Origin: Rhodothermus marinus
Lineage (GTDB): Bacteria > Bacteroidota > Rhodothermia > Rhodothermales > Rhodothermaceae
Direction of reading: 5' to 3'
NCBI RefSeq assembly: GCF_009936275.1
Contig: NZ_AP019797.1
Coordinates: 177,501 to 241,500, forward strand
Length of the DNA: 64,000 bases
In this document: positions 1 to 64,000 of the stretch, piece after piece
Numbering within the stretch: the stretch's first letter is position 1
How the letters are laid out: each line of letters begins with the position of its first letter
Made by a program: the position numbers and the translations under genes
The notes under the pieces: generated by a model
The model's input: the letters and a program-made list of their open reading frames with translations, nothing else
The model's database searches: none
What the model was told of the DNA's origin: nothing

Positions 1-2765
<2,765 letters not shown>

Positions 2766-2856
2766 CCCTACCCCTTTTACAGGCAAGCAACCGTGCGCTT
2801 TTTGCCGCGCCCGGTTTGCCGCTACCTTGCGGCGTGTCGCATGTCATGAGTTTGCG

Positions 2857-2876
2857 GGACGCGCTTCGGCGCGTCC
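2857..2876 (+). other. UUCG hairpin in 23S-5S spacer
   Basis: An 8-bp perfect stem (GGACGCGC/GCGCGTCC) is closed by a TTCG tetraloop and lies three bases before the 5S gene. The position suggests an RNA-processing signal in the rRNA precursor. There is no T-tract, so it is not a terminator. A TACCTT box at 2823-2828 just upstream resembles -10 elements seen elsewhere in the window, with a T-rich stretch about 17 nt before it; an internal promoter for 5S is possible but weak. Confidence 0.6.
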
Positions 2877-2879
2877 GGG

Positions 2880-2996
<117 letters not shown>

Positions 2997-3007
2997 CCTT
3001 GAATGTC

Positions 3008-3056
3008 ACGCGCGGATCTGCCTGCGACTGCAGGCCGGTCCGCGCGTTTTTATTTT
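3008..3056 (+). terminator. Intrinsic terminator of the rRNA operon
   Basis: The 9-bp arms ACGCGCGGA (3008-3016) and TCCGCGCGT (3039-3047) enclose a second small stem (GCCTG/CAGGC) and are followed by TTTTATTTT. This is a clear Rho-independent terminator directly after 5S rRNA. Confidence 0.9.
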
Positions 3057-3140
3057 ACCCCTTTCAAAAAATCCGCAAACGCCGGATAGATCGCGCGCCT
3101 TGCGCGTTCTCTCGCCGTCACCGACGCAATCCCCGAACCT

Positions 3141-5417
3141 ATGGCCGAAACGCTGCTCCACGAACCCGAAGTCACGCTCGAACTGGCCCGCCAGCACGGC
3201 CTGACCGACGAAGAATACGGCTGGATCGTCGAAAAACTGGGCCGCACACCCACCTTTACAGAGCTGGGTATCTACTCCGTCATGTGGAGCGAACACTGCT
3301 CCTACAAAAACTCCATTGCGGTCCTGAAGACGCTGCCGCGTGAAGGACCGGCCCTGCTGGTGGGCGCCGGCGAGGAAAATGCGGGGCTGGTGGACATCGG
3401 CGACGGACTGGCCGTGGCCTTCAAGATCGAAAGCCACAACCACCCGTCGGCCGTCGAACCCTACCAGGGCGCGGCTACCGGCGTGGGCGGCATCCACCGC
3501 GACATCTTCACGATGGGCGCCCGCCCGATCTGTGCGCTGAACTCGCTTCGCTTCGGGCGGCTCGACAATCCGCGCGTGCGCTACCTGCTCGACGGCGTCG
3601 TGCGCGGCATTGCCGACTACGGCAACGCCTTCGGCGTCCCCACCGTGGCGGGCGAGGTCTATTTCGATCCGTCCTACGAGGGCAACCCGCTCGTCAATGC
3701 GATGAGCGTGGGCATCGTCCGCGTCGGACAGACCGTCTCGGCCGCCGCGCGGGGTAAAGGCAACCTGGTTTACATCGTGGGCTCGGCCACCGGACGCGAC
3801 GGCATCCACGGGGCCACGTTCGCTTCCGAAGAAATCACGGAAGAAAGCGAGGCCAAACGGCCGAGCGTCCAGGTGGGCGATCCCTTTACCGAAAAGCTGC
3901 TCCTGGAGGCCACGCTGGAGGCCATCCGCAAAGGGCTTATCGTCGGCATGCAGGACATGGGCGCGGCCGGGCTCACCTGCTCTTCGTGCGAGATGAGTGC
4001 CCGCGGTAAAAGCGGCATGGTGCTTTACCTGGAGCGGGTTCCGGTGCGTGAGCCCGACATGACGCCCTACGAGATCATGCTCTCCGAAAGCCAGGAGCGC
4101 ATGCTCGTGGTATGCGAGCCGGAAAAGGCGGCCGAACTGGAAGAAGTGTTCCGCAAATGGGACCTGCACGCCGCCTGCATCGGTGAGGTGACCGACGACG
4201 GCCGCGTACGCGTCTACTGGCACGGCCAGCTCGTGGCCGACGTCGAGGCCGAACATCTGGTGCTCGGTGGCGGTGCCCCGGTCTACTACCGGGAAGCCCG
4301 GCGTCCGGCCTACCTGGACGAAACGCTCGCCTTCGATCCCGCCACGCTGCCGGACGTCACGCCGGAAACGGCGGGCGATGTGCTGCTGCAACTGCTCGGA
4401 AGCCCCAACATCGCTTCCAAACGCTGGGTCTTCGAGCAGTACGATACGATGGTGCGCACCAATACGGTGGTCGGACCCGGTCCCAGCGATGCGGCCGTCA
4501 TTCGTATCAAAGGTACCCGCAAGGCGCTGGCCGTCAAGGTGGACGGCAACGGCCGCTACGTGTACCTGAATCCCCGACGGGGCGGACAGATCGCCGTGTG
4601 CGAGGCGGCCCGCAACGTCGTCTGCGCGGGCGGACGCCCCGTGGCCATCACGAACTGCCTGAACTTCGGCAACCCGTACAAGCCGGAGGTCTACTGGACC
4701 TTCAAAGAAGCCGTCGCCGGCATCGGCGACGCCTGTCGCGCGCTGGAAACGCCTGTCACCGGCGGCAACGTCTCGTTTTACAACGAAAACCCTCAGGGTG
4801 CCATTTTCCCCACGCCCACGATCGGGATGCTGGGCGTGCTGGAAGACGTGACGCGCGCTACCACGGCCGATTTCAAGCAGGCCGGCGATCACATTTACCT
4901 GCTGACGCCGGCCGCCTGGCTGCACCGTAACGATCTGGGGGGCTCCGAGTACTTAGCCTATGTACACGGGATCACGGCGGGCGATGCACCGCACCTGGAC
5001 CTGGAGGAGGAGAAGGCCGTGCAGCAGGCGCTGCTGGCATTGATCGAAGCCGGACTGGTCCGCAGCGCGCACGACGTGGCCGACGGCGGACTGGCCGTGT
5101 GCCTGGCCGAATGCGTGATCTTCTCGCCGGGACTGGGCGCGCGCGTCGAGCTACCGGGCGCGCCGGAGGTGCGGCTCGACGCGCTGCTGTTCGGCGAGGC
5201 GCAGTCGCGCATCGTCTTCACCGTGGCGCCCGAGCACGAGGCGGAAGTAGCCCGCCTGCTGGAAGGACGGCCGGTGCAGGCGCGGCGCATCGGGACAGTC
5301 ACCGACGCCGAACACCTGGAGCTGCTGGTGGACGGTCAACCGATTCTGAACCTGGAGCGCGCGCAGCTGGTGGCGCCCTACGAGACGGCGATTCCGTCCC
5401 GGATGCCCACCGTGTAG
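3141..5417 (+). CDS. purL: Phosphoribosylformylglycinamidine synthase subunit PurL
   Basis: The synthetase subunit of FGAM synthase converts FGAR, glutamine-derived ammonia and ATP to FGAM in purine biosynthesis, in the cytoplasm. At 758 residues it has the size of the small (three-subunit) PurL type, which works with separate PurS and PurQ, neither of them in this window. Diagnostic motifs are [14 protein letters not shown] near residue 45-58, [23 protein letters not shown] (about 95-117), two AIRS-like ATP-binding halves, and a C-terminal [16 protein letters not shown] segment. The ATG at 3141 follows the rRNA terminator by under 100 nt, so the gene needs its own promoter; none is obvious. 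It is followed after about 70 nt by the thioredoxin gene. Confidence 0.97.
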
Positions 5418-5490
5418 CGCCGAAACTACCCCGGACCACACCTGTTGAACCCGACGAACTTTCTGTCTAAACAGCTAAATGGAAGCCATC

Positions 5491-5838
5491 ATGGGTGAGA
5501 ACGTCAAGTACGTGACGCTGACCGACGACAACTTCGAGCAGGAAGTGCTGCAGTCCGACGTGCCGGTGCTCGTCGATTTCTGGGCGGTCTGGTGCGGGCC
5601 GTGCCGGATGATCGCGCCGATTATCGAAGAGCTGGCGGCCGAGTACGAAGGCCGGGCCAAAGTGGGCAAGCTGGATGTGGACCACAATCCGCGCACGGCC
5701 ATGCAGTACGGCATTCGCTCGATTCCCACGCTGCTGTTCTTCAAGAACGGTCAGGTGGTCGATCAGCTCATCGGCGCTGTGCCGAAAAAGGTGCTGGTCG
5801 AGAAACTGGAGGCGCTGGTTTCGGCCGAAGCCGCCTGA
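5491..5838 (+). CDS. trxA: Thioredoxin
   Basis: A small cytoplasmic dithiol oxidoreductase with the classical WCGPC active site (about residues 34-38 of the 115-residue form), the buried Asp in VLVDFWA and the cis-proline in RSIPTLLFF. It would reduce protein disulfides and be recharged by the thioredoxin reductase encoded 29 nt downstream. Two starts are possible: ATG 5479 (four residues longer) and ATG 5491, which I prefer because GGAAG lies about five bases before it and the protein then begins MGENVKYV. The pair trxA-trxB almost certainly forms one transcription unit with the following lipoprotein gene. Confidence 0.95.
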
Positions 5839-5867
5839 ATGCTGTTCACAAAGCGAACGGGGAAGCC

Positions 5868-6872
5868 ATGACGCAACCCGATCTGTCGGCCTTCGAGGGC
5901 ATCGACTTCGAAGGTGCTGAACACCACACGCTGGTGATCATCGGGACCGGACCGGCCGGATTGACGGCCGCACTCTATGCCGCACGGGCCAACCTGGCTC
6001 CGGTGGTGTTTCGCGGGCCGGAGCCGGGCGGCCAGCTCATCACCACCACCGAGGTCGAAAACTATCCGGGCTTTCCGGAGGGCATTCTGGGACCCGAGCT
6101 CATGCAGCGCTTCGAGCAGCAGGCCGCCCGCTTCGGGGCCGATCTGCGCTACGGCACGGTAACGGCCGTGGATTTTTCGCGCCGGCCGTTTCGCCTGCTG
6201 GTCGATGACCAGACGCCGGTGCTGGCCGATGCCGTGATCATTGCCACCGGCGCCTCGGCCAAATACCTGGGGCTGGAAAACGAGCGGCGGCTGATCGGCC
6301 GTGGCGTTTCGGCCTGCGCTACGTGCGACGGTGCCTTCTTCCGGGGCATGGAGGTAGCCGTCGTGGGCGGCGGCGACACGGCCATGGAAGAAGCGCTCTT
6401 CCTGACGCGCTTTGCCACGCGCGTGTACGTCATCCACCGGCGGGATCAGCTCCGGGCCTCGAAGATCATGCAGGAACGCGCCTTCAAAAACGAAAAGATC
6501 ACCTTCATCTGGAATACGGTGGTCGAGGACGTGCTGGGCGAAAACGAAGTCGAAGGTGTGCGCCTGCGCAATGTGAAAACCGGCGAAGTCTCGGTACTGC
6601 CTGTGAAAGGGCTCTTCATTGCGATCGGCCACAAACCCAACACGGAGGTCTTCCGGGGCTGGCTGGAAATGGACGAGCAGGGCTACATCAAGACGAAAAA
6701 CTGCTCGACGCACACCAACATTCCCGGTGTCTTTGCCTGCGGCGACGTGCAGGACCGCGTCTACCGCCAGGCCGTGACGGCGGCCGGTTCGGGCTGCATG
6801 GCGGCCATCGACGCCGAGCGCTGGCTGGCCGAACAGGAACACGCGGCGGCATCGACGACCGTGGCCGGATGA
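5868..6872 (+). CDS. trxB: Thioredoxin reductase
   Basis: A 334-residue FAD/NADPH disulfide reductase that recharges thioredoxin. Visible features are the FAD-binding GTGPAGL loop near residue 25, the redox pair in [10 protein letters not shown] (about 150), the NADPH-binding [13 protein letters not shown] segment and the C-terminal [11 protein letters not shown] motif. Length is typical for the low-molecular-weight bacterial type plus a short N-terminal extension. The reading frame is open far upstream into trxA, but ATG 5868 is preceded by GGGGAAG and gives the expected N terminus. Its TGA overlaps the ATG of the next gene (ATGA), implying translational coupling. Confidence 0.96.
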
Positions 6873-7432
6873 CTGAACGCCGGGGCTGGATCGTCGGACT
6901 GGGATGGACGCTGATCGTGGCGGGGTGTGCTCCGTCGCCGGAGCATCCAGGTGCGTCGGCGGCGGAGCATCCTCGCCCGGTTGAAGCCGTGGACCCGCTG
7001 CCCGCGCAGCCTCTGCCGAAAGCATCGTTTTACATCCCCTCTGATACAGGCACGGTCGCCCGGCATGTGCGGGACCGGGCGCTGGCCACGCAGGTGTTGC
7101 TGGCATTGAGCGACGTGCCGGAATTGCGTGCGTATCTACCGACGGTGGTCGTGCAGGAAGGCCGGGTTACGCTGCGCGGCGTGGTACCGTCCGAGGCGCT
7201 TCGCCAGCGAATGGCACAGGTAGCCGCGCGTGTGCCCGGCGTAGAAGCGGTCCTGAACGAACTGGAAGTAGAAGCCGCCGATGACGCATCGACCCGGTAT
7301 CACACGGTGCGGCCGGGCGAAACGCTGTGGGACATCGCGCGCCGCTACGGCCTTTCGGTGCCGGAACTCCGACGGCAGAACGGCCTGCGCACCGCCACGA
7401 TTCGGCCCGGGCAGCGGCTTCGCGTGCGATAG
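6869..7432 (+). CDS. BON- and LysM-domain lipoprotein
   Basis: A 187-residue envelope protein. The N terminus has a short basic region, a hydrophobic stretch and a lipobox-like IVAGC (Cys about residue 20), so it is probably a lipoprotein. Residues about 55-130 resemble a BON domain ([14 protein letters not shown], then [13 protein letters not shown]), a fold thought to bind phospholipid or envelope ligands. The last 45 residues are one LysM peptidoglycan-binding module ([18 protein letters not shown] ending RPGQRLRVR). The start ATG overlaps the trxB stop. Coupling to a thioredoxin system is unusual for a wall-binding lipoprotein; a role in envelope maintenance is inference. Confidence 0.85.
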
Positions 7433-7433
7433 C

Positions 7434-8306
7434 TCAGCGGCGGAACAGGTTCTTCACTACGAACCAGACATTCTCCTTGCGCTCGCGCAGTCGCCGGTAG
7501 AAGTAGGGCAGCCACTCGGTCCCGTAGGGCACGTACACGCGCATTCGATAGCCCTGGCGGACCAGTTCACGCTGCGTTTCGGGCCGAATGCCGTAGAGCA
7601 TCTGGAATTCGAAGCGATCGCTCCCGATCTGGTGCTCGGCGGCGAAGCGTTTGGTGGCCTCGATCAGCACGTCGTCGTGCGTGGCAATGCCCGGATAGCG
7701 TCCTTCAAGCAGCAGGCGCTGCATGTACTCGATGAAACGAGCACGGATGGTCGGCATGTCCTGGTAGGCGATCTCAGGCGGTTCTTTGTAGGCGCCCTTG
7801 CAGAGGCGCACGCGCGCCTTCAACTCACACATGCGGGCAATGTCGCGGGCGGTGCGCTTCAGATAGGCCTGGAGCACAGGGCCCACATGGTCGGGGTAGT
7901 CCGGGTAGACCTGCTCGAAAATCCGGAGTGTGGACTCGGTCAGGTCGCTGCCTTCCATGTCGAGCCGAATGAACACGTCGCGAGGCCGGGCCGCTTCGAG
8001 GAGCTGGCGCAGGTTGTCCAGGCAGAACGCTTCGTCGATTTTCTGGCCCAGCGAGGAGAGCTTGAGCGAAACGTTGGCATCGCGCAGGCGTCCGGCATCG
8101 CGCTCGTTGGCCAGCACGTCGATCAGCCCCAGATAGGCGTCACGGGTGGCGAGAGCCTGCTGGCGATCATGCACGTACTCGCCCAGGCGGTCAACCGTGA
8201 CGTAGAGCCCTTCGGCGCAGAGTTGCCGGAGGACCGGCAGCGTGCCTTCCAGCGATTCGGCCGCCACGAAGCGGCGCGCCAGTACAAACGGGAGTTTTAC
8301 AGGCAT
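7434..8306 (-). CDS. Proline dehydrogenase (monofunctional)
   Basis: A flavoenzyme oxidising L-proline to pyrroline-5-carboxylate and passing electrons to the quinone pool. About 290 residues, the usual length of the stand-alone bacterial type rather than a bifunctional PutA. Family motifs seen are FIRLDMEGSDLTESTL, RVRLCKGAYKEP, GIATHDDVLIE, FEFQMLYGIR and the C-terminal substrate-binding arginines in YFYRRLRERKEN. The frame opens at 8327, but ATG 8306 gives a better N terminus (MPVKLPF) and leaves room for a -10-like TATCTTCG 29 nt upstream. The gene is convergent with the BON-LysM gene, whose stop is one base away. The P5C dehydrogenase partner is not in this window. Confidence 0.93.
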   Translation of the reverse strand: MPVKLPFVLARRFVAAESLEGTLPVLRQLCAEGLYVTVDRLGEYVHDRQQALATRDAYLGLIDVLANERDAGRLRDANVSLKLSSLGQKIDEAFCLDNLRQLLEAARPRDVFIRLDMEGSDLTESTLRIFEQVYPDYPDHVGPVLQAYLKRTARDIARMCELKARVRLCKGAYKEPPEIAYQDMPTIRARFIEYMQRLLLEGRYPGIATHDDVLIEATKRFAAEHQIGSDRFEFQMLYGIRPETQRELVRQGYRMRVYVPYGTEWLPYFYRRLRERKENVWFVVKNLFRR

Positions 8307-8334
8307 GGCCGGACAAACGGGTTGCAAGCGCTTC

Positions 8335-8342
8335 CGAAGATA
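8335..8342 (-). promoter_or_regulatory. -10-like element before proline dehydrogenase
   Basis: TATCTTCG on the minus strand, 29 nt before ATG 8306, matches the TATCTTTG-like box seen before other genes here. A TTGACA lies upstream but only 13 nt away, too close for a standard -35, so the -35 is unclear. Confidence 0.35.
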
Positions 8343-8357
8343 AAAAATGCGGCGCTG

Positions 8358-9494
8358 TCAATCTTCCAGCGCCTGCGAAAGATCTGCCAATAAATCATCA
8401 ACATGTTCCAGCCCGATCGATAGGCGCAGCAGGTTCGGGGGAGTTCGGGTAGGCGGTGTCTCGATGGAGGCCCGGTGTTCGATCAGGCTTTCGGTGCCGC
8501 CCAGGCTGGTGGCCCGCATGAAGACGCGCGTACGGGCGGCCACGGCCAGCGCCTGCTCGGCGTCGCCGTCCACTTCAAACGAAAGCATGGCGCCGAAGTC
8601 GCGCATCTGACGCCGGGCAATCTCGTGGCCGGGATGTTCCGGCAATCCCGGGTAGTACACGCGCTTTACCCGTGGATGGTCGCGCAGGAAAGCTGCCAGA
8701 CGGCGGGCGTTTTCGCATTGCCGTTGGAGCCGAACGGCCAGCGTGCGCAGGCCACGCAGCGTCAGCCAGGCGCTGAATGGGTCGAGCACGGCGCCGGCCG
8801 TCTGCTGGATCATGCGAATGCGGGCGAAAAAGTCGTCCGCTTCGCGGGCGATCAGCGCACCGCCCATCACGTCGGAGTGGCCCGAGAGGTACTTCGTCAG
8901 CGAATGCAGCACCAGGTCGGCGCCCAGGTCCAGCGGGCGCTGAATGGGCGGCGGTGCCCAGGTGCTGTCGACCACCAGGCGGGCGCCGACCTCACGGGTC
9001 AGGCGGGCCAGCCCGGCCAGATCGGTAATCTTCAGCAGCGGATTGGAAGGCGTTTCCGCCCAGATCAGGCGCGTGTTCGGGCGCAGCGCAGCTCGGACGG
9101 CTTCGAGATCGGTAAAATCGGCCGTGCTGTAATGAAGGCCCTGGCTTGCAAAAACATTTTCAAGTAAATTTCGAACGCCGTAGTAAACGTCGTCCGGGAT
9201 CAAAACGTGACTTCCGGGTTCCAGCGTCTGAAGCAGGGCCGTGGCGGCCGCCATGCCCGAGGCGAAGGCCGCGCAGGCCTGTCCGCCTTCGAGGCGGGCC
9301 AGCGTGTCTTCCAGTTGATGGCGGGTGGGGTTGTCGTGACGGCTGTAGATGTAGCCGTGCGGGTAGCTCCCATCAGGTGCACGTGTGAAGGTCGTGCTCA
9401 GGCAGGGCGGCGAGACGACGGCTCCGGTGGCGGGGTCCGGCTCGCACCCGGCCTTGGCCAGCAGGGTTTCAAGGTGAATTCGGTCGTGGTACAT
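8358..9494 (-). CDS. Cys/Met-metabolism PLP enzyme (cystathionine gamma-synthase/lyase family)
   Basis: A 378-residue PLP-dependent enzyme of the trans-sulfuration family, acting on cystathionine, homocysteine or O-acyl-homoserine. The PLP lysine is in LVLHSLTKYLSGHSDVMGG (about residues 195-213); the family's YSRHDNPTRHQLE tetramer motif and the ASGMAA phosphate-binding loop are also present, as is the C-terminal SLGGTESLIEHRAS segment. These show the family but do not separate synthase from beta- or gamma-lyase. The gene stands alone, divergent from the sensor kinase gene, with a TATATTTC box 38 nt upstream. The start follows the family pattern of a short lead before the first helix. Confidence 0.88.
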   Translation of the reverse strand: MYHDRIHLETLLAKAGCEPDPATGAVVSPPCLSTTFTRAPDGSYPHGYIYSRHDNPTRHQLEDTLARLEGGQACAAFASGMAAATALLQTLEPGSHVLIPDDVYYGVRNLLENVFASQGLHYSTADFTDLEAVRAALRPNTRLIWAETPSNPLLKITDLAGLARLTREVGARLVVDSTWAPPPIQRPLDLGADLVLHSLTKYLSGHSDVMGGALIAREADDFFARIRMIQQTAGAVLDPFSAWLTLRGLRTLAVRLQRQCENARRLAAFLRDHPRVKRVYYPGLPEHPGHEIARRQMRDFGAMLSFEVDGDAEQALAVAARTRVFMRATSLGGTESLIEHRASIETPPTRTPPNLLRLSIGLEHVDDLLADLSQALED

Positions 9495-9531
9495 GTTTTG
9501 TGGTTAGCGGGTCTTGATGGACCGCTTCGCT

Positions 9532-9539
9532 GAAATATA
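9532..9539 (-). promoter_or_regulatory. -10-like element before the Cys/Met PLP enzyme gene
   Basis: TATATTTC on the minus strand, 38 nt before the start codon. It matches the window's common TATnTTTn box; no TTGnnn is seen 16-18 nt upstream of it. Confidence 0.35.
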
Positions 9540-9583
9540 GAACGACAGACGCGCCACTCTCACCATAATCTGTTGAAGAAAAC

Positions 9584-11659
9584 ATGCGACGGCTTCTCCC
9601 GGAACATGAAGCGCATCATCCGGCACCAAACAGGCAGATCTACGGGGTGCTGCTGGGCGGCGTGTTGTTGAGTGTAGGAGTGGCCGTGTTGTCGTGGTTG
9701 CGGGGATGGGAAAGCGTCGGCCTGTTGGTGGCGCTGCTGGTGGCGACGGCGGCCTGGAGTACGGGGCTGTGGCTTATGGGCCGACAGCGCGCCGAGGTGC
9801 TGGCGACCTATCAGGCCTTTTTCGAGCATGCGCTGGAAGGCATTTTTCAGGCTGATCGAAAGGGCAAGCTGCTGGCGGTCAATCCGGCGCTGGCCCGGAT
9901 GCTGGGCTACGAACAGCCGGAGCAACTCCAGGGGCTGCATCTCGCTACCGATGTGCTGGCCGAGGCAACCGAGTTCGAGCACCTGCTGCTTCAGCTCAAG
10001 GCGCACGGTGCCGTGCGCAACCGTTACCTTCAGCTCCGGCGCCGTAACGGAGAAGTCTTCTGGGCGCGCATGAATATCTGGAAGCGAGAGGAACTGTTTG
10101 AGGGGACTGTTGAGGATGTTTCGAGTCTGCAGGAAGCCGAGGCTGCGCTTCGGGCCAGCGAGGCGCGCTACCGGACGTTGCTGGAACATCTACCCGTGGG
10201 CGTTTACCGGAGTACGCTGGATGGTACGATCCGGGCTGCCAATACGGCTGCCGCGCGCATGCTGGGCTACGACTCGGTCGAGGCGTTGCTCCGGGCCAAT
10301 GCGCGTTCGTTCTATGTTGATCCGGCGCAGCGCGAAGCCTTTCTAAAACGACTGCGTGAGAAAGGGGAGGCAACGGCCGAGCTGGCCCTGCGGCGTCCCG
10401 ACGGCACCATCATCTGGGTGCAGGATTACGCCCGCTGCATCGTCGAACAGGACGGGCAGGTGTACTTCGACGGGGTGCTGATTGACATTACCGAGCGAAA
10501 GCAGGCCAGACAGGCCCTTCAGGAAACAGAAGAGCGCTATCGTCAGCTGCTGGAACAGTTGCCCGAGTCGGTGGTCGTGCACGACGGCGAAACCATTCTC
10601 TATGCGAACGCGGCGGCCGCCGCTTTTGCCGGACTGAGCAGTCCCGAAGAACTGATCGGGAAATCGATCTACCAGTTTCTGCGAACGGAAAAGGCCGACG
10701 CCATTCGGCGCTATCTGGAAATGGCCGTGCAGCAGGGCCGACAGCTTCCCCCCATGGAGCAGCAGATGGTGCGGGCCGACGGGGCCGTGCGGGACGTCGA
10801 ACTCGTCAGTGCCCCTGTGCAGTATCAGGGGCGCCCGGCCTTTCAGGTGGTCCTGCGCGACATCACCGAGCGCAAGCAGTACGAGCGGCACCTGCTGGAG
10901 GCCAAGGAACGGGCCGAGGAGATCGCCCGGCTCAAGTCGACGTTGCTGAGCAACATCAGCCATGAGATTCGCACGCCGCTGGCCGGTGTCATCGGGTTCG
11001 CCGAGGTGCTCGAAGAGGAACTGGATGAGCCGCATCGTGAACTGGCCGCGCTGATCCGCGACAGTGGCCGTCGGCTGCTGGAGACGCTCAACACGCTGCT
11101 GGATCTGGCCCGGATCGAAGCCGGTGCCTTTGTGCTCACGCCGGAGCCGTTCGATGCGGCCGACGAAGTGCGCCAGAGCGTCCGCATCTTTCAGCGTATG
11201 ATCGACGACAAGGGGCTTCGGCTGGAGCTGGACCTGCCGGACGGCCCGCTGCCGGTCTATCTGGACCGCAACGGCTTCCACCGGATCGTGGTCAACCTGG
11301 TCTCGAATGCCGTCAAGTTCACCGATGAAGGCATGATCCGCGTCGGGCTGGCGGCCGAAGGGGATCGGCTCCGCCTGGAGGTGCAGGATACGGGCGTGGG
11401 CATCGATCCGAAGTTTCTGCCGCATATTTTTGAAGAATTTCGTCAGGAAAACAATGGTCTGACACGCACGCACCAGGGTAGTGGGCTGGGACTGGCCATC
11501 ACGCACCGGCTCGTCGACATGATGGGCGGCCACATCGAAGTGCAGAGCGAAAAGGGTAAGGGTACCACGTTCACCGTCTGGCTGCCGCTGCGCCTGACGA
11601 ACGGAACGAAGACCGAGACCACTTCCACCACGGCAAATTCAACAAAGTCGAACGCCTGA
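9584..11659 (+). CDS. Membrane-bound PAS-PAS-PAS sensor histidine kinase
   Basis: A 691-residue sensor kinase. Two hydrophobic segments (about residues 19-38 and 45-66) with a very short loop anchor it, so sensing is likely cytoplasmic through three PAS domains (about 75-185, 190-305 and 310-430; the first two links carry PAC-like sequence such as YFDGVLIDITERKQ). The HisKA domain has the phosphorylated His in NISHEIRTPL (His about 460). The ATPase domain follows with N box (NLVSNAVKFTDEG), DTGVGID and GSGLGLAI. No receiver domain is fused and no response regulator is adjacent, so the partner is unknown. The next gene, pdxH, has its own -10-like box. Confidence 0.94.
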   Translation: MRRLLPEHEAHHPAPNRQIYGVLLGGVLLSVGVAVLSWLRGWESVGLLVALLVATAAWSTGLWLMGRQRAEVLATYQAFFEHALEGIFQADRKGKLLAVNPALARMLGYEQPEQLQGLHLATDVLAEATEFEHLLLQLKAHGAVRNRYLQLRRRNGEVFWARMNIWKREELFEGTVEDVSSLQEAEAALRASEARYRTLLEHLPVGVYRSTLDGTIRAANTAAARMLGYDSVEALLRANARSFYVDPAQREAFLKRLREKGEATAELALRRPDGTIIWVQDYARCIVEQDGQVYFDGVLIDITERKQARQALQETEERYRQLLEQLPESVVVHDGETILYANAAAAAFAGLSSPEELIGKSIYQFLRTEKADAIRRYLEMAVQQGRQLPPMEQQMVRADGAVRDVELVSAPVQYQGRPAFQVVLRDITERKQYERHLLEAKERAEEIARLKSTLLSNISHEIRTPLAGVIGFAEVLEEELDEPHRELAALIRDSGRRLLETLNTLLDLARIEAGAFVLTPEPFDAADEVRQSVRIFQRMIDDKGLRLELDLPDGPLPVYLDRNGFHRIVVNLVSNAVKFTDEGMIRVGLAAEGDRLRLEVQDTGVGIDPKFLPHIFEEFRQENNGLTRTHQGSGLGLAITHRLVDMMGGHIEVQSEKGKGTTFTVWLPLRLTNGTKTETTSTTANSTKSNA

Positions 11660-11691
11660 GGCGAACCAGACGCGTTATTTTTGGACCGAAG

Positions 11692-11699
11692 TATCTTTT
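11692..11699 (+). promoter_or_regulatory. -10-like element before pdxH
   Basis: TATCTTTT lies 30 nt before ATG 11729, at the same distance as similar boxes before other genes in this window. No clear -35 is seen. Confidence 0.35.
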
Positions 11700-11728
11700 T
11701 CTTTTCAACAAGTTCGCCCAGGTTTATT

Positions 11729-12370
11729 ATGAATCCGGAAATTGCCCGTCTGCGCCGGGAATATGCCGGACAGCCGCTGGACGAAACGCAGGCACCCGAC
11801 GATCCACTGGTGCTCTTTCGGCGCTGGTTCGAGGAAGCGCTCCGCGCCGAGCTGACCGATCCGAACGCCATGGTACTGGCCACGGCCGACGCTTCGGGGC
11901 GGCCGTCGGCTCGCGTAATGCTGCTCAAGGACTTCGACGAGGCCGGGTTCGTCTTCTACACGAACTACGAAAGCCGCAAGGGACGGGAGCTGGACGAAAA
12001 TCCCCGGGCGGCGCTGGTATTCTGGTGGGCGGAGCTGATGCGTCAGGTGCGGATCGAGGGACGCGTTGAGAAAGTGCCCGCCGAGGAGTCGGACGCCTAT
12101 TTCCAGACGCGGCCGCGGGAAAGCCAGCTCGGCGCCTGGGCTTCGCCGCAGAGTCAGGTGATTCCAGATCGGGCTACGCTCGAACGCCGGGTGGCCGAAC
12201 TGGCCCAGCAGTACGACGGTCGTGAAGTGCCGCGCCCTCCGTACTGGGGCGGCTACCGGGTGGTGCCCGACGTGATCGAGTTCTGGCAGGGACGGCCCGG
12301 CCGCCTGCACGATCGGCTACGCTACCGGCGCACGGAGCATGGCTGGGTGCGGGAGCGCCTGGCACCGTGA
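11729..12370 (+). CDS. pdxH: Pyridoxamine/pyridoxine 5'-phosphate oxidase
   Basis: A 213-residue FMN enzyme that oxidises PNP or PMP to pyridoxal 5'-phosphate, the last step of vitamin B6 synthesis and salvage. Family motifs are [37 protein letters not shown] (FMN site), the conserved SPQSQVI segment, and the C-terminal [27 protein letters not shown] signature. The frame is open from 11681, but ATG 11729 gives the canonical length and N terminus ([12 protein letters not shown]). It supplies cofactor for PLP enzymes such as the one encoded at 8358-9494, though the two are not in one operon. Confidence 0.96.
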
Positions 12371-12381
12371 GGCGCTCGCCT

Positions 12382-12828
12382 TCAGCGAAACTGCCGGTCG
12401 GTGAGCCGTTCCACTTCGGCCCGCGTGATTACCTGCCACCGGGGGGTGCTCAGCCGGCCCGTCGTGGTGCGGCTGAAGGTGGCGCGAAGGAAAAGCTCTT
12501 TGGACGAAGCCCGGGCACCGGGAAAGCTGAAGGCGCCCCAGTGGAAGATCCAGTAGGCGTCGGCCGGATCGAAGCCGAAGTGGCGGCTCAGGCGCTCCAC
12601 CAGGTAGCGGGCATCGGCCACGGTGGAAGGACCCGGGTTGTCGGCCAGCTCCTGCAGCACCACCACGTAGGCGCGGTCGGTGCCGGGCGGCGTGCGAAAG
12701 AGCTGCACGCGACAGCGGCCTTCCTGCCGGTAACCCTGCCAGACGAACAGCGTGTCGGCGAGCGGCTGGGCGCGGAGCAGGCCGATCGGCAGGAGCAGCA
12801 CAAAAAATGCAAAACGCAGCGTAGACAT
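12382..12828 (-). CDS. Small secreted protein of unknown function
   Basis: A 148-residue protein with a good Sec signal peptide (MSTLRFAFFVLLLPIGLLRAQ, cleavage after Arg-Ala). The mature part is a compact mix of polar and aromatic residues (YRQEGRCRVQLFRTPPGTDRAYVVV, then FGFDPADAYWIFHWGAFSFP) with one cysteine and no lipobox. I do not recognise a family. The frame opens 30 codons earlier, but ATG 12828 starts exactly at the signal peptide and a TATCTTTT box lies 32 nt upstream. It is convergent with pdxH and divergent from the sulfurtransferase gene. Confidence 0.75.
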   Translation of the reverse strand: MSTLRFAFFVLLLPIGLLRAQPLADTLFVWQGYRQEGRCRVQLFRTPPGTDRAYVVVLQELADNPGPSTVADARYLVERLSRHFGFDPADAYWIFHWGAFSFPGARASSKELFLRATFSRTTTGRLSTPRWQVITRAEVERLTDRQFR

Positions 12829-12859
12829 GGCGGTTGTCGTTCCTGAATGGCTCTGCAAT

Positions 12860-12867
12860 AAAAGATA
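12860..12867 (-). promoter_or_regulatory. -10-like element before the secreted protein gene
   Basis: TATCTTTT on the minus strand, 32 nt before ATG 12828. The 12-mer ATAAAAGATACG that contains it (plus-strand reading) recurs exactly at 20055-20066 before pncB. Confidence 0.35.
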
Positions 12868-12873
12868 CGAACG

Positions 12874-13731
12874 ATGGCTTTCACGACGCTGATCGATCCA
12901 GAAACGCTCCAGGCGCATCTGGGTGATCCCGACTGGGTGGTGGTGGACTGTCGGTTTTCGCTAAGCGATCCGGCGTACGGACGCCGTGCCTATCAGGACG
13001 CGCACATTCCGGGTGCCGTCTATGCCCATCTGGACGAGGATCTGTCCGGGCCGATCGTGCCCGGCCGGACCGGCCGCCATCCGTTGCCCGATCCGGAGCA
13101 ACTGGCCCGGAAGCTGGGGGCCTGGGGTATCGATGAGCGCACACAGGTGGTGGCCTACGACGATGCCGGCGGGGCGTTTGCCGCCCGGCTCTGGTGGCTG
13201 CTGGGCTGGCTCGGACACGAGGCCGTGGCCGTGCTCGACGGCGGCTGGCCCCGCTGGGTGCGGGAGGGACGGCCGGTGCGCAGCGGGATCGAGACGCGAC
13301 CGGCCCGGACGTTCGTGCCGCAGATCCGGCCGGAACGGGTGGTCTCGGCCGACGAGCTGCTGCGGCACCTGCACGATCCCGCCTGGCGACTGCTCGACGC
13401 ACGGGCGCCCGCGCGCTACCGAGGCGAGCAGGAGCCGATCGATCCGGTGGCCGGCCACATTCCCGGGGCTGTGAACGCGCCGTTCGCCGAAAATCTGACG
13501 CCCGAAGGCACCTTCCGTCCGCCTGAACAGCTACGGCAACGGTTCGAAGCATTGCTGGGGGACGTGCCGCCCGAGCGGGTCATCTGCTACTGCGGTTCCG
13601 GTGTGACGGCCGCCCACAACCTGCTGGCCATGGCCCATGCAGGGCTACCGGGCGCCCGACTGTACGTGGGCTCCTGGAGCGAATGGATCACCGATCCCCG
13701 GCGGCCCGTGGCCCGCGGAGCCGCGCCGTGA
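12874..13731 (+). CDS. Rhodanese-type sulfurtransferase (3-mercaptopyruvate type)
   Basis: A 285-residue protein of two rhodanese domains. The N-terminal one (about 1-140) has DCRF at the usual Asp-Cys position but no catalytic loop; the C-terminal one has the active loop ICYCGSGVTAAHN (about 230-242). The CGSGVT loop is typical of mercaptopyruvate sulfurtransferases, whereas thiosulfate enzymes usually have CRKGVT, so 3-mercaptopyruvate is the more likely donor. The enzyme transfers sulfur to cyanide or thiol acceptors. It stands alone, divergent from the secreted protein gene. Substrate preference is inferred from the loop only. Confidence 0.92.
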   Translation: MAFTTLIDPETLQAHLGDPDWVVVDCRFSLSDPAYGRRAYQDAHIPGAVYAHLDEDLSGPIVPGRTGRHPLPDPEQLARKLGAWGIDERTQVVAYDDAGGAFAARLWWLLGWLGHEAVAVLDGGWPRWVREGRPVRSGIETRPARTFVPQIRPERVVSADELLRHLHDPAWRLLDARAPARYRGEQEPIDPVAGHIPGAVNAPFAENLTPEGTFRPPEQLRQRFEALLGDVPPERVICYCGSGVTAAHNLLAMAHAGLPGARLYVGSWSEWITDPRRPVARGAAP

Positions 13732-13764
13732 AAGAGAACGTCCGTATGAAGTGGCAGGGGAATA

Positions 13765-14427
13765 TTACCGATCAGTCGGCCGGATACTTTTCTGGCCCGG
13801 CGTTTCCGTTTCGGACGTGAGCCGGCGGTAGAGGGCTTCCACCTGCTGCCGAAGCGTCTCCAGTGAGCCGGTGTTTTCGAGCACGAAGTCGGCGCGGCGG
13901 CGGAGTTCTTCCGGGGGAAGCTGGTGCTGCATGCGGGCGCGCACCTGCTCGGGCGTGACGCCGTCGCGTGCTACTACACGCCGGATGCGCTCCGCCTCGG
14001 GTGCGTCCACCACCAGCACGTGATCGACGAGGCGGTCGGCGCCCGACTCGAACAGCAGGGCCGCTTCCAGCACCAGCAGCGGCACCTGCTCGCGGGCAGC
14101 CTGCTCACGAGCCTGCTCGAAGGCTTCGAGCACGCGCGGATGTACCAGCGCGTTGAGTCGGCGCAGCGCCTCGGGATCGTGGAACACCCACTCGGCCAGA
14201 TAGGCTCGGTTGAGCCGGCCGTCGGGCAGGTAGCTTTCGGGGCCGAACGCCTCGACGATGGCCCGGCGCAGCGCCGGATCTTCGGTCATCAGGCGCTTCG
14301 CTTCTTCGTCCGCATAGAACACCCGGGCGCCCAGTGCTTCGAGCAGGCGGCACACCGTGCTTTTGCCGCTGCCGATGCCGCCGGTGACGCCCAGGGTCCG
14401 CACGTGCGGCGCGTTCATCGTTGCCAT
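13765..14427 (-). CDS. coaE: Dephospho-CoA kinase
   Basis: The last enzyme of coenzyme A synthesis, phosphorylating dephospho-CoA on the 3'-hydroxyl of ribose. It has 220 residues with a P-loop (GVTGGIGSGKSTV, about 13-25), the Asp of FYADEEAK, the LVLEAALLFESG segment and the lid region RVVARDGVTPEQVRARM. Two starts are possible: ATG 14427, used here, and ATG 14418, which would overlap the stop of the upstream barrel gene as ATGA and imply translational coupling. The C-terminal 15 residues are a variable polar tail. Confidence 0.95.
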   Translation of the reverse strand: MATMNAPHVRTLGVTGGIGSGKSTVCRLLEALGARVFYADEEAKRLMTEDPALRRAIVEAFGPESYLPDGRLNRAYLAEWVFHDPEALRRLNALVHPRVLEAFEQAREQAAREQVPLLVLEAALLFESGADRLVDHVLVVDAPEAERIRRVVARDGVTPEQVRARMQHQLPPEELRRRADFVLENTGSLETLRQQVEALYRRLTSETETPGQKSIRPTDR

Positions 14428-16376
14428 GTGAGTGAAAACGTCAGGTTGGGTATGCGGGTGCGGGGGCCGTTCCAGGCGGCCTCGCGGATGCGGTCGGCCG
14501 AGGCTTCGGGAAGCGGTCCGTAGAGGCGACGATGGAGGCGCTGGAGCATCAACCAGCCCTCCAGCGAAAAAGTCAACGAGCCGTGTTGCCAGTGCAGGCC
14601 GCAGGTGGGACCTACCTGCACGATCCAGAGCTGGCCCGGTCGGTTCACCGTAGCCGGGGTGCCCTCGGCGGTCGTGTAGGCGATCAGGAGGCCGCCCATG
14701 TAGTCGCGTCGGAGAAAGACGCGAAAGCCCACGCTGCTGCGTAGCCGAGCCGTCTGCGCCTCCAGCCGGAGCCAGCCGGTGTAGGTGCGAAGCGTGTCAA
14801 AGGGGATCTCGGCAAACCGATCCCAGAGCAACCGACCCAGCCGCAGTTCGCTGTAGGAGCCGTCGAAGCGCGCGCGAAGGCGGGGCGAAAGCACCTGCTC
14901 GGCCTGCAGGCGGTAGCCCAGCTCGCGGGCGGACTGGTCCTGACGCTGGCGGCCGGGCAGCACGAAGTCGTCCACGGTGTAAGCGGCGCGTACCTCACCC
15001 TGTAGCCACAGCCGTGTGGTCGGCGCAGGCGTCCACGTCAGCCCGGGCTGCAGCCGGAGCGTGCGCTGCACATGGTTTTCGGCCGAGCGGACGGCATTGA
15101 GGTAAACCAGATGGTAGTAGCCGCCCTCCAGACCAAGGTCGAGCTGCAGCGCTCGGGTCAGCCGGTACCGGAGGTCGAGGCGGGCCTGTTGCTGGAGTTC
15201 GTCGCGGTCGTCCGGGTTGACTTCCGGCGTGTCGTGGCGCAGGATGGTGGCGTAGGCCCGCAGGCCGACGGTCAGGCGTCCGGCTTCGAGCTGACTCCGG
15301 CCGCTCAGCGTCAGGTAGCTGCGGGCGTAGTCGGCCTGCTGGAGCAACAGGGCCTTCTGGGAAGCCTGCGCGGCCGGTAGATCGGCCCGGTTGGTCAGCG
15401 TGCGGATTTCTTCCTCGGCGCCGGTTTCCAGCTCGAGTTCCAGGTTCAGGCCGCCTCGTCCGTAGAGCAGGGCCAGGGCGCCGTCGAGCTGGCGGTGATC
15501 GAAGCGTGTGTTGAAGAACAGTGCGTCGTCGGGCGCCCGGAGGAAGCGCACCTGTCGGCGGAACCACTCACCGCCGAGCCGTCCGCGCAGGTGCAGGTGG
15601 GAATGCAGGGGCAGTTGCACGGCCAGCAGCCCCTGGAGTGTGTCGCTCCAGGTGGCCTCGACGCTCTGCGGAGGCGCGGCGGTTGTTCGGTTGAGAAACG
15701 AAACGGCCTGGTAGGTATCGCGCCGAAAGCGCGCGCCACGAAGCTGCAGGAGCACGTCAACCGCCTCCGCCCGTCGCTGAAACAGCAGATCGACGTAGGC
15801 GGTGAGGCCCCGACGCGGTGTCAGGTATTGCAGCAGGCCGCCGCCTTCCAGGCGCAGCGTGTAGCCGGTCGGCGTCTGCGGACGAAAGCCCAGTTGCAGG
15901 CTGAGCGCCGGGCCGTAGTCCGTCTGGAGCGGTGGTTGCGCAAGTCCTCCTCCGGCGCCCGGTCGCTGGTCCAGCGCGACGCCCAGGGCCGGCTCCAGCC
16001 AGAGGTCGTTTCGGGGGCGATAGCGCAGGCCGGCCAGCGCCTGCTGCATAAGCACGCGGCTCTGGTTGAACCAGGCCCACTGGCCGAACAGCCGGGGCTG
16101 CAACGTGGTATCTCCCGCCGGTGCAAGCGTCCAGGTCGTCCAGGATTCATCCCGAAAGTCCAGCCGATCGGTCCCGTACTGGAAGGCGTCGCTCACGAAC
16201 TGCTGCTGCCAGTGCAGCGTCCAGGCGCCCACCGAAGGCGTGAGGTCCAGTCCGGCCGTCCACCGATAGCGACTGACATCCCGCACGAAGCCGGTCCGGA
16301 CGGTCCAGCCCGACTGGGCCATTGCCGCCTGGCTCAGCAGCAACAGCCATCCGATGCCGAGCAGCCCGAAGCGCAT
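14415..16376 (-). CDS. Predicted outer-membrane beta-barrel protein
   Basis: A 653-residue protein with a signal peptide (hydrophobic residues 5-18, cleavage near AMAQ). The mature part is made of alternating hydrophobic and polar residues with frequent aromatic girdle residues and many short Arg-rich turns (for example LRLEGGGLLQYLTPRRGLTAYVDL), the pattern of a large beta-barrel. It ends in LTFSLTWQR, close to the aromatic C-terminal signature of barrels. No plug or TonB box is visible, and I do not recognise the family. Its stop overlaps a possible coaE start. A role in outer-membrane transport or architecture is inference. Confidence 0.75.
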   Translation of the reverse strand: MRFGLLGIGWLLLLSQAAMAQSGWTVRTGFVRDVSRYRWTAGLDLTPSVGAWTLHWQQQFVSDAFQYGTDRLDFRDESWTTWTLAPAGDTTLQPRLFGQWAWFNQSRVLMQQALAGLRYRPRNDLWLEPALGVALDQRPGAGGGLAQPPLQTDYGPALSLQLGFRPQTPTGYTLRLEGGGLLQYLTPRRGLTAYVDLLFQRRAEAVDVLLQLRGARFRRDTYQAVSFLNRTTAAPPQSVEATWSDTLQGLLAVQLPLHSHLHLRGRLGGEWFRRQVRFLRAPDDALFFNTRFDHRQLDGALALLYGRGGLNLELELETGAEEEIRTLTNRADLPAAQASQKALLLQQADYARSYLTLSGRSQLEAGRLTVGLRAYATILRHDTPEVNPDDRDELQQQARLDLRYRLTRALQLDLGLEGGYYHLVYLNAVRSAENHVQRTLRLQPGLTWTPAPTTRLWLQGEVRAAYTVDDFVLPGRQRQDQSARELGYRLQAEQVLSPRLRARFDGSYSELRLGRLLWDRFAEIPFDTLRTYTGWLRLEAQTARLRSSVGFRVFLRRDYMGGLLIAYTTAEGTPATVNRPGQLWIVQVGPTCGLHWQHGSLTFSLEGWLMLQRLHRRLYGPLPEASADRIREAAWNGPRTRIPNLTFSLTWQR

Positions 16377-16382
16377 GTGCCA

Positions 16383-16730
16383 TTAGCCGGGCGGCCAGGT
16401 GAACTTGCGGCCGCCCAGCAGATGCAGGTGCAGGTGATAGACGGATTGCTGCGCGTCCGGACCTGTGTTGAAGACGGTCCGGTAGCCGGTGCGGGCGATG
16501 CCCTCGCGTTCGGCCATCTGGCGGGCCACTACGAACAGGTGCCCGATCAGTGGGGCGTCTTCTTCGGTCACCTCGTTCAGCGAAGGAATTGGCTTACGGG
16601 GAATAATCAGCAGATGGACGGGCGCCTGCGGGTTGATGTCGCGGAGCACCACGCACTGCTCGTCTTCATAGACGATGTCGCCCGGCAGCTCGCCGTCCAT
16701 GATGCGTTGAAACAACGTCTTTTCCGCCAT
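16383..16730 (-). CDS. HIT-family nucleotide-binding protein (HinT-like)
   Basis: A 115-residue histidine-triad protein. The catalytic motif SVYHLHLHLLGG (about 95-106) matches the HIT signature His-x-His-x-His, and the N-terminal half has the family's CVVLRDINPQAPVHLLIIPRKPI strand. HinT enzymes hydrolyse purine nucleoside phosphoramidates and adenylated adducts. Length and motif order are typical. It starts an apparent minus-strand unit leading into the barrel gene (six bases apart) and is divergent from the pterin cluster. A TATATTTG box lies 36 nt upstream. Confidence 0.95.
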   Translation of the reverse strand: MAEKTLFQRIMDGELPGDIVYEDEQCVVLRDINPQAPVHLLIIPRKPIPSLNEVTEEDAPLIGHLFVVARQMAEREGIARTGYRTVFNTGPDAQQSVYHLHLHLLGGRKFTWPPG

Positions 16731-16765
16731 GGCTCAGGGGATGGTTGTCCGGCTGCAGATCGCTT

Positions 16766-16773
16766 CAAATATA
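16766..16773 (-). promoter_or_regulatory. -10/-7-like element before the HIT gene
   Basis: TATATTTG on the minus strand, 36 nt before the start, an exact match to the TAnnTTTG -7 consensus known in Bacteroidota. No matching upstream box is clear. Confidence 0.4.
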
Positions 16774-16824
16774 GGGCACGGCGGGCACTTTCGCCTGTAA
16801 CGGATCGGCGATTCGTTGCACCAA

Positions 16825-16840
16825 CCGGAACGCGTTCCGG
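16825..16840. promoter_or_regulatory. 16-bp perfect palindrome before the pterin cluster
   Basis: CCGGAACGCGTTCCGG is a perfect palindrome 49 nt before ATG 16890, between the divergent HIT and PTPS genes. A TACGTTTG box (16846-16853), an exact TAnnTTTG match, follows it by five bases. The arrangement would suit a dimeric repressor site, but no regulator is known. Confidence 0.4.
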
Positions 16841-16889
16841 GAGCGTACGTTTGTGGCAACCGATGTGCAAACAATCCGATGGCTGGAGG

Positions 16890-17306
16890 ATGCCCACCGT
16901 TTACGTGACCCGTCGCGTGCACTTCAACGCGGCGCATCGCCTGCACAATCCGGCCCGCTCGGAAGCGTGGAATCGGGAGACCTTCGGCCCCTGCAATCAT
17001 CCGAACTGGCACGGCCACAACTACGTGCTGGAAGTCACCGTGGCCGGCGAGCCGAATCCGGAAACCGGCTTCGTGCTGAATCTTTCCCACCTGAAAGAGA
17101 TTCTGGAGACGCGCATTCTGCAGAAGCTGGATCATAAGAACCTGAACTTGGACGTCGATTTCCTGCAGGGCGTGATTCCGACGACCGAAAACCTGGCCGT
17201 CGCGATCTGGCGGGAGTTGGAAGACGCGCTGCCGGCCGGACGCCTGCACCGGATCCGGCTCTACGAGACCGAACACAACTACGTGGAATACTATGGTGAA
17301 GAATAA
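16890..17306 (+). CDS. 6-pyruvoyl-tetrahydropterin synthase-like protein
   Basis: A 138-residue T-fold enzyme acting on 7,8-dihydroneopterin triphosphate. Zinc ligands are in HFNAAHRL and GHGH-type [10 protein letters not shown]. The Cys-x5-His spacing of CNHPNWHGH matches animal PTPS (CNNPNGHGH) rather than the Cys-x3-His of QueD (CGRLHGH). DHKNLNLDV, the [10 protein letters not shown] helix and [14 protein letters not shown] also resemble PTPS. This favours tetrahydrobiopterin-type synthesis over queuosine, but is inference. The frame is open far upstream inside antisense sequence; ATG 16890 is chosen by family N terminus, although GGAGG abuts it too closely and ATG 16863 is an alternative. 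It overlaps folE by 14 nt. Confidence 0.88.
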
Positions 17307-17955
17307 ATCGACCGGGGTGCTTGTGCGCTCGGGCGCCCACCTGGAGCTGGACAGCCACCCGATCGATCATTTCGAGCGGGTGGATCGGTACCCGGCCGAG
17401 GCGACCGAAGCCATTCAGCAGCACATGCGCGAAATCCTTCGCTGGATCGGCGAGGACCCGGATCGCGAAGGGCTCCGGCGCACTCCGGAGCGGGTTGCGC
17501 TGGCGCTCCAGTACCTGACGCAGGGATATCACCAGGATCCACGGGCCATCCTGGAGTCGGCCCTCTTCGAGGAAGACTACAGCGAGATGATCCTGGTGCG
17601 AGATATTCAGATCTATTCGCTCTGCGAGCATCACCTCTTGCCGTTTTTCGGCAAAGCGCATGTGGCTTACATCCCGAACAAAAAGATCGTCGGACTGAGC
17701 AAGATTCCCCGTGTGGTGGACGTGTTCGCCCGGCGGCTTCAGGTGCAGGAGCGGTTGACGATTCAGATTCGGGATGCGCTGGAAGAGGTGCTTCAGCCGC
17801 TGGGCGTGGCCGTGGTGATCGAGGCGCAGCACCTGTGCATGATGATGCGCGGCGTGGAAAAGCAGCATGCGATCACCACCACCAGCGCGATGAGCGGTGA
17901 ATTTCTGAAAGAGGCCACGCGGGCCGAGTTCATGCGGCTGATCAACGGAGGGTGA
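17293..17955 (+). CDS. folE: GTP cyclohydrolase I
   Basis: Converts GTP to 7,8-dihydroneopterin triphosphate, the entry to folate, biopterin and queuosine synthesis. A 220-residue protein with the zinc-binding [18 protein letters not shown] segment (about 112-129), the [11 protein letters not shown] signature and the second zinc cysteine in [11 protein letters not shown]. Length is typical of type IA enzymes. ATG 17293 lies inside the 3' end of the PTPS gene, so the two are translationally coupled. An SDR gene starts five bases after its stop. The product of this enzyme is the substrate of the PTPS encoded just upstream. Confidence 0.97.
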
Positions 17956-17959
17956 GGCC

Positions 17960-18661
17960 GTGTCCGTCGTTGTCATTACCGGCGCCAGTCAGGGAATCGG
18001 AGCGGCCATTGCGCGGGCGTTTGCCGAGGAGCCGCAGGCACGCCTGGCGCTGGTGGCCCGTCAGCAGCACAAGCTGGAGGCGGTGGCCGCCGATTGCCGG
18101 GCGCGCGGGGCCGACGTGCTGGTGCTGCCCTGCGACGTAACGGACGAAGCGGCCGTGGCAGCCATGGCCCGACAGGTGCTCGACCGCTGGGGCGCGCCCG
18201 ATGTGCTCGTCAACAACGCCGGGCAGTTCCGGCCGGCCCCGCTGCGGGAAACTTCGGTCGAGACGTTTCGCGCACAGCTCGAGGCCAACCTGACCGGTGC
18301 CTTTCTGGTGACACGGGCTTTTCTGGAAGCGATGATTGCCCGGCGGCAGGGGCATATCTTCTTCATGGGGTCGGTGGCCTCGATCCGGGCCTATCCGGGC
18401 AGCGTGGCCTACTGCGCGGCCAAGCACGGCCTGCTGGGCCTGGCCCGCGTGGTGCGCGAGGAAACGCGCACGCTGGGACTGCGCGTGACCGTGCTGCTCC
18501 CCGGCGCCACCTACACGCCGAGCTGGGAGGGCGTGGACTTGCCCGAGGAACGCTTCATGCCGGCCGAGGACATTGCCCGGACCGTACGGGCGCTGTACCA
18601 CCTGTCGCCCCGGACCGTGGCCGAAGAGATCGTGCTGCGGCCCCAGGAGGGCGACATCTGA
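17960..18661 (+). CDS. Short-chain dehydrogenase/reductase in the pterin cluster
   Basis: A 233-residue classical SDR: nucleotide-binding TGASQGIG (residues 8-15), NNAG (about 90), catalytic Ser in FMGSVASIRAYPG and YxxxK in YCAAKHG. The family alone does not give a substrate; overall it resembles 3-oxoacyl reductase-like SDRs. Its position directly after PTPS and folE makes a sepiapterin-reductase-like role attractive, since that enzyme is also an SDR and would complete tetrahydrobiopterin synthesis. That is inference from context. The start is GTG 17960, with GGAGGGTGAGG just upstream. Its stop codon abuts the stop of convergent pncB. Confidence 0.88.
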   Translation: MSVVVITGASQGIGAAIARAFAEEPQARLALVARQQHKLEAVAADCRARGADVLVLPCDVTDEAAVAAMARQVLDRWGAPDVLVNNAGQFRPAPLRETSVETFRAQLEANLTGAFLVTRAFLEAMIARRQGHIFFMGSVASIRAYPGSVAYCAAKHGLLGLARVVREETRTLGLRVTVLLPGATYTPSWEGVDLPEERFMPAEDIARTVRALYHLSPRTVAEEIVLRPQEGDI

Positions 18662-20023
18662 TCAGGTTTCCTGCTGCATCAGTCGGTGGCGGACGGCCTC
18701 GCCCAGCGCCTGCAGCCGTTCGCTGATGTGCACCGGGTAGGGCGGATCGGCTTCTTCGAGCGAAAGCAACCGTTCAGGCAGGCGGGCCAGGCCCCGGCGG
18801 GCGCGCTCGCGGGCCGCCTCCAGCGTATCGCGACCGGCTTCGGTGCGCCGGCCACCACGCATCACGCAGCGCAGCAGCGGCTCACCACCCTCCAAGTGTT
18901 CGTCGTGGCAGGCGATCACGTCGTGGGTAGCGCGTCCGTCCTCGTCGTAGAACCGAAAGACCTGTTTGCGTCCGGGCAGGTTGGCCTTTTCCAGCGACAG
19001 CTTCATGCGTCCCTCGCCCTCGAACTCACTGAGCTTGTAGGCGCTGTCGAGGTAGGGGCGGTCGCTGATGGTGCCCATGCGCGTGCCCACTCCGAAGCCG
19101 TCGATGGGCGCACCCTGGGCCAGCAGCTCGGCAATGCGGTATTCGTCGAGGCTGCCGCTGGCGAAGATCTTGATGTGCGTCAGGCCGGCCTCGTCCAGCA
19201 TGCGTCGGGCTTCCTTCGCCAGCGCGGCCAGGTCGCCCGAATCGATCCGGATCGCCCCTACCTGAAACCGGTCGCCCTGTTCTTTGCAGAGGGCAATGAC
19301 CTTCCGGACGCCTTCCAGCGTGTCGTAGGTATCCACCAGCAGCGTCGTGCCGGGGTAAAGGCCGGCGAATGCCCGGAAGGCGTCCTCTTCCGTGGGGTGG
19401 GCTTCGACGTAGCTGTGCGCCATGGTGCCGGTGACGGGCACTCCGAACATCTGGCCGCCCAGCACCAGCGAGGTCGCCTGAATCCCGGCGATGTAATAGG
19501 CGCGGACCGCCTTCAGCGCAGCGTCGGCGCCGTGCATGCGGCGGGCACCGAAGTCGGCCACGAGCCGCCCCTGAGCCGCCTGTACCACCCGACTGGCTTT
19601 CGAGGCAATGCCCGTCTGGAAGGTGATCTGGTTGAGCACGAAGGTTTCGATGAGCTGGGCCTGTCCGATGGGCGCCACCACCTGGAGCAGCGGTTCCCCG
19701 GCAAAGACCGGCGTCCCCTCGGGTACGGCGTACACGTCGCCCGTGAAGCGAAAGCGTGCCAGGTAATTCAGAAAGTCCGGTTCGAAGCGCCCCAGCGAGG
19801 CCAGGTAGTCGAGCGCTTCCTGCGTGAAGTGCAGCGTCTCCAGGTAGTGGAGCACCGTATCGAGGCCGCAGGCCAGCAGATAGTTGCGGCCGGGCGTCTG
19901 GCGCACGAACAGGTCAAACGTCGCTACAGCCGTGTCCAGGCCTTCCCGGTAGTAGGCCTGGAGCATGGTCAGCTCGTACAGATCGGTAAACAGTGCGGCG
20001 TTTTCGTCGGTTACCCAGTGCAT
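18662..20023 (-). CDS. pncB: Nicotinate phosphoribosyltransferase
   Basis: Makes nicotinate mononucleotide from nicotinate and PRPP in NAD salvage. A 453-residue protein with the N-terminal LFTDLYELTMLQAYY segment, FDLFVR, the substrate/phosphate-binding region GTMAHSYVEAHPTEEDAF with the active-site His, LLVDTYDTLEGV, IRIDSGDL and FASGSLDEY. Length is typical of the bacterial type. It complements the de novo NAD gene nadC further along the window. A TATCTTTT box lies 34 nt upstream. The gene is convergent with the SDR gene with no bases between their stop codons. Confidence 0.96.
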   Translation of the reverse strand: MHWVTDENAALFTDLYELTMLQAYYREGLDTAVATFDLFVRQTPGRNYLLACGLDTVLHYLETLHFTQEALDYLASLGRFEPDFLNYLARFRFTGDVYAVPEGTPVFAGEPLLQVVAPIGQAQLIETFVLNQITFQTGIASKASRVVQAAQGRLVADFGARRMHGADAALKAVRAYYIAGIQATSLVLGGQMFGVPVTGTMAHSYVEAHPTEEDAFRAFAGLYPGTTLLVDTYDTLEGVRKVIALCKEQGDRFQVGAIRIDSGDLAALAKEARRMLDEAGLTHIKIFASGSLDEYRIAELLAQGAPIDGFGVGTRMGTISDRPYLDSAYKLSEFEGEGRMKLSLEKANLPGRKQVFRFYDEDGRATHDVIACHDEHLEGGEPLLRCVMRGGRRTEAGRDTLEAARERARRGLARLPERLLSLEEADPPYPVHISERLQALGEAVRHRLMQQET

Positions 20024-20056
20024 AGGGCGGAAAAATTTGCTATTGCAGGATCGGAT

Positions 20057-20064
20057 AAAAGATA
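20057..20064 (-). promoter_or_regulatory. -10-like element before pncB
   Basis: TATCTTTT on the minus strand, 34 nt before the start. TTAAAG lies 16 nt upstream of it as a weak -35 candidate. The surrounding 12-mer is identical to that at 12858-12869. Confidence 0.35.
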
Positions 20065-20222
20065 CGGCAACAGGGGCGCACTTTAAGGTCGCTACTTCAG
20101 GTCTTTAGGTTTCGCATAAAAAAGTGAAAATTAGCCGGTTTGCATGAAAGAAGGCATTCTGCAGAAAGCGGCACCTTTCTTGTATTTTGTGCTAACGAAT
20201 CCAGAGCTAAACAACGCACGCC

Positions 20223-21326
20223 ATGCGCAGAGCCGCCCGACTGATTCTGATCAGCGGTGATGAGGGGCTGGAAGCTCAACTGAGCAGCTGGCTTGAGCGC
20301 GCCGGGGTGCAGGTGTGCGAACGGTTTCCTTCGCTGCAGGCGCTGATCACTCACTGGCATGCTCTGGAAGCAGATCCGCCCGATCTTGTGCTGGTCGATC
20401 TGAACCTGCCTGATTATCAGGGACTCGATGCGTTTGCCGAGGTCAAAGTACGCGCCATCAACATTCCGGTCGTGGCACTGATCGACCGGAGCGAAGCCAT
20501 GCTGGGGCCGCACCTGCTGCAGATGGGCACGGCCGACTACCTGCTCCGGGATGCGCTGAGTGCGCCGCTGTTGGAGCACGTGGTACAACGGGCCTGGGAG
20601 CGGCAACGCGTGCAGAACAACCTTTCGGAATACCTGCAGGAGCTGTACGCCAGCGAAGCCCGCTTTCGGGCGATTCTGCAACATTATCCAGACGGGTTGC
20701 TGATTCTGGATGCCGAAGGGCGCATTCTGATGGCCAACGAGGAGGCGCAGCGACTGCTGGGTTACGCCGAGGCGCATCTGGTTGGGCAGCCGCTCGAAGC
20801 CTTTGTACAGGAAGAAACACCGGGCTTTGTCCGAGCGCTCCGAGCACCCGGGTCGAGCCGGCTTCGGCTACGCATCATTCCCTGTGAGGAGGATGATCCC
20901 TGCCAGTTGGTACTGTTGCGACCACTGACCGAGGCCGAACAACAGGAGCGGTTTGCGTCGAACGCTTCCGAGACGCTGCCGGAGGTCATTCTGGAAGCGC
21001 TCGACGAAGCCGTGCTGGTGGTCGATGAAGTCGGACGTGTGGTGTATGCCAACCGCACGGCACGGACGCTGCTGGGCGAGCCGCATCGCCAGATCACAGG
21101 CCGGCCACTCAACGGAATGCTCACGGCGCTTATGCCGGGCGAGCGGTTCGATCGGATGATGTCCTGGCTGGAGTTGCACGGAGGCATCTGGCAGGGAATC
21201 CGAAGACTGGAAAGCCGGAGCGGTAGCGTGCAGACGTTTCAGGTGCAGCTCCGGTTGCTTTCGGAACCGATATTCGGGATGGTGATCGTGCTGCGTCCAG
21301 TGGTGGGCGAGGTGCCGATTGGTTGA
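20223..21326 (+). CDS. Response-regulator-like REC-PAS-PAS protein
   Basis: A 367-residue soluble protein. Residues about 5-120 form a receiver domain with the phospho-acceptor Asp in LVLVDLNLPD. The usual switch Ser/Thr is Ala in VVALID and the usual conserved Lys appears as Arg in ADYLLRDAL, so the domain may be poorly or differently phosphorylated. Two PAS-like domains follow (about 140-240 and 255-360; DGLLILDAEGRILMANEEAQRLLG and EAVLVVDEVGRVVYANRTARTLLG). There is no DNA-binding, kinase or cyclase output domain, so it probably acts by protein contact. No kinase is adjacent. The start ATG follows a 199-nt gap after pncB's start, and the two genes are divergent. Confidence 0.88.
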   Translation: MRRAARLILISGDEGLEAQLSSWLERAGVQVCERFPSLQALITHWHALEADPPDLVLVDLNLPDYQGLDAFAEVKVRAINIPVVALIDRSEAMLGPHLLQMGTADYLLRDALSAPLLEHVVQRAWERQRVQNNLSEYLQELYASEARFRAILQHYPDGLLILDAEGRILMANEEAQRLLGYAEAHLVGQPLEAFVQEETPGFVRALRAPGSSRLRLRIIPCEEDDPCQLVLLRPLTEAEQQERFASNASETLPEVILEALDEAVLVVDEVGRVVYANRTARTLLGEPHRQITGRPLNGMLTALMPGERFDRMMSWLELHGGIWQGIRRLESRSGSVQTFQVQLRLLSEPIFGMVIVLRPVVGEVPIG

Positions 21327-21336
21327 TCGGCCGACG

Positions 21337-21888
21337 TCAGTTCAGGCGGGGATCGTCCGGAAAGTTGGCCAGCAGCGCATACTCGCCGCCCATGCGGCGC
21401 AGCACCGTGCGCCAGAGCTTTTCGGGCGTGTCCTCAAATACGTTGGCCGCGTGGGCCGGGGCGAGAATCCAGCCGCCCGCCTCGTATTCGGCTTCGAGCT
21501 GTCCCGGCGCCCAGCCCGAATAGCCCAGGAAGAAACGCATGTCGTCGGGCTCCGGTGGATTCGTGCGCAGCCGGTCCAGCAGGGCTTCCACCTCACCGCC
21601 CCAGTAGACGCCGTCCACCACGGGTTGCGCCTCGGGAATTTTGTCGCCCAGCCGGTGCAGGATGTGCAACGTGTCGGGTTGAACGGGGCCTCCCATGAAC
21701 AGCGGATAGGAGACGGGCACGTCGAGCACCTCGCGAAGCGTCAGCGTAGTCGGCCGGTTCAGAATCAGCCCGAAACTCCCGTCTTCGCCGTGCGCGCACA
21801 GCAGCACCACCGTGCGCCAGAAGTTCGGGTCTTCCAGCATGGGGGGCGCGATGAGCAGGATTCCGGGACGCAGCGTCGGCGACTCCAT
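21337..21888 (-). CDS. YqgE/AlgH family protein
   Basis: A 183-residue member of the YqgE/AlgH (DUF179) family: GILLIAPPMLEDPNFWRTVVLLCAHGEDGSFGLILNRP at the N terminus, then the conserved MGGPVQ segment and FFLGYSGWAPGQLEAEYEAGGWILAPA. Function is not established, although AlgH was once linked to alginate regulation. The frame is open upstream, but ATG 21888 starts at the family N terminus. It lies eight bases after the stop of the helical protein gene at 21897-22325 and is probably co-transcribed with it. Confidence 0.93.
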   Translation of the reverse strand: MESPTLRPGILLIAPPMLEDPNFWRTVVLLCAHGEDGSFGLILNRPTTLTLREVLDVPVSYPLFMGGPVQPDTLHILHRLGDKIPEAQPVVDGVYWGGEVEALLDRLRTNPPEPDDMRFFLGYSGWAPGQLEAEYEAGGWILAPAHAANVFEDTPEKLWRTVLRRMGGEYALLANFPDDPRLN

Positions 21889-21896
21889 GGGCACGG

Positions 21897-22325
21897 TTAC
21901 GACCTGGTTGTGGAACGCAGCAGCGCTTTGAGCGCACCGCACCACCAGTCGGCGTTGCGGGTGATCGACGCCACCGTAATGTGTTGAAAGTGGGGCATCA
22001 GACGAAGCAGGACGGACGGGATGGCTTCCCAGCGATCCTGACGAATCAGCCGCTCCAGTTCGTCGGCGGCCGTGCGGGTCCAACGCCAGTTTTCCCGCAA
22101 GGATTCGGCCTTGCGCCAGTAGCCCCGGTTCTCCCAGCTCTGTGCGCTCTCTTCGATGGTCTGGGCAATACTGCGCAGGTTGAACACAAAAAAAGCCACC
22201 ATGTCGCGCGCCTCGTCGTCGAAGTGCGCGCGCTTTGCCAGCAGATGCAGCACCTCGGCACAGGAACGCAGATATTGGTGGCGCCGACTGGCCGGCGTAT
22301 CGCCCGTCCGGATGACCCGTCCCAT
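21897..22325 (-). CDS. Predicted all-helical protein of unknown function
   Basis: A 142-residue cytoplasmic protein without signal peptide or membrane segment. It reads as a series of amphipathic helices (SCAEVLHLLAKRAHF, ARDMVAFFVFNLRSIAQTIEE, AADELERLIRQDRW) with several Trp residues toward the C terminus. I do not recognise a family. It is the first gene of a likely two-gene unit with the YqgE gene and is divergent from the aldo/keto reductase gene. Coding is supported by an intact frame, tight spacing and the absence of a better ORF on the other strand. Confidence 0.7.
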   Translation of the reverse strand: MGRVIRTGDTPASRRHQYLRSCAEVLHLLAKRAHFDDEARDMVAFFVFNLRSIAQTIEESAQSWENRGYWRKAESLRENWRWTRTAADELERLIRQDRWEAIPSVLLRLMPHFQHITVASITRNADWWCGALKALLRSTTRS

Positions 22326-22393
22326 ACGCAGCGCGGTTTTTTTCGGGGAAGATCGGAAATCTCCCGCGAAGCGCCAAGGCTTCCGCGCTCCCG

Positions 22394-22422
22394 TTGCGCC
22401 GCTCGTCCGCGTTCGCTACCTT
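22394..22422 (+). promoter_or_regulatory. Sigma70-like promoter of the aldo/keto reductase gene
   Basis: TTGCGC, exactly 17 nt, then TACCTT, ending 35 nt before ATG 22458. Spacing and both boxes match the other -35/-10 pairs in this window. Confidence 0.5.
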
Positions 22423-22457
22423 GAGACGAAGTTTCATCCAACCGATGGATCAATCCG

Positions 22458-23432
22458 ATGCAGACGTATCGCATCCCGCACACGGATCTGGAGGTCTCGC
22501 GCCTTGCCTACGGCTGCATGCATCTGGGCGGACCCTGGGAGGCCGAGACCCTTTCGGACGAAGTGCGCCGCCGGGCCGCCGAGGCCGTGCAGACGGCCCT
22601 GGAAGTCGGCATCAACCTGTTCGATCACGCCGACATCTACAGCCGGGGCAAATCCGAGGCGGTCTTTGGCGAGCTGCTGAAAGCAGGGCTCGTGCGGCGC
22701 GACGAGATCGTGCTCCAGACCAAATGCGGCATTCGGTTCAAGGACGATCCGCCGGGCACGCCGCAGCGCTACGATTTCAGCTACGAGCACATCGTGCGCT
22801 CGGTCGAGGGCAGCCTGCGCCGGTTGCAGACGGATTATGTGGATCTGTTGCTATTGCACCGGCCGGATCCGCTGATGGAGCCGGAAGAGGTGGCGCGAGC
22901 ATTCGACGAACTTCACCGGAGCGGCAAGGTGCGTTACTTCGGCGTGAGCAACCATACGGCCGCCCAGATGGCGTTGCTGGCTCGATACGTGGATCAGCCG
23001 CTGGTAGTCAATCAGCTCGAACTCAGTCTGCTGCATGCCCACCTGATCGAAGACGGCATCGTGGCCAACCACGACAACGCCTCGGCCTATGCCGGCGTGA
23101 CGGGGTTGCTCGACTACTGTCGGTTGCACGAGGTGCTGGTGCAGGCCTGGTCGCCGGTAGCCAGAGGGCATCTGATCGATCCGCCGGCCGAAGCGGACGG
23201 CCGCACGCTCCGCGCGGCCGAGGCCGTGGCGCAACTGGCCGAGGCGCGGCAGACCACCCGCGAGGCCGTTGCGCTGGCCTGGCTGCTTCGTCATCCGGCG
23301 CCCATTCAGCCGATCATCGGCACGTTGCGGCCCGAGCGCATCCGCGCCAGCGCGCAGGCCGACGCCGTTGCGCTGACGCGCGAGGAGTGGTACGCGCTGC
23401 TGACGGCGGCCCGCGGCGAGCGCGTGCCCTGA
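22458..23432 (+). CDS. Aldo/keto reductase
   Basis: A 324-residue NADPH-dependent oxidoreductase with a TIM-barrel fold. The catalytic tetrad is visible as Asp and Tyr in NLFDHADIYSRGKSE, Lys in VLQTKCGI and His in LLLLHRPDPL. The C-terminal coenzyme site (PIIGTLRPERIRAS) is present. The longer loop and overall pattern are closest to the YdhF-like group of bacterial aldo/keto reductases. The physiological substrate is unknown. The gene has its own promoter and is convergent with the metallopeptidase gene three bases beyond its stop. Confidence 0.93.
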   Translation: MQTYRIPHTDLEVSRLAYGCMHLGGPWEAETLSDEVRRRAAEAVQTALEVGINLFDHADIYSRGKSEAVFGELLKAGLVRRDEIVLQTKCGIRFKDDPPGTPQRYDFSYEHIVRSVEGSLRRLQTDYVDLLLLHRPDPLMEPEEVARAFDELHRSGKVRYFGVSNHTAAQMALLARYVDQPLVVNQLELSLLHAHLIEDGIVANHDNASAYAGVTGLLDYCRLHEVLVQAWSPVARGHLIDPPAEADGRTLRAAEAVAQLAEARQTTREAVALAWLLRHPAPIQPIIGTLRPERIRASAQADAVALTREEWYALLTAARGERVP

Positions 23433-23435
23433 GCC

Positions 23436-25724
23436 TCAGCGCACCACCTGCAGGCGTTGCACACTTCGCCGTCCGCCCGCTTCCAGCACGCACAGGTACA
23501 GGCCACTGGCCCAGCCGCTGGCGTCCAGGCGCACCGTGTGCGTGCCGGCCGGTTGCGGGCCATCGACCAGCCGGGCCACCTCACGGCCCAGCAGATCGAA
23601 GACGCGTAGCCGCACGGGACCGGTCTCCGGCAGGTGGTAGCGCAGCAGCGCGGTCGTGCGGAACGGGTTGGGATAGGGCGGCTCCAGGGCCAGTTCACGC
23701 GGCAATTCGGCCACCGGTTCGGACGGCACCGGCTCGCTTCCGACCAGGAATTCGACCCGAATGGGAATGATCCGGCCGTTGAGCGAGGTACCATTGGTGA
23801 GTGTGACATCCCAGAGCGCCCGCCAGCCCTGCTGGGTCGGGCCGATGAATGAGCGGTTTTCGGGGGTATAGCTGGAGGTCGCCAGTACGATGGAATTGGT
23901 GTCGGTTCCGGCGTCCCGGTAGCCGATGAACAGCACCTCGGGCAGGTCGCCGATCTGGGCGGCATAGGGAAAGAGGTCAATTTCAGCAAACTGCAGGGTG
24001 TTAGAGGTAACTCCTTGATAACCGCGCGGATCATCCATGGTGGTTTCAAAGAGTACGTCTCCCGGGGTGCCGTCGGGCTGGGCGGCCCGCACGGTCAGTG
24101 TGAAGTCGCGGGGTTCGGTGGCAGGCGGTCCGTTGCTGAACTGGCTGTAGAAATACAGGGGCAGATAGACGCGCCCCAGGAGCGTGTAGCCCGGTTGCGG
24201 ATTGTCGAAGCGGGTGAGCAGCTCCAGGCCACCGGAAAGGATAAACTCAAGGGCCTGGCCGTTGTCGAACTGGGCAATCTGGCTGGTGAAGGTCTGGTCC
24301 GAGCTCCAGGTGGCGCTGTAGGTGACCTGCGAGCTTCCGGAGGTGGAAGTGCGCGTAACGATCAGCACCACCTGTTCGTACGCGCCGGTAAAGGTGAAGG
24401 GGGAAGTTCCGGGATCCAGGTCTTCAGCCACAATGCCTCCGCCTTCCGGATACTTCAGCGCGCGGATGACCAGCGTAGGGCCAGAAAGCGTGACCTGCAG
24501 ATCCCGCACATGCTGCCACACCAGATACTGCACACCACCGGCGGCTACCGTAATCGTCGTATCGGGCGTCTGGGTAGCGATACGGCCGTTGTAGACGACC
24601 GAGGGGGCAGCTCCCAGGTTCTGAAAGTCGGTGCGGCTGTAACCGTACGCGGGATTCACACTGCGATTGTTCAGAAAGTTGGCCGTGTGAAAGTCCAGAA
24701 GAACCGGGTAGAAGGAAAGCCCCCGAGAAGAGAGGGCATTCTGATAGGTGAAGAATCCACTCTGGGGATCTCGGGTGATGGCTCCCACGGCCTCCCAGCC
24801 GATGCGGTCTTCCAGATAGGTGGTGAACAGCCCGGCACGTTCGTAGTCGTCCAGCACGTTCACGTTGTCTTCAGACCAGCGGAAAATGGGCACGTTGTAG
24901 TGGGAGACGTCGCTCAGGTAGCTCATGGCCCGTCGGCCGTAGCCGTTCATCACCTCGGCCCATTCGGAAAGCCCTTCATTGACAAAACTTTCTTCATCAA
25001 GATCGTAGTTGAAATGAATCAGGTGCTGGTACTCGTGGGCGGCCGTCGAGAGGAGCGATTCGATCGGGCGGTTGGTGGACAGCGATGGGTTCGTGTCCAG
25101 GTACAGGATGTCCCGACGGTTCCCATTTCCCAGAGGGCTCAGGTCGCCTCCGTACACAAAGCCGGCCACGAAGCCGCCGCTACTTTTGGGATCCCAGCCG
25201 TCACGAATGTCCACCAGCAGCACGTCAGTTTTTCCGTCGCCATCCACATCGGGCGGGTTGCCGAAAACGTCTTCGTCGTTGGCGATGATGCCCTGGTTGG
25301 GATTGATGGAGCCGGCCGGGGTGGCGTCGGCCAGCGCCGCCCGCAGCGCCTCCAGCTTCTCGTCGGTCACCCAGCCGCTGTCGAGCGAGGCCACTTCGAC
25401 CCACAGGTAGAAGCGGTCTTCAATGACGCGCAGCTCGAACTCGCGGGATTCGGTCGTTTCGGTTTCAAAGTTGTACACTTTGAACGGCTGGCGATCGCCT
25501 ACCTGCGGGGGTGCCTGGATGGTCGGGGTCGCCGGCAGCAGGCCCAGCGCCTTGCGCCGGTGAAAATCTTCCAGCGCCTGACGGACTTCCGGCCGGCGGT
25601 TGAGCCGGTCGGTCACGTGCAGGATGTAGCTGTCCGGCTCGGGTCGGGGCGAAAAGGGCTGCAGCTGCTGGGCGAAGGCGGGGACGCAGAAAAGCAGCAC
25701 AAGCCCTGCAAGGATCCGGTACAT
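23436..25724 (-). CDS. Secreted zinc metallopeptidase with type IX secretion tail
   Basis: A 762-residue exported protein. A signal peptide (MYRILAGLVLLFCVPAFAQQ) is followed by a catalytic region with HEYQH (zinc HExxH) and, 20-odd residues on, NEGLSEWAE, the likely gluzincin Glu ligand. The middle is beta-rich and Thr/Ser-rich. The last 85 residues form a Por-secretion C-terminal domain: PPYPNPF, a VRLRVFDLLGREV strand and ASGLYLCVLEAGG, which directs export through the type IX system and cell-surface attachment. The DVDGDGKTDVLLVDI segment looks like a calcium-binding loop. The frame is open 19 codons upstream, but ATG 25724 begins at the signal peptide. Substrate unknown. Confidence 0.87.
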   Translation of the reverse strand: MYRILAGLVLLFCVPAFAQQLQPFSPRPEPDSYILHVTDRLNRRPEVRQALEDFHRRKALGLLPATPTIQAPPQVGDRQPFKVYNFETETTESREFELRVIEDRFYLWVEVASLDSGWVTDEKLEALRAALADATPAGSINPNQGIIANDEDVFGNPPDVDGDGKTDVLLVDIRDGWDPKSSGGFVAGFVYGGDLSPLGNGNRRDILYLDTNPSLSTNRPIESLLSTAAHEYQHLIHFNYDLDEESFVNEGLSEWAEVMNGYGRRAMSYLSDVSHYNVPIFRWSEDNVNVLDDYERAGLFTTYLEDRIGWEAVGAITRDPQSGFFTYQNALSSRGLSFYPVLLDFHTANFLNNRSVNPAYGYSRTDFQNLGAAPSVVYNGRIATQTPDTTITVAAGGVQYLVWQHVRDLQVTLSGPTLVIRALKYPEGGGIVAEDLDPGTSPFTFTGAYEQVVLIVTRTSTSGSSQVTYSATWSSDQTFTSQIAQFDNGQALEFILSGGLELLTRFDNPQPGYTLLGRVYLPLYFYSQFSNGPPATEPRDFTLTVRAAQPDGTPGDVLFETTMDDPRGYQGVTSNTLQFAEIDLFPYAAQIGDLPEVLFIGYRDAGTDTNSIVLATSSYTPENRSFIGPTQQGWRALWDVTLTNGTSLNGRIIPIRVEFLVGSEPVPSEPVAELPRELALEPPYPNPFRTTALLRYHLPETGPVRLRVFDLLGREVARLVDGPQPAGTHTVRLDASGWASGLYLCVLEAGGRRSVQRLQVVR

Positions 25725-25817
25725 GGGAAAATCTTCGGGTTCTGGTGGCATGGAAGTTTTATTTTTACGAAAATACTGCAAAGCGTTCCGGACAATCTAC
25801 CCCTGGAGCATTTCGCC

Positions 25818-26132
25818 ATGCGTTGTTATGGATTACTGCTGCTGAGCATGCTTTTTGTGATCGGATGCGCCACGCAGCCTCCACCAGCACAGCCGCCGAT
25901 CGTCGTGGAGGGCGAAGTGGTCTCGCGGGGCCAGGCGCCGTTTGCCGCCCTGGTGCTGGAGACCGCCGCGCACAACTACTATCTGCTGGTCTTTGAAAAC
26001 GAGGCCGATCGGCAGGCGGTGGCCGCCGAAGCGCCGGTCCGGCTCCGGGTCGAGGGCACGCCGTACCTGGATCGCTGGCAGGGGATACCCTATACGCACC
26101 TCCGGGTGCATCGGTGGGAGCGGCTACGCTGA
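25818..26132 (+). CDS. Small lipoprotein
   Basis: A 104-residue protein with a clear lipoprotein signal (MRCYGLLLLSMLFVIGC, lipid-modified Cys 17). The mature part (VVEGEVVSRGQAPFAALVLETAAHNYYLLVF, then LRVEGTPYLDRWQGIPYTHLRVHRWERL) looks like a small beta-barrel/OB-like unit of the kind found in short envelope lipoproteins. I do not recognise a specific family. ATG 25818 is chosen because it starts the signal; the frame is open far upstream only because it runs antisense to the peptidase gene. Its 3' end overlaps the convergent flippase gene by nine bases. Confidence 0.75.
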   Translation: MRCYGLLLLSMLFVIGCATQPPPAQPPIVVEGEVVSRGQAPFAALVLETAAHNYYLLVFENEADRQAVAAEAPVRLRVEGTPYLDRWQGIPYTHLRVHRWERLR

Positions 26133-27740
26133 GGGCGGGCGGCGTCGGAGCAGCGTGCGCAGCTCGGCGGGGGTGACCACGCGGAGCACGGGCAGGGCGG
26201 CCGCCCATCCGACGAGCAGGAGCAGCTCGAAAAGGGGCCGCTGCAGCGCCGGCCACGTATGCCAGACGCCGAAGAGGAGCGCGCTCCAGGCGCCCAGCGC
26301 CAGCACCTGACCCCATCGGTAGGGTACCGCGTAGTGCAGGCGGGTCAGTCCCCAGAGCGCAAGTGCCATGGTGGCATAGGCCAGCGTGGTGGCCCAGGCG
26401 GCTCCCAGCATGCCCAGCCGGGGCACCAGCAGCGCGTTGAACAGCAGCGCCACGGCCGCTCCGGCCAGCGTGGCCGGAATGAACAGCGCTGTGCGGTGTC
26501 GGAGGTAGGCGCCCACCGAGAACACGTAGTACCAGCCCTGAAACACATAGCCCAGCAGCGCCACCGGCACGATGAACAGCCCCGTCCAGTAGCGCGGGTT
26601 GATCAGCGCGTAGCCGCCGGGCAGGGGCAGGCGGACGATCTCGTCGGCAAAAAACGAGACGCTCAGCAGCACCAGCAGGCTGACGGCCGTCAGCAGCGAG
26701 AAGACGCGGGCGAAGAGCTGAGGGGCGTCCGGATCGCGGGCGTGCTGCAGGAAGAACGGTTGCCAGGCAAACCGGAACATCTGCACCACCAGCATCAGAA
26801 AGATGGCCAGCTTGAGCACGCCGTTGTAGACGCCCACCACGTGGTTGCCGTAGACGGCCTGGGCGGCCTCGGCCATGCGCTGCTGCACCTCGGGCGTCAG
26901 TACGCCGCTGGCCCGTTCCAGCACGGCGCGGGCCGCCCGTTCGGCCTCGTGGGCGAGCGCCTCCAGATCGAACCGATCGCCGTAGAGCCGGCGTACCTGC
27001 TCCGGCGTCATGCGCTTCAGAAACAGCAGGTTGATGCGATCCGTGATGGCATAGCCCAGCCCGCCGGGCAGAAAGGGCAAGCCGAAGCGCAGGAGTTGGC
27101 GCCAGAGTCCGGCATCGAACACCGGGCGCCAGAGCCGCAGAAATTCCGGCGTCAGCAGCAGCAGGGTGGTGGCCGACGCTGCAGCGTTTGCCATGAAGAC
27201 GCCCGCCACGCCCATGTGCAGCCCCACCAGCAGCAGCACGTTCAGGCCGATGTTGACCGCCACGCCGGCCAGCCGGATCAGCGCGAAGCGCCAGGCGCGG
27301 TTGCGCAGCCGCAGCTCGGCAAAGGGTACGACGGCCAGTGTGTCGAGCACCAGAATCGCGGCCATGTAGTAGAGCAGCCATCGGTAGCGGGCCTCCAGAT
27401 CGATCAGGGCGGCCACGGGCGCAGGGAACAGCACGATCAGCGCAGAGAGCACCAGCGAGGTGCCCAGCAGCGAACCGACGGCCGTGCTGAAGACGCGTCG
27501 ACGTCCGTCCTCGTCGGCCTCCACGGCAAAGCGCAGGTAGGCCGATTCCATGCCGTACTGGTAGACGATGTTGAAGAACAGGAAAGCCGTATAGACGATA
27601 GAGATGACGCCATAGGCGTCGGGTGCAAAGACGTGCGAGTAGAAGGGAAAAAGGAGAAAGTTGAGCAGCCGGGCCAGGATGGACGACAGCCCGTAGATGG
27701 CCGTTTCGGAGGCGAGCTGGCGCAGGCGTCCCGCAGGCAT
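26124..27740 (-). CDS. Polysaccharide flippase (Wzx/RfbX-like MOP family)
   Basis: A 538-residue integral membrane protein with about 12-14 hydrophobic helices and the N-terminal pattern of oligosaccharide flippases (LASETAIYGLSSILARLLNFLLFPFYSHVF, then GVISIVYTAFLFFNIVYQYGMESAYLRF). It would move lipid-linked sugars across the inner membrane for surface polysaccharide. A charged cytoplasmic loop of about 60 residues (RRLYGDRFDLEALAHEAERAARAVLERASGV) interrupts the middle and is longer than usual. It heads a minus-strand series with the DUF457-like and aroQ genes. No glycan cluster is immediately adjacent; the GT2 fusion gene lies about 16 kb away. Confidence 0.87.
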   Translation of the reverse strand: MPAGRLRQLASETAIYGLSSILARLLNFLLFPFYSHVFAPDAYGVISIVYTAFLFFNIVYQYGMESAYLRFAVEADEDGRRRVFSTAVGSLLGTSLVLSALIVLFPAPVAALIDLEARYRWLLYYMAAILVLDTLAVVPFAELRLRNRAWRFALIRLAGVAVNIGLNVLLLVGLHMGVAGVFMANAAASATTLLLLTPEFLRLWRPVFDAGLWRQLLRFGLPFLPGGLGYAITDRINLLFLKRMTPEQVRRLYGDRFDLEALAHEAERAARAVLERASGVLTPEVQQRMAEAAQAVYGNHVVGVYNGVLKLAIFLMLVVQMFRFAWQPFFLQHARDPDAPQLFARVFSLLTAVSLLVLLSVSFFADEIVRLPLPGGYALINPRYWTGLFIVPVALLGYVFQGWYYVFSVGAYLRHRTALFIPATLAGAAVALLFNALLVPRLGMLGAAWATTLAYATMALALWGLTRLHYAVPYRWGQVLALGAWSALLFGVWHTWPALQRPLFELLLLVGWAAALPVLRVVTPAELRTLLRRRPPSA

Positions 27741-27746
27741 GGCAGC

Positions 27747-28253
27747 TCAGCGATAGGCGCGGCGTCGGCGGATGCGAAACAGCACGCCGTCGAGTACCAG
27801 GTGGCTCAGGTAACCCACGACAGCCGCCCCGTAGAAGGGCAGGCCGTAGAGCGGCCGCTCCGGGAAGAACAGGTAGGGTAGCAGGAGCAGCGGCGAGGGG
27901 ATGAGCAGCATGGCCCACCAGGTGTGCGTCCAGCCCCGGTGCTTGCCCAGTACGGGCAGGATGGCGAACAACCCCAGGTAGGCGGCTTCCTGGAAGTGGC
28001 GCGTGGCAATCAGCACCACGTCGACCAGGAAAAAAATCCAGTAGAAAAGCGTCTGGCCCAGCGAATTCGTATCTACGTCGGGCCAGAGCGCAAACATCAG
28101 GCAGAGGCCGAACAGGGCCAGCGGGTAGGCCACCAGCTCCAGCAGCGTGAAGCGGGTGTAGGCCGCGTCGATCGAAAACACGTAGAACAATCCGGCCAGG
28201 TACACGGCAAAGAAGGCCGTGGCCCCGGCCAGATGTCCGCGATAGTTTGCCAC
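27747..28253 (-). CDS. Membrane-bound YdjM/DUF457-like putative metal-dependent hydrolase
   Basis: A 168-residue inner-membrane protein with four or five hydrophobic segments. The conserved His and Asp residues of the YdjM/DUF457 family appear as YRGHLAGA at the N terminus, LWPDVDTNS, KHRGWTHTWWAM and YLSHLVLDGV at the end, arranged as in phospholipase-C-like membrane hydrolases. The true substrate of this family is not established. It lies between the flippase (six bases away) and aroQ (three bases away), so the three are likely co-transcribed. Confidence 0.85.
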   Translation of the reverse strand: MANYRGHLAGATAFFAVYLAGLFYVFSIDAAYTRFTLLELVAYPLALFGLCLMFALWPDVDTNSLGQTLFYWIFFLVDVVLIATRHFQEAAYLGLFAILPVLGKHRGWTHTWWAMLLIPSPLLLLPYLFFPERPLYGLPFYGAAVVGYLSHLVLDGVLFRIRRRRAYR

Positions 28254-28256
28254 GGT

Positions 28257-28700
28257 TTAGCGTTTGGGCTTCTGGCGCGCACGTTCTACAAGATACTCAA
28301 TCGCCAGCCGGTAGCCGATAGCTCCCAGGCCGACGATCTGACCCTCACATACGGCCGCCGTCAGCGAGTGTTGCCGGAAGGGCTCCCGAGCGTGCAGATT
28401 CGAAAGATGCACCTCCACCACGGGCACCGAGATGGCCGCCACTGCATCGCGGATGGCCACCGACGTGTGCGTGTAGCCGCCCGGGTTGAAGACGACGCCG
28501 TCGAAGTGCTCGGCTTCGGCCCGGTGGAGTTGATCGATCAGCTCGCCTTCGTGGTTGCTCTGCACGAACTCGAGCGTGACGTCTGGAAACGCTTCCCGGA
28601 GCATTTTTTCTAATTGCTGCAGCGTGATGCGTCCGTAAATGGCCGGCTCGCGCTTGCCCAGCAGGTTCAGATTGGGACCGTTCAATACGAGAATTTTCAT
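28257..28700 (-). CDS. aroQ: 3-dehydroquinate dehydratase, type II
   Basis: The third enzyme of the shikimate pathway, removing water from 3-dehydroquinate by trans elimination. A 147-residue protein with the type II signature: VLNGPNLNLLGKREPAIYG (catalytic Tyr), QSNHEGELIDQLH, FNPGGYTHTSVAIRDA (Asn and His) and EVHLSNLHAREPFRQHS. Type II enzymes form dodecamers. Length is exact for the family. It is followed three bases later by the membrane hydrolase gene; the 72-nt upstream gap to the MBL-fold gene probably holds its promoter, with no box strong enough to call. Confidence 0.97.
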   Translation of the reverse strand: MKILVLNGPNLNLLGKREPAIYGRITLQQLEKMLREAFPDVTLEFVQSNHEGELIDQLHRAEAEHFDGVVFNPGGYTHTSVAIRDAVAAISVPVVEVHLSNLHAREPFRQHSLTAAVCEGQIVGLGAIGYRLAIEYLVERARQKPKR

Positions 28701-28772
28701 GGCAGATGATTCGGTTGGTGTTCAGAGGCTGCAGGTTCGCCGTGAAATTACAAAACGGCGCACACTGCACTG

Positions 28773-29585
28773 TTAAGAAGTGGTGAGGCGGCAGGTGAAC
28801 TGCAGGCCATCGTAGGCCAGGTTGATGCTTTCAGGCAGGCGGGCGTCCACTTCGGCGTGCAGCACCTCGTGGGTCATGTGGATGAAATAGGTCTGGCGGG
28901 CGCCGATGCGTCGGGCCACCCGGATGGCTTCGTCGATGGAAAAGTGCGTGGGATGGGGCCGCTCGCGCAGCGCGTCGAGCACGAGCACATCCAGATCCCG
29001 AAGGCGTTCGTAGCTGGTTTCCGGAATGCGGCTGGCGTCGGTCAGGTAGGCAAAGCGGCCGATGCGGTAGCCGTACATGGGAAGCTGGCCGTGCAGCACC
29101 TCGATGGGCTCCACGCGCACGCGGCTGCCGTCGCCGTAGCGGCTGGTGACCTCGAAGGGGCCTTCGACGGCGTGCAGGCGCAGCCGGGGCACGCCGGGAT
29201 AGGTGCCGTCGGCGAAAATGTAGGCGTACATCCGGTAGAGCACGCGGGCCGTGTTGGGCGGGGCATAGCAGGGGATGGGACGGTCGTTCTCGAAGAAGAA
29301 CGGCCGCAGGTCGTCGATGCCGGCCACGTGGTCGAAGTGGTGATGCGTGTAGAGCACAGCGTCCAGACGCCGGATGCCCTCGCGCAGCGCCTGCTGGCGG
29401 AAGTCCGGGCCGGTGTCGATCAGGATGCTCAGGCCGTTGGCCTCGATGTAGCAGGCGCAGCGCGTGCGTTTGTCGCGCGGGTCGGAGGAGCGGCAGACGC
29501 GACAGGTGCACCCGATGACCGGCACGCCGGTGGACGTGCCGGTGCCCAGCAGCGTCACCCGCAGGGTGTCAGTCGAGCGCGACAT
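28773..29585 (-). CDS. Metallo-beta-lactamase-fold hydrolase (PhnP-like)
   Basis: A 270-residue hydrolase. The dinuclear metal site is visible as THHHFDHVAGIDD (about residues 78-90), the Asp in YLTDASRIPE and C-terminal histidines in FIHMTHE. A cysteine-rich insertion near the N terminus (CTCRVC followed by CACY) matches the structural zinc site of PhnP-type phosphoribosyl cyclic phosphodiesterases, so a cyclic nucleotide-like or phosphodiester substrate is likely. No phn genes are nearby, so phosphonate metabolism is not supported. Its start overlaps the end of the small upstream gene by 17 nt. Confidence 0.88.
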   Translation of the reverse strand: MSRSTDTLRVTLLGTGTSTGVPVIGCTCRVCRSSDPRDKRTRCACYIEANGLSILIDTGPDFRQQALREGIRRLDAVLYTHHHFDHVAGIDDLRPFFFENDRPIPCYAPPNTARVLYRMYAYIFADGTYPGVPRLRLHAVEGPFEVTSRYGDGSRVRVEPIEVLHGQLPMYGYRIGRFAYLTDASRIPETSYERLRDLDVLVLDALRERPHPTHFSIDEAIRVARRIGARQTYFIHMTHEVLHAEVDARLPESINLAYDGLQFTCRLTTS

Positions 29586-29892
29586 CCAGCACGGCGTCCG
29601 TGGAAGGCGAGGAGCGATCCCAGGCTTCTTCGAGCGCGCGGCGGACGGCCGGCTTCAGGTAGAGCGTGTCGAGCGGCCGCGTGCGCAGCGCCTCGGCCAG
29701 CAGGGCCAGATGCACTTCGGGCGGGTGCTGCCGGTTGAGCACGACCAGCTCGTCCCCCTGCTTGACGCAGTAGCCACCCCGGAACGGTCCGGACTCTACG
29801 CGCACCTCCAGGCCGAGCTGGCGGGCGACGGCGATCAGTTCGTCCACCAGTCGGCGTGTGGCAGCGTGCCTGCTGTCCCGGCTGCGGGCCAT
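29569..29892 (-). CDS. Small conserved-looking protein of unknown function
   Basis: A 107-residue soluble protein between rng and the MBL-fold hydrolase. It begins with a basic helix (SRHAATRRLVDELIAVARQLGLEVRVE), then GPFRGGYCVKQGDELVVLNRQHPPEVHLALLAEALR, and ends acidic. I do not recognise a family. It lies five bases after rng's stop and overlaps the next gene by 17 nt, so it is a genuine member of a three-gene unit with RNase G/E and the hydrolase. A link to RNA metabolism is suggested only by position. Confidence 0.7.
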   Translation of the reverse strand: MARSRDSRHAATRRLVDELIAVARQLGLEVRVESGPFRGGYCVKQGDELVVLNRQHPPEVHLALLAEALRTRPLDTLYLKPAVRRALEEAWDRSSPSTDAVLDVALD

Positions 29893-29897
29893 CGCTT

Positions 29898-31712
29898 TCA
29901 GGCAGGTATTTTTTCCGGGTGCTGTCCGTTCTGGAAGATCGTGAACCGTTCGGTCAGGTCCTCGCCGGTCGCAGGATCCTCGAAGCGGAAGCTCAGCGGC
30001 GGCTGGTTCGGGTCGGATTCCAGCCGGACGCGTACCAGGTGCTTGAGCAACCAGCGCGTCGGGTAGGTCGGCACGCGTCGCGTCAGGTAGGCGGCCGTGA
30101 ACGGATGCACCCGCAGCGTGACGTTCCGGCGTCCGCCCGCGTGTCGGTAGGCCTGCAGCCAGCGCTCCATGGCTTCCAGCAATGCCTCCGGGGTGGGCTG
30201 AGATGGAGCCGGCGGCAGAATTTTCTCGCGGGCGAGCCGCTCGGCCATCTTGTCGAACGTGGTGGTCAGGCTGGGCCGCAGCCGCTGGCGCGTGATCTGG
30301 ACCAGGCCGAAGTCGCTCATGGGCAGAATCTTGGTCACGGCCCGGTCTTTCCTGAATTCCTTCTTGAGCTCGTCGTAGACCTTCTTTTTGTTTTTCTCGT
30401 CTTTCAGATCGATGAAGTCGATCACGATGATGCCGCCCAGGTCGCGCACGCGCACCTGCTGGGCGATGACGCGGGCTGCCTCCAGGTTCACGCGCAGCGA
30501 GTTTTCCTCCTGGCTCAGGCCGCGTCCGGCCCGTCCCGAGTTCACGTCGATGACGTGCATGGCCTCGGTGTGCTCGATGTAGAGGTAGCCGCCCGAGGGC
30601 AGGTCGACGCGGCTTTCGAAGGCCTGGGCCACCTGCTCGGCAATGCCCGTGGCCTTGAAAATGTGTTCTTTGCCCCGGTAGAGCTGCACCACCTCCACCT
30701 TGTGCGGGGCCACCGCCTGCACATAGCTCCGGATGTTGCGATGCAGGCGGGGATTGTCCACCAGGATGCGCGTGCAGTCCTCCGAGAACAGGTCCCGGAT
30801 GACCGACGAGACCATGTTCACGTCCTCATGGAGCAGGACGGGCGGTCTGGGGTGCTCGGCCAGCTTCTTTTCGATGCGCTCCCACTTCTCCAGGAGCAGG
30901 CGCAGGTCGGTGTCGAGCGCCTTGGCGGTCTGGCCTTCGGCCACCGTGCGCACGATCACACCGAAGCCTTCAGGGAGCAGGCTCCGGGCCAGTGCCCGCA
31001 GCCGCCGCCGCTCCTTGTAGGAGGTGATCTTCTTGGAGACGGCCACGTAGTTGGCAAATGGCACCAGCACCAGAAAACGCCCGGCCAGCGAGATGTCGGT
31101 CGAGACCCGGCTCCCTTTGGACGAAATGGGCTCTTTGATGATCTTGACAAGCAGCGGCTGGTCGCGTTTCAGCAGCGTCTCGGGCGAAACGTCGGTGTGC
31201 GGTGCCGCCTCGGCCTCGGTGGTCGTCGTTTCGGCCGAAGTCTTCCGCTGCAGCCGGCGCTGCGCCGAGCGTCGTCGCCCGCGCAGTCGGGCGTCCAGCC
31301 GCCGTCGCCGCGAGGATTCGGCTGCTTCCGTTGTTTCGTCTTCGTCGGACGCTTCGGACTTATCGGCGCGGTGCGGCCGTGGGTGTCGGCGTCGAGCCAG
31401 GCTCTGGTGATGCTGTTCGATTTCGGCCGCCAGTTTGCGAACGCTCGGTTGCGGATCGGCCAGAAACTTCAATTGCAGGGGCAGGCTCGGTGCAATGTCC
31501 GAAAAGTGCAGGAAGGCGTCCTGCTGCTGACCGATGTCCACAAAGGCGGCCTGAATGCTGGGCATGACGCGGCAGACCCGGGCCAGGTAAATGTTGCCGA
31601 TGGTGCGTTCGTGCTCGGGATCCTCGATGTAGAACTCGGCCAGGGTCCCGTCCTCGACGATGGCAATGCGCGTCTGATCCTTCTCGGCGTTGATGATGAT
31701 CTCCTTGGCCAT
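29898..31712 (-). CDS. rng: Ribonuclease G/E family endoribonuclease
   Basis: A 604-residue single-strand-specific endoribonuclease, longer than E. coli RNase G (489). An N-terminal S1 RNA-binding domain (IGNIYLARVCRVMPSIQAAFVDIGQQQDAFLHFSDI) is interrupted at about residues 78-178 by a charged, low-complexity insert rich in Arg, Glu and Thr, after which S1 resumes (LLVKIIKEPISSKGSRVSTDISLAGRFLVLVP). The DNase I-like catalytic part has the metal Asp residues in VIDVNSGRAG and GGIIVIDFIDLKDEKN. The 5'-sensor region is also present. AGAGGAG precedes the start ATG. The gene follows a 546-nt gap with structured sequence that may be a regulatory leader. Confidence 0.94.
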   Translation of the reverse strand: MAKEIIINAEKDQTRIAIVEDGTLAEFYIEDPEHERTIGNIYLARVCRVMPSIQAAFVDIGQQQDAFLHFSDIAPSLPLQLKFLADPQPSVRKLAAEIEQHHQSLARRRHPRPHRADKSEASDEDETTEAAESSRRRRLDARLRGRRRSAQRRLQRKTSAETTTTEAEAAPHTDVSPETLLKRDQPLLVKIIKEPISSKGSRVSTDISLAGRFLVLVPFANYVAVSKKITSYKERRRLRALARSLLPEGFGVIVRTVAEGQTAKALDTDLRLLLEKWERIEKKLAEHPRPPVLLHEDVNMVSSVIRDLFSEDCTRILVDNPRLHRNIRSYVQAVAPHKVEVVQLYRGKEHIFKATGIAEQVAQAFESRVDLPSGGYLYIEHTEAMHVIDVNSGRAGRGLSQEENSLRVNLEAARVIAQQVRVRDLGGIIVIDFIDLKDEKNKKKVYDELKKEFRKDRAVTKILPMSDFGLVQITRQRLRPSLTTTFDKMAERLAREKILPPAPSQPTPEALLEAMERWLQAYRHAGGRRNVTLRVHPFTAAYLTRRVPTYPTRWLLKHLVRVRLESDPNQPPLSFRFEDPATGEDLTERFTIFQNGQHPEKIPA

Positions 31713-32258
31713 ACAACTCCTCTTTCCATGGGCCCCGAACCGGGTGCGGTCGGAAACGAGCGCGCAGAGAGGCGGAACCGCCGGCAGGCAGCGACGGCGA
31801 GAATGGCGGCTGAAGGAAGCTCGGCTGGGAAACTCGCGGTTTCCAGATCGCCCGCCGGTTCGAGGCGGTTATTGCGGTTGGCGGATACAGGATAAAGCAG
31901 GGGTGCTGCACCGCCAGAAGGTGCAGCAATGGCGAAAACACTATGCGCAGCAGACGTAAAACCATGCGGTGGCTGGCAACCCCACAAAAAACAAGGCGGC
32001 AGGTGGCCGCGCTTTCGGACCGGCAGAGCGGCTGGCAAAAGCGGGGCCTTTGCCGATAGCATCCGGGAAAAGTCCTGATCCCGGTAAGGAAATAAATCGC
32101 CCGTGTGGATAAAATGATCCCCTCGCCTCGGGAAAGGCTTTAACGTAAATTCGCAAGGAGCGAAGCAATGGCCTGATTATTTTCCTTCTGGTTTCTTAAA
32201 ATTAGATGGAAGTCCCGCGAAGCGGTACCGGATTGAAACGCAAACCTTTAAGGTGATC
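31713..32258. other. 546-nt non-coding gap between divergent rng and sdhC
   Basis: No convincing gene is seen on either strand. The gap holds a 9-bp inverted repeat at 31904-31928, a 6-bp hairpin at 32063-32084 (CCGGGA/TCCCGG) and AT-rich stretches near 32100-32210 (GGATAAAATG, TAAATTCG, TTAAAATTAG) that probably carry the sdh promoter. The part next to rng is GC-rich and may be a long rng leader. Confidence 0.5.
31904..31928. repeat. 9-bp inverted repeat in the rng-sdhC gap
   Basis: TGCTGCACC and GGTGCAGCA flank a 7-nt loop and match perfectly. There is no T-tract on either side, so it is not an intrinsic terminator; it could be an operator or a leader hairpin. Confidence 0.5.
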
Positions 32259-32669
32259 ATGGCGGTTGAAACCGTTGAACCGGAGGTCCGGCGCGTTCGG
32301 CGTCTGCAGCGCTACCGCATCCGCACGGGCATGCTGGCCTGGCTGCTGCATCGCCTGACGGGTATCGGACTGGTCGTCTATCTCATTCTGCACGTGTGGG
32401 GGTTACGGGCGCTTACCGATCGGGAAGCGTTCAACGAACTGATTGCCACCTACCACGCACCGATTTTTAAGATTGGTGAGTTTCTGCTGCTGGCAGCCGT
32501 GGCCTATCACGCGCTGAACGGCCTGCGGATCGTGCTGATCGATTTCCTGGGCTGGCATCCGCATTCCAAGAAGTTGTTCTGGACGCTGGCCGTCGTCTGT
32601 CTGTTGATCATCGGCGTGGGCGGCTATCCGTCGCTCTATGCCGTGATCACGTACCTGACGGGTTCCTGA
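32259..32669 (+). CDS. sdhC: Succinate dehydrogenase membrane subunit, SdhC
   Basis: A 136-residue inner-membrane anchor of complex II with three transmembrane helices. After a basic N terminus comes AWLLHRLTGIGLVVYLILHVWG, whose His-Arg and second His match the quinone-site and heme-ligand pattern of SdhC proteins, and a later His in AVAYHALNGLRI completes the usual heme-binding set. It takes electrons from SdhB to menaquinone. ATG 32259 is preferred, with AAGGTG upstream; GTG 32253 is a two-codon longer alternative. First gene of the sdhCDAB operon. Confidence 0.9.
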   Translation: MAVETVEPEVRRVRRLQRYRIRTGMLAWLLHRLTGIGLVVYLILHVWGLRALTDREAFNELIATYHAPIFKIGEFLLLAAVAYHALNGLRIVLIDFLGWHPHSKKLFWTLAVVCLLIIGVGGYPSLYAVITYLTGS

Positions 32670-32690
32670 CACCAAAACGCAGCGGGGATC

Positions 32691-33194
32691 ATGGCTATCC
32701 AGTACGGCAAGACGTCCCGATCCTATGCGACGAACTGGTTCCTGCACCGGATTACCGGGACGTTTCTGGTGTTTCTGCTGATCACGCATTTCTGGGTGCA
32801 GCACTACGATGCGCAGACGGCCAGCGTGGCGGCCCAGGTGCTCTCGAGCGAACAGATCGAGGCCGGCGCGCTGCCCGACTATCCGGAGGCGGCCAAAGAG
32901 GCGGTGCGGGCCCGCTATGGCCCCGACGCCGAGGTCACACCCTACGACGTGGTGATGCTCCGGCTGGCCGATCCGGTCTATGCCGTGCTCTGGAAGGGAT
33001 TCAACATCCTGTTTCTGATTTTTGCGCTGCATCACGGGTTCTACGGGCTCAACAACATCCTGACCGACTACATCCGCAATCCGATCGGGCGCGTGCTGGC
33101 CCAGACGCTCTCCTGGACGCTGGCGCTGGTGCTGCTCATTGTGGGGCTGTACTCCATCATCGTAGCCGGTTGGGGTTATACGCCCGCATCGTGA
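32691..33194 (+). CDS. sdhD: Succinate dehydrogenase membrane subunit, SdhD
   Basis: The second membrane anchor, 167 residues with three transmembrane helices: NWFLHRITGTFLVFLLITHFW, LWKGFNILFLIFALHHGFYGLNNIL and a C-terminal helix LSWTLALVLLIVGLYSIIVAG. Histidines in the first two helices are candidate heme b ligands. A hydrophilic loop of about 50 residues between helix 1 and helix 2 (residues about 40-90, acidic) is longer than in many SdhD proteins. It sits 21 nt after sdhC and 37 nt before sdhA, clearly in the same operon. Confidence 0.88.
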   Translation: MAIQYGKTSRSYATNWFLHRITGTFLVFLLITHFWVQHYDAQTASVAAQVLSSEQIEAGALPDYPEAAKEAVRARYGPDAEVTPYDVVMLRLADPVYAVLWKGFNILFLIFALHHGFYGLNNILTDYIRNPIGRVLAQTLSWTLALVLLIVGLYSIIVAGWGYTPAS

Positions 33195-33231
33195 ATGCCA
33201 ACGGGGTTCTGACTGCTAACCGAAGACGGCC

Positions 33232-34971
33232 ATGATTTTCTCACATGACGTCGTCATCGTAGGAGCCGGTGGTTCGGGCTTGATGGCGGCGCTTTATGCC
33301 AAAGAGGGAGGGGCGGACGTCGCGGTGATCTCGAAGCTGCACCCGCTGCGCTCGCATACCGGGGCCGCGCAGGGAGGCATCGGCGCGGCGCTGGGCAACG
33401 AAGAGGAAGACCACTGGCTCTGGCACGCCTTCGATACGGTCAAGGGGAGCGACTACCTGGGCGACCAGGATGCCATCGAGATCATGTGCCAGGACGCCCC
33501 CCGGACCATCATCGAGCTGGAGCACTACGGCGTGCCCTTCAGCCGCAACAAGGAGGGGAAGATCGCGCAGCGGCGCTTCGGCGGCCATACGCGCAACTTC
33601 GGCGAGGCGCCGGTGCGGCGTACCTGCCACGCCGCCGACCGGACCGGTCACGCCATCCTGCATACGCTCTACGACCAGTGCGTCAAAAACCAGGTTCGCT
33701 TCTACGACGAGTTTCAGGCGCTGGACCTGATCATGACGCCCGACGGGGTCTGCTGCGGGGTGGTGGCCTACGAGCTGCTCACCGGCGAGATTCACATCTT
33801 CCATGCGAAGATGGTCTGCCTGGCCACGGGCGGCTACGGGCGCGTCTATAAGACGACCTCGAACGCCCACGCCAGCACGGGCGACGGCATGGCCATCGTG
33901 CTCCGCAGCGGCCTGCCGCTTGAAGACATGGAGTTCGTGCAGTTCCATCCCACGGGCCTGTACCGGCTGGGCATTCTGGTGACCGAAGGGGCTCGCGGCG
34001 AAGGCGGCATTCTGCTCAACGATAAGGGCGAGCGCTTCATGGAGCGCTACGCGCCCACCGTGAAGGATCTGGCCCCGCGCGACCTGGTTTCGCGGGCCAT
34101 CTACCGGGAGATCCGCGAGGGCCGTGGCATCAACGGCAAGGACTACGTCTATCTGGATCTGCGGCACGTCGGGCGCGAAGTGATCGAGACGAAGCTCCCC
34201 GAGATCGCCACGTTCAGCCGCACCTATCTGGGGATCGATCCGGTGAAAGAGCCGATCCCGGTGGCGCCCACCTGCCACTATGCAATGGGCGGCATCCCCA
34301 CCAGCTACGACGGGCAGGTGGAGCGGGCCGGTCGCGGCAGCATCGTGCCCGGCCTTTACGCCGTGGGCGAATGCGCCTGCGTGTCGGTGCACGGTGCCAA
34401 CCGGCTGGGCTCCAACTCGCTCGTCGATCTGGTCGTCTTCGGACGCCGGGCCGGCATCCACATGGCCGAGACGCTGCGCAAGGAAGGGCGCAAAAAAGAA
34501 CCGCTGCCGGAAAATCCGGACCGACGCGTCCGCGAAATGCTGGAGGACATTCTGAGCCGGACGCAGGGCGAGCCGGTAGCGGTCGTGCGCGCGGACCTGC
34601 AGCAGACCATGATGGACAACGTCTCCGTTTTCCGCACCGAGGAGACGCTGAACACGGCGCTGGAGGATCTCAAACAGATCCGGGAGCGGGCCCAGCGCGT
34701 GGTGATCCGCGACAAGAGCAAGCGCTTCAACACGGAGCTGATGGATGCTGTCGAGTTGGGCTTTCTGGTCGATCTGGCCGAAGTGATCACGCGCTCGGCC
34801 CTGAACCGAACCGAAAGCCGCGGCGCCCACTCGCGTGAGGATTACCCGAAGCGCGACGACGAGAACTGGCTCAAGCATACGCTCATTTACCGCGAAGGGG
34901 AAGGCGAGTACCGATTCGACTACAAACCGGTGACGATCACCCGATTCCAGCCGCAGGAACGGAAGTACTGA
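33232..34971 (+). CDS. sdhA: Succinate dehydrogenase flavoprotein subunit
   Basis: A 579-residue catalytic subunit that oxidises succinate to fumarate. FAD-binding Rossmann motif [18 protein letters not shown] (residues 6-23), the covalent-FAD His in [14 protein letters not shown] (His about 41), substrate-binding HPTGLY, catalytic Arg in the RDLVSRAI segment and the C-terminal [21 protein letters not shown] are all present. Length and motif order are standard. Electrons pass through SdhB to the membrane quinone site. The start ATG follows a 37-nt spacer containing GAAGACGGCC. Confidence 0.97.
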
Positions 34972-35020
34972 GCACCCTGCCCGTTTCGTTCAGGGTTGCC
35001 CAACTGACGAGACTGTAACC

Positions 35021-35737
35021 ATGAAAGTCAAGGTCAAAATCAAGCGGTTCAATCCGGAGACCGACGCCGAGCCGCACTGGGAGACCTACGAGGTCGATGC
35101 GGATCCGATGGACAGCGCGCTGTCGCTGCTGCTGCACATCAAGTGGCATATTGACGGCTCGCTTACCTTCCGCAAGAGCTGTGGTCACGGCGTCTGCGGC
35201 TCGGACGCCATGAAGATCAACGGCGAAAACCGCCTGGCCTGCTCAGTGCTGGTCAAGGATCTGGTGAAGGGCGAGGGCGACACGATCACGTTCGAGCCGC
35301 TGCCCACGGCGCCGGTGGTCAAGGACCTGGTCATCGATCAGAGCCGCTTCTTCGAGAAGTACCGGGCCGTCAAGCCCTGGCTGATCACGCGTACGCCACC
35401 ACCCGAACGGGAGCGGCTGCAGAGTCCGGAAGAATTTGCGCTGATCGATGACGCCACCAAGTGCATCATGTGCGGGGCCTGCACGCATGCCTGCCCCAGC
35501 ACGTGGGCCGATCCGGACTACCTGGGGCCGGCCGCCCTGCTTAAAGCCTATCGCTACACGTTCGACTCGCGCGACGAAGGGGCCGAGGAGCGGCTGCCGG
35601 TGGTCGATTCGCGCGAGGGACTCTGGAAATGCTACACAATTTTCAACTGCAACGAGGCCTGCCCCAAGGAGATCGACATTTCCCGCTGGCTCTCGGCGCT
35701 GAAGCGGCGGGCCGTGATGGAGGTGGCGGCGCGGTAA
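35021..35737 (+). CDS. sdhB: Succinate dehydrogenase iron-sulfur subunit
   Basis: A 238-residue electron-transfer subunit linking SdhA flavin to quinone. The [2Fe-2S] site is CGHGVCGSDAMKINGENRLAC, where the third position is Asp instead of Cys, as in E. coli SdhB. The C-terminal ferredoxin domain has CIMCGACTHACP and CNEACPKEI for the [4Fe-4S] and [3Fe-4S] clusters. This is the last gene of the operon. Its TAA abuts the stop codon of the convergent cyclotransferase gene, leaving no room for a separate terminator. Confidence 0.96.
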   Translation: MKVKVKIKRFNPETDAEPHWETYEVDADPMDSALSLLLHIKWHIDGSLTFRKSCGHGVCGSDAMKINGENRLACSVLVKDLVKGEGDTITFEPLPTAPVVKDLVIDQSRFFEKYRAVKPWLITRTPPPERERLQSPEEFALIDDATKCIMCGACTHACPSTWADPDYLGPAALLKAYRYTFDSRDEGAEERLPVVDSREGLWKCYTIFNCNEACPKEIDISRWLSALKRRAVMEVAAR

Positions 35738-36181
35738 TCACCGGGGCTGGCCCCGGTGGCAAAGCCAGTCGCCGGACGGAATCGGCCGCGCCCGCGACAG
35801 GTCGCCGTTGTACAGGTAGATCCAGGCCGAAAGCGCCCGGCCATCGGGGAGCAGTACGGTGTCCATTACGCGCCGGTATTCGCCGGCTTCCGGGCGCTGT
35901 GGATCGCACCCTTCGTAAGCGTCCAGATACGTGAAGATGCGGGAGGCTTCGTCGCGTCGGATCGCATACAGCTCGCCGTGCACGAAATGATCGGGATCCG
36001 GCACGACGCCGGGGTAAGCGCCGAGATCATACAGCCGTCCCCGGTAGCGGGCCGGTCCCAGCAGGTGCACCGCGTGGTGCAGCGTGGCCGGAAGAAATCG
36101 TCGGATCTGCCCGCGCAGCGTGCCGTAGACGAAAAGCAGCGTGACCGGCGTACAGCGTGGCGGGTACCACATGCGGCTCAT
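35738..36181 (-). CDS. Gamma-glutamylcyclotransferase-like protein
   Basis: A 147-residue protein of the GGCT/AIG2 fold. The family's signature substrate loop VYGTLR is near residue 19-24, and the likely catalytic Glu lies in YLDAYEGCDP. The family releases 5-oxoproline from gamma-glutamyl compounds, but many bacterial members have unknown substrates. ATG 36181 overlaps the stop of the GvpL/F-like gene (ATGA), which implies translational coupling; ATG 36172 is an alternative three codons in. It is the last gene of a three-gene operon and abuts sdhB tail to tail. Why it is coupled to a GvpL/F-like protein is unknown. Confidence 0.85.
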   Translation of the reverse strand: MSRMWYPPRCTPVTLLFVYGTLRGQIRRFLPATLHHAVHLLGPARYRGRLYDLGAYPGVVPDPDHFVHGELYAIRRDEASRIFTYLDAYEGCDPQRPEAGEYRRVMDTVLLPDGRALSAWIYLYNGDLSRARPIPSGDWLCHRGQPR

Positions 36182-37080
36182 GTTGCCGCTGCATCCGTTT
36201 CTTCCAGGTGCAGTCGGGCAAAGTTGAACGGCGGCGAAGGCCCTTCGAGGTGCAGTCGGATACCCAGCGCCTGATAGGCCCGCTGCAGGGAAGCCACTCG
36301 GTTTCGGAAAGCGTCGGTCTGGCCAGTGGCGACCAGGTAGGCTGTGCGAAGCACCGGACGTTGGCGGACGTCGAGCTGGTGGATTTCGCTGCGGTCGGCC
36401 AGTGCCGAGAGCGTCTGGTGGCAGTGTTCGGCCGCCATCTGAAGCAGTCGGTCGGCTTCGGCTTCGAGCGAAGGATCGTCGGGCCGCGTGCCGTGCACCA
36501 GCGCGATCGCTTCCTTCAGGCGGGCACGGTCGGCACCAAGCCGGAGCGTCCATTCCTGGCGGCCGTGCAGCAGTGCCAGCGTGGCGCAGAAATCCTCGTA
36601 ATTGGCTTCGAGCAGGGCTTCTACGTGCGCTTTTTCCGGACAGATCGTGCCGAAGCGCAGCGGCAGCAGCGGTCCCTCCAGCTGGAGGGCGGCCAGCAAC
36701 CGATGATGCGCACGGAGCTGTTCGCGCACCCATTCCGTGTCCTGCAGCCGCCGCCGGAGGACGTCCAGCCCATATTCGTGCGCCGGGACGCGGCGCACCA
36801 GCGCCTGCAGGTTGCGGAACGGAATGGCCTCCAGCGGTTCCGGCCCTTGCACCGAAAGGCCCGCCCAGGTGACGCCGTAGACGTAGTAAACCTGTTCTTC
36901 CGGCGCCGGGATGGGCTCCAGATGCCGGCCAATCTGCTGCAGGATGGCCTCCAGCCACCACTGCTTGAGCAACGCTCGCGCCTGCGCCAGCGCTTCCTGT
37001 CGCGAAGCCTCGGTCAACTGGAGGATTTCCTCTTCGGGAAAGTGCCAGCGCAGCGCCGGTTTTTCAGGATTCATCCGCAT
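36178..37080 (-). CDS. GvpL/GvpF-family gas-vesicle-like protein with N-terminal helix module
   Basis: A 300-residue protein. From about residue 55 it matches GvpL/GvpF proteins: YYVYGVTW at the first strand, the central PLRFGTICPEKAHVEALLEANYEDF segment, RQEWTLRL, and the C-terminal YLVATGQTDAFRNRVASLQ with GPSPPFNFARL. Those proteins are minor gas-vesicle components thought to nucleate or assemble the GvpA shell. Residues about 12-50 are an added helical module (PEEEILQL, EALAQARALLKQ, LEAILQQ), about half identical to one in the gene upstream. No GvpA, GvpN or other vesicle gene is in the window. The start (37080) has GGGAG nine bases upstream and overlaps the preceding gene by 17 nt. Vesicle function is doubtful. 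Confidence 0.85.
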   Translation of the reverse strand: MRMNPEKPALRWHFPEEEILQLTEASRQEALAQARALLKQWWLEAILQQIGRHLEPIPAPEEQVYYVYGVTWAGLSVQGPEPLEAIPFRNLQALVRRVPAHEYGLDVLRRRLQDTEWVREQLRAHHRLLAALQLEGPLLPLRFGTICPEKAHVEALLEANYEDFCATLALLHGRQEWTLRLGADRARLKEAIALVHGTRPDDPSLEAEADRLLQMAAEHCHQTLSALADRSEIHQLDVRQRPVLRTAYLVATGQTDAFRNRVASLQRAYQALGIRLHLEGPSPPFNFARLHLEETDAAAT

Positions 37081-37582
37081 AGTCCGATGCTCCCGGGCCT
37101 GATCCGCCGGCACGCTTCAGCCATTCTTCGTTGGCGCTGAGCTGCTGGCGTAGGTTTTCGATCTCGCGCAGGATCTTGCGGGCCCCGTCGATTTCGGCGC
37201 CGTTCTGCTCGGCTGCTTCTACAGTGGCCGGCTCAGGACTGGGCCGGGATGTTTTTTTTTCCGGCGCAGGAGGCGTTTCCGGGCGACTGACCAGCGTCAC
37301 CCGGGGTGTTTCAAAAGGGGAGCGCTGCGCCGGTTCGGGCTGCCGGGGTGAGGAGGTCGGTGCGGCGGCGGAGGAAGCCGGTTGGGCTGCTGCGGACCGG
37401 GTCTGCAGGCGAGCCGACTGCTCCAGAATGGCCTCCAGCATCTGCTCCTTGATGATGGCGCGCGCTTCGGCCAGGGCCTCGGCCTTCGCCTCCTCGATCA
37501 GTTGCTGAATCTCTTCGCTCGAAAGCTCCAGAAACCTGGCCCGGAACTGTTCGATCAGCCTGCGAATCTGTTCGTCGTGCAT
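37064..37582 (-). CDS. Helix-module protein coupled to the GvpL/F-like gene
   Basis: A 172-residue soluble protein. Residues about 18-60 form an amphipathic helical module (SSEEIQQLIEEAKAEALAE, then IIKEQMLEAILEQSARL) about 50% identical over 42 positions to the N terminus of the GvpL/F-like protein encoded next. The middle (about 62-130) is low-complexity, rich in Ala, Pro, Ser and Thr and probably disordered. The last part (ARKILREIENLRQQLSANEEWLKR) is a short predicted coiled coil. ATG 37582 has GGAGAG at good spacing; the longer frame to 37714 lacks support. It is the first gene of the overlapping operon. I know no named family for it; a scaffold or adaptor role is inference. Confidence 0.75.
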   Translation of the reverse strand: MHDEQIRRLIEQFRARFLELSSEEIQQLIEEAKAEALAEARAIIKEQMLEAILEQSARLQTRSAAAQPASSAAAPTSSPRQPEPAQRSPFETPRVTLVSRPETPPAPEKKTSRPSPEPATVEAAEQNGAEIDGARKILREIENLRQQLSANEEWLKRAGGSGPGASDYADES

Positions 37583-37724
37583 GGTGCACTCTCCGGATGG
37601 ATGGGAGATTCGGTCCGTAGTTTTACCTACAAGCGCCGTGCCTGCATAGACGAACGATAGCCCGAAACATGGGTTTCGGCCTGCAAGGGAAAAGCTTTCC
37701 GATCTGCGGGGCAAAGAAAGCCTT

Positions 37725-39923
37725 TCATGAGAAAATTTTCAGGCGCTGGCCCGGATAAATCCGGCTGGAACGCAGCCCGTTCCACCGTTTGAGGTCGCGC
37801 ACCGAGACGCCGAAGCGCTGGGCGATCTCGCTGAGCGTGTCGCCGGGACGCACATGATAGATGGTGTAACCCTGTGTGGCGCCAGCTTCCGGATAGATGG
37901 TCAGGCGCTGGCCAATCCGAATGGTATTGCTGGAGAGGTTGTTCCAGCGTTTCAGGTCCTGCACCGAGACACCAAAGCGCTGGGCGATCTCGCTGAGCGT
38001 GTCGCCCCGGCGTACTGTGTACACCACGCGCTCGGGCGTTACCGGTTCGGAGAGATAGAGGACTAACTCCTGGCCGACGCGGATGGTGTTGCCGGAGAGG
38101 TTATTCCAGCGTTTGATGTCGGCCACCGAGACTCCGTACTTCTGAGCAATTTCGCTGAGGGCGTCACCCCGACGCACGGTGTATACGACACGGGTAGGAG
38201 CTTCGGGCGTTCGGGCTTCGTCGACGGTTGATTCTGCATCAGACGGGGGTTCATTTCGCTCCGAGGACGTTTCCAGTGCGGTCGGTTGTGCCGTGGTAGC
38301 GGGCGCCCTCGTCTGGATGGGTTGCGTCGTGTAGAGCGGGCGGACGGCCCGGCTGCCGTACTGCACGCTGACGGGCTTGGCCTCGGCCAGTTGCAGGGCG
38401 TTTGTGCTTTCGTAGTGGGGGACCGGCACAATCAGGCGCTGGCCCGGACGAATCACCGTGCTGCGCAGCCCGTTGGCCCGCATCAGGGCCGAGACGCTCA
38501 CGCCGAAGCGCCGGGCAATGATGCTGAGCGCGTCGCCCCGACGCACCGTGTAGGTCGTGACCGGCCGCTTACGATCTTCCGGCAATCGGGCGTAGGCCTC
38601 CGCGAAGCGTGCGTAACTACCCAGCGGCAGGCGGATGAAGTAGGGGCCCCGGCTGGGCGGTAGCGTGTTCTGGCGCAGTTCGGGGTTCAGCGCGCGCAAC
38701 GTGGCCACGTCGGTACCGGCCAGGTGCGCGATCTCTTCCAGCGAGAGCATGCCCTGTACGGGCACGTAGTCGTATTCGTAGCGCGGGCCCGGCTCGACTG
38801 TCAGGTTCAGTGCGGTGGGATTGGAGGCTACCAGCGCTGTCGCAATGAACATGGGCACGTAGTTGCGGGTCTCGCGCGGCAGGTACGGGTAGATGTCCCA
38901 GAAGGTGAGCTGGTCTGTGCCGTGGCGCACCGCAGCCTGATTAAGTGCCCGTTGGACCCGGCCGGCTCCGGCATTGTAAGCGGCCAGCGCCAGATGCCAG
39001 TCGCCGAACATGGCGTACAGGTCCTTCAGGTGACGGGCGGCCGCCCGCGTGGATTTTTCCGGATCCCGTCGCTCATCCACCCAGGGCGTAATATTCAGGT
39101 TGTACAGGCGGGCCGTTCCGGCCATGAACTGCCACATGCCCACGGCGCCGGCCCGGCTCCGAGCATAGGGGTTGAGCCCGCTTTCGATCATGGCCAGGTA
39201 CTTCAGTTCGTCCGGCACGCCCTCTTCCTCGAAGATCTGCTCGATCATCGGGAAGTAGGTTTCGGCCCGGCTGAGCCAGCGCAGCAGGTGCTTTTCCGGC
39301 TCGCGCAGCAGATAATCCATGCTGGCTTTGACGAGCCGGTTCATGGTGAGCGGGACCGAGCTGGCAGGGACCGTGAGGTTCGGGGTGAAAACGTCTTCCA
39401 GCAGCGGCTCGCGTACAGTCTCCATGGCCGCGAACATGGCCTCGCGGAAGGCGAAGATGTCGCCGTAGCTCAGCGTCAGCGTGTCCGGCGGCGTGCCGTA
39501 GAGCTGCTCGTATTCGACAAGAAGCGAGCGGTACAGTTCACGAAACCGGACGTCCGCCTCGATGCCGGGCTGACGACTCAGTGCGGCCAGGGCTTCCAGC
39601 GCTTCATCCAGGAGTTGGGCGGCCTGATCCAGATCGCCGTCCGCTTCCGCTTTGAGAATACGTGCCTGTTGATCGTACAGGCGGGCCAGGTATTCGAGAA
39701 GCTCCGCTTCACTCAGACTGTCGGCTGGTGGAAGCAATCCCGCCAGCCCGGCGCCGAGCAGCCGTACCCGGCGGGCAAAGGGAATTTCTTCGGAAGGATA
39801 CGCCTGAAGTCGTTCCAGCGGAAGTGGCGGAGCGATTCGCCTCGTATCCTGCGCATGTCCTGTTCCGACCAGACTCCACGCAAGTAGCAACAGGAATAGC
39901 CCTCGTAACACAGCCGCCCTCAT
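37725..39923 (-). CDS. MltD-like lytic transglycosylase with four LysM domains
   Basis: A 732-residue exported cell-wall enzyme. A signal peptide ([21 protein letters not shown]) precedes a helical region and an SLT domain (about residues 225-400) with catalytic Glu in [25 protein letters not shown], then [12 protein letters not shown] and [12 protein letters not shown]. Four LysM modules follow: one at about 455-500 and three at the C terminus, joined by short Pro/Thr linkers, each with a YTVRRGD-like start and IRxGQRL end. The last three are near-identical, suggesting recent duplication. It cleaves glycan strands to anhydromuropeptides. ATG 39923 starts the signal peptide; a sigma70-like promoter (TTGCAA-17-TATTGT) lies 38 nt upstream. 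Confidence 0.93.
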
Positions 39924-39960
39924 TTTTGACCGTTCACGTATCACTTCAACACGTTGCCCA

Positions 39961-39989
39961 ACAATACACACCGGCCGCGTTTATTGCAA
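39961..39989 (-). promoter_or_regulatory. Sigma70-like promoter of the lytic transglycosylase gene
   Basis: On the minus strand, TTGCAA, exactly 17 nt, then TATTGT. It overlaps the last codons of the upstream gene and ends 38 nt before ATG 39923. Confidence 0.5.
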
Positions 39990-41165
39990 GGGGGACGCCT
40001 GATTTTTACGGTATCGGCGTTCGACGGCGTCGGTAAAGGCGACGGCCGGTTCGCTGTAGATATTCACCTGATAGCGGCGGAAGACCTCGCGGGCGATGAG
40101 CTGCGAGGCCTCGGCCCAGGTGGGCGTGTCGCGCAACAGGCGCAGCACGCGGAGGTAAGCGGAACGGTCGCCATCGAACAGGTGCGTGATGAACAGCTCC
40201 CGGTTGCGCAGCCCCGTCTCGCCCAGCACTTCGCGCTCCAGCTCCGCCGTGGGCGGCGCCGGCATCTGCTCGGCCGGGGGTTGCTGGTAGAACTGCATCC
40301 AGCGAGGCAGGGCGGCGGCTTCGTTGGCGGATCGGGCCTCGCCTGCGCCGGCCTGCTGCAGCTGGAATCGGCGCCAGAGTGGCAGAGCTTCCGCTTCTTC
40401 TTCGGCGACAGGGGCGGTACCCGGAGCCGATGGCTCCTTGCCGGCAAGTAGCCGCTCAAGCGCCTCGGCCGTGAGCAAGGCGGTGCCTTCGGCCTGAAGG
40501 CGCTGCACCAGATCCGGTCGCTGTTTTTCCGTGAAGAAGGCGATCAGCAGCGAGGCAGGTAGCACGACGGGACGTTCCGGCAGCAGGGTCGCCAGTTCGT
40601 AGAGCGGGCGCAGCAGGCGCACCCACGCTTCGGCGTCGAAGTCGGCCGTCAGCTCGCGGTCGACGCGCACGAGCAGGCTCTCGAAGCGGTCGCGCTCCAG
40701 GCGGGTTACCTGCTTTTCCTCGACGTAGAGGGCGACGGCCTCCCGGAAGTAGGCATAAGGCTGAAACCAGTGCATGCGGCGCAGCGCTTCGGCGGCCGGG
40801 ACCGAATCGGCCTCGTCAAAAATATGGGCCGTGAGCGTACGGATGGGCTGGATCAGATAGCCGGTCAGCGCCTGAAGGCTTTCGCCGAGCAATTCGGGCC
40901 AGACCGAAGCGGGGATGCGCACGTGTGAGCGAAGCCGGTTGCGAAGTTGCTGAAAGGCTTCCTGGACGTCCGGCGCCTCGGTTTCGAACCAGGTGTCGTC
41001 GAGCACCGGCAGCATGGTTTCGGCCCGGGCGATCGCCTGATGCTGGAGGTGGTGCACCAGTGCGTCGGGCAGGCCCAGCCGGCGAAGCTCCTGGATCGAA
41101 TAGGCACGGGTGGGCGGCAATGTCGCCTGAAGCTGGCGGTACAGCAGCCGGACAAATTCGGTCAT
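39981..41165 (-). CDS. Unknown protein with duplicated LPxWxxF motif
   Basis: A 394-residue soluble protein without signal peptide or membrane helices. Residues 1-240 are predicted helical, with many Leu, Arg and Glu (for example FVRLLYRQLQATLPPTRAYSIQ and RDRFESLLVRVDRELTADFD). A flexible stretch at about 243-306 contains the motif LP-[LR]-W-x-x-F twice (LPLWRRFQ at 261, LPRWMQFY at 286), separated by an Ala/Glu-rich linker. A compact helical C-terminal domain follows (GLRNRELFITHLFDGDRSAYLRVLRLL). I do not recognise the family. The duplicated motif looks like a protein-docking element. It lies between nadC (48 nt) and the transglycosylase gene. Confidence 0.75.
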   Translation of the reverse strand: MTEFVRLLYRQLQATLPPTRAYSIQELRRLGLPDALVHHLQHQAIARAETMLPVLDDTWFETEAPDVQEAFQQLRNRLRSHVRIPASVWPELLGESLQALTGYLIQPIRTLTAHIFDEADSVPAAEALRRMHWFQPYAYFREAVALYVEEKQVTRLERDRFESLLVRVDRELTADFDAEAWVRLLRPLYELATLLPERPVVLPASLLIAFFTEKQRPDLVQRLQAEGTALLTAEALERLLAGKEPSAPGTAPVAEEEAEALPLWRRFQLQQAGAGEARSANEAAALPRWMQFYQQPPAEQMPAPPTAELEREVLGETGLRNRELFITHLFDGDRSAYLRVLRLLRDTPTWAEASQLIAREVFRRYQVNIYSEPAVAFTDAVERRYRKNQASPLQ

Positions 41166-41213
41166 GGCGCTATGGGCCCGATTCGTGGACGGGTTCGCGC
41201 CTTATAAAGTCGC

Positions 41214-42128
41214 CTACAGACTGAGTTCCAGCGACAGGTCGAGTGCCTGTACGGAGTGGGTCAGGGCGCCGCAGGAGATGGCTTCGACGCCGGTGGCGGC
41301 GATCGCCTCGGCCGTTTCGAGCGTGATGTTACCGGAAGCCTCCGTGTGGAAGCGGCTGCCGATGCGCCGGACGGCCTCTCGGAGGGGCTCGACGTCGAGC
41401 GTGCCGTCGGGTAGGCGCCGGGCGAAGTTGTCCAGCAGGATCCAGTCGACGCCGCCCGTAGCGAGAATGGCATCGACGTCTTCCAGCGATTGCGCTTCGA
41501 TCTCGATGGGAATGTCGAGCCGGTGCTGCTCCCGATAGCGTCGGGCGGCTTCGATGGCTTCGCGGATGCCGCCGGCCGCCACGATGTGGTTGTCTTTGAT
41601 CAGGATCATGTCGTAGAGGCCCAGGCGGTGGTTGGTGCCGCCGCCCAGGCGCACGGCCCATTTGTCCAGCAGCCGGAGTCCCGGAGCGGTTTTGCGGGTA
41701 TCGAGCACTTTGGTGCCGTAAGGCCGTACGCGTTCCACCAGGCGGCGGGTGGCCGTGGCGATGCCGCTCATGCGCTGCAGCAGATTCAGCGCCAGGCGCT
41801 CGGCCATGAGCAAGCTGTGGGCGCGGCCTTCCACCGTGCCGAAAATGGTACCGGCCGTCACGCGCGAGCCGTCGGCCTGGTGCCAGCGGACGTGCACGTC
41901 GGGATCGACGAGCTGAAAGACGCGCGTGGCCACCTGGAGTCCGGCCACGACGCCGTTTGCTTTCGCCAGAAAAAGCCCGCGGGCCTTGCGCTCGGGTGGC
42001 ACGGTGGCCTCGGTGGTGACGTCGCCCGGACCGATGTCTTCGGCCAGCCACTGCCGGATCAGACGGTCCAGCGTGGCTTCGTCCACGTAGGGCGGCCAGG
42101 TGGTCGAGGTGGTCGGCTCGGCAGCCAT
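41214..42128 (-). CDS. nadC: Nicotinate-nucleotide pyrophosphorylase (quinolinate PRTase)
   Basis: Converts quinolinate and PRPP to nicotinate mononucleotide in de novo NAD synthesis. A 304-residue protein with EDIGPGDVTTEATVP at the N terminus, LNLLQRMSGIATATRRLVE, DTRKTAPGLRLLDKWAVRLGGGTNHRLGLYDMILIKDNHI (quinolinate and PRPP site) and C-terminal EASGNITLETAEAIAATGVEAISCGALTHS. The frame runs upstream into the neighbour, but ATG 42128 is just after the thioesterase stop and gives the usual length. nadA and nadB are not in the window. It is part of the accA-thioesterase-nadC series. Confidence 0.96.
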   Translation of the reverse strand: MAAEPTTSTTWPPYVDEATLDRLIRQWLAEDIGPGDVTTEATVPPERKARGLFLAKANGVVAGLQVATRVFQLVDPDVHVRWHQADGSRVTAGTIFGTVEGRAHSLLMAERLALNLLQRMSGIATATRRLVERVRPYGTKVLDTRKTAPGLRLLDKWAVRLGGGTNHRLGLYDMILIKDNHIVAAGGIREAIEAARRYREQHRLDIPIEIEAQSLEDVDAILATGGVDWILLDNFARRLPDGTLDVEPLREAVRRIGSRFHTEASGNITLETAEAIAATGVEAISCGALTHSVQALDLSLELSL

Positions 42129-42132
42129 AGGC

Positions 42133-42570
42133 TCAGCGCTGACCGTCGGGCGAAAGCGAGGGTTCCAGAGCTTTCTGCAGCACGTCCAGCAGCGCCTGCG
42201 GGGCCCGGACGGGACGGTTGCGGGCGCGATCGACAAAGCAGAGCGTCACGTGTCCGGTCGCCAGCAGCTCCTGCGTTTCGTGGCGGCGCACTTCGTAGTC
42301 GAGGTGCAGCCGGGCGCGGGGCAGCTCACGGATCATGGTGATCACGTCCAGCAGCTCGTCGTAGTAGGCCGGTCGGTGAAAGCGCAGGCTCAGGTCCACC
42401 ACGGGCATGATGATGCCGGAGGCCTCGAGTTCGCGGTAGGGCAGACCCAGATCGCGCAGCGCTTCGGTGCGGGCCGCTTCCAGATAGTCCACGTAGTGGG
42501 CGTGGTAGACCATGCCCATCGGATCGCATTCCCGATAGCGCACCCGGTGCTGATAGACGTGTCGAATCAT
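42133..42570 (-). CDS. Acyl-CoA thioesterase (YbgC/4HBT hot-dog family)
   Basis: A 145-residue hot-dog-fold thioesterase. The catalytic Asp is in [29 protein letters not shown] (Asp about residue 16), the signature of the YbgC/4-hydroxybenzoyl-CoA group; the second conserved strand [17 protein letters not shown] is also present. It hydrolyses acyl-CoA thioesters; the exact chain is unknown. Its start overlaps the accA stop by four bases, suggesting coupling with fatty-acid synthesis. The C-terminal 20 residues are variable. Confidence 0.9.
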
Positions 42571-43598
42571 GAGGCTCCGGTTTCGGTCGAGGGCGTGGCT
42601 TCGGGCTCTTCGCGGTAGACGCCCATCCGGGCGAATTTTTCGATACGGGCGTCGATCAGCACGCGCGGCTCGAGGCCTTCCAGTTCCTGCAGCGCTCGGG
42701 CGATGGCGGCACCGACGGCCTGGAAGGTCGCTTCGGGATCGCGATGGGCCCCGCCGATGGGTTCGGGGATGATCTCGTCGATGACGCCCAGCTTGAGCAG
42801 GTCGGCCGCGGTGAGCTTCAGCGCACGGGCTGCCTCTTCTTTGTAATCCCAGGAACGCCAGAGGATCTGGGAGCAGCTTTCGGGGGCGATGACCGAGTAC
42901 CAGGCGTTTTCCAGCATCAGGATGCGGTCGCCCACGCCGATGCCCAGCGCACCACCCGAGGCCCCTTCGCCGATCACCACCACCACGATGGGCACAGGCA
43001 GGCGCGCCATTTCGAACAAGTTGCGGGCAATCGCTTCGGCCTGTCCGTGTTCTTCGGCTTCGATGCCCGGATAGGCGCCCGGCGTGTCGAGCATCGTCAC
43101 GACGGGCTTGCCGAACTTGGCCGCCAGCTTCATCAGCCGGAGCGCCTTGCGATAGCCTTCGGGGTTGGGCATCCCGAAGCGGCGGTATTTCCGGCTTTTC
43201 GTGTCGCGCCCTTTCTGATGGCCCACGAACAGCACGGTGCGGTCGCGGTAGCCGAAGCGGCTGCCCTGAAATGTGGCAAAGCCGCCCACGATGGCCGGAT
43301 CGTCCCCGGCACAGCGGTCGCCGTGCAGCTCGACGAAGCCCTCCGAGAGCGCCCCGATGTAATCGAGCGTGTAGGGGCGGTCGGGATGGCGGGCGATCTG
43401 CACCCGTTGCCAGCGCGTCAGGTTGCGGTAGACCGACTCCCGCAGGGCCGCCACCCGGGCTTCAAGGGCCGATATTTCGGCAGAAAGGTCCACCTCGGGA
43501 TTTTCGGCCATCAGGGCGCGCATCTCGTCGAGCTTCTCCTCAAGCTCGGCGATAGGCTTTTCAAAATCAAGCAGGTATTGCGAGGATTTTCGAGCCAT
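42567..43598 (-). CDS. accA: Acetyl-CoA carboxylase carboxyltransferase subunit alpha
   Basis: With AccD, transfers carboxyl from biotin to acetyl-CoA, the first step of fatty-acid synthesis. A 343-residue protein with the N-terminal helical region ([22 protein letters not shown]), [101 protein letters not shown] and the [21 protein letters not shown] end. The frame opens well upstream, but ATG 43598 gives the canonical N terminus and follows the GT2 stop by eight bases. Probably transcribed with the glycosyltransferase gene upstream and the thioesterase downstream. Confidence 0.96.
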
Positions 43599-43606
43599 AA
43601 GTCTGG

Positions 43607-45724
43607 TCAGGTTGTCTGCAGCAGCCGACGGAGGGCCTGCAGGAGCAGGCGCAGCTCCAGCCAGGCGGTTCGCTGTTGTATATAATAAGCATAAAGCTGG
43701 CGAATATCTTCCGGCGTGCGTGGCGGGGTGGGGCGGGCTTCGCTGACGGCAAACAGGCCGGGCCGGATGCCCCAGCTTTCGGGCAGCAGCGCGCATTCGT
43801 CCGGGTGGCAGCCGACGAGCGCGCGGCGCCCACGCAGCACATCGGGCAGGCCGTCGAGGCGCCGGACCAGTTGCCGCAGGCCGGGTCGGGCGCTCAGGCG
43901 GGCCATTCCCTTCAGCAACGGCCGCAGAGCCAGCCCCACCAGTGCCAGCCCGCACTCCAACGCGCGGCCCAGGGGGAGGCTCCGCAGCGTGGGCAGGGCG
44001 GCCTCGGCGTCGACGAGCGAGGGCGGCTCAAGCGTTTCGATGTGCGCTTTGCCGATCACATGGGGGCGGCCTTCGGGCAGGATCTTGAATTGCACGGGCA
44101 GGTCGCGCAGTTGCTGGATGAACTGCAGCACGGTGGTGTGCGACAGGCCCGCCGTGGCGAAGATCACGGCATCCACCTGGCGCAGTCGCACCAGGTCGCG
44201 CAGGTGGTGCAGCGCGCCCAGTCGTGGAGGTGTGTCCCGATCCGTACCGTCCGGCTCCGGCGATACATATCCGATGAGCTGAAAAGAAGGCCAGGGAGCG
44301 GCCTCAAGTAGCCGGTGCAGGCGTCGGGCTTCGTCGGCGGGGCCCACCAGCAGCGCCCGCTGCAGCCGGGCGGCATGGCGGCGACGCCATGCCAGTCGCC
44401 AGCCCATTAGCGCGGCCAGCGCGAACGGTGCGCTCAGCAGCACTACCATCCGGGAGAATGCGATGTCGGGCACCAGAAACGACAGCGTACCCATGAAGAG
44501 CAGGGCGATCAGCGTGCCGTAGAAGACCGGACGCAATTGCCATATGCGGCCGCGCCGGTAGCCACCCATCAGTGCAATGCCGGCCACCGTGCTCAGCGCA
44601 TAGGCCGGCACCACGCTGAGCAGAAAGAGCGCGGCCAGAGGGCGTCCGGCCGCCAGCGAGCGCAGCCATCCGCCCAGCGTGACGATCAGGGCGGTCAGCA
44701 GGCCGTCGATCACCGGCGGAGCCAGCCGGCGCGCGCCCCGGTGCAGTGCCGAAAGCCCGGCCCGCAGGGCAATGCCGAGCCGCAGCAGAGCCAGAAAGGT
44801 CGGCGAGTACCGATCGCGGAAATGCTTTTCGACGAACCGCAGCATCGCTCCGTAGAACAGGCGCACGTAGCGCAGTTCGCCTTTTTTGGTGCTTTCGCCC
44901 TTGTAGTGGATGATCTGCGTGCGGGGCGTATAGACGATCTTCCAGCCGGCCTGCTGAATGCGGTAGCACCAGTCCAGGTCTTCACCATACATGAAAAAGT
45001 CTTCGTCGAGCAGGCCCGCGCCGCCGTCCGGTTGCAGCCCGTCGGGCAGCAGGTGCGCGGTGGGGCCGAGGCCTTCCCGGCAGAGGCGCTCGTAGGCCGT
45101 GCGAGAAAAGTAGAGGGCGGCGTGCCGGACGAACATGCAGGAGCCGCTGAGCGCGTCGACTTCGGTTTCGACCTCGGGCGACAGGTAGGTCAGGTTGTAG
45201 CGGCCAAAGCGGCGGCTGTGTGGAAACAGGCGGCTGAGCCCCACCATGCGGTAGAAGGCGACGGCCGGTGTAGGGAAGGCCCGGCGGCTTTCCGGCGCGA
45301 ACGAGCCGTCCGGGTTGAGAATCTTGCAGCCGGCCGCGCCTACCTCGGGATGCGCGTCCAGAAAGTCCACCATCACGCGCAGCGTGTCTTCCTGCACGAT
45401 GGTGTCGGGATTGAGCAGCAGCAGGTAGCGGCCGCGAGCCCGGCGGATCGCCTGATTGTTGGCGCGGCTGAACCCGACGTTTTCGGTATTGGCGATGAGG
45501 TGTACCTCGGGGAAATGCGCACGCACCATCTCAACGGAGCCGTCCACCGAGTTGTTGTCCACCACGAAGACTTCCAGTTTCAGGTCGTCCGCGGCCCGGA
45601 AGACCGAGCGCAGCGCCTGTTCGAGCAGGTCGCGCACGTTGTAGTTGACGATGATGACCGACAGGTCGCAGGGCGCCGGTGTGGCCGGGTTGGCAGGAGC
45701 GGATATGGACGACGCGCACGACAT
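43607..45724 (-). CDS. GT2 glycosyltransferase fused to a degenerate polyprenyl-phosphate sugar transferase
   Basis: A 705-residue protein. Residues about 18-310 are a GT2 glycosyltransferase: [58 protein letters not shown]. It resembles rhamnosyltransferases. Residues about 335-435 hold several transmembrane helices, followed by a Rossmann-like CoA-binding part ([19 protein letters not shown]). The last 120 residues recall the C-terminal part of bacterial sugar-1-phosphate transferases ([18 protein letters not shown], then [22 protein letters not shown]), but the catalytic block with the PGPxFFxQxRxG and KFRSM motifs is missing. The second half is probably inactive or regulatory. Upstream is a -10-like box; accA follows by eight bases. 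Confidence 0.82.
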
Positions 45725-46073
45725 CGATTCGGGGCGGCAGATCGCTACGGCACGGCCGGGTTCAAAGATAACACGAAAGCCTCAGGCCTTCGGCCCAAGG
45801 GTTTGCAAAAAAGAAAACGGCGGCATACTTTCTGTCCGGACCCGCCGATCGGCGAGATGTGGGCGGATTGCGGAAGCTCTGTCAACGATTCCCGAAAATC
45901 CTGCAAGGAATCTTCGGGGTGGTTGATTTTTTCGTGCTAAGTCCTGTAGTGTTAGGGCTGTTTTTGCAAAGAAATGCTTTTTATCCGAATTTCGCAGGAA
46001 AGGGCTCCCGCATTTTGCGGGAAACTGTAGATTCCTTCCTTATCCGAGAGTGTAGCCTGAGGCCTGGAACGTT
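45725..46073. other. 349-nt gap between the GT2 fusion gene and actA
   Basis: No gene is seen. The left part holds the GT2 promoter box. The right part is AT-rich (GTTTTTGCAAAG, TTTTTATCCG) and ends in a 6-bp hairpin TCCCGC/GCGGGA (about 46006-46022) some 50 nt before actA. It should contain the main promoter of the respiratory cluster; TTGATT (45923) and TAGTGT (45947) with 18 nt between are a weak candidate. Confidence 0.5.
45763..45770 (-). promoter_or_regulatory. -10-like element before the GT2 fusion gene
   Basis: TATCTTTG on the minus strand, 39 nt before the start. It matches both the TAnnTTTG consensus and the box seen before several genes here. Confidence 0.4.
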
Positions 46074-46721
46074 ATGCCGCAGATTTTTTCCAGAAAGACC
46101 AACCGGCTGCCGGCGCTTTCGCTGGCCGGTTCCGTCTTCGGGGGCGTGCTGGCCGTTTTTCTGGTCTGGTACTACTTTTCGCCCGAGTTTTACGAGGTAG
46201 GCTATGCGCCGGAGCAGCCGGTTCCCTACAGCCACCGCATTCACGTAGGCAAGCTGGGGCTGGACTGCCGCTACTGCCACAACTGGGTGGAGGTCTCCGA
46301 CAAGGCGAACATTCCGCCCACGCAGACCTGCATCAACTGTCACAGCCAGATTCTGACCGACTCGCCCCGGCTGCAGGCCGTGCGCGATAGCTGGGCGACG
46401 GATCAGTCTATCGAGTGGGTGAAGGTGCATCACCTGCCCGACTACGCGCACTTCAGCCATGCCTCGCATGTGAACAACGGAGTGGGGTGTGAGACCTGCC
46501 ACGGCCGGATTGATCAGATGGACGTGGTGCGCGTGGTCAAGCCGCTCTCGATGGGCTGGTGTCTGGAGTGTCATCGCCAGCCGGAGCTGTACCTGCGGCC
46601 GCAGAGCGAAATCACCACGATGGGTTATCAGCCGCCGGCCGATTACATCGAGCGCAACCTGGAGCGCATCCGGAAAGAAGGGATTCGTCCTCCCACGAAC
46701 TGCTCGGCCTGCCACTATTGA
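46074..46721 (+). CDS. actA: Alternative complex III subunit ActA, pentaheme cytochrome c
   Basis: A 215-residue membrane-anchored cytochrome c. One N-terminal transmembrane helix (LSLAGSVFGGVLAVFLVWYYF) holds it to the inner membrane; the periplasmic part has five CxxCH heme sites: CRYCH, CINCH, CETCH, CLECH and CSACH. This is the heme number of ActA in alternative complex III, which oxidises menaquinol and reduces the terminal oxidase or a soluble carrier. It opens the 13-kb act-cox cluster. Many additional His residues (HRIHVG, HHLPDYAHFSH) provide distal ligands. Confidence 0.96.
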   Translation: MPQIFSRKTNRLPALSLAGSVFGGVLAVFLVWYYFSPEFYEVGYAPEQPVPYSHRIHVGKLGLDCRYCHNWVEVSDKANIPPTQTCINCHSQILTDSPRLQAVRDSWATDQSIEWVKVHHLPDYAHFSHASHVNNGVGCETCHGRIDQMDVVRVVKPLSMGWCLECHRQPELYLRPQSEITTMGYQPPADYIERNLERIRKEGIRPPTNCSACHY

Positions 46722-46778
46722 GCCGGGCTTTCTTGTTTTCTGTGAAGGAATCTTGCGTTTGTCGGTGGAGAGCGTCCT

Positions 46779-49898
<3,120 letters not shown>

Positions 49899-49926
49899 TC
49901 GATAGGCAAGCAGGATCGAGAACGCG

Positions 49927-51381
<1,455 letters not shown>

Positions 51382-51397
51382 GCAACGGAGAGACGCC

Positions 51398-52051
51398 ATG
51401 CTGAAGGAATTGCTTCGCTCGCTGAAAGCTTCGATGGGCATCTACGAGGCCCGCGACGGGTCGATCTACGGCCTGCTGGCCGAGTTTTCCGATCCGGCGG
51501 CGCTGTTGCATGCGGCCCGTCAGGTGCGCAAGGCCGGCTACCGCCACTTCGACGCGCACAGCCCCTTCCCCATTCACGGGATGGACGAGGCCATGGGGCT
51601 GGGCAACTCGAAGGTGGCCTTCATCACGTTCTTTACGGGCACGATCGCCGGCTTCGCACTGGCCTGGTGGATGCAGTGGTGGATGGGCGCCGTCGATTAC
51701 CCGCTGAACATCAGCGGCAAGCCGTTCTTTGCGCTGCCGCCCTCGGTGCCCATCATCTTCGAGCTGACGATCCTGTTTTCGGCGCTGGCGGGGGTGGCCA
51801 CCATGCTGGCACTCAACGGCCTGCCGCGTCCCTACAACCCGCTGTTCTACTCGAAAAACTTTGCGCGGGTGACCGACGATGGGTTCTTCCTGTTCGTCGC
51901 CGCCAGCGATCCGAAGTTCGATCCGACGGCCACGCGCCAGTTGCTGGAGCAGCTGGGCGGCTACAACATCGAGGTCATCGAAGACCGGGGCGAGGAGGAC
52001 GTCACGCCGGCGACGGCACCGGCCGCCGAAGCTGCCGTAACCACGAGCTGA
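51398..52051 (+). CDS. actD: Alternative complex III subunit ActD
   Basis: A 217-residue membrane protein of the DUF3341 family. An N-terminal cytoplasmic domain (YGLLAEFSDPAALLHAARQVRKAGYRHFDAHSPFPIHGMDEAMGL) precedes two transmembrane helices (FITFFTGTIAGFALAWWMQWW and IIFELTILFSALAGVATMLALN), then a second soluble part (FFLFVAASDPKFDP). ActD binds peripherally to the ActC/ActF membrane core. The C-terminal 25 residues are acidic and Ala/Thr-rich. Spacing of 16 nt from actC and six to actE shows one operon. Confidence 0.93.
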   Translation: MLKELLRSLKASMGIYEARDGSIYGLLAEFSDPAALLHAARQVRKAGYRHFDAHSPFPIHGMDEAMGLGNSKVAFITFFTGTIAGFALAWWMQWWMGAVDYPLNISGKPFFALPPSVPIIFELTILFSALAGVATMLALNGLPRPYNPLFYSKNFARVTDDGFFLFVAASDPKFDPTATRQLLEQLGGYNIEVIEDRGEEDVTPATAPAAEAAVTTS

Positions 52052-52057
52052 GCCACC

Positions 52058-52687
52058 ATGCAGAACATCACAGCAATGCCGCGCACGATCTGGACGGGAC
52101 TGCTGCTTGGCCTGCTACTGGCAGGCTGCCGGGGCATGATCTCCAGCAAGCCCCCGGTACATCCGAACCTGAACATGGACTTTCAGGAGAAATTTGAAGC
52201 GCAGGAGCTGAACCCGTTCTTCGCCGACCGCCGGGCCATGCGTCCGCCGGTACCCGGCACGGTACCCCGGGGGCTGCTCAAAGAGGATACGCCGTTTTAT
52301 TTCGGTAAGACGGCCGACGGCGCCTACGTCGAGCGCATTCCCGTGGCCGTCACGCCCGAGCTGGTGGCTCGGGGGCGGGAACGCTACAACATCTACTGCG
52401 CCGTCTGCCACGGACAGGCGGGCGACGGCCAGGGCATCATCATGCGCGGCAACTACGGCTACACGCCGGCCCCGACGTTCCATGACGACCGGCTGCGCAA
52501 CGTGGAGGACGGCTACATCTTCGACGTGATCAGCCACGGCGTGCGCAACATGCCCGCCTACGGCCATCAGATCCCGGTGGCCGATCGCTGGGCCATCGTG
52601 GCCTACGTGCGGGCGCTGCAGCGCAGTCAGCACGCGACGGCGGCCGACGTGCCCGAGGAAGTCCGGGCTCGGCTTCAGGGAGAATAA
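52058..52687 (+). CDS. actE: Alternative complex III subunit ActE, monoheme cytochrome c
   Basis: A 209-residue periplasmic cytochrome. A lipoprotein signal (GLLLGLLLAGC, Cys about 25) anchors it to the membrane. The single heme site is CAVCH (about residue 110), with a candidate axial Met in VRNMPAYGHQIP. It resembles the class I cytochromes that pass electrons from the quinol-oxidising core towards the oxidase. The first ATG (52058) is used; an internal ATG six codons on also leaves the signal intact. Confidence 0.94.
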   Translation: MQNITAMPRTIWTGLLLGLLLAGCRGMISSKPPVHPNLNMDFQEKFEAQELNPFFADRRAMRPPVPGTVPRGLLKEDTPFYFGKTADGAYVERIPVAVTPELVARGRERYNIYCAVCHGQAGDGQGIIMRGNYGYTPAPTFHDDRLRNVEDGYIFDVISHGVRNMPAYGHQIPVADRWAIVAYVRALQRSQHATAADVPEEVRARLQGE

Positions 52688-52718
52688 GCGAGATCAATCA
52701 TCTGGCTGAGATACGATC

Positions 52719-53972
52719 ATGGCCGAAGTGAATGCGAACGGTTTTCCGGGCTGGCTGCTGGATCCGTTGCGGCCCACGCGGGAAAAGGCAGAGCCGCGCT
52801 ACCGGCTGCCCGAAGACGTGCGGATCTGGGCCGTACCGCTGGCCATCGGCGTCGGGCTGCTCATCGTCAGTCTGGTGGGCTGGGCCATCGATGCGCGCCA
52901 GTTCTACTTCTCCTACCTGGTGGGCTGGACTTTCTGCCTGACGCTGGCGCTGGGGAGCCTGTTTTTCGTAATGATCCAGCACCTGACGCGTGCGCAGTGG
53001 GTGGTGGCCGTGCGCCGATTGCCCGAGGCGCTCGTCTGGACGTTCCCGGTGCTGATCGTGCTGTTCATCCCCATTCTGTTCGGGCTGCACGATCTGTATC
53101 ACTGGACGCACCACGAGCTGTACGATCCATCCAGCCCCGAGTACGATCCCATCCTGGCCGGCAAGCGGGCTTACCTGAACGTACCCTTCTTTCTGGTGCG
53201 GATCGCCTTCTACTTCTTCATCTGGACGCTGCTGGCCTACAAGCTCTATACGCTCTCGGTGCGGCAGGACGTGGATCCGGATCCGTCCATCCCTGCGCAG
53301 CAGCGGAAGGTCAGTGCCTGGGGCATGCCGCTTTACGGCGTGACGGTAGCCTTTGCCAGCTACGACTTTCTGATGTCGCTCGATCCGCACTGGTACTCGA
53401 CGATCTTCGGCGTGTACTTCTTCGCAGGATCGTTTTTCGTGGCGCTGGGCTTCATTACGACCTGCTACGCGATCCTGGTGCGTCGGGGGGCGCTTCAGGG
53501 CATCGTGCGCACGCCGCACTTTCAGGACCTGGGCAAGTTGATGTTCGGCTTTACGGCCTTCTGGGCCTACATCGCCTTCAGCCAGTACATGCTGATCTGG
53601 TACGGCAACCTGCCTGAAGAAACGCTCTGGTATCGGCATCGGCTGGAGCACGGCTGGGAGGTGTTGAGCCAGACGTTGATCTGGGGGCATTTCGTGCTGC
53701 CCTTCCTGATCCTGCTTCCGTGGGCGGCCAAGCGTACGCCGCTGCTGGTGGGCACGATGGGCATCTGGTTCGCCATCATCCACTGGATCGACTTGTTCTG
53801 GGTGGCGATGCCCGTGCTGCATACCGAGCACATGACGTTCCACTGGCTGGACGTCACCTGCTGGCTGGGGCTGCTCGGGGTGGTGGTCGGGTTGCTCTTT
53901 TACCGGCTCAGCCGGCACAGTCTGGTACCGCAGAACGATCCCTACCTGGCACGCTCGTTGGCCCTGCATTAA
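52719..53972 (+). CDS. actF: Alternative complex III subunit ActF, NrfD-like membrane protein
   Basis: A 417-residue integral membrane protein with about ten helices, related to ActC. Helices include WAVPLAIGVGLLIVSLVGWAI, YLVGWTFCLTLALGSLFFVMIQHLT and MPLYGVTVAFASYDFLMSLDPHWYSTIFGVYF. The DPHWYST segment is also seen in ActF of other alternative complex III clusters. It is thought to form a second ion-conducting half of the complex. It follows actE by 31 nt and is followed after 79 nt by the small actG-like gene; the AT-rich gap may hold a weak processing or internal promoter site. Confidence 0.94.
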   Translation: MAEVNANGFPGWLLDPLRPTREKAEPRYRLPEDVRIWAVPLAIGVGLLIVSLVGWAIDARQFYFSYLVGWTFCLTLALGSLFFVMIQHLTRAQWVVAVRRLPEALVWTFPVLIVLFIPILFGLHDLYHWTHHELYDPSSPEYDPILAGKRAYLNVPFFLVRIAFYFFIWTLLAYKLYTLSVRQDVDPDPSIPAQQRKVSAWGMPLYGVTVAFASYDFLMSLDPHWYSTIFGVYFFAGSFFVALGFITTCYAILVRRGALQGIVRTPHFQDLGKLMFGFTAFWAYIAFSQYMLIWYGNLPEETLWYRHRLEHGWEVLSQTLIWGHFVLPFLILLPWAAKRTPLLVGTMGIWFAIIHWIDLFWVAMPVLHTEHMTFHWLDVTCWLGLLGVVVGLLFYRLSRHSLVPQNDPYLARSLALH

Positions 53973-54051
53973 GAACTTTTTTACAGGCCCTTTGCAAAAA
54001 AGGACAACCTGCAATTTTATCAGGCGTTCGTTCTGTTGAACTGCGAAAGCC

Positions 54052-54444
54052 ATGGCCGAACAGGAAAAAAAACAGCCCGCCGTAGCCGAAGCGGAACTGC
54101 CGGCGGTGCAGCCGGACGAGGCGAACTTTGAGGCGCCGCGTCTTTACCGGATGATCTGGATCACCGTCGTACTGCTGGCGGTGATTTCGGTCGGGCTGGT
54201 GGTGCTCACCCAGTGGCAGATGCAGCGAGATGCAGAAGTGGCGGCGGCAACGGTGCGCTATCCGCTGCGGGAAGAGACGGAGGCGCACGCGCGGCAACTG
54301 CTCGAGGGGTATGGCGTAGTGGATGCCGAACAGGGCGTCTATCGCGTGCCCATCGATCGGGCTATGGAGGAGATCGTGGAGGCCTACGGCGGAGATTCGG
54401 TCTGGACGCTTCCGCAGCCTTCAGCGGTTTCGCGGCGCATGTAA
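54052..54444 (+). CDS. Small single-helix membrane protein at the actG position
   Basis: A 130-residue protein with one transmembrane helix (MIWITVVLLAVISVGLVVLTQW, about residues 35-56) preceded by an acidic, Ala/Glu-rich N terminus. The short soluble C-terminal part (EAHARQLLEGYGVVDAEQGVYRVPIDRAMEEIVEAYGG) looks like an accessory subunit. By position between actF and the SCO gene it corresponds to the gene called actG in similar clusters; I cannot confirm that it is a stoichiometric complex subunit. The QGVYRVPIDRAMEE segment recalls small proteins often linked to heme-copper oxidase assembly. Confidence 0.8.
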   Translation: MAEQEKKQPAVAEAELPAVQPDEANFEAPRLYRMIWITVVLLAVISVGLVVLTQWQMQRDAEVAAATVRYPLREETEAHARQLLEGYGVVDAEQGVYRVPIDRAMEEIVEAYGGDSVWTLPQPSAVSRRM

Positions 54445-54462
54445 CCCGACAACGATTTTGCA

Positions 54463-55296
54463 ATGCGGTGGTGGGGCAAAAGGTGGTGGTTGTTGAGCCT
54501 GGTATGCTTGCTGGCATTTCCGGCGCAGGCTCAGCGGAGCGGTCAGCATCTGGCCATCTTTGAGGGCGTCGGGATCGAGGAAAAGCTGGGCGAGCGGATT
54601 CCGCTGGACCTGACGTTCCGGGATGAAGCGGGGCAACCGGTGACGCTCCGCACGTTCTTTGACGGTCGGCGGCCGGTGCTGCTGACGCTGGTGTATCACG
54701 ACTGCCCGATGCTCTGCAACCTGGTGCTGGACGGACTGGCAAGGACGCTGCGCCAGATGTCGTGGACGCCGGGCGATCAGTTCGAGGTGCTGGCCGTCAG
54801 CTTCAACCATCGGGAGACGCCCGAGCTGGCCCGTCGGAAGAAGGCCCACTATGTGGAGATGCTGGAGCGGCCGGAAGCGGCGGCCGGGCTGCACTTTCTG
54901 ACAGGCGATTCGACGACGATTCGAGCGTTGACCAATGCCGTCGGGTTCTCCTTCCGCTGGGTGCCTGAAAAACAGCAGTTTGCGCATCCGGCGGCCCTGA
55001 TTTTCCTGAGCGGCGAAGGGAAGATTTCACGCTACCTCTATGGCCTGGAGCATGATCCGGGCGATGTGCGCAAGGCGCTCGTGGAAGCGTCGGAGGGGAA
55101 AGTGGGGACGGTCGTCGATCAGGTATTGCTCTACTGCTTTCAGTACGATCCGAACGAAAATTCCTACGTAGCCAACGCATACAACATCATGCGGCTGGGT
55201 GGAGCGGTGACGGTGGTGGTGCTCGGCATCACCCTGTTTCTGTTCTGGCGGCGGGAGCGGCGTCGCCAGCAGCAGGCGCTCCAGACGGCCGGCTAA
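54463..55296 (+). CDS. SCO1/SenC-type copper chaperone
   Basis: A 277-residue membrane-bound chaperone that loads copper into CuA of the oxidase encoded next. A signal peptide (WWLLSLVCLLAFPAQAQ) comes first. The thioredoxin-like domain has the copper-binding pair CPMLC in YHDCPMLCNL (about 84-93) and the His ligand in QFAHPAALIFL. Unlike many SCO proteins, it also has a C-terminal transmembrane helix (LGGAVTVVVLGITLFLFWRRERR), so it is anchored at the C terminus after signal removal. It lies 18 nt after the actG-like gene and 23 nt before coxB. Confidence 0.93.
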   Translation: MRWWGKRWWLLSLVCLLAFPAQAQRSGQHLAIFEGVGIEEKLGERIPLDLTFRDEAGQPVTLRTFFDGRRPVLLTLVYHDCPMLCNLVLDGLARTLRQMSWTPGDQFEVLAVSFNHRETPELARRKKAHYVEMLERPEAAAGLHFLTGDSTTIRALTNAVGFSFRWVPEKQQFAHPAALIFLSGEGKISRYLYGLEHDPGDVRKALVEASEGKVGTVVDQVLLYCFQYDPNENSYVANAYNIMRLGGAVTVVVLGITLFLFWRRERRRQQQALQTAG

Positions 55297-55319
55297 CCGA
55301 AGCGAAGGTTCGCAAAGCG

Positions 55320-56270
55320 ATGTCCGGGATGATTCTGCTACAGAATACGGCCTGGTTGCCCGAAGCGGCTTCTTCGATCGCGCCGGAAGTGGACAGCCTG
55401 TTTCACTTCTGGACGCTGGTGAGCGCGATTATTTTCGTCGGCGTCGTCGGCGCCATGACGTTCTTCGTGGTGCGCTATCGGCGCCGCCGGCGCGACGAGG
55501 TGCCGGAGCCGGTCAAGGAGAAGAAGGTGGTCGAGCTGGCCTGGATCGTAGTCCCGACGATCCTGGTGCTGATCGTCTTTGCCTGGGGCTTCCGGGTGTA
55601 CATCAAGATGTACACGGCGCCCCCGGATGCCTACGAAATCCTGGTACACGGCTATCAGTGGTACTGGGAGTTCGAATATCCGAACGGGGTCAAGACCACG
55701 AACGAGCTGCATGTGCCGGCCGGCCAGCCGGTGAAGCTCCGCATGACCAGCGCCGACGTGATTCACAGCTTCTACGTGCCGGCCTTCCGGGTCAAGCAGG
55801 ACGTGCTGCCCGATCGCTACTCGTCACTCTGGTTTGAAGCGACCAAACCCGGCGAGTACACGGTCTTCTGCACGGAGTACTGCGGCACGCAGCATTCGGG
55901 CATGCTGGCCAGAGTGATCGTGCATCCGCGCGAGGAGTTCGAGCAATGGCTGGAGAGCGCCGGCATTCCCGAAGACATGCCGCTGGCCGAGCTGGGCGCC
56001 CGGCTCTATCGGGAGAAGGCCTGCTTCAGCTGCCACAGCATCGATGGATCGCCCTCGGTAGGTCCGACTTTCAAGGGACTCTACGGGCACGAAGTGGAAC
56101 TTGAAGACGGCTCCACTGTCATTGCCGACGAGAATTATCTCCGCGAATCCATTCTGCAACCTGGGGCTAAAATTGTGAAAGGGTATCCGAACGTCATGCC
56201 GGCCAGCTATGCTTCGTTGAGCGAGCGCGAAGTGGCCGCGCTGATCGAATTTATCAAGCAGCAGCAGTAA
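55320..56270 (+). CDS. coxB: caa3-type cytochrome c oxidase subunit II
   Basis: A 316-residue subunit with two N-terminal transmembrane helices (LFHFWTLVSAIIFVGVVGAMTFFVV and LAWIVVPTILVLIVFAWGFRVY), a periplasmic cupredoxin domain and a fused C-terminal cytochrome c, which defines the caa3 type. CuA ligands are His in ADVIHSFYVPAF and CTEYCGTQHSGM. The heme c site is CFSCH (about residue 235), with the distal Met probably in NVMPASY. It accepts electrons from the alternative complex III or a carrier and passes them to heme a in subunit I. Confidence 0.97.
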   Translation: MSGMILLQNTAWLPEAASSIAPEVDSLFHFWTLVSAIIFVGVVGAMTFFVVRYRRRRRDEVPEPVKEKKVVELAWIVVPTILVLIVFAWGFRVYIKMYTAPPDAYEILVHGYQWYWEFEYPNGVKTTNELHVPAGQPVKLRMTSADVIHSFYVPAFRVKQDVLPDRYSSLWFEATKPGEYTVFCTEYCGTQHSGMLARVIVHPREEFEQWLESAGIPEDMPLAELGARLYREKACFSCHSIDGSPSVGPTFKGLYGHEVELEDGSTVIADENYLRESILQPGAKIVKGYPNVMPASYASLSEREVAALIEFIKQQQ

Positions 56271-56288
56271 TTGCTGAGGAGGGGTGCC

Positions 56289-57986
<1,698 letters not shown>

Positions 57987-58026
57987 AACGGAAAGTTGAC
58001 GTCATCAACAACGTAGAAGGGTTCTC

Positions 58027-58707
58027 ATGGCTGGCGTTCCGGAAGCTGCAACGGGGCACGCGGAGGCGCACGCGCACCATCCGCCGTATCTGCAGCATCA
58101 CTTTGTGTCGGCCGAGCAGCAGTTCGATGCAGCCAAGCTCGGCATGTGGCTCTTTCTGGTCACGGAAATTCTGCTGTTCAGCGGGATGTTTGTAGCCTAC
58201 GCGGTCTACCGCGTCTGGCATCCCGAGGTGTTCCAGGCGGCCAGCAAACTGCTCGACTGGCGGCTGGGCGGTCTGAACACCATTGTCCTGCTGACTTCGT
58301 CGTTTACCGTAGCACTGGCCGTGCACTATGCACAACTGGGGGATAAAAAGCGGCTGGTGCAGAATCTGTGGCTGACGGTCGCGCTGGCCGGCGTGTTCAT
58401 GGTGGTGAAATACTTCGAGTACTCGGAGAAATTCCACCACCACATCTTTCCCGGCGGCAACTATGCCTATGAAGGGCTGCAGCTTCCCTACGTGGGACAG
58501 TTTTTCAGCATTTACTTCGTGATGACCGGTATCCACGGGCTGCACGTGCTGGTAGGTATGGGGGTGCTGACCTGGGTGGCCCTGAAAGCGCAGCGAGGGG
58601 TCTTCAGCAGCGAATACTACACGCCGGTCGAGATCTCGGCGCTCTACTGGCACCTGGTGGATATCATCTGGATTTTCCTGTTCCCGCTGCTGTATCTGAT
58701 TCACTGA
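58027..58707 (+). CDS. coxC: caa3-type cytochrome c oxidase subunit III
   Basis: A 226-residue membrane subunit with about five helices: AAKLGMWLFLVTEILLFSGMFVAY, LNTIVLLTSSFTVALAVHYAQ, LWLTVALAGVFMVVKYFEY and YFVMTGIHGLHVLVGMGVLTWV. The conserved WLF-TE motif at the start and HGLHVLVG at the end are typical of subunit III. It helps stabilise subunit I and proton uptake. A His-rich N terminus (HAEAHAHHPPYLQHHF) may bind copper or simply be a family feature. It lies 40 nt after coxA. Confidence 0.95.
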   Translation: MAGVPEAATGHAEAHAHHPPYLQHHFVSAEQQFDAAKLGMWLFLVTEILLFSGMFVAYAVYRVWHPEVFQAASKLLDWRLGGLNTIVLLTSSFTVALAVHYAQLGDKKRLVQNLWLTVALAGVFMVVKYFEYSEKFHHHIFPGGNYAYEGLQLPYVGQFFSIYFVMTGIHGLHVLVGMGVLTWVALKAQRGVFSSEYYTPVEISALYWHLVDIIWIFLFPLLYLIH

Positions 58708-58725
58708 GGCAGACGGAAAGGCATC

Positions 58726-59094
58726 ATGGCACACGCGACACACCATATCATTCCCCGGCCGCTGTTGCTCAAGGTTTTTCTGACGCTGGTGGCGCTGACC
58801 ATCATCACGGCGCTGACCGGTCAGGCGGACCTCGGCGCCTTCAACTTTCTGCACGTGCCCCTGGCCATCGGCATTGCCGTGATCAAGGCCGCGCTGGTCG
58901 TGCTGTTTTTCATGGGACTCAAATATGATAAGCCGATCAATGCGCTGGCTTTCATCATCGGCCTGCTGATGGTAGGGGTGTTTCTGGCGTTTACGCTGCT
59001 GGATGTATTCTATCGGGGCGACATCGGAAACCTCAGCCCGGAGCCGATTCGCGGGCCGCAGATAGAGCAGGTGGAGGCCCCGGCCGGCCACTGA
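58726..59094 (+). CDS. coxD: caa3-type oxidase subunit IV
   Basis: A 122-residue small subunit with three transmembrane helices (LLLKVFLTLVALTIITALTGQ, PLAIGIAVIKAALVVLFFMGL, ALAFIIGLLMVGVFLAFTLLDVFY) of the prokaryotic subunit IV type. The Lys between helices 2 and 3 (KYDKPINAL) is conserved in the family. It completes the oxidase. It follows coxC by 18 nt and is followed by a strong terminator. Confidence 0.9.
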   Translation: MAHATHHIIPRPLLLKVFLTLVALTIITALTGQADLGAFNFLHVPLAIGIAVIKAALVVLFFMGLKYDKPINALAFIIGLLMVGVFLAFTLLDVFYRGDIGNLSPEPIRGPQIEQVEAPAGH

Positions 59095-59118
59095 GCGGCA
59101 GAAAACCAGAGGAATTTC

Positions 59119-59153
59119 AAAAGGCGTCGGTTTCATGGCCGACGCCTTTTTTG
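59119..59153 (+). terminator. Intrinsic terminator after the act-cox cluster
   Basis: A 12-bp perfect stem (AAAAGGCGTCGG/CCGACGCCTTTT) with an 8-nt loop is followed by further Ts. It lies 25 bases after the coxD stop and closes the cluster. An ATG in its loop (59135) heads an open frame but is not a plausible start. Confidence 0.92.
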
Positions 59154-59182
59154 TGGATCCTGACCGTCGTCCGGGCGTGTCT

Positions 59183-59494
59183 ATGGAAAATCAAGGCGAA
59201 GCCATGTATCTGCTGCCGGCGCTGGTTTTCGTCCCCGTACTGTTTTTCATGCTGGTCTGGGCCGTGGTGACGGCCGGACGCATTCTGTTTCCGGAGCGGT
59301 CGCTACCCTTCGATCGTGAGTTTTCGCTCCGGGGCTGGACGATGCGTCCCCGCCACCGGGCGCCGGTGCACGTGGCCGCCCCCCGTGCCACGACCATGCC
59401 ACACGTTGCGCAGGCCGTCTATCACTTCGAAGAAGGCCACTCCGATGGCTTGCCCGAGGTCTGGGTGGACGATCTCTGGCTCCGGCGAAATTGA
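59183..59494 (+). CDS. Small membrane-anchored protein of unknown function
   Basis: A 103-residue protein (or 96 from ATG 59204) with one N-terminal transmembrane helix (MYLLPALVFVPVLFFMLVWAVV). The soluble part is basic then acidic, with RPRHRAPVHVAAP and an acidic C terminus (GHSDGLPEVWVDDLWLRRN). I do not recognise a family. The frame opens at 59135, but that ATG is inside the terminator loop, so a later start is chosen. It is 71 nt before metF. Coding is likely but expression is not shown. Confidence 0.6.
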   Translation: MENQGEAMYLLPALVFVPVLFFMLVWAVVTAGRILFPERSLPFDREFSLRGWTMRPRHRAPVHVAAPRATTMPHVAQAVYHFEEGHSDGLPEVWVDDLWLRRN

Positions 59495-59564
59495 CCGTTC
59501 TTTTCTGAACCTGATCGGACAAGCGCGGTAGAAGGCGGCGTTTGCAGAACCCGCCCGTCGTGCC

Positions 59565-60521
59565 ATGAAAGTCATCGAGATTCTGGAGCAGGCGACCGGT
59601 CCGCTGATCTCCTACGAAATCATTCCGCCACGGCGAGGGGGCTCGCTGGATGAAGTGCTGGCCGTGGTGGAAGAGTTGATGCCGTTCGATCCGCCCTTCA
59701 TTGATGTAACCAGCCACGCCGCCGAGGTCGAGTACGAACAGTTGCCCGACGGCACCCTGAAGCCCCGCGTCAAACGCAAGCGGCCGGGGACGATCGGCAT
59801 CTGCGCCGCCATCAAAAGCCGCTTCGGCGTCGAGACCGTACCCCATCTGCTCTGCCGGGGCTTTACGCGCGAGGAGACCGAAGACGCGCTGATCGAGCTG
59901 CATTACCTGGGCATCCAGAACGTCATGGCGCTACGGGGCGACTCGCCCAACTATCAGAAGCCCATCCCCCCGGATCGAACGGTGAACGAATACGCCGTCG
60001 ATCTGGTGCGGCAGATCGTCAACATGAACCGCGGCATCTACCTGGAACCGCTCGAAGACGCCGTGCCCACCGACTTCTGCATCGGGGTGGCCGGCTATCC
60101 GGAAAAGCACTTCGAGGCGCCCAACCTGATCTGGGACATCATGAACCTGAAGCGTAAGATCGAGGCGGGCGCCCACTACGTCACCACGCAGATGTTCTTC
60201 GACAACCGGCACTACTTCCGGTTTGTGGAGCGGTGCCGGGAAGTGGGCATTACCGTGCCGATCATTCCCGGATTGAAGATCCTGACCAGTAAACGCCACC
60301 TGCAGCTCCTCCCCAGCCGGTTTCACATTGAGATTCCGGAGGAACTGGTGGCCGAGGTGGAAGCGGCCAAACCGGAGCACGTTCCGGAAATCGGCATTGC
60401 CTGGGCGCGGCGACAGGCCGAAGAGTTGCTGGAGGCCGGTGTGCCCTGCATTCACTTCTACATCATGCTCCGCGCCGACTACGTGCGCGAGGTCGTGGCC
60501 TATTTGCGCAAAATAGCTTAG
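59565..60521 (+). CDS. metF: Methylenetetrahydrofolate reductase
   Basis: Reduces 5,10-methylene- to 5-methyl-tetrahydrofolate, supplying methyl for methionine synthesis. A 318-residue FAD enzyme with a TIM barrel. The catalytic Glu is in ISYEIIPPRRGG (about residue 18), and FAD and folate-site segments include VTSHAAEVEY, NVMALRGDSPNY, IGVAGYPEKHFEAPN and the AGAHYVTTQMFFDNRHY strand. An extra loop at about residues 55-75 (EQLPDGTLKPRVKRKRPGTIG) is basic and longer than in E. coli MetF. It stands alone between the small membrane protein and the cold-shock gene. Confidence 0.96.
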   Translation: MKVIEILEQATGPLISYEIIPPRRGGSLDEVLAVVEELMPFDPPFIDVTSHAAEVEYEQLPDGTLKPRVKRKRPGTIGICAAIKSRFGVETVPHLLCRGFTREETEDALIELHYLGIQNVMALRGDSPNYQKPIPPDRTVNEYAVDLVRQIVNMNRGIYLEPLEDAVPTDFCIGVAGYPEKHFEAPNLIWDIMNLKRKIEAGAHYVTTQMFFDNRHYFRFVERCREVGITVPIIPGLKILTSKRHLQLLPSRFHIEIPEELVAEVEAAKPEHVPEIGIAWARRQAEELLEAGVPCIHFYIMLRADYVREVVAYLRKIA

Positions 60522-60619
60522 CGGAACTAACGCCAAAAGATCGGCACCCCCTGCGTTTTTCGCGCAAAGTAGTCGGAGTGGTTGCTTATGCGGACCTTTC
60601 TGTGTAGAATAGGTAAAGA

Positions 60620-60648
60620 TTGACAGCCGACGGATCGACGGCTATCTT
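60620..60648 (+). promoter_or_regulatory. Sigma70-type promoter of the cold-shock gene
   Basis: TTGACA, exactly 17 nt, then TATCTT. The -35 is a perfect match to the consensus and the spacing is optimal. The implied start near 60655 gives a leader of about 108 nt before ATG 60763, a length typical of cold-shock genes, with several short hairpins. Confidence 0.7.
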
Positions 60649-60762
60649 ACGGATAGATAGCGTCTTGCGCCTGTAGTCCCCGGGCATCTCGGCCAGCGAG
60701 AGACGGGGAGGCCAAGCTTCCGACGGGAAATATGTACCAGTGTAGACAGCGGGAGGCCTCCC

Positions 60763-61050
60763 ATGGCAGCACGTCGTGGCGTCGTCAAGTGGTTTGACGC
60801 AAAAAAGGGGTACGGCTTCATCATCCACCCGGAAGGAGGCGCCGATATTTTCGTGCACTACTCGCAGATCATCAGCGAGCGGCGCTTCAAGACGTTGCGA
60901 ACCGGCCAGATCGTCGAGTTCGAGCTGCACGAAGGCCCCAAAGGGCTCCATGCCCGTAACGTGGTGCCGCTCGACGAAGCGCAGCGAAAGGCGGCCTCGG
61001 GCGAACGCGCTCCCCGGCAGCAACAATCCCATTCGCTGAGCCGCTCCTGA
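60763..61050 (+). CDS. Cold-shock-domain protein
   Basis: A 95-residue nucleic-acid-binding protein. The five-stranded cold-shock domain (residues 1-70) has the RNP1 motif KGYGFI and RNP2 motif DIFVHYSQI with flanking aromatic residues (VVKWFDAKKG). The C-terminal 25 residues are polar and basic (AQRKAASGERAPRQQQSH), an extension not found in the smallest Csp proteins. It would melt RNA secondary structure; in a thermophile it may act more in general RNA chaperoning than in cold response. GGGAGG lies a few bases before ATG 60763. It has its own promoter and long leader. Confidence 0.95.
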   Translation: MAARRGVVKWFDAKKGYGFIIHPEGGADIFVHYSQIISERRFKTLRTGQIVEFELHEGPKGLHARNVVPLDEAQRKAASGERAPRQQQSHSLSRS

Positions 61051-61065
61051 AAAGCGCCGGAGGCA

Positions 61066-61094
61066 TTGTTTTTCGTTCGTCGTGCGGCTATCTT
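61066..61094 (+). promoter_or_regulatory. Sigma70-like promoter of the 61129 gene
   Basis: TTGTTT, exactly 17 nt, then TATCTT. The -10 lies inside the left arm of the inverted repeat at 61087-61120, so a protein bound to the repeat would block it. Confidence 0.55.
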
Positions 61095-61120
61095 GCAGCA
61101 GTCAGGGGCTGCAAGATAGC
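61087..61120. repeat. 13-bp perfect inverted repeat before the 61129 gene
   Basis: GCTATCTTGCAGC and GCTGCAAGATAGC flank an 8-nt loop and match perfectly. The repeat spans the -10 box and the expected transcription start and ends eight bases before ATG 61129. It could be a repressor operator or, if transcribed, a hairpin next to the ribosome-binding site GGAAG (61121). No T-tract follows. Confidence 0.7.
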
Positions 61121-61128
61121 GGAAGACC

Positions 61129-61596
61129 ATGGCGTTTACCTTTTCCGACGAAGACATTCAGCGCATTGCTGCGGCGCTGGGCGTGGCGCCGCAGATCGAA
61201 GGCTCCAGCGTGCGGTTTTCGCTGTTCGATCCGGAAAGCGGACGTCGCCTGACGCTCGAAATCCAGCGTGCGCTGCAGTTGCCCCCGGCGCTGCAGGAGG
61301 TCATGCCACCGAATCTGGTTTCGGTCTACACGCCCAGCTCGTTTCTGCAACTGCAGGGCTGCACGGGGTACCTGGCCAGCCAGGAGCTGGGCGAGGTGAT
61401 CTTTTTCGGACGCCAGCAGGGATTTGTCAGCGGGCTGGTGGTCGAGCGCGAGGTGGGCTGCTCGCTTTATGCCAACGTCCATGAGCGGCTGCTTTCGGCC
61501 GACTTCATGCAACTGCCGCCCGAAATGGTCATGAGCAGCGTGGCGCTCTCGATGAGCGAAACGCTCTTCAACGATCTGGACGAGTCGTCACAATGA
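61129..61596 (+). CDS. Protein of unknown function coupled to ybeY
   Basis: A 155-residue soluble protein. It begins with a short helix (SDEDIQRIAAALGV) and continues as a mixed beta-rich fold (SSVRFSLFDPESGRRLTLEIQRAL, VSVYTPSSFLQLQGCTGYLASQELGEVIFFGRQQGFVSGLVVERE). There is no signal peptide, membrane helix or known catalytic motif. I do not recognise a family. Its stop overlaps the ybeY start (ATGA), so the two are translationally coupled, which suggests a link to ribosome maturation. Transcription probably starts at the promoter inside the 13-bp inverted repeat just upstream. Confidence 0.75.
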   Translation: MAFTFSDEDIQRIAAALGVAPQIEGSSVRFSLFDPESGRRLTLEIQRALQLPPALQEVMPPNLVSVYTPSSFLQLQGCTGYLASQELGEVIFFGRQQGFVSGLVVEREVGCSLYANVHERLLSADFMQLPPEMVMSSVALSMSETLFNDLDESSQ

Positions 61597-62033
61597 AAGC
61601 TCCGGAGACGGAGGCGCTGGAGATCGTCCAGGCACACCCCTCTCGTCGATTGTCCAACGCGCTGCTCCGGCGTCTGGTGCAGGCCGTGCTTGCGGGCGAA
61701 AAGGCCCGTTTGCGCTATTTGAGTCTGGTGCTGGCCGATCACGCCACCGTGCGCGAGCTCAACCGCACCTATCTGGGCCACGACTACGACACGGACGTGC
61801 TCTCCTTTCCGCTTTCCGAAGAACCCGGCGTGGTGGAAGGAGAAATCTACGTCGATCTGGACACGGCGGCCGAGCGCCACGCCGAGTTCGGTGCCACCTT
61901 CACACAGGAAGCCTGTCGCTACGTGGTGCACGGCCTGCTGCACCTGCTCGGCTACGACGATGCCACGCCCGAAGCCCGGGCGCACATGCACCGGCTCGAA
62001 GACCGTTACCTGCAGGCCGCCGGGCTGCTGTAG
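61593..62033 (+). CDS. ybeY: Endoribonuclease YbeY, 16S rRNA maturation
   Basis: A 146-residue metal-dependent endoribonuclease involved in 16S rRNA 3'-end maturation and ribosome quality control. It carries the family segments LNRTYLGHDYDTDVLSFPL and EGEIYVDLDTA, and the zinc-site helix HGLLHLLGYDDATPEARAHM. The first two His ligands are present, but the usual third His (HGLLHLLGYDH in E. coli) is Asp; some Bacteroidota-type sequences also vary here. The start overlaps the stop of the preceding unknown gene. The convergent DUF2723 gene ends three bases after its stop. Confidence 0.93.
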   Translation: MKAPETEALEIVQAHPSRRLSNALLRRLVQAVLAGEKARLRYLSLVLADHATVRELNRTYLGHDYDTDVLSFPLSEEPGVVEGEIYVDLDTAAERHAEFGATFTQEACRYVVHGLLHLLGYDDATPEARAHMHRLEDRYLQAAGLL

Positions 62034-62036
62034 GCG

Positions 62037-64000
62037 CTACTGTTCTTCGCTGGTGTCGCCGCGCAGGAATTGCTGCATTTCCTGACGCAGCTGGTCCGGC
62101 GTTTTGCGGAAGCTGTCGTCGCCCAGCACGTCCGCCAGCCGGTTGCTGAAGGCCGCCGCCGCTTCATAGTCGCCGGCCATCATGTAGGTGAAGCGGATGA
62201 TCTGCACGAACTGGGCGGCCATGTCGGCCTCGCGCTGGGAACGAGCCGTGCGCAGCGTGAAGAGTACGAGCGGTTCGGCCTTCTTCCAGATGGCCACGGC
62301 CTTCTCGGGCGCGCCCACCTGCTGGTAGGCCTGGGCCAGGAAGTAGTAGGAGCGCAGGTCGGCCGGGATCGTCTCCAGCGGCACGCGCACCATGATCGTG
62401 TCGAGCAGCGCCTCGCCTTCGTCGGCCAGTCCCTGCTGGGCCAGTTGCGTGGCGATGTGGGCGTAAATGCTCCGGTAGTTATCCACCATGCGGCGGATGT
62501 TTTCGTCGAAGTAAACATCCGGGTTGTCCAGGTTGGTGAACCGGAAGTGCCGGAGCCGCTCCAGCGTGATCGAAGGCACAACGCGCCCGAGCGTCACGTT
62601 GTGGCGAATGGGCACCACGCGGTAAGCCTGACCTTCGAGCTGGAAGAAGTTCTGCAGGTCGAGCTGGCCGTCGGGACTGACCGTGACGGCAAAGTAGATG
62701 GGACGCTCCCAGTCGCGCTCGGCGTTGGTGCGGAGCATGTCGAGCACGGCGATGTCGGCCGCATAGAGCAGGTGCAGATCGCGCGTGTAGGGCCGGCCCT
62801 CCAGACGCCAGCGCATCGGGCGCATGACCCGGCCGCTGTCTTCCGGGGCAATGCCCAGGCGTTCGTAGTCGGTGGCCGGATTGAGCCGGACCGGCAATTC
62901 GATCTCGCGTGGCTCCCAGGCCACCACGCTGAGGCGGTCGATCTGGGCATCGCTCAGCGAGATGGGCAGCGGCGCCGACTTGCGGGCCCACTGGTGCTTG
63001 AGCTGCTTGATGTACCAAGAGGTGTTCAGCAGCGACAGGTTGGCCACGCGCACGTCCTGACGCACGCCTTCGACTTCCTGCAGGTACCAGAGCGGATAGG
63101 TGTCGTTGTCGCCGTTGGTGAAAACGATGGCGTTGTCGTCCAGGCTCATCAGCAGATTCCATGCGTAGTCGCGGGCCACGTAGCGGCCGCTCCGGTCGTG
63201 GTCGTCGTAGTTCTGCAGCAGCATGTGCAGCGGCACGGCGGCAAAGATCACCACGGCCGCACCCCAGAGCAACGGTCGCCGCAGCGTCTCTTTGAGCCGG
63301 TCTCGCAGGATTTCCAGCAATCCGGCCGCGCCGATACCCACCCACAGGCTGAAGGCGAAGAAGCTCCCGACGTAGGAGTAGTCGCGCTCGCGCGGTTGCA
63401 GCGGCGTCTGGTTCAGGTAGAGAATGATCCCCACGCCGGTGACCAGAAACAGTACGAGCACGCTGAAAGCCCGCCGCCAGTCGTGGTTGAAGTGGAACGC
63501 CATGCCCAGCAGGCCCAGCAACAGCGGCAGCGCGTAGTAAACGTTGCGGGAGGCGCGCTCGCTGGGCGTCTGGAAGAAGTAGAGATCTTTTTCGCCGGGC
63601 AGAAAGCCCGTGATGGCCGGGGCGTCCTGCACGTCGCTGGCCTTTCCGACAAAGTTCCACAGGAAGTAGCGGATGTACATGTGGCCGAGCTGGTAGCGCA
63701 GGAAGAAGTCCAGGTCCGAGTCGTACTGCGCGTAGACGCGCAGGTGGCTCGGGTCCGGCGACCAGCGACGCGGAAAGAGCACCTGACGCGACTGGTCGAT
63801 CTGGCCCGTCTGGTTGTTGTAGGTGGCGCCGCGCAGCAGGGGCGTCTCGCCGTACTGCTCGCGCTTCAGGTACGAGACGAAGGCATGCGGCGTCTCCGGA
63901 TCGTTCAGGTCGATGGGGGGATCGACGCTGCTCCGGATGATGATGAGCGCGTAGCTCGAATAGCCCAGCAGGATCATCGCCAGGCAGAGCATGGCCAGGT
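62037..64000 (-). CDS. DUF2723 family membrane protein (partial, 5' end outside window)
   Basis: At least 650 residues of the C-terminal part of a DUF2723 protein; the open frame continues past the window edge. The part seen has four or five transmembrane helices, then a long periplasmic region. Family marks are NGDNDTYPLWYLQEVEGVR and VRVANLSLLNTSWYIKQL. The C-terminal 200 residues (ADEGEALLDTIMVRVPLETIPADLRSYYFLAQAYQQVGAPEKAVAIWKKAE) form TPR-like helices. DUF2723 is related to the eukaryotic O-mannosyltransferase TMEM260, so lipid-linked sugar transfer to exported proteins is a reasonable guess, which in Bacteroidota-related phyla remains unproven. The gene is convergent with ybeY. Confidence 0.87.
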   Translation of the reverse strand, partial: LAMLCLAMILLGYSSYALIIIRSSVDPPIDLNDPETPHAFVSYLKREQYGETPLLRGATYNNQTGQIDQSRQVLFPRRWSPDPSHLRVYAQYDSDLDFFLRYQLGHMYIRYFLWNFVGKASDVQDAPAITGFLPGEKDLYFFQTPSERASRNVYYALPLLLGLLGMAFHFNHDWRRAFSVLVLFLVTGVGIILYLNQTPLQPRERDYSYVGSFFAFSLWVGIGAAGLLEILRDRLKETLRRPLLWGAAVVIFAAVPLHMLLQNYDDHDRSGRYVARDYAWNLLMSLDDNAIVFTNGDNDTYPLWYLQEVEGVRQDVRVANLSLLNTSWYIKQLKHQWARKSAPLPISLSDAQIDRLSVVAWEPREIELPVRLNPATDYERLGIAPEDSGRVMRPMRWRLEGRPYTRDLHLLYAADIAVLDMLRTNAERDWERPIYFAVTVSPDGQLDLQNFFQLEGQAYRVVPIRHNVTLGRVVPSITLERLRHFRFTNLDNPDVYFDENIRRMVDNYRSIYAHIATQLAQQGLADEGEALLDTIMVRVPLETIPADLRSYYFLAQAYQQVGAPEKAVAIWKKAEPLVLFTLRTARSQREADMAAQFVQIIRFTYMMAGDYEAAAAFSNRLADVLGDDSFRKTPDQLRQEMQQFLRGDTSEEQ

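Follow-up and report, generated by a model that had tools for sequence, protein, structure and literature searches.

In the heat-loving bacterium Rhodothermus marinus, the gene of a GvpL/F-like protein (P0001) and the gene upstream of it (P0002) overlap in one operon, their products share a helical module, and the complete genome carrying them has no match to the gas-vesicle shell protein GvpA. The reading we favour, at somewhat below even confidence, is a GvpL/F system independent of gas vesicles, in which the domain has kept a helix-binding job and its client is the helical module, provided in trans or fused to it. A factor known from gas-vesicle assembly would then serve in the building or management of a different structure. 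The window, i.e., the whole stretch of DNA analyzed, comprises 64,000 nucleotides, and its features relevant here are the following:

37064-37582, minus strand: P0002, upstream module protein of 172 amino acids, with an N-terminal helix, a low-confidence and probably disordered linker and a C-terminal helix
37403-37582, minus strand: helical module of P0002, residues 1-60 (profile, relatives, AlphaFold2)
37271-37309, minus strand: linear motif TPRVTLVSRPETP in the P0002 linker, seen by eye in 7 of 7 Rhodothermus rows
37106-37219, minus strand: C-terminal helix of P0002, residues 122-159 (AlphaFold2 and relatives)
37064-37080, minus strand: 17-nt overlap of the P0002 stop and the P0001 start (gene coordinates)
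36178-37080, minus strand: P0001, GvpL/F-like protein of 300 amino acids (PF06386 match and fold)
36925-37032, minus strand: truncated module copy at the P0001 N terminus, residues 17-52 (BLASTP, module profile)
36217-36888, minus strand: GvpL/F domain of P0001, residues 65-288 (PF06386; Foldseek top matches 6l5d and 4qsg)
35738-36181, minus strand: GGACT (AIG2-like) gene; if its start is placed as here, the ATG shares 4 nt with the GvpL/F stop

The 17-nt gene overlap reported in a preliminary description of this DNA was found again, and in the more distant Rhodothermus genome G001 the two genes overlap by 4 nt. A GGAG-like stretch precedes both starts (by eye), and a scan for sigma-70-type promoters found none. 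The GGACT gene is present at this place in six of the seven Rhodothermus genomes and absent from G001 (L063). Since it was not seen among the reading frames listed for the loci of Roseithermus and of the sister family f8 either, it is probably a later addition. In the window, and by eye also in G001, Roseithermus, G013, and G034, the operon is flanked by a LysM transglycosylase-type gene on its upstream side and by sdh genes on its downstream side, and the same genes are found by eye on the respective contigs in G025, where the operon is split over two. No genomic neighbor points to a biological role of the system. One neighbor in the window (39984-41165) encodes a protein without a Pfam match at E 0.001, and proteins resembling it by eye are located near the operon in G001, G013, and G025.

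Residues 65-288 of P0001 match the Pfam family PF06386 (GvpL_GvpF) with an E-value of 1.7e-37 and 130 bits against a cut-off of 23.6, covering profile positions 2-244 of 245. The GvpF crystal structures 4qsg and 6l5d were missed by a plain sequence search with P0001 alone but were both reached by a profile built from its relatives (E 4.8e-12 and 2.4e-11, respectively). The top three Foldseek matches of the P0001 AlphaFold2 model are GvpF crystal structures (E 7e-10 to 2e-8), with an rmsd near 14 Å and TM-scores of 0.3-0.4 over both domains at a model pLDDT of 69. The NCBIfam equivalogs for GvpL and for cyanobacterial GvpF were not reached (27.3 bits vs. 200 and 24.5 vs. 350). By profile and fold the domain thus resembles GvpF and GvpL of gas-vesicle clusters, whereas the protein differs from them in its additional N-terminal helical module, in the module protein encoded in the same operon and in a genome without GvpA or GvpK match. 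The earlier statement that such a module is not typical of known GvpL/F proteins holds for the 38 proteins grouped as gas-vesicle type: none of them shows it, and a median of about 24 residues lies ahead of their matched domain. A plasmid origin was rejected, as P0001 matches 1 of 72,556 plasmid records at E 1e-3 (Nonomuraea, 11.9 Mb, 28.8% identity), and so was a phage origin, as none of 397 pattern matches of the module in viral contigs was confirmed. A PADLOC search for defense systems gave no match up to E 0.1.

The module itself was recognized by a gapless BLASTP alignment of P0001 residues 17-52 with P0002 residues 23-58, which contains 21 identities in 36 positions (E 0.004 for the pair). 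The 21 identities counted earlier are thereby recovered, while the aligned length is 36 and not 42 positions. Among the relatives, the module follows the consensus EEIxxxIxEARxEALAEAKAxLKERMLxAILExA. P0002 matches no Pfam or NCBIfam family above cut-off, the best match of the module in the PDB by sequence has an E-value of 0.4, and no resemblance to GvpA was found.

The operon is conserved in seven Rhodothermus genomes, Roseithermus, and three genomes of f8, and it occurs in two organizations. In the seven Rhodothermus genomes, one module protein precedes GvpL/F, with the GGACT gene next in six of them. In the second organization, two or three module proteins precede GvpL/F. Roseithermus sacchariphilus (CP030158.1; G012) encodes a 62-residue protein, which is little beyond the module, and a 251-residue protein consisting of module, linker and C-terminal helix. 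The three f8 genomes encode module proteins of 76-77, 82-93, and 138-142 amino acids; in G025, where the operon runs across two contigs, the longest module frame is cut by the contig end. The C-terminal helix of P0002 is common to the longest small protein of Roseithermus and f8, and a profile of this helix matches only its own six source proteins. Further conserved stretches were noticed in f8. The first small module protein terminates with LIVDE(Q/H) and two or three further residues, the second with SGGTWFQPQPS(L/M) (L057 7259-7510, L058 10241-10522, L059 9534-9782), and the GvpL/F proteins have a common starting stretch W-L-x-x-PSL.

A third organization was identified in families f2, f4, f6, and f11, in which one protein of about 700-1,900 amino acids carries GvpL/F at its C terminus, preceded by an N-terminal helical region, with a 44-residue repeat in most, and by a linker that is often acidic. 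Small module genes were not found in these four families. A 14th giant (L088, family f13) was counted for its long acidic N terminus and shows neither repeat nor module. Nine of the 11 giants analyzed have their strongest sequence lag at 44 residues (weakly in L081), L084 has it at 45 and L077 at 52, narrowly above 44; in L062 the repeat units align in a fixed 44-residue register. In 12 of 13 giants the helical region opens, by eye, with an A-K/R-…-K stretch like the module core, which is looser in L084. The module profile matches the first and last units in L062, both units in L076 and the first unit in each of L080 and L089 with E-values of 3e-4 to 0.06, so that 4 of 14 giants lie under E 0.5. 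In the opposite direction, a profile of the 44-residue repeat recovers none of the Rhodothermus modules at E≤0.01, so that a homology of module and repeat is suggested by these module-profile matches.

GvpC, the outer helical-repeat protein of gas vesicles, has a repeat length of 33. The giants share with it arrays of amphipathic helical repeats with a length that is a multiple of 11 (44 vs. 33), but their repeats are joined to GvpL/F, and no shell gene was found that they could coat. A Pfam scan of three giants yielded no GvpC match up to E 0.5, and GvpC-like repeats were rejected as an explanation.

In the literature consulted, GvpL/F serves gas vesicles as an accessory protein, and work on its precise role is still under way. 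In one study, GvpF is the only partner found for haloarchaeal GvpA, a GvpA fragment of the first 22 residues (helix α1) gave the highest signal with GvpF, and the GvpL site in GvpM is the N-terminal 25 residues (PMC7688916). According to the same text, GvpF binding depends also on GvpA residues in β1, β2, and loops, so GvpF seems to hold more than a helix. In another study, GvpF is proposed as a chaperone of GvpA2 (PMC11445434).

In gas vesicles, GvpL/F would thus hold N-terminal helical parts of shell-type proteins and bring them into assembly. Because the domain described here occurs in genomes lacking a GvpA match and has a conserved helix next to it or fused to it, it most simply keeps this helix-holding with another client. 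The new client would be the 60-residue helical module, which the small upstream protein or proteins provide in trans, while GvpL/F carries a shortened copy in cis at its own N terminus. Module proteins and GvpL/F may co-assemble into a helical bundle, a coat or a filament, with GvpL/F acting as chaperone, cap or nucleator of the module assembly, and the linker and C-terminal helix of P0002 might tie it to a further partner. In the sister families, the same design would be realized as one polypeptide, with the helical N-terminal region joined to GvpL/F. Helix binding, co-assembly and an assembly function are what we infer from these arrangements. P0001 and P0002 may bind each other or a common partner, as was proposed earlier from the sequence, given that they have a helix in common, that their genes overlap and that helical repeats are joined to GvpL/F in sister families. 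AlphaFold2 predicts P0002 as a helix (residues 2-66), a low-confidence linker and a second helix (122-159), with the module as one helix of pLDDT >90. The monomer model of P0001 places the module with low confidence (blocks of pLDDT 40-55) and does not clearly dock it on the domain.

A different role for GvpL/F, which we consider unlikely, is that module and 44-residue repeats form a surface or membrane coat of amphipathic helices on lipid, a granule or the envelope, and that GvpL/F only clusters them. The tandem helical repeats would suit such a coat, as the hydrophobic period is most pronounced at 3.66-3.68 residues in 8 of the 11 giants (4.38-4.42 in the other three), but the period of the small modules is near 3.9 and not 3.67. 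The giants L062, L076-L086, and L089 are sited elsewhere in the genome than the operon, beside aldehyde dehydrogenase-type and permease genes in 13 of 13 loci (one of each was scanned, giving Aldedh and FtsX/MacB_PCD). In all 13 the permease gene directly follows the giant gene in the same direction, which would also fit an envelope location. However, the operon type, between the LysM transglycosylase and sdh genes, shares no envelope partner with them, and the permease link may be accidental, since synteny around the giants is conserved in general; a conserved functional neighbor of the giants was rejected for this reason.

Further evidence comes from a tree of 63 GvpL/F domains, in which the label GV covers every domain left outside the other groups, among them L087 of G098, a genome without GvpA match. 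The domains of Rhodothermus and the other operon-type genomes group with a support of 96/97. Together with 12 of the 14 giants, the operon-type domains form one group (93/88), which contains no gas-vesicle copy. The giants themselves are not one group (two changes), and L076 and L088 are unplaced. The split of GV from the remaining domains appears in the best tree with a weak support of 57/55. Seven families (f1, f2, f4, f6, f7, f8, and f11) have one GvpL/F per sampled genome, present in G104 as two pieces of one frame, and split and fused types were therefore not seen together in them.

Distant single-copy GvpL/F proteins were also observed in other families of the phylum (L141 4314-5645, L142 4574-6259, L143 4108-5565, L144 4476-5705, and L145 4157-5605). 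Like the giants, they carry GvpL/F after a long N terminus, and all five genomes are without GvpA match. They differ in that none of the five matches the module, that the tree sets them apart on a separate long branch and that, at the four loci L141, L142, L144, and L145, no small module genes were seen among the listed neighbors. They perhaps represent a second gas-vesicle-free use of GvpL/F, and because their genomes are without GvpA match, such use may extend beyond this order.

Both P0001 and P0002 are under purifying selection, with dN/dS well below 1. The window was compared with six other Rhodothermus sequences, and the values are rough, as many dS values exceed 1 and are saturated. In P0002, the module has a dN/dS of 0.03-0.17 and the remainder one of 0-0.33; the GvpL/F domain has 0.12-0.15 (five of six comparisons measurable). 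For the P0001 module it is 0.10-0.24 in four of six comparisons, 0.59 in one near-identical pair and not measurable in another. Within P0002, constraint is stronger on the module than on the remainder in the four more distant of the six comparisons, but not in the two closest.

This selection on both genes is unlike the decay expected if P0001 were a lone relic of a gas-vesicle cluster that has since disappeared, retained for general chaperone or stress functions next to an upstream gene that shares a helix with it without joint function. GvpL/F is otherwise known from gas vesicles, and G098 shows that a lone copy grouping with gas-vesicle copies occurs in a genome without GvpA match. Nevertheless, the organized variation across families, with one, two or three module proteins and fusions, also speaks against decay, as does the way the domains group in the tree, and a relic seems improbable to us. 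A maintained GvpL/F system working on the module is the reading preferred here.

The absence of gas-vesicle genes was assessed with Pfam profiles. The genome of the window is a single contig of 3.43 Mb, rated 100% complete, with one GvpL/F and no match to PF00741 (GvpA type); the preliminary description had seen no shell gene in the window, and none was found elsewhere in the genome. Across the class, PF00741 was positive in 5 of 195 genomes and GvpL/F was found in 40 of 195, of which four also have GvpA, leaving 36 of 40 without a GvpA match; this absence is less sure in the class sample than in the own genome, as some genomes are incomplete. PF05121 (GvpK) matched none of ten genomes of this type, the own genome included, versus two of two gas-vesicle genomes. 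PF05120 (GvpG) gave matches of 27-29 positions below the cut-off in three of the ten, again including the own genome, and matches above it in both gas-vesicle genomes. A use of GvpL/F outside gas vesicles, as suggested earlier, gains support from the own genome and from the 36 class genomes. That P0001 is instead an accessory protein of a cluster hidden elsewhere in the genome would agree with the description of GvpL/F as a gas-vesicle protein in the literature excerpts, but is very improbable given the complete genome without PF00741 match, the contrast in GvpK and the partial GvpG matches. The rejection reaches as far as the GvpA, GvpK and GvpG profiles do, which a highly divergent shell protein would escape.

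Several searches addressed whether the module is more than a coiled coil of common composition. With P0002 as query, 40 whole genomes were searched and matches counted in 11. Apart from P0002 itself, the only match in the own genome is the N-terminal part of the GvpL/F gene (E 6.0e-6). The corresponding match was obtained in Roseithermus (E 6.4e-6) and in every further Rhodothermus genome except G001 (five of six, E 4.9e-7 to 5.8e-5). A match in G016 (E 9.7e-4) was removed from the count, being in our own reading a coiled-coil frame beside a lysozyme-like frame; by eye, this site (L061 6905-7453) is perhaps a phage lysis cassette.

An HMM of the module was built from 11 small-protein rows without any GvpL/F row and run against 4,303 reading frames from locus neighborhoods rather than whole proteomes (loci L056-L063, L072-L091, L140-L153, and the window), with a frame for the L056 GvpL/F that starts too far upstream. 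At E<0.5 it matched 23 frames, namely 13 small module proteins, two of them outside its training set, and 10 GvpL/F proteins, and no protein outside this family. An alignment including GvpL/F rows matched in 7 of 394 genomes of the phylum, two to three times each and always in this operon, and a scan of genome contigs with it gave four loci, including CP030158.1. The profile search proposed in the preliminary description therefore picks out this family rather than a generic coiled-coil composition. In addition, residues 1-60 of P0001 score 40.9 bits against the HMM, and the best of their shuffles keeping the hydrophobic/polar pattern (5,000 made, 4,867 scored) reaches 20.3 bits. That the likeness is chance or generic coiled-coil similarity between neighboring proteins is hardly credible, since the richness of the module in Glu, Ala, and Leu and the weak G016 match, which shows that such matches happen, stand against 23 frames all within the family and 0 of 4,867 shuffles at the P0001 score; a generic coiled coil was rejected on the P0002 genome searches and the HMM specificity.

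The system extends beyond what was first noted: relatives encode two or three small module proteins, and giant repeat proteins also occur, in most cases built on a 44-residue unit. In the literature searched, no title or abstract beginning describes such a system (for some topics, the best 15 of 40 or the best 8 of 51 were considered; preprints and most subscription journals were outside the scope). It is possible, though doubtful, that an assembly of helical modules or 44-residue repeats organized by GvpL/F extends across much of the Rhodothermus order as a previously undescribed system, either an offshoot or a survivor of the role that GvpL/F had before gas vesicles. A GvpL/F annotation by itself is no sign of gas vesicles. 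The shell-less lineage would offer a minimal two-gene system, in which a helix-binding or nucleating role of GvpL/F can be tested without the hydrophobic GvpA.
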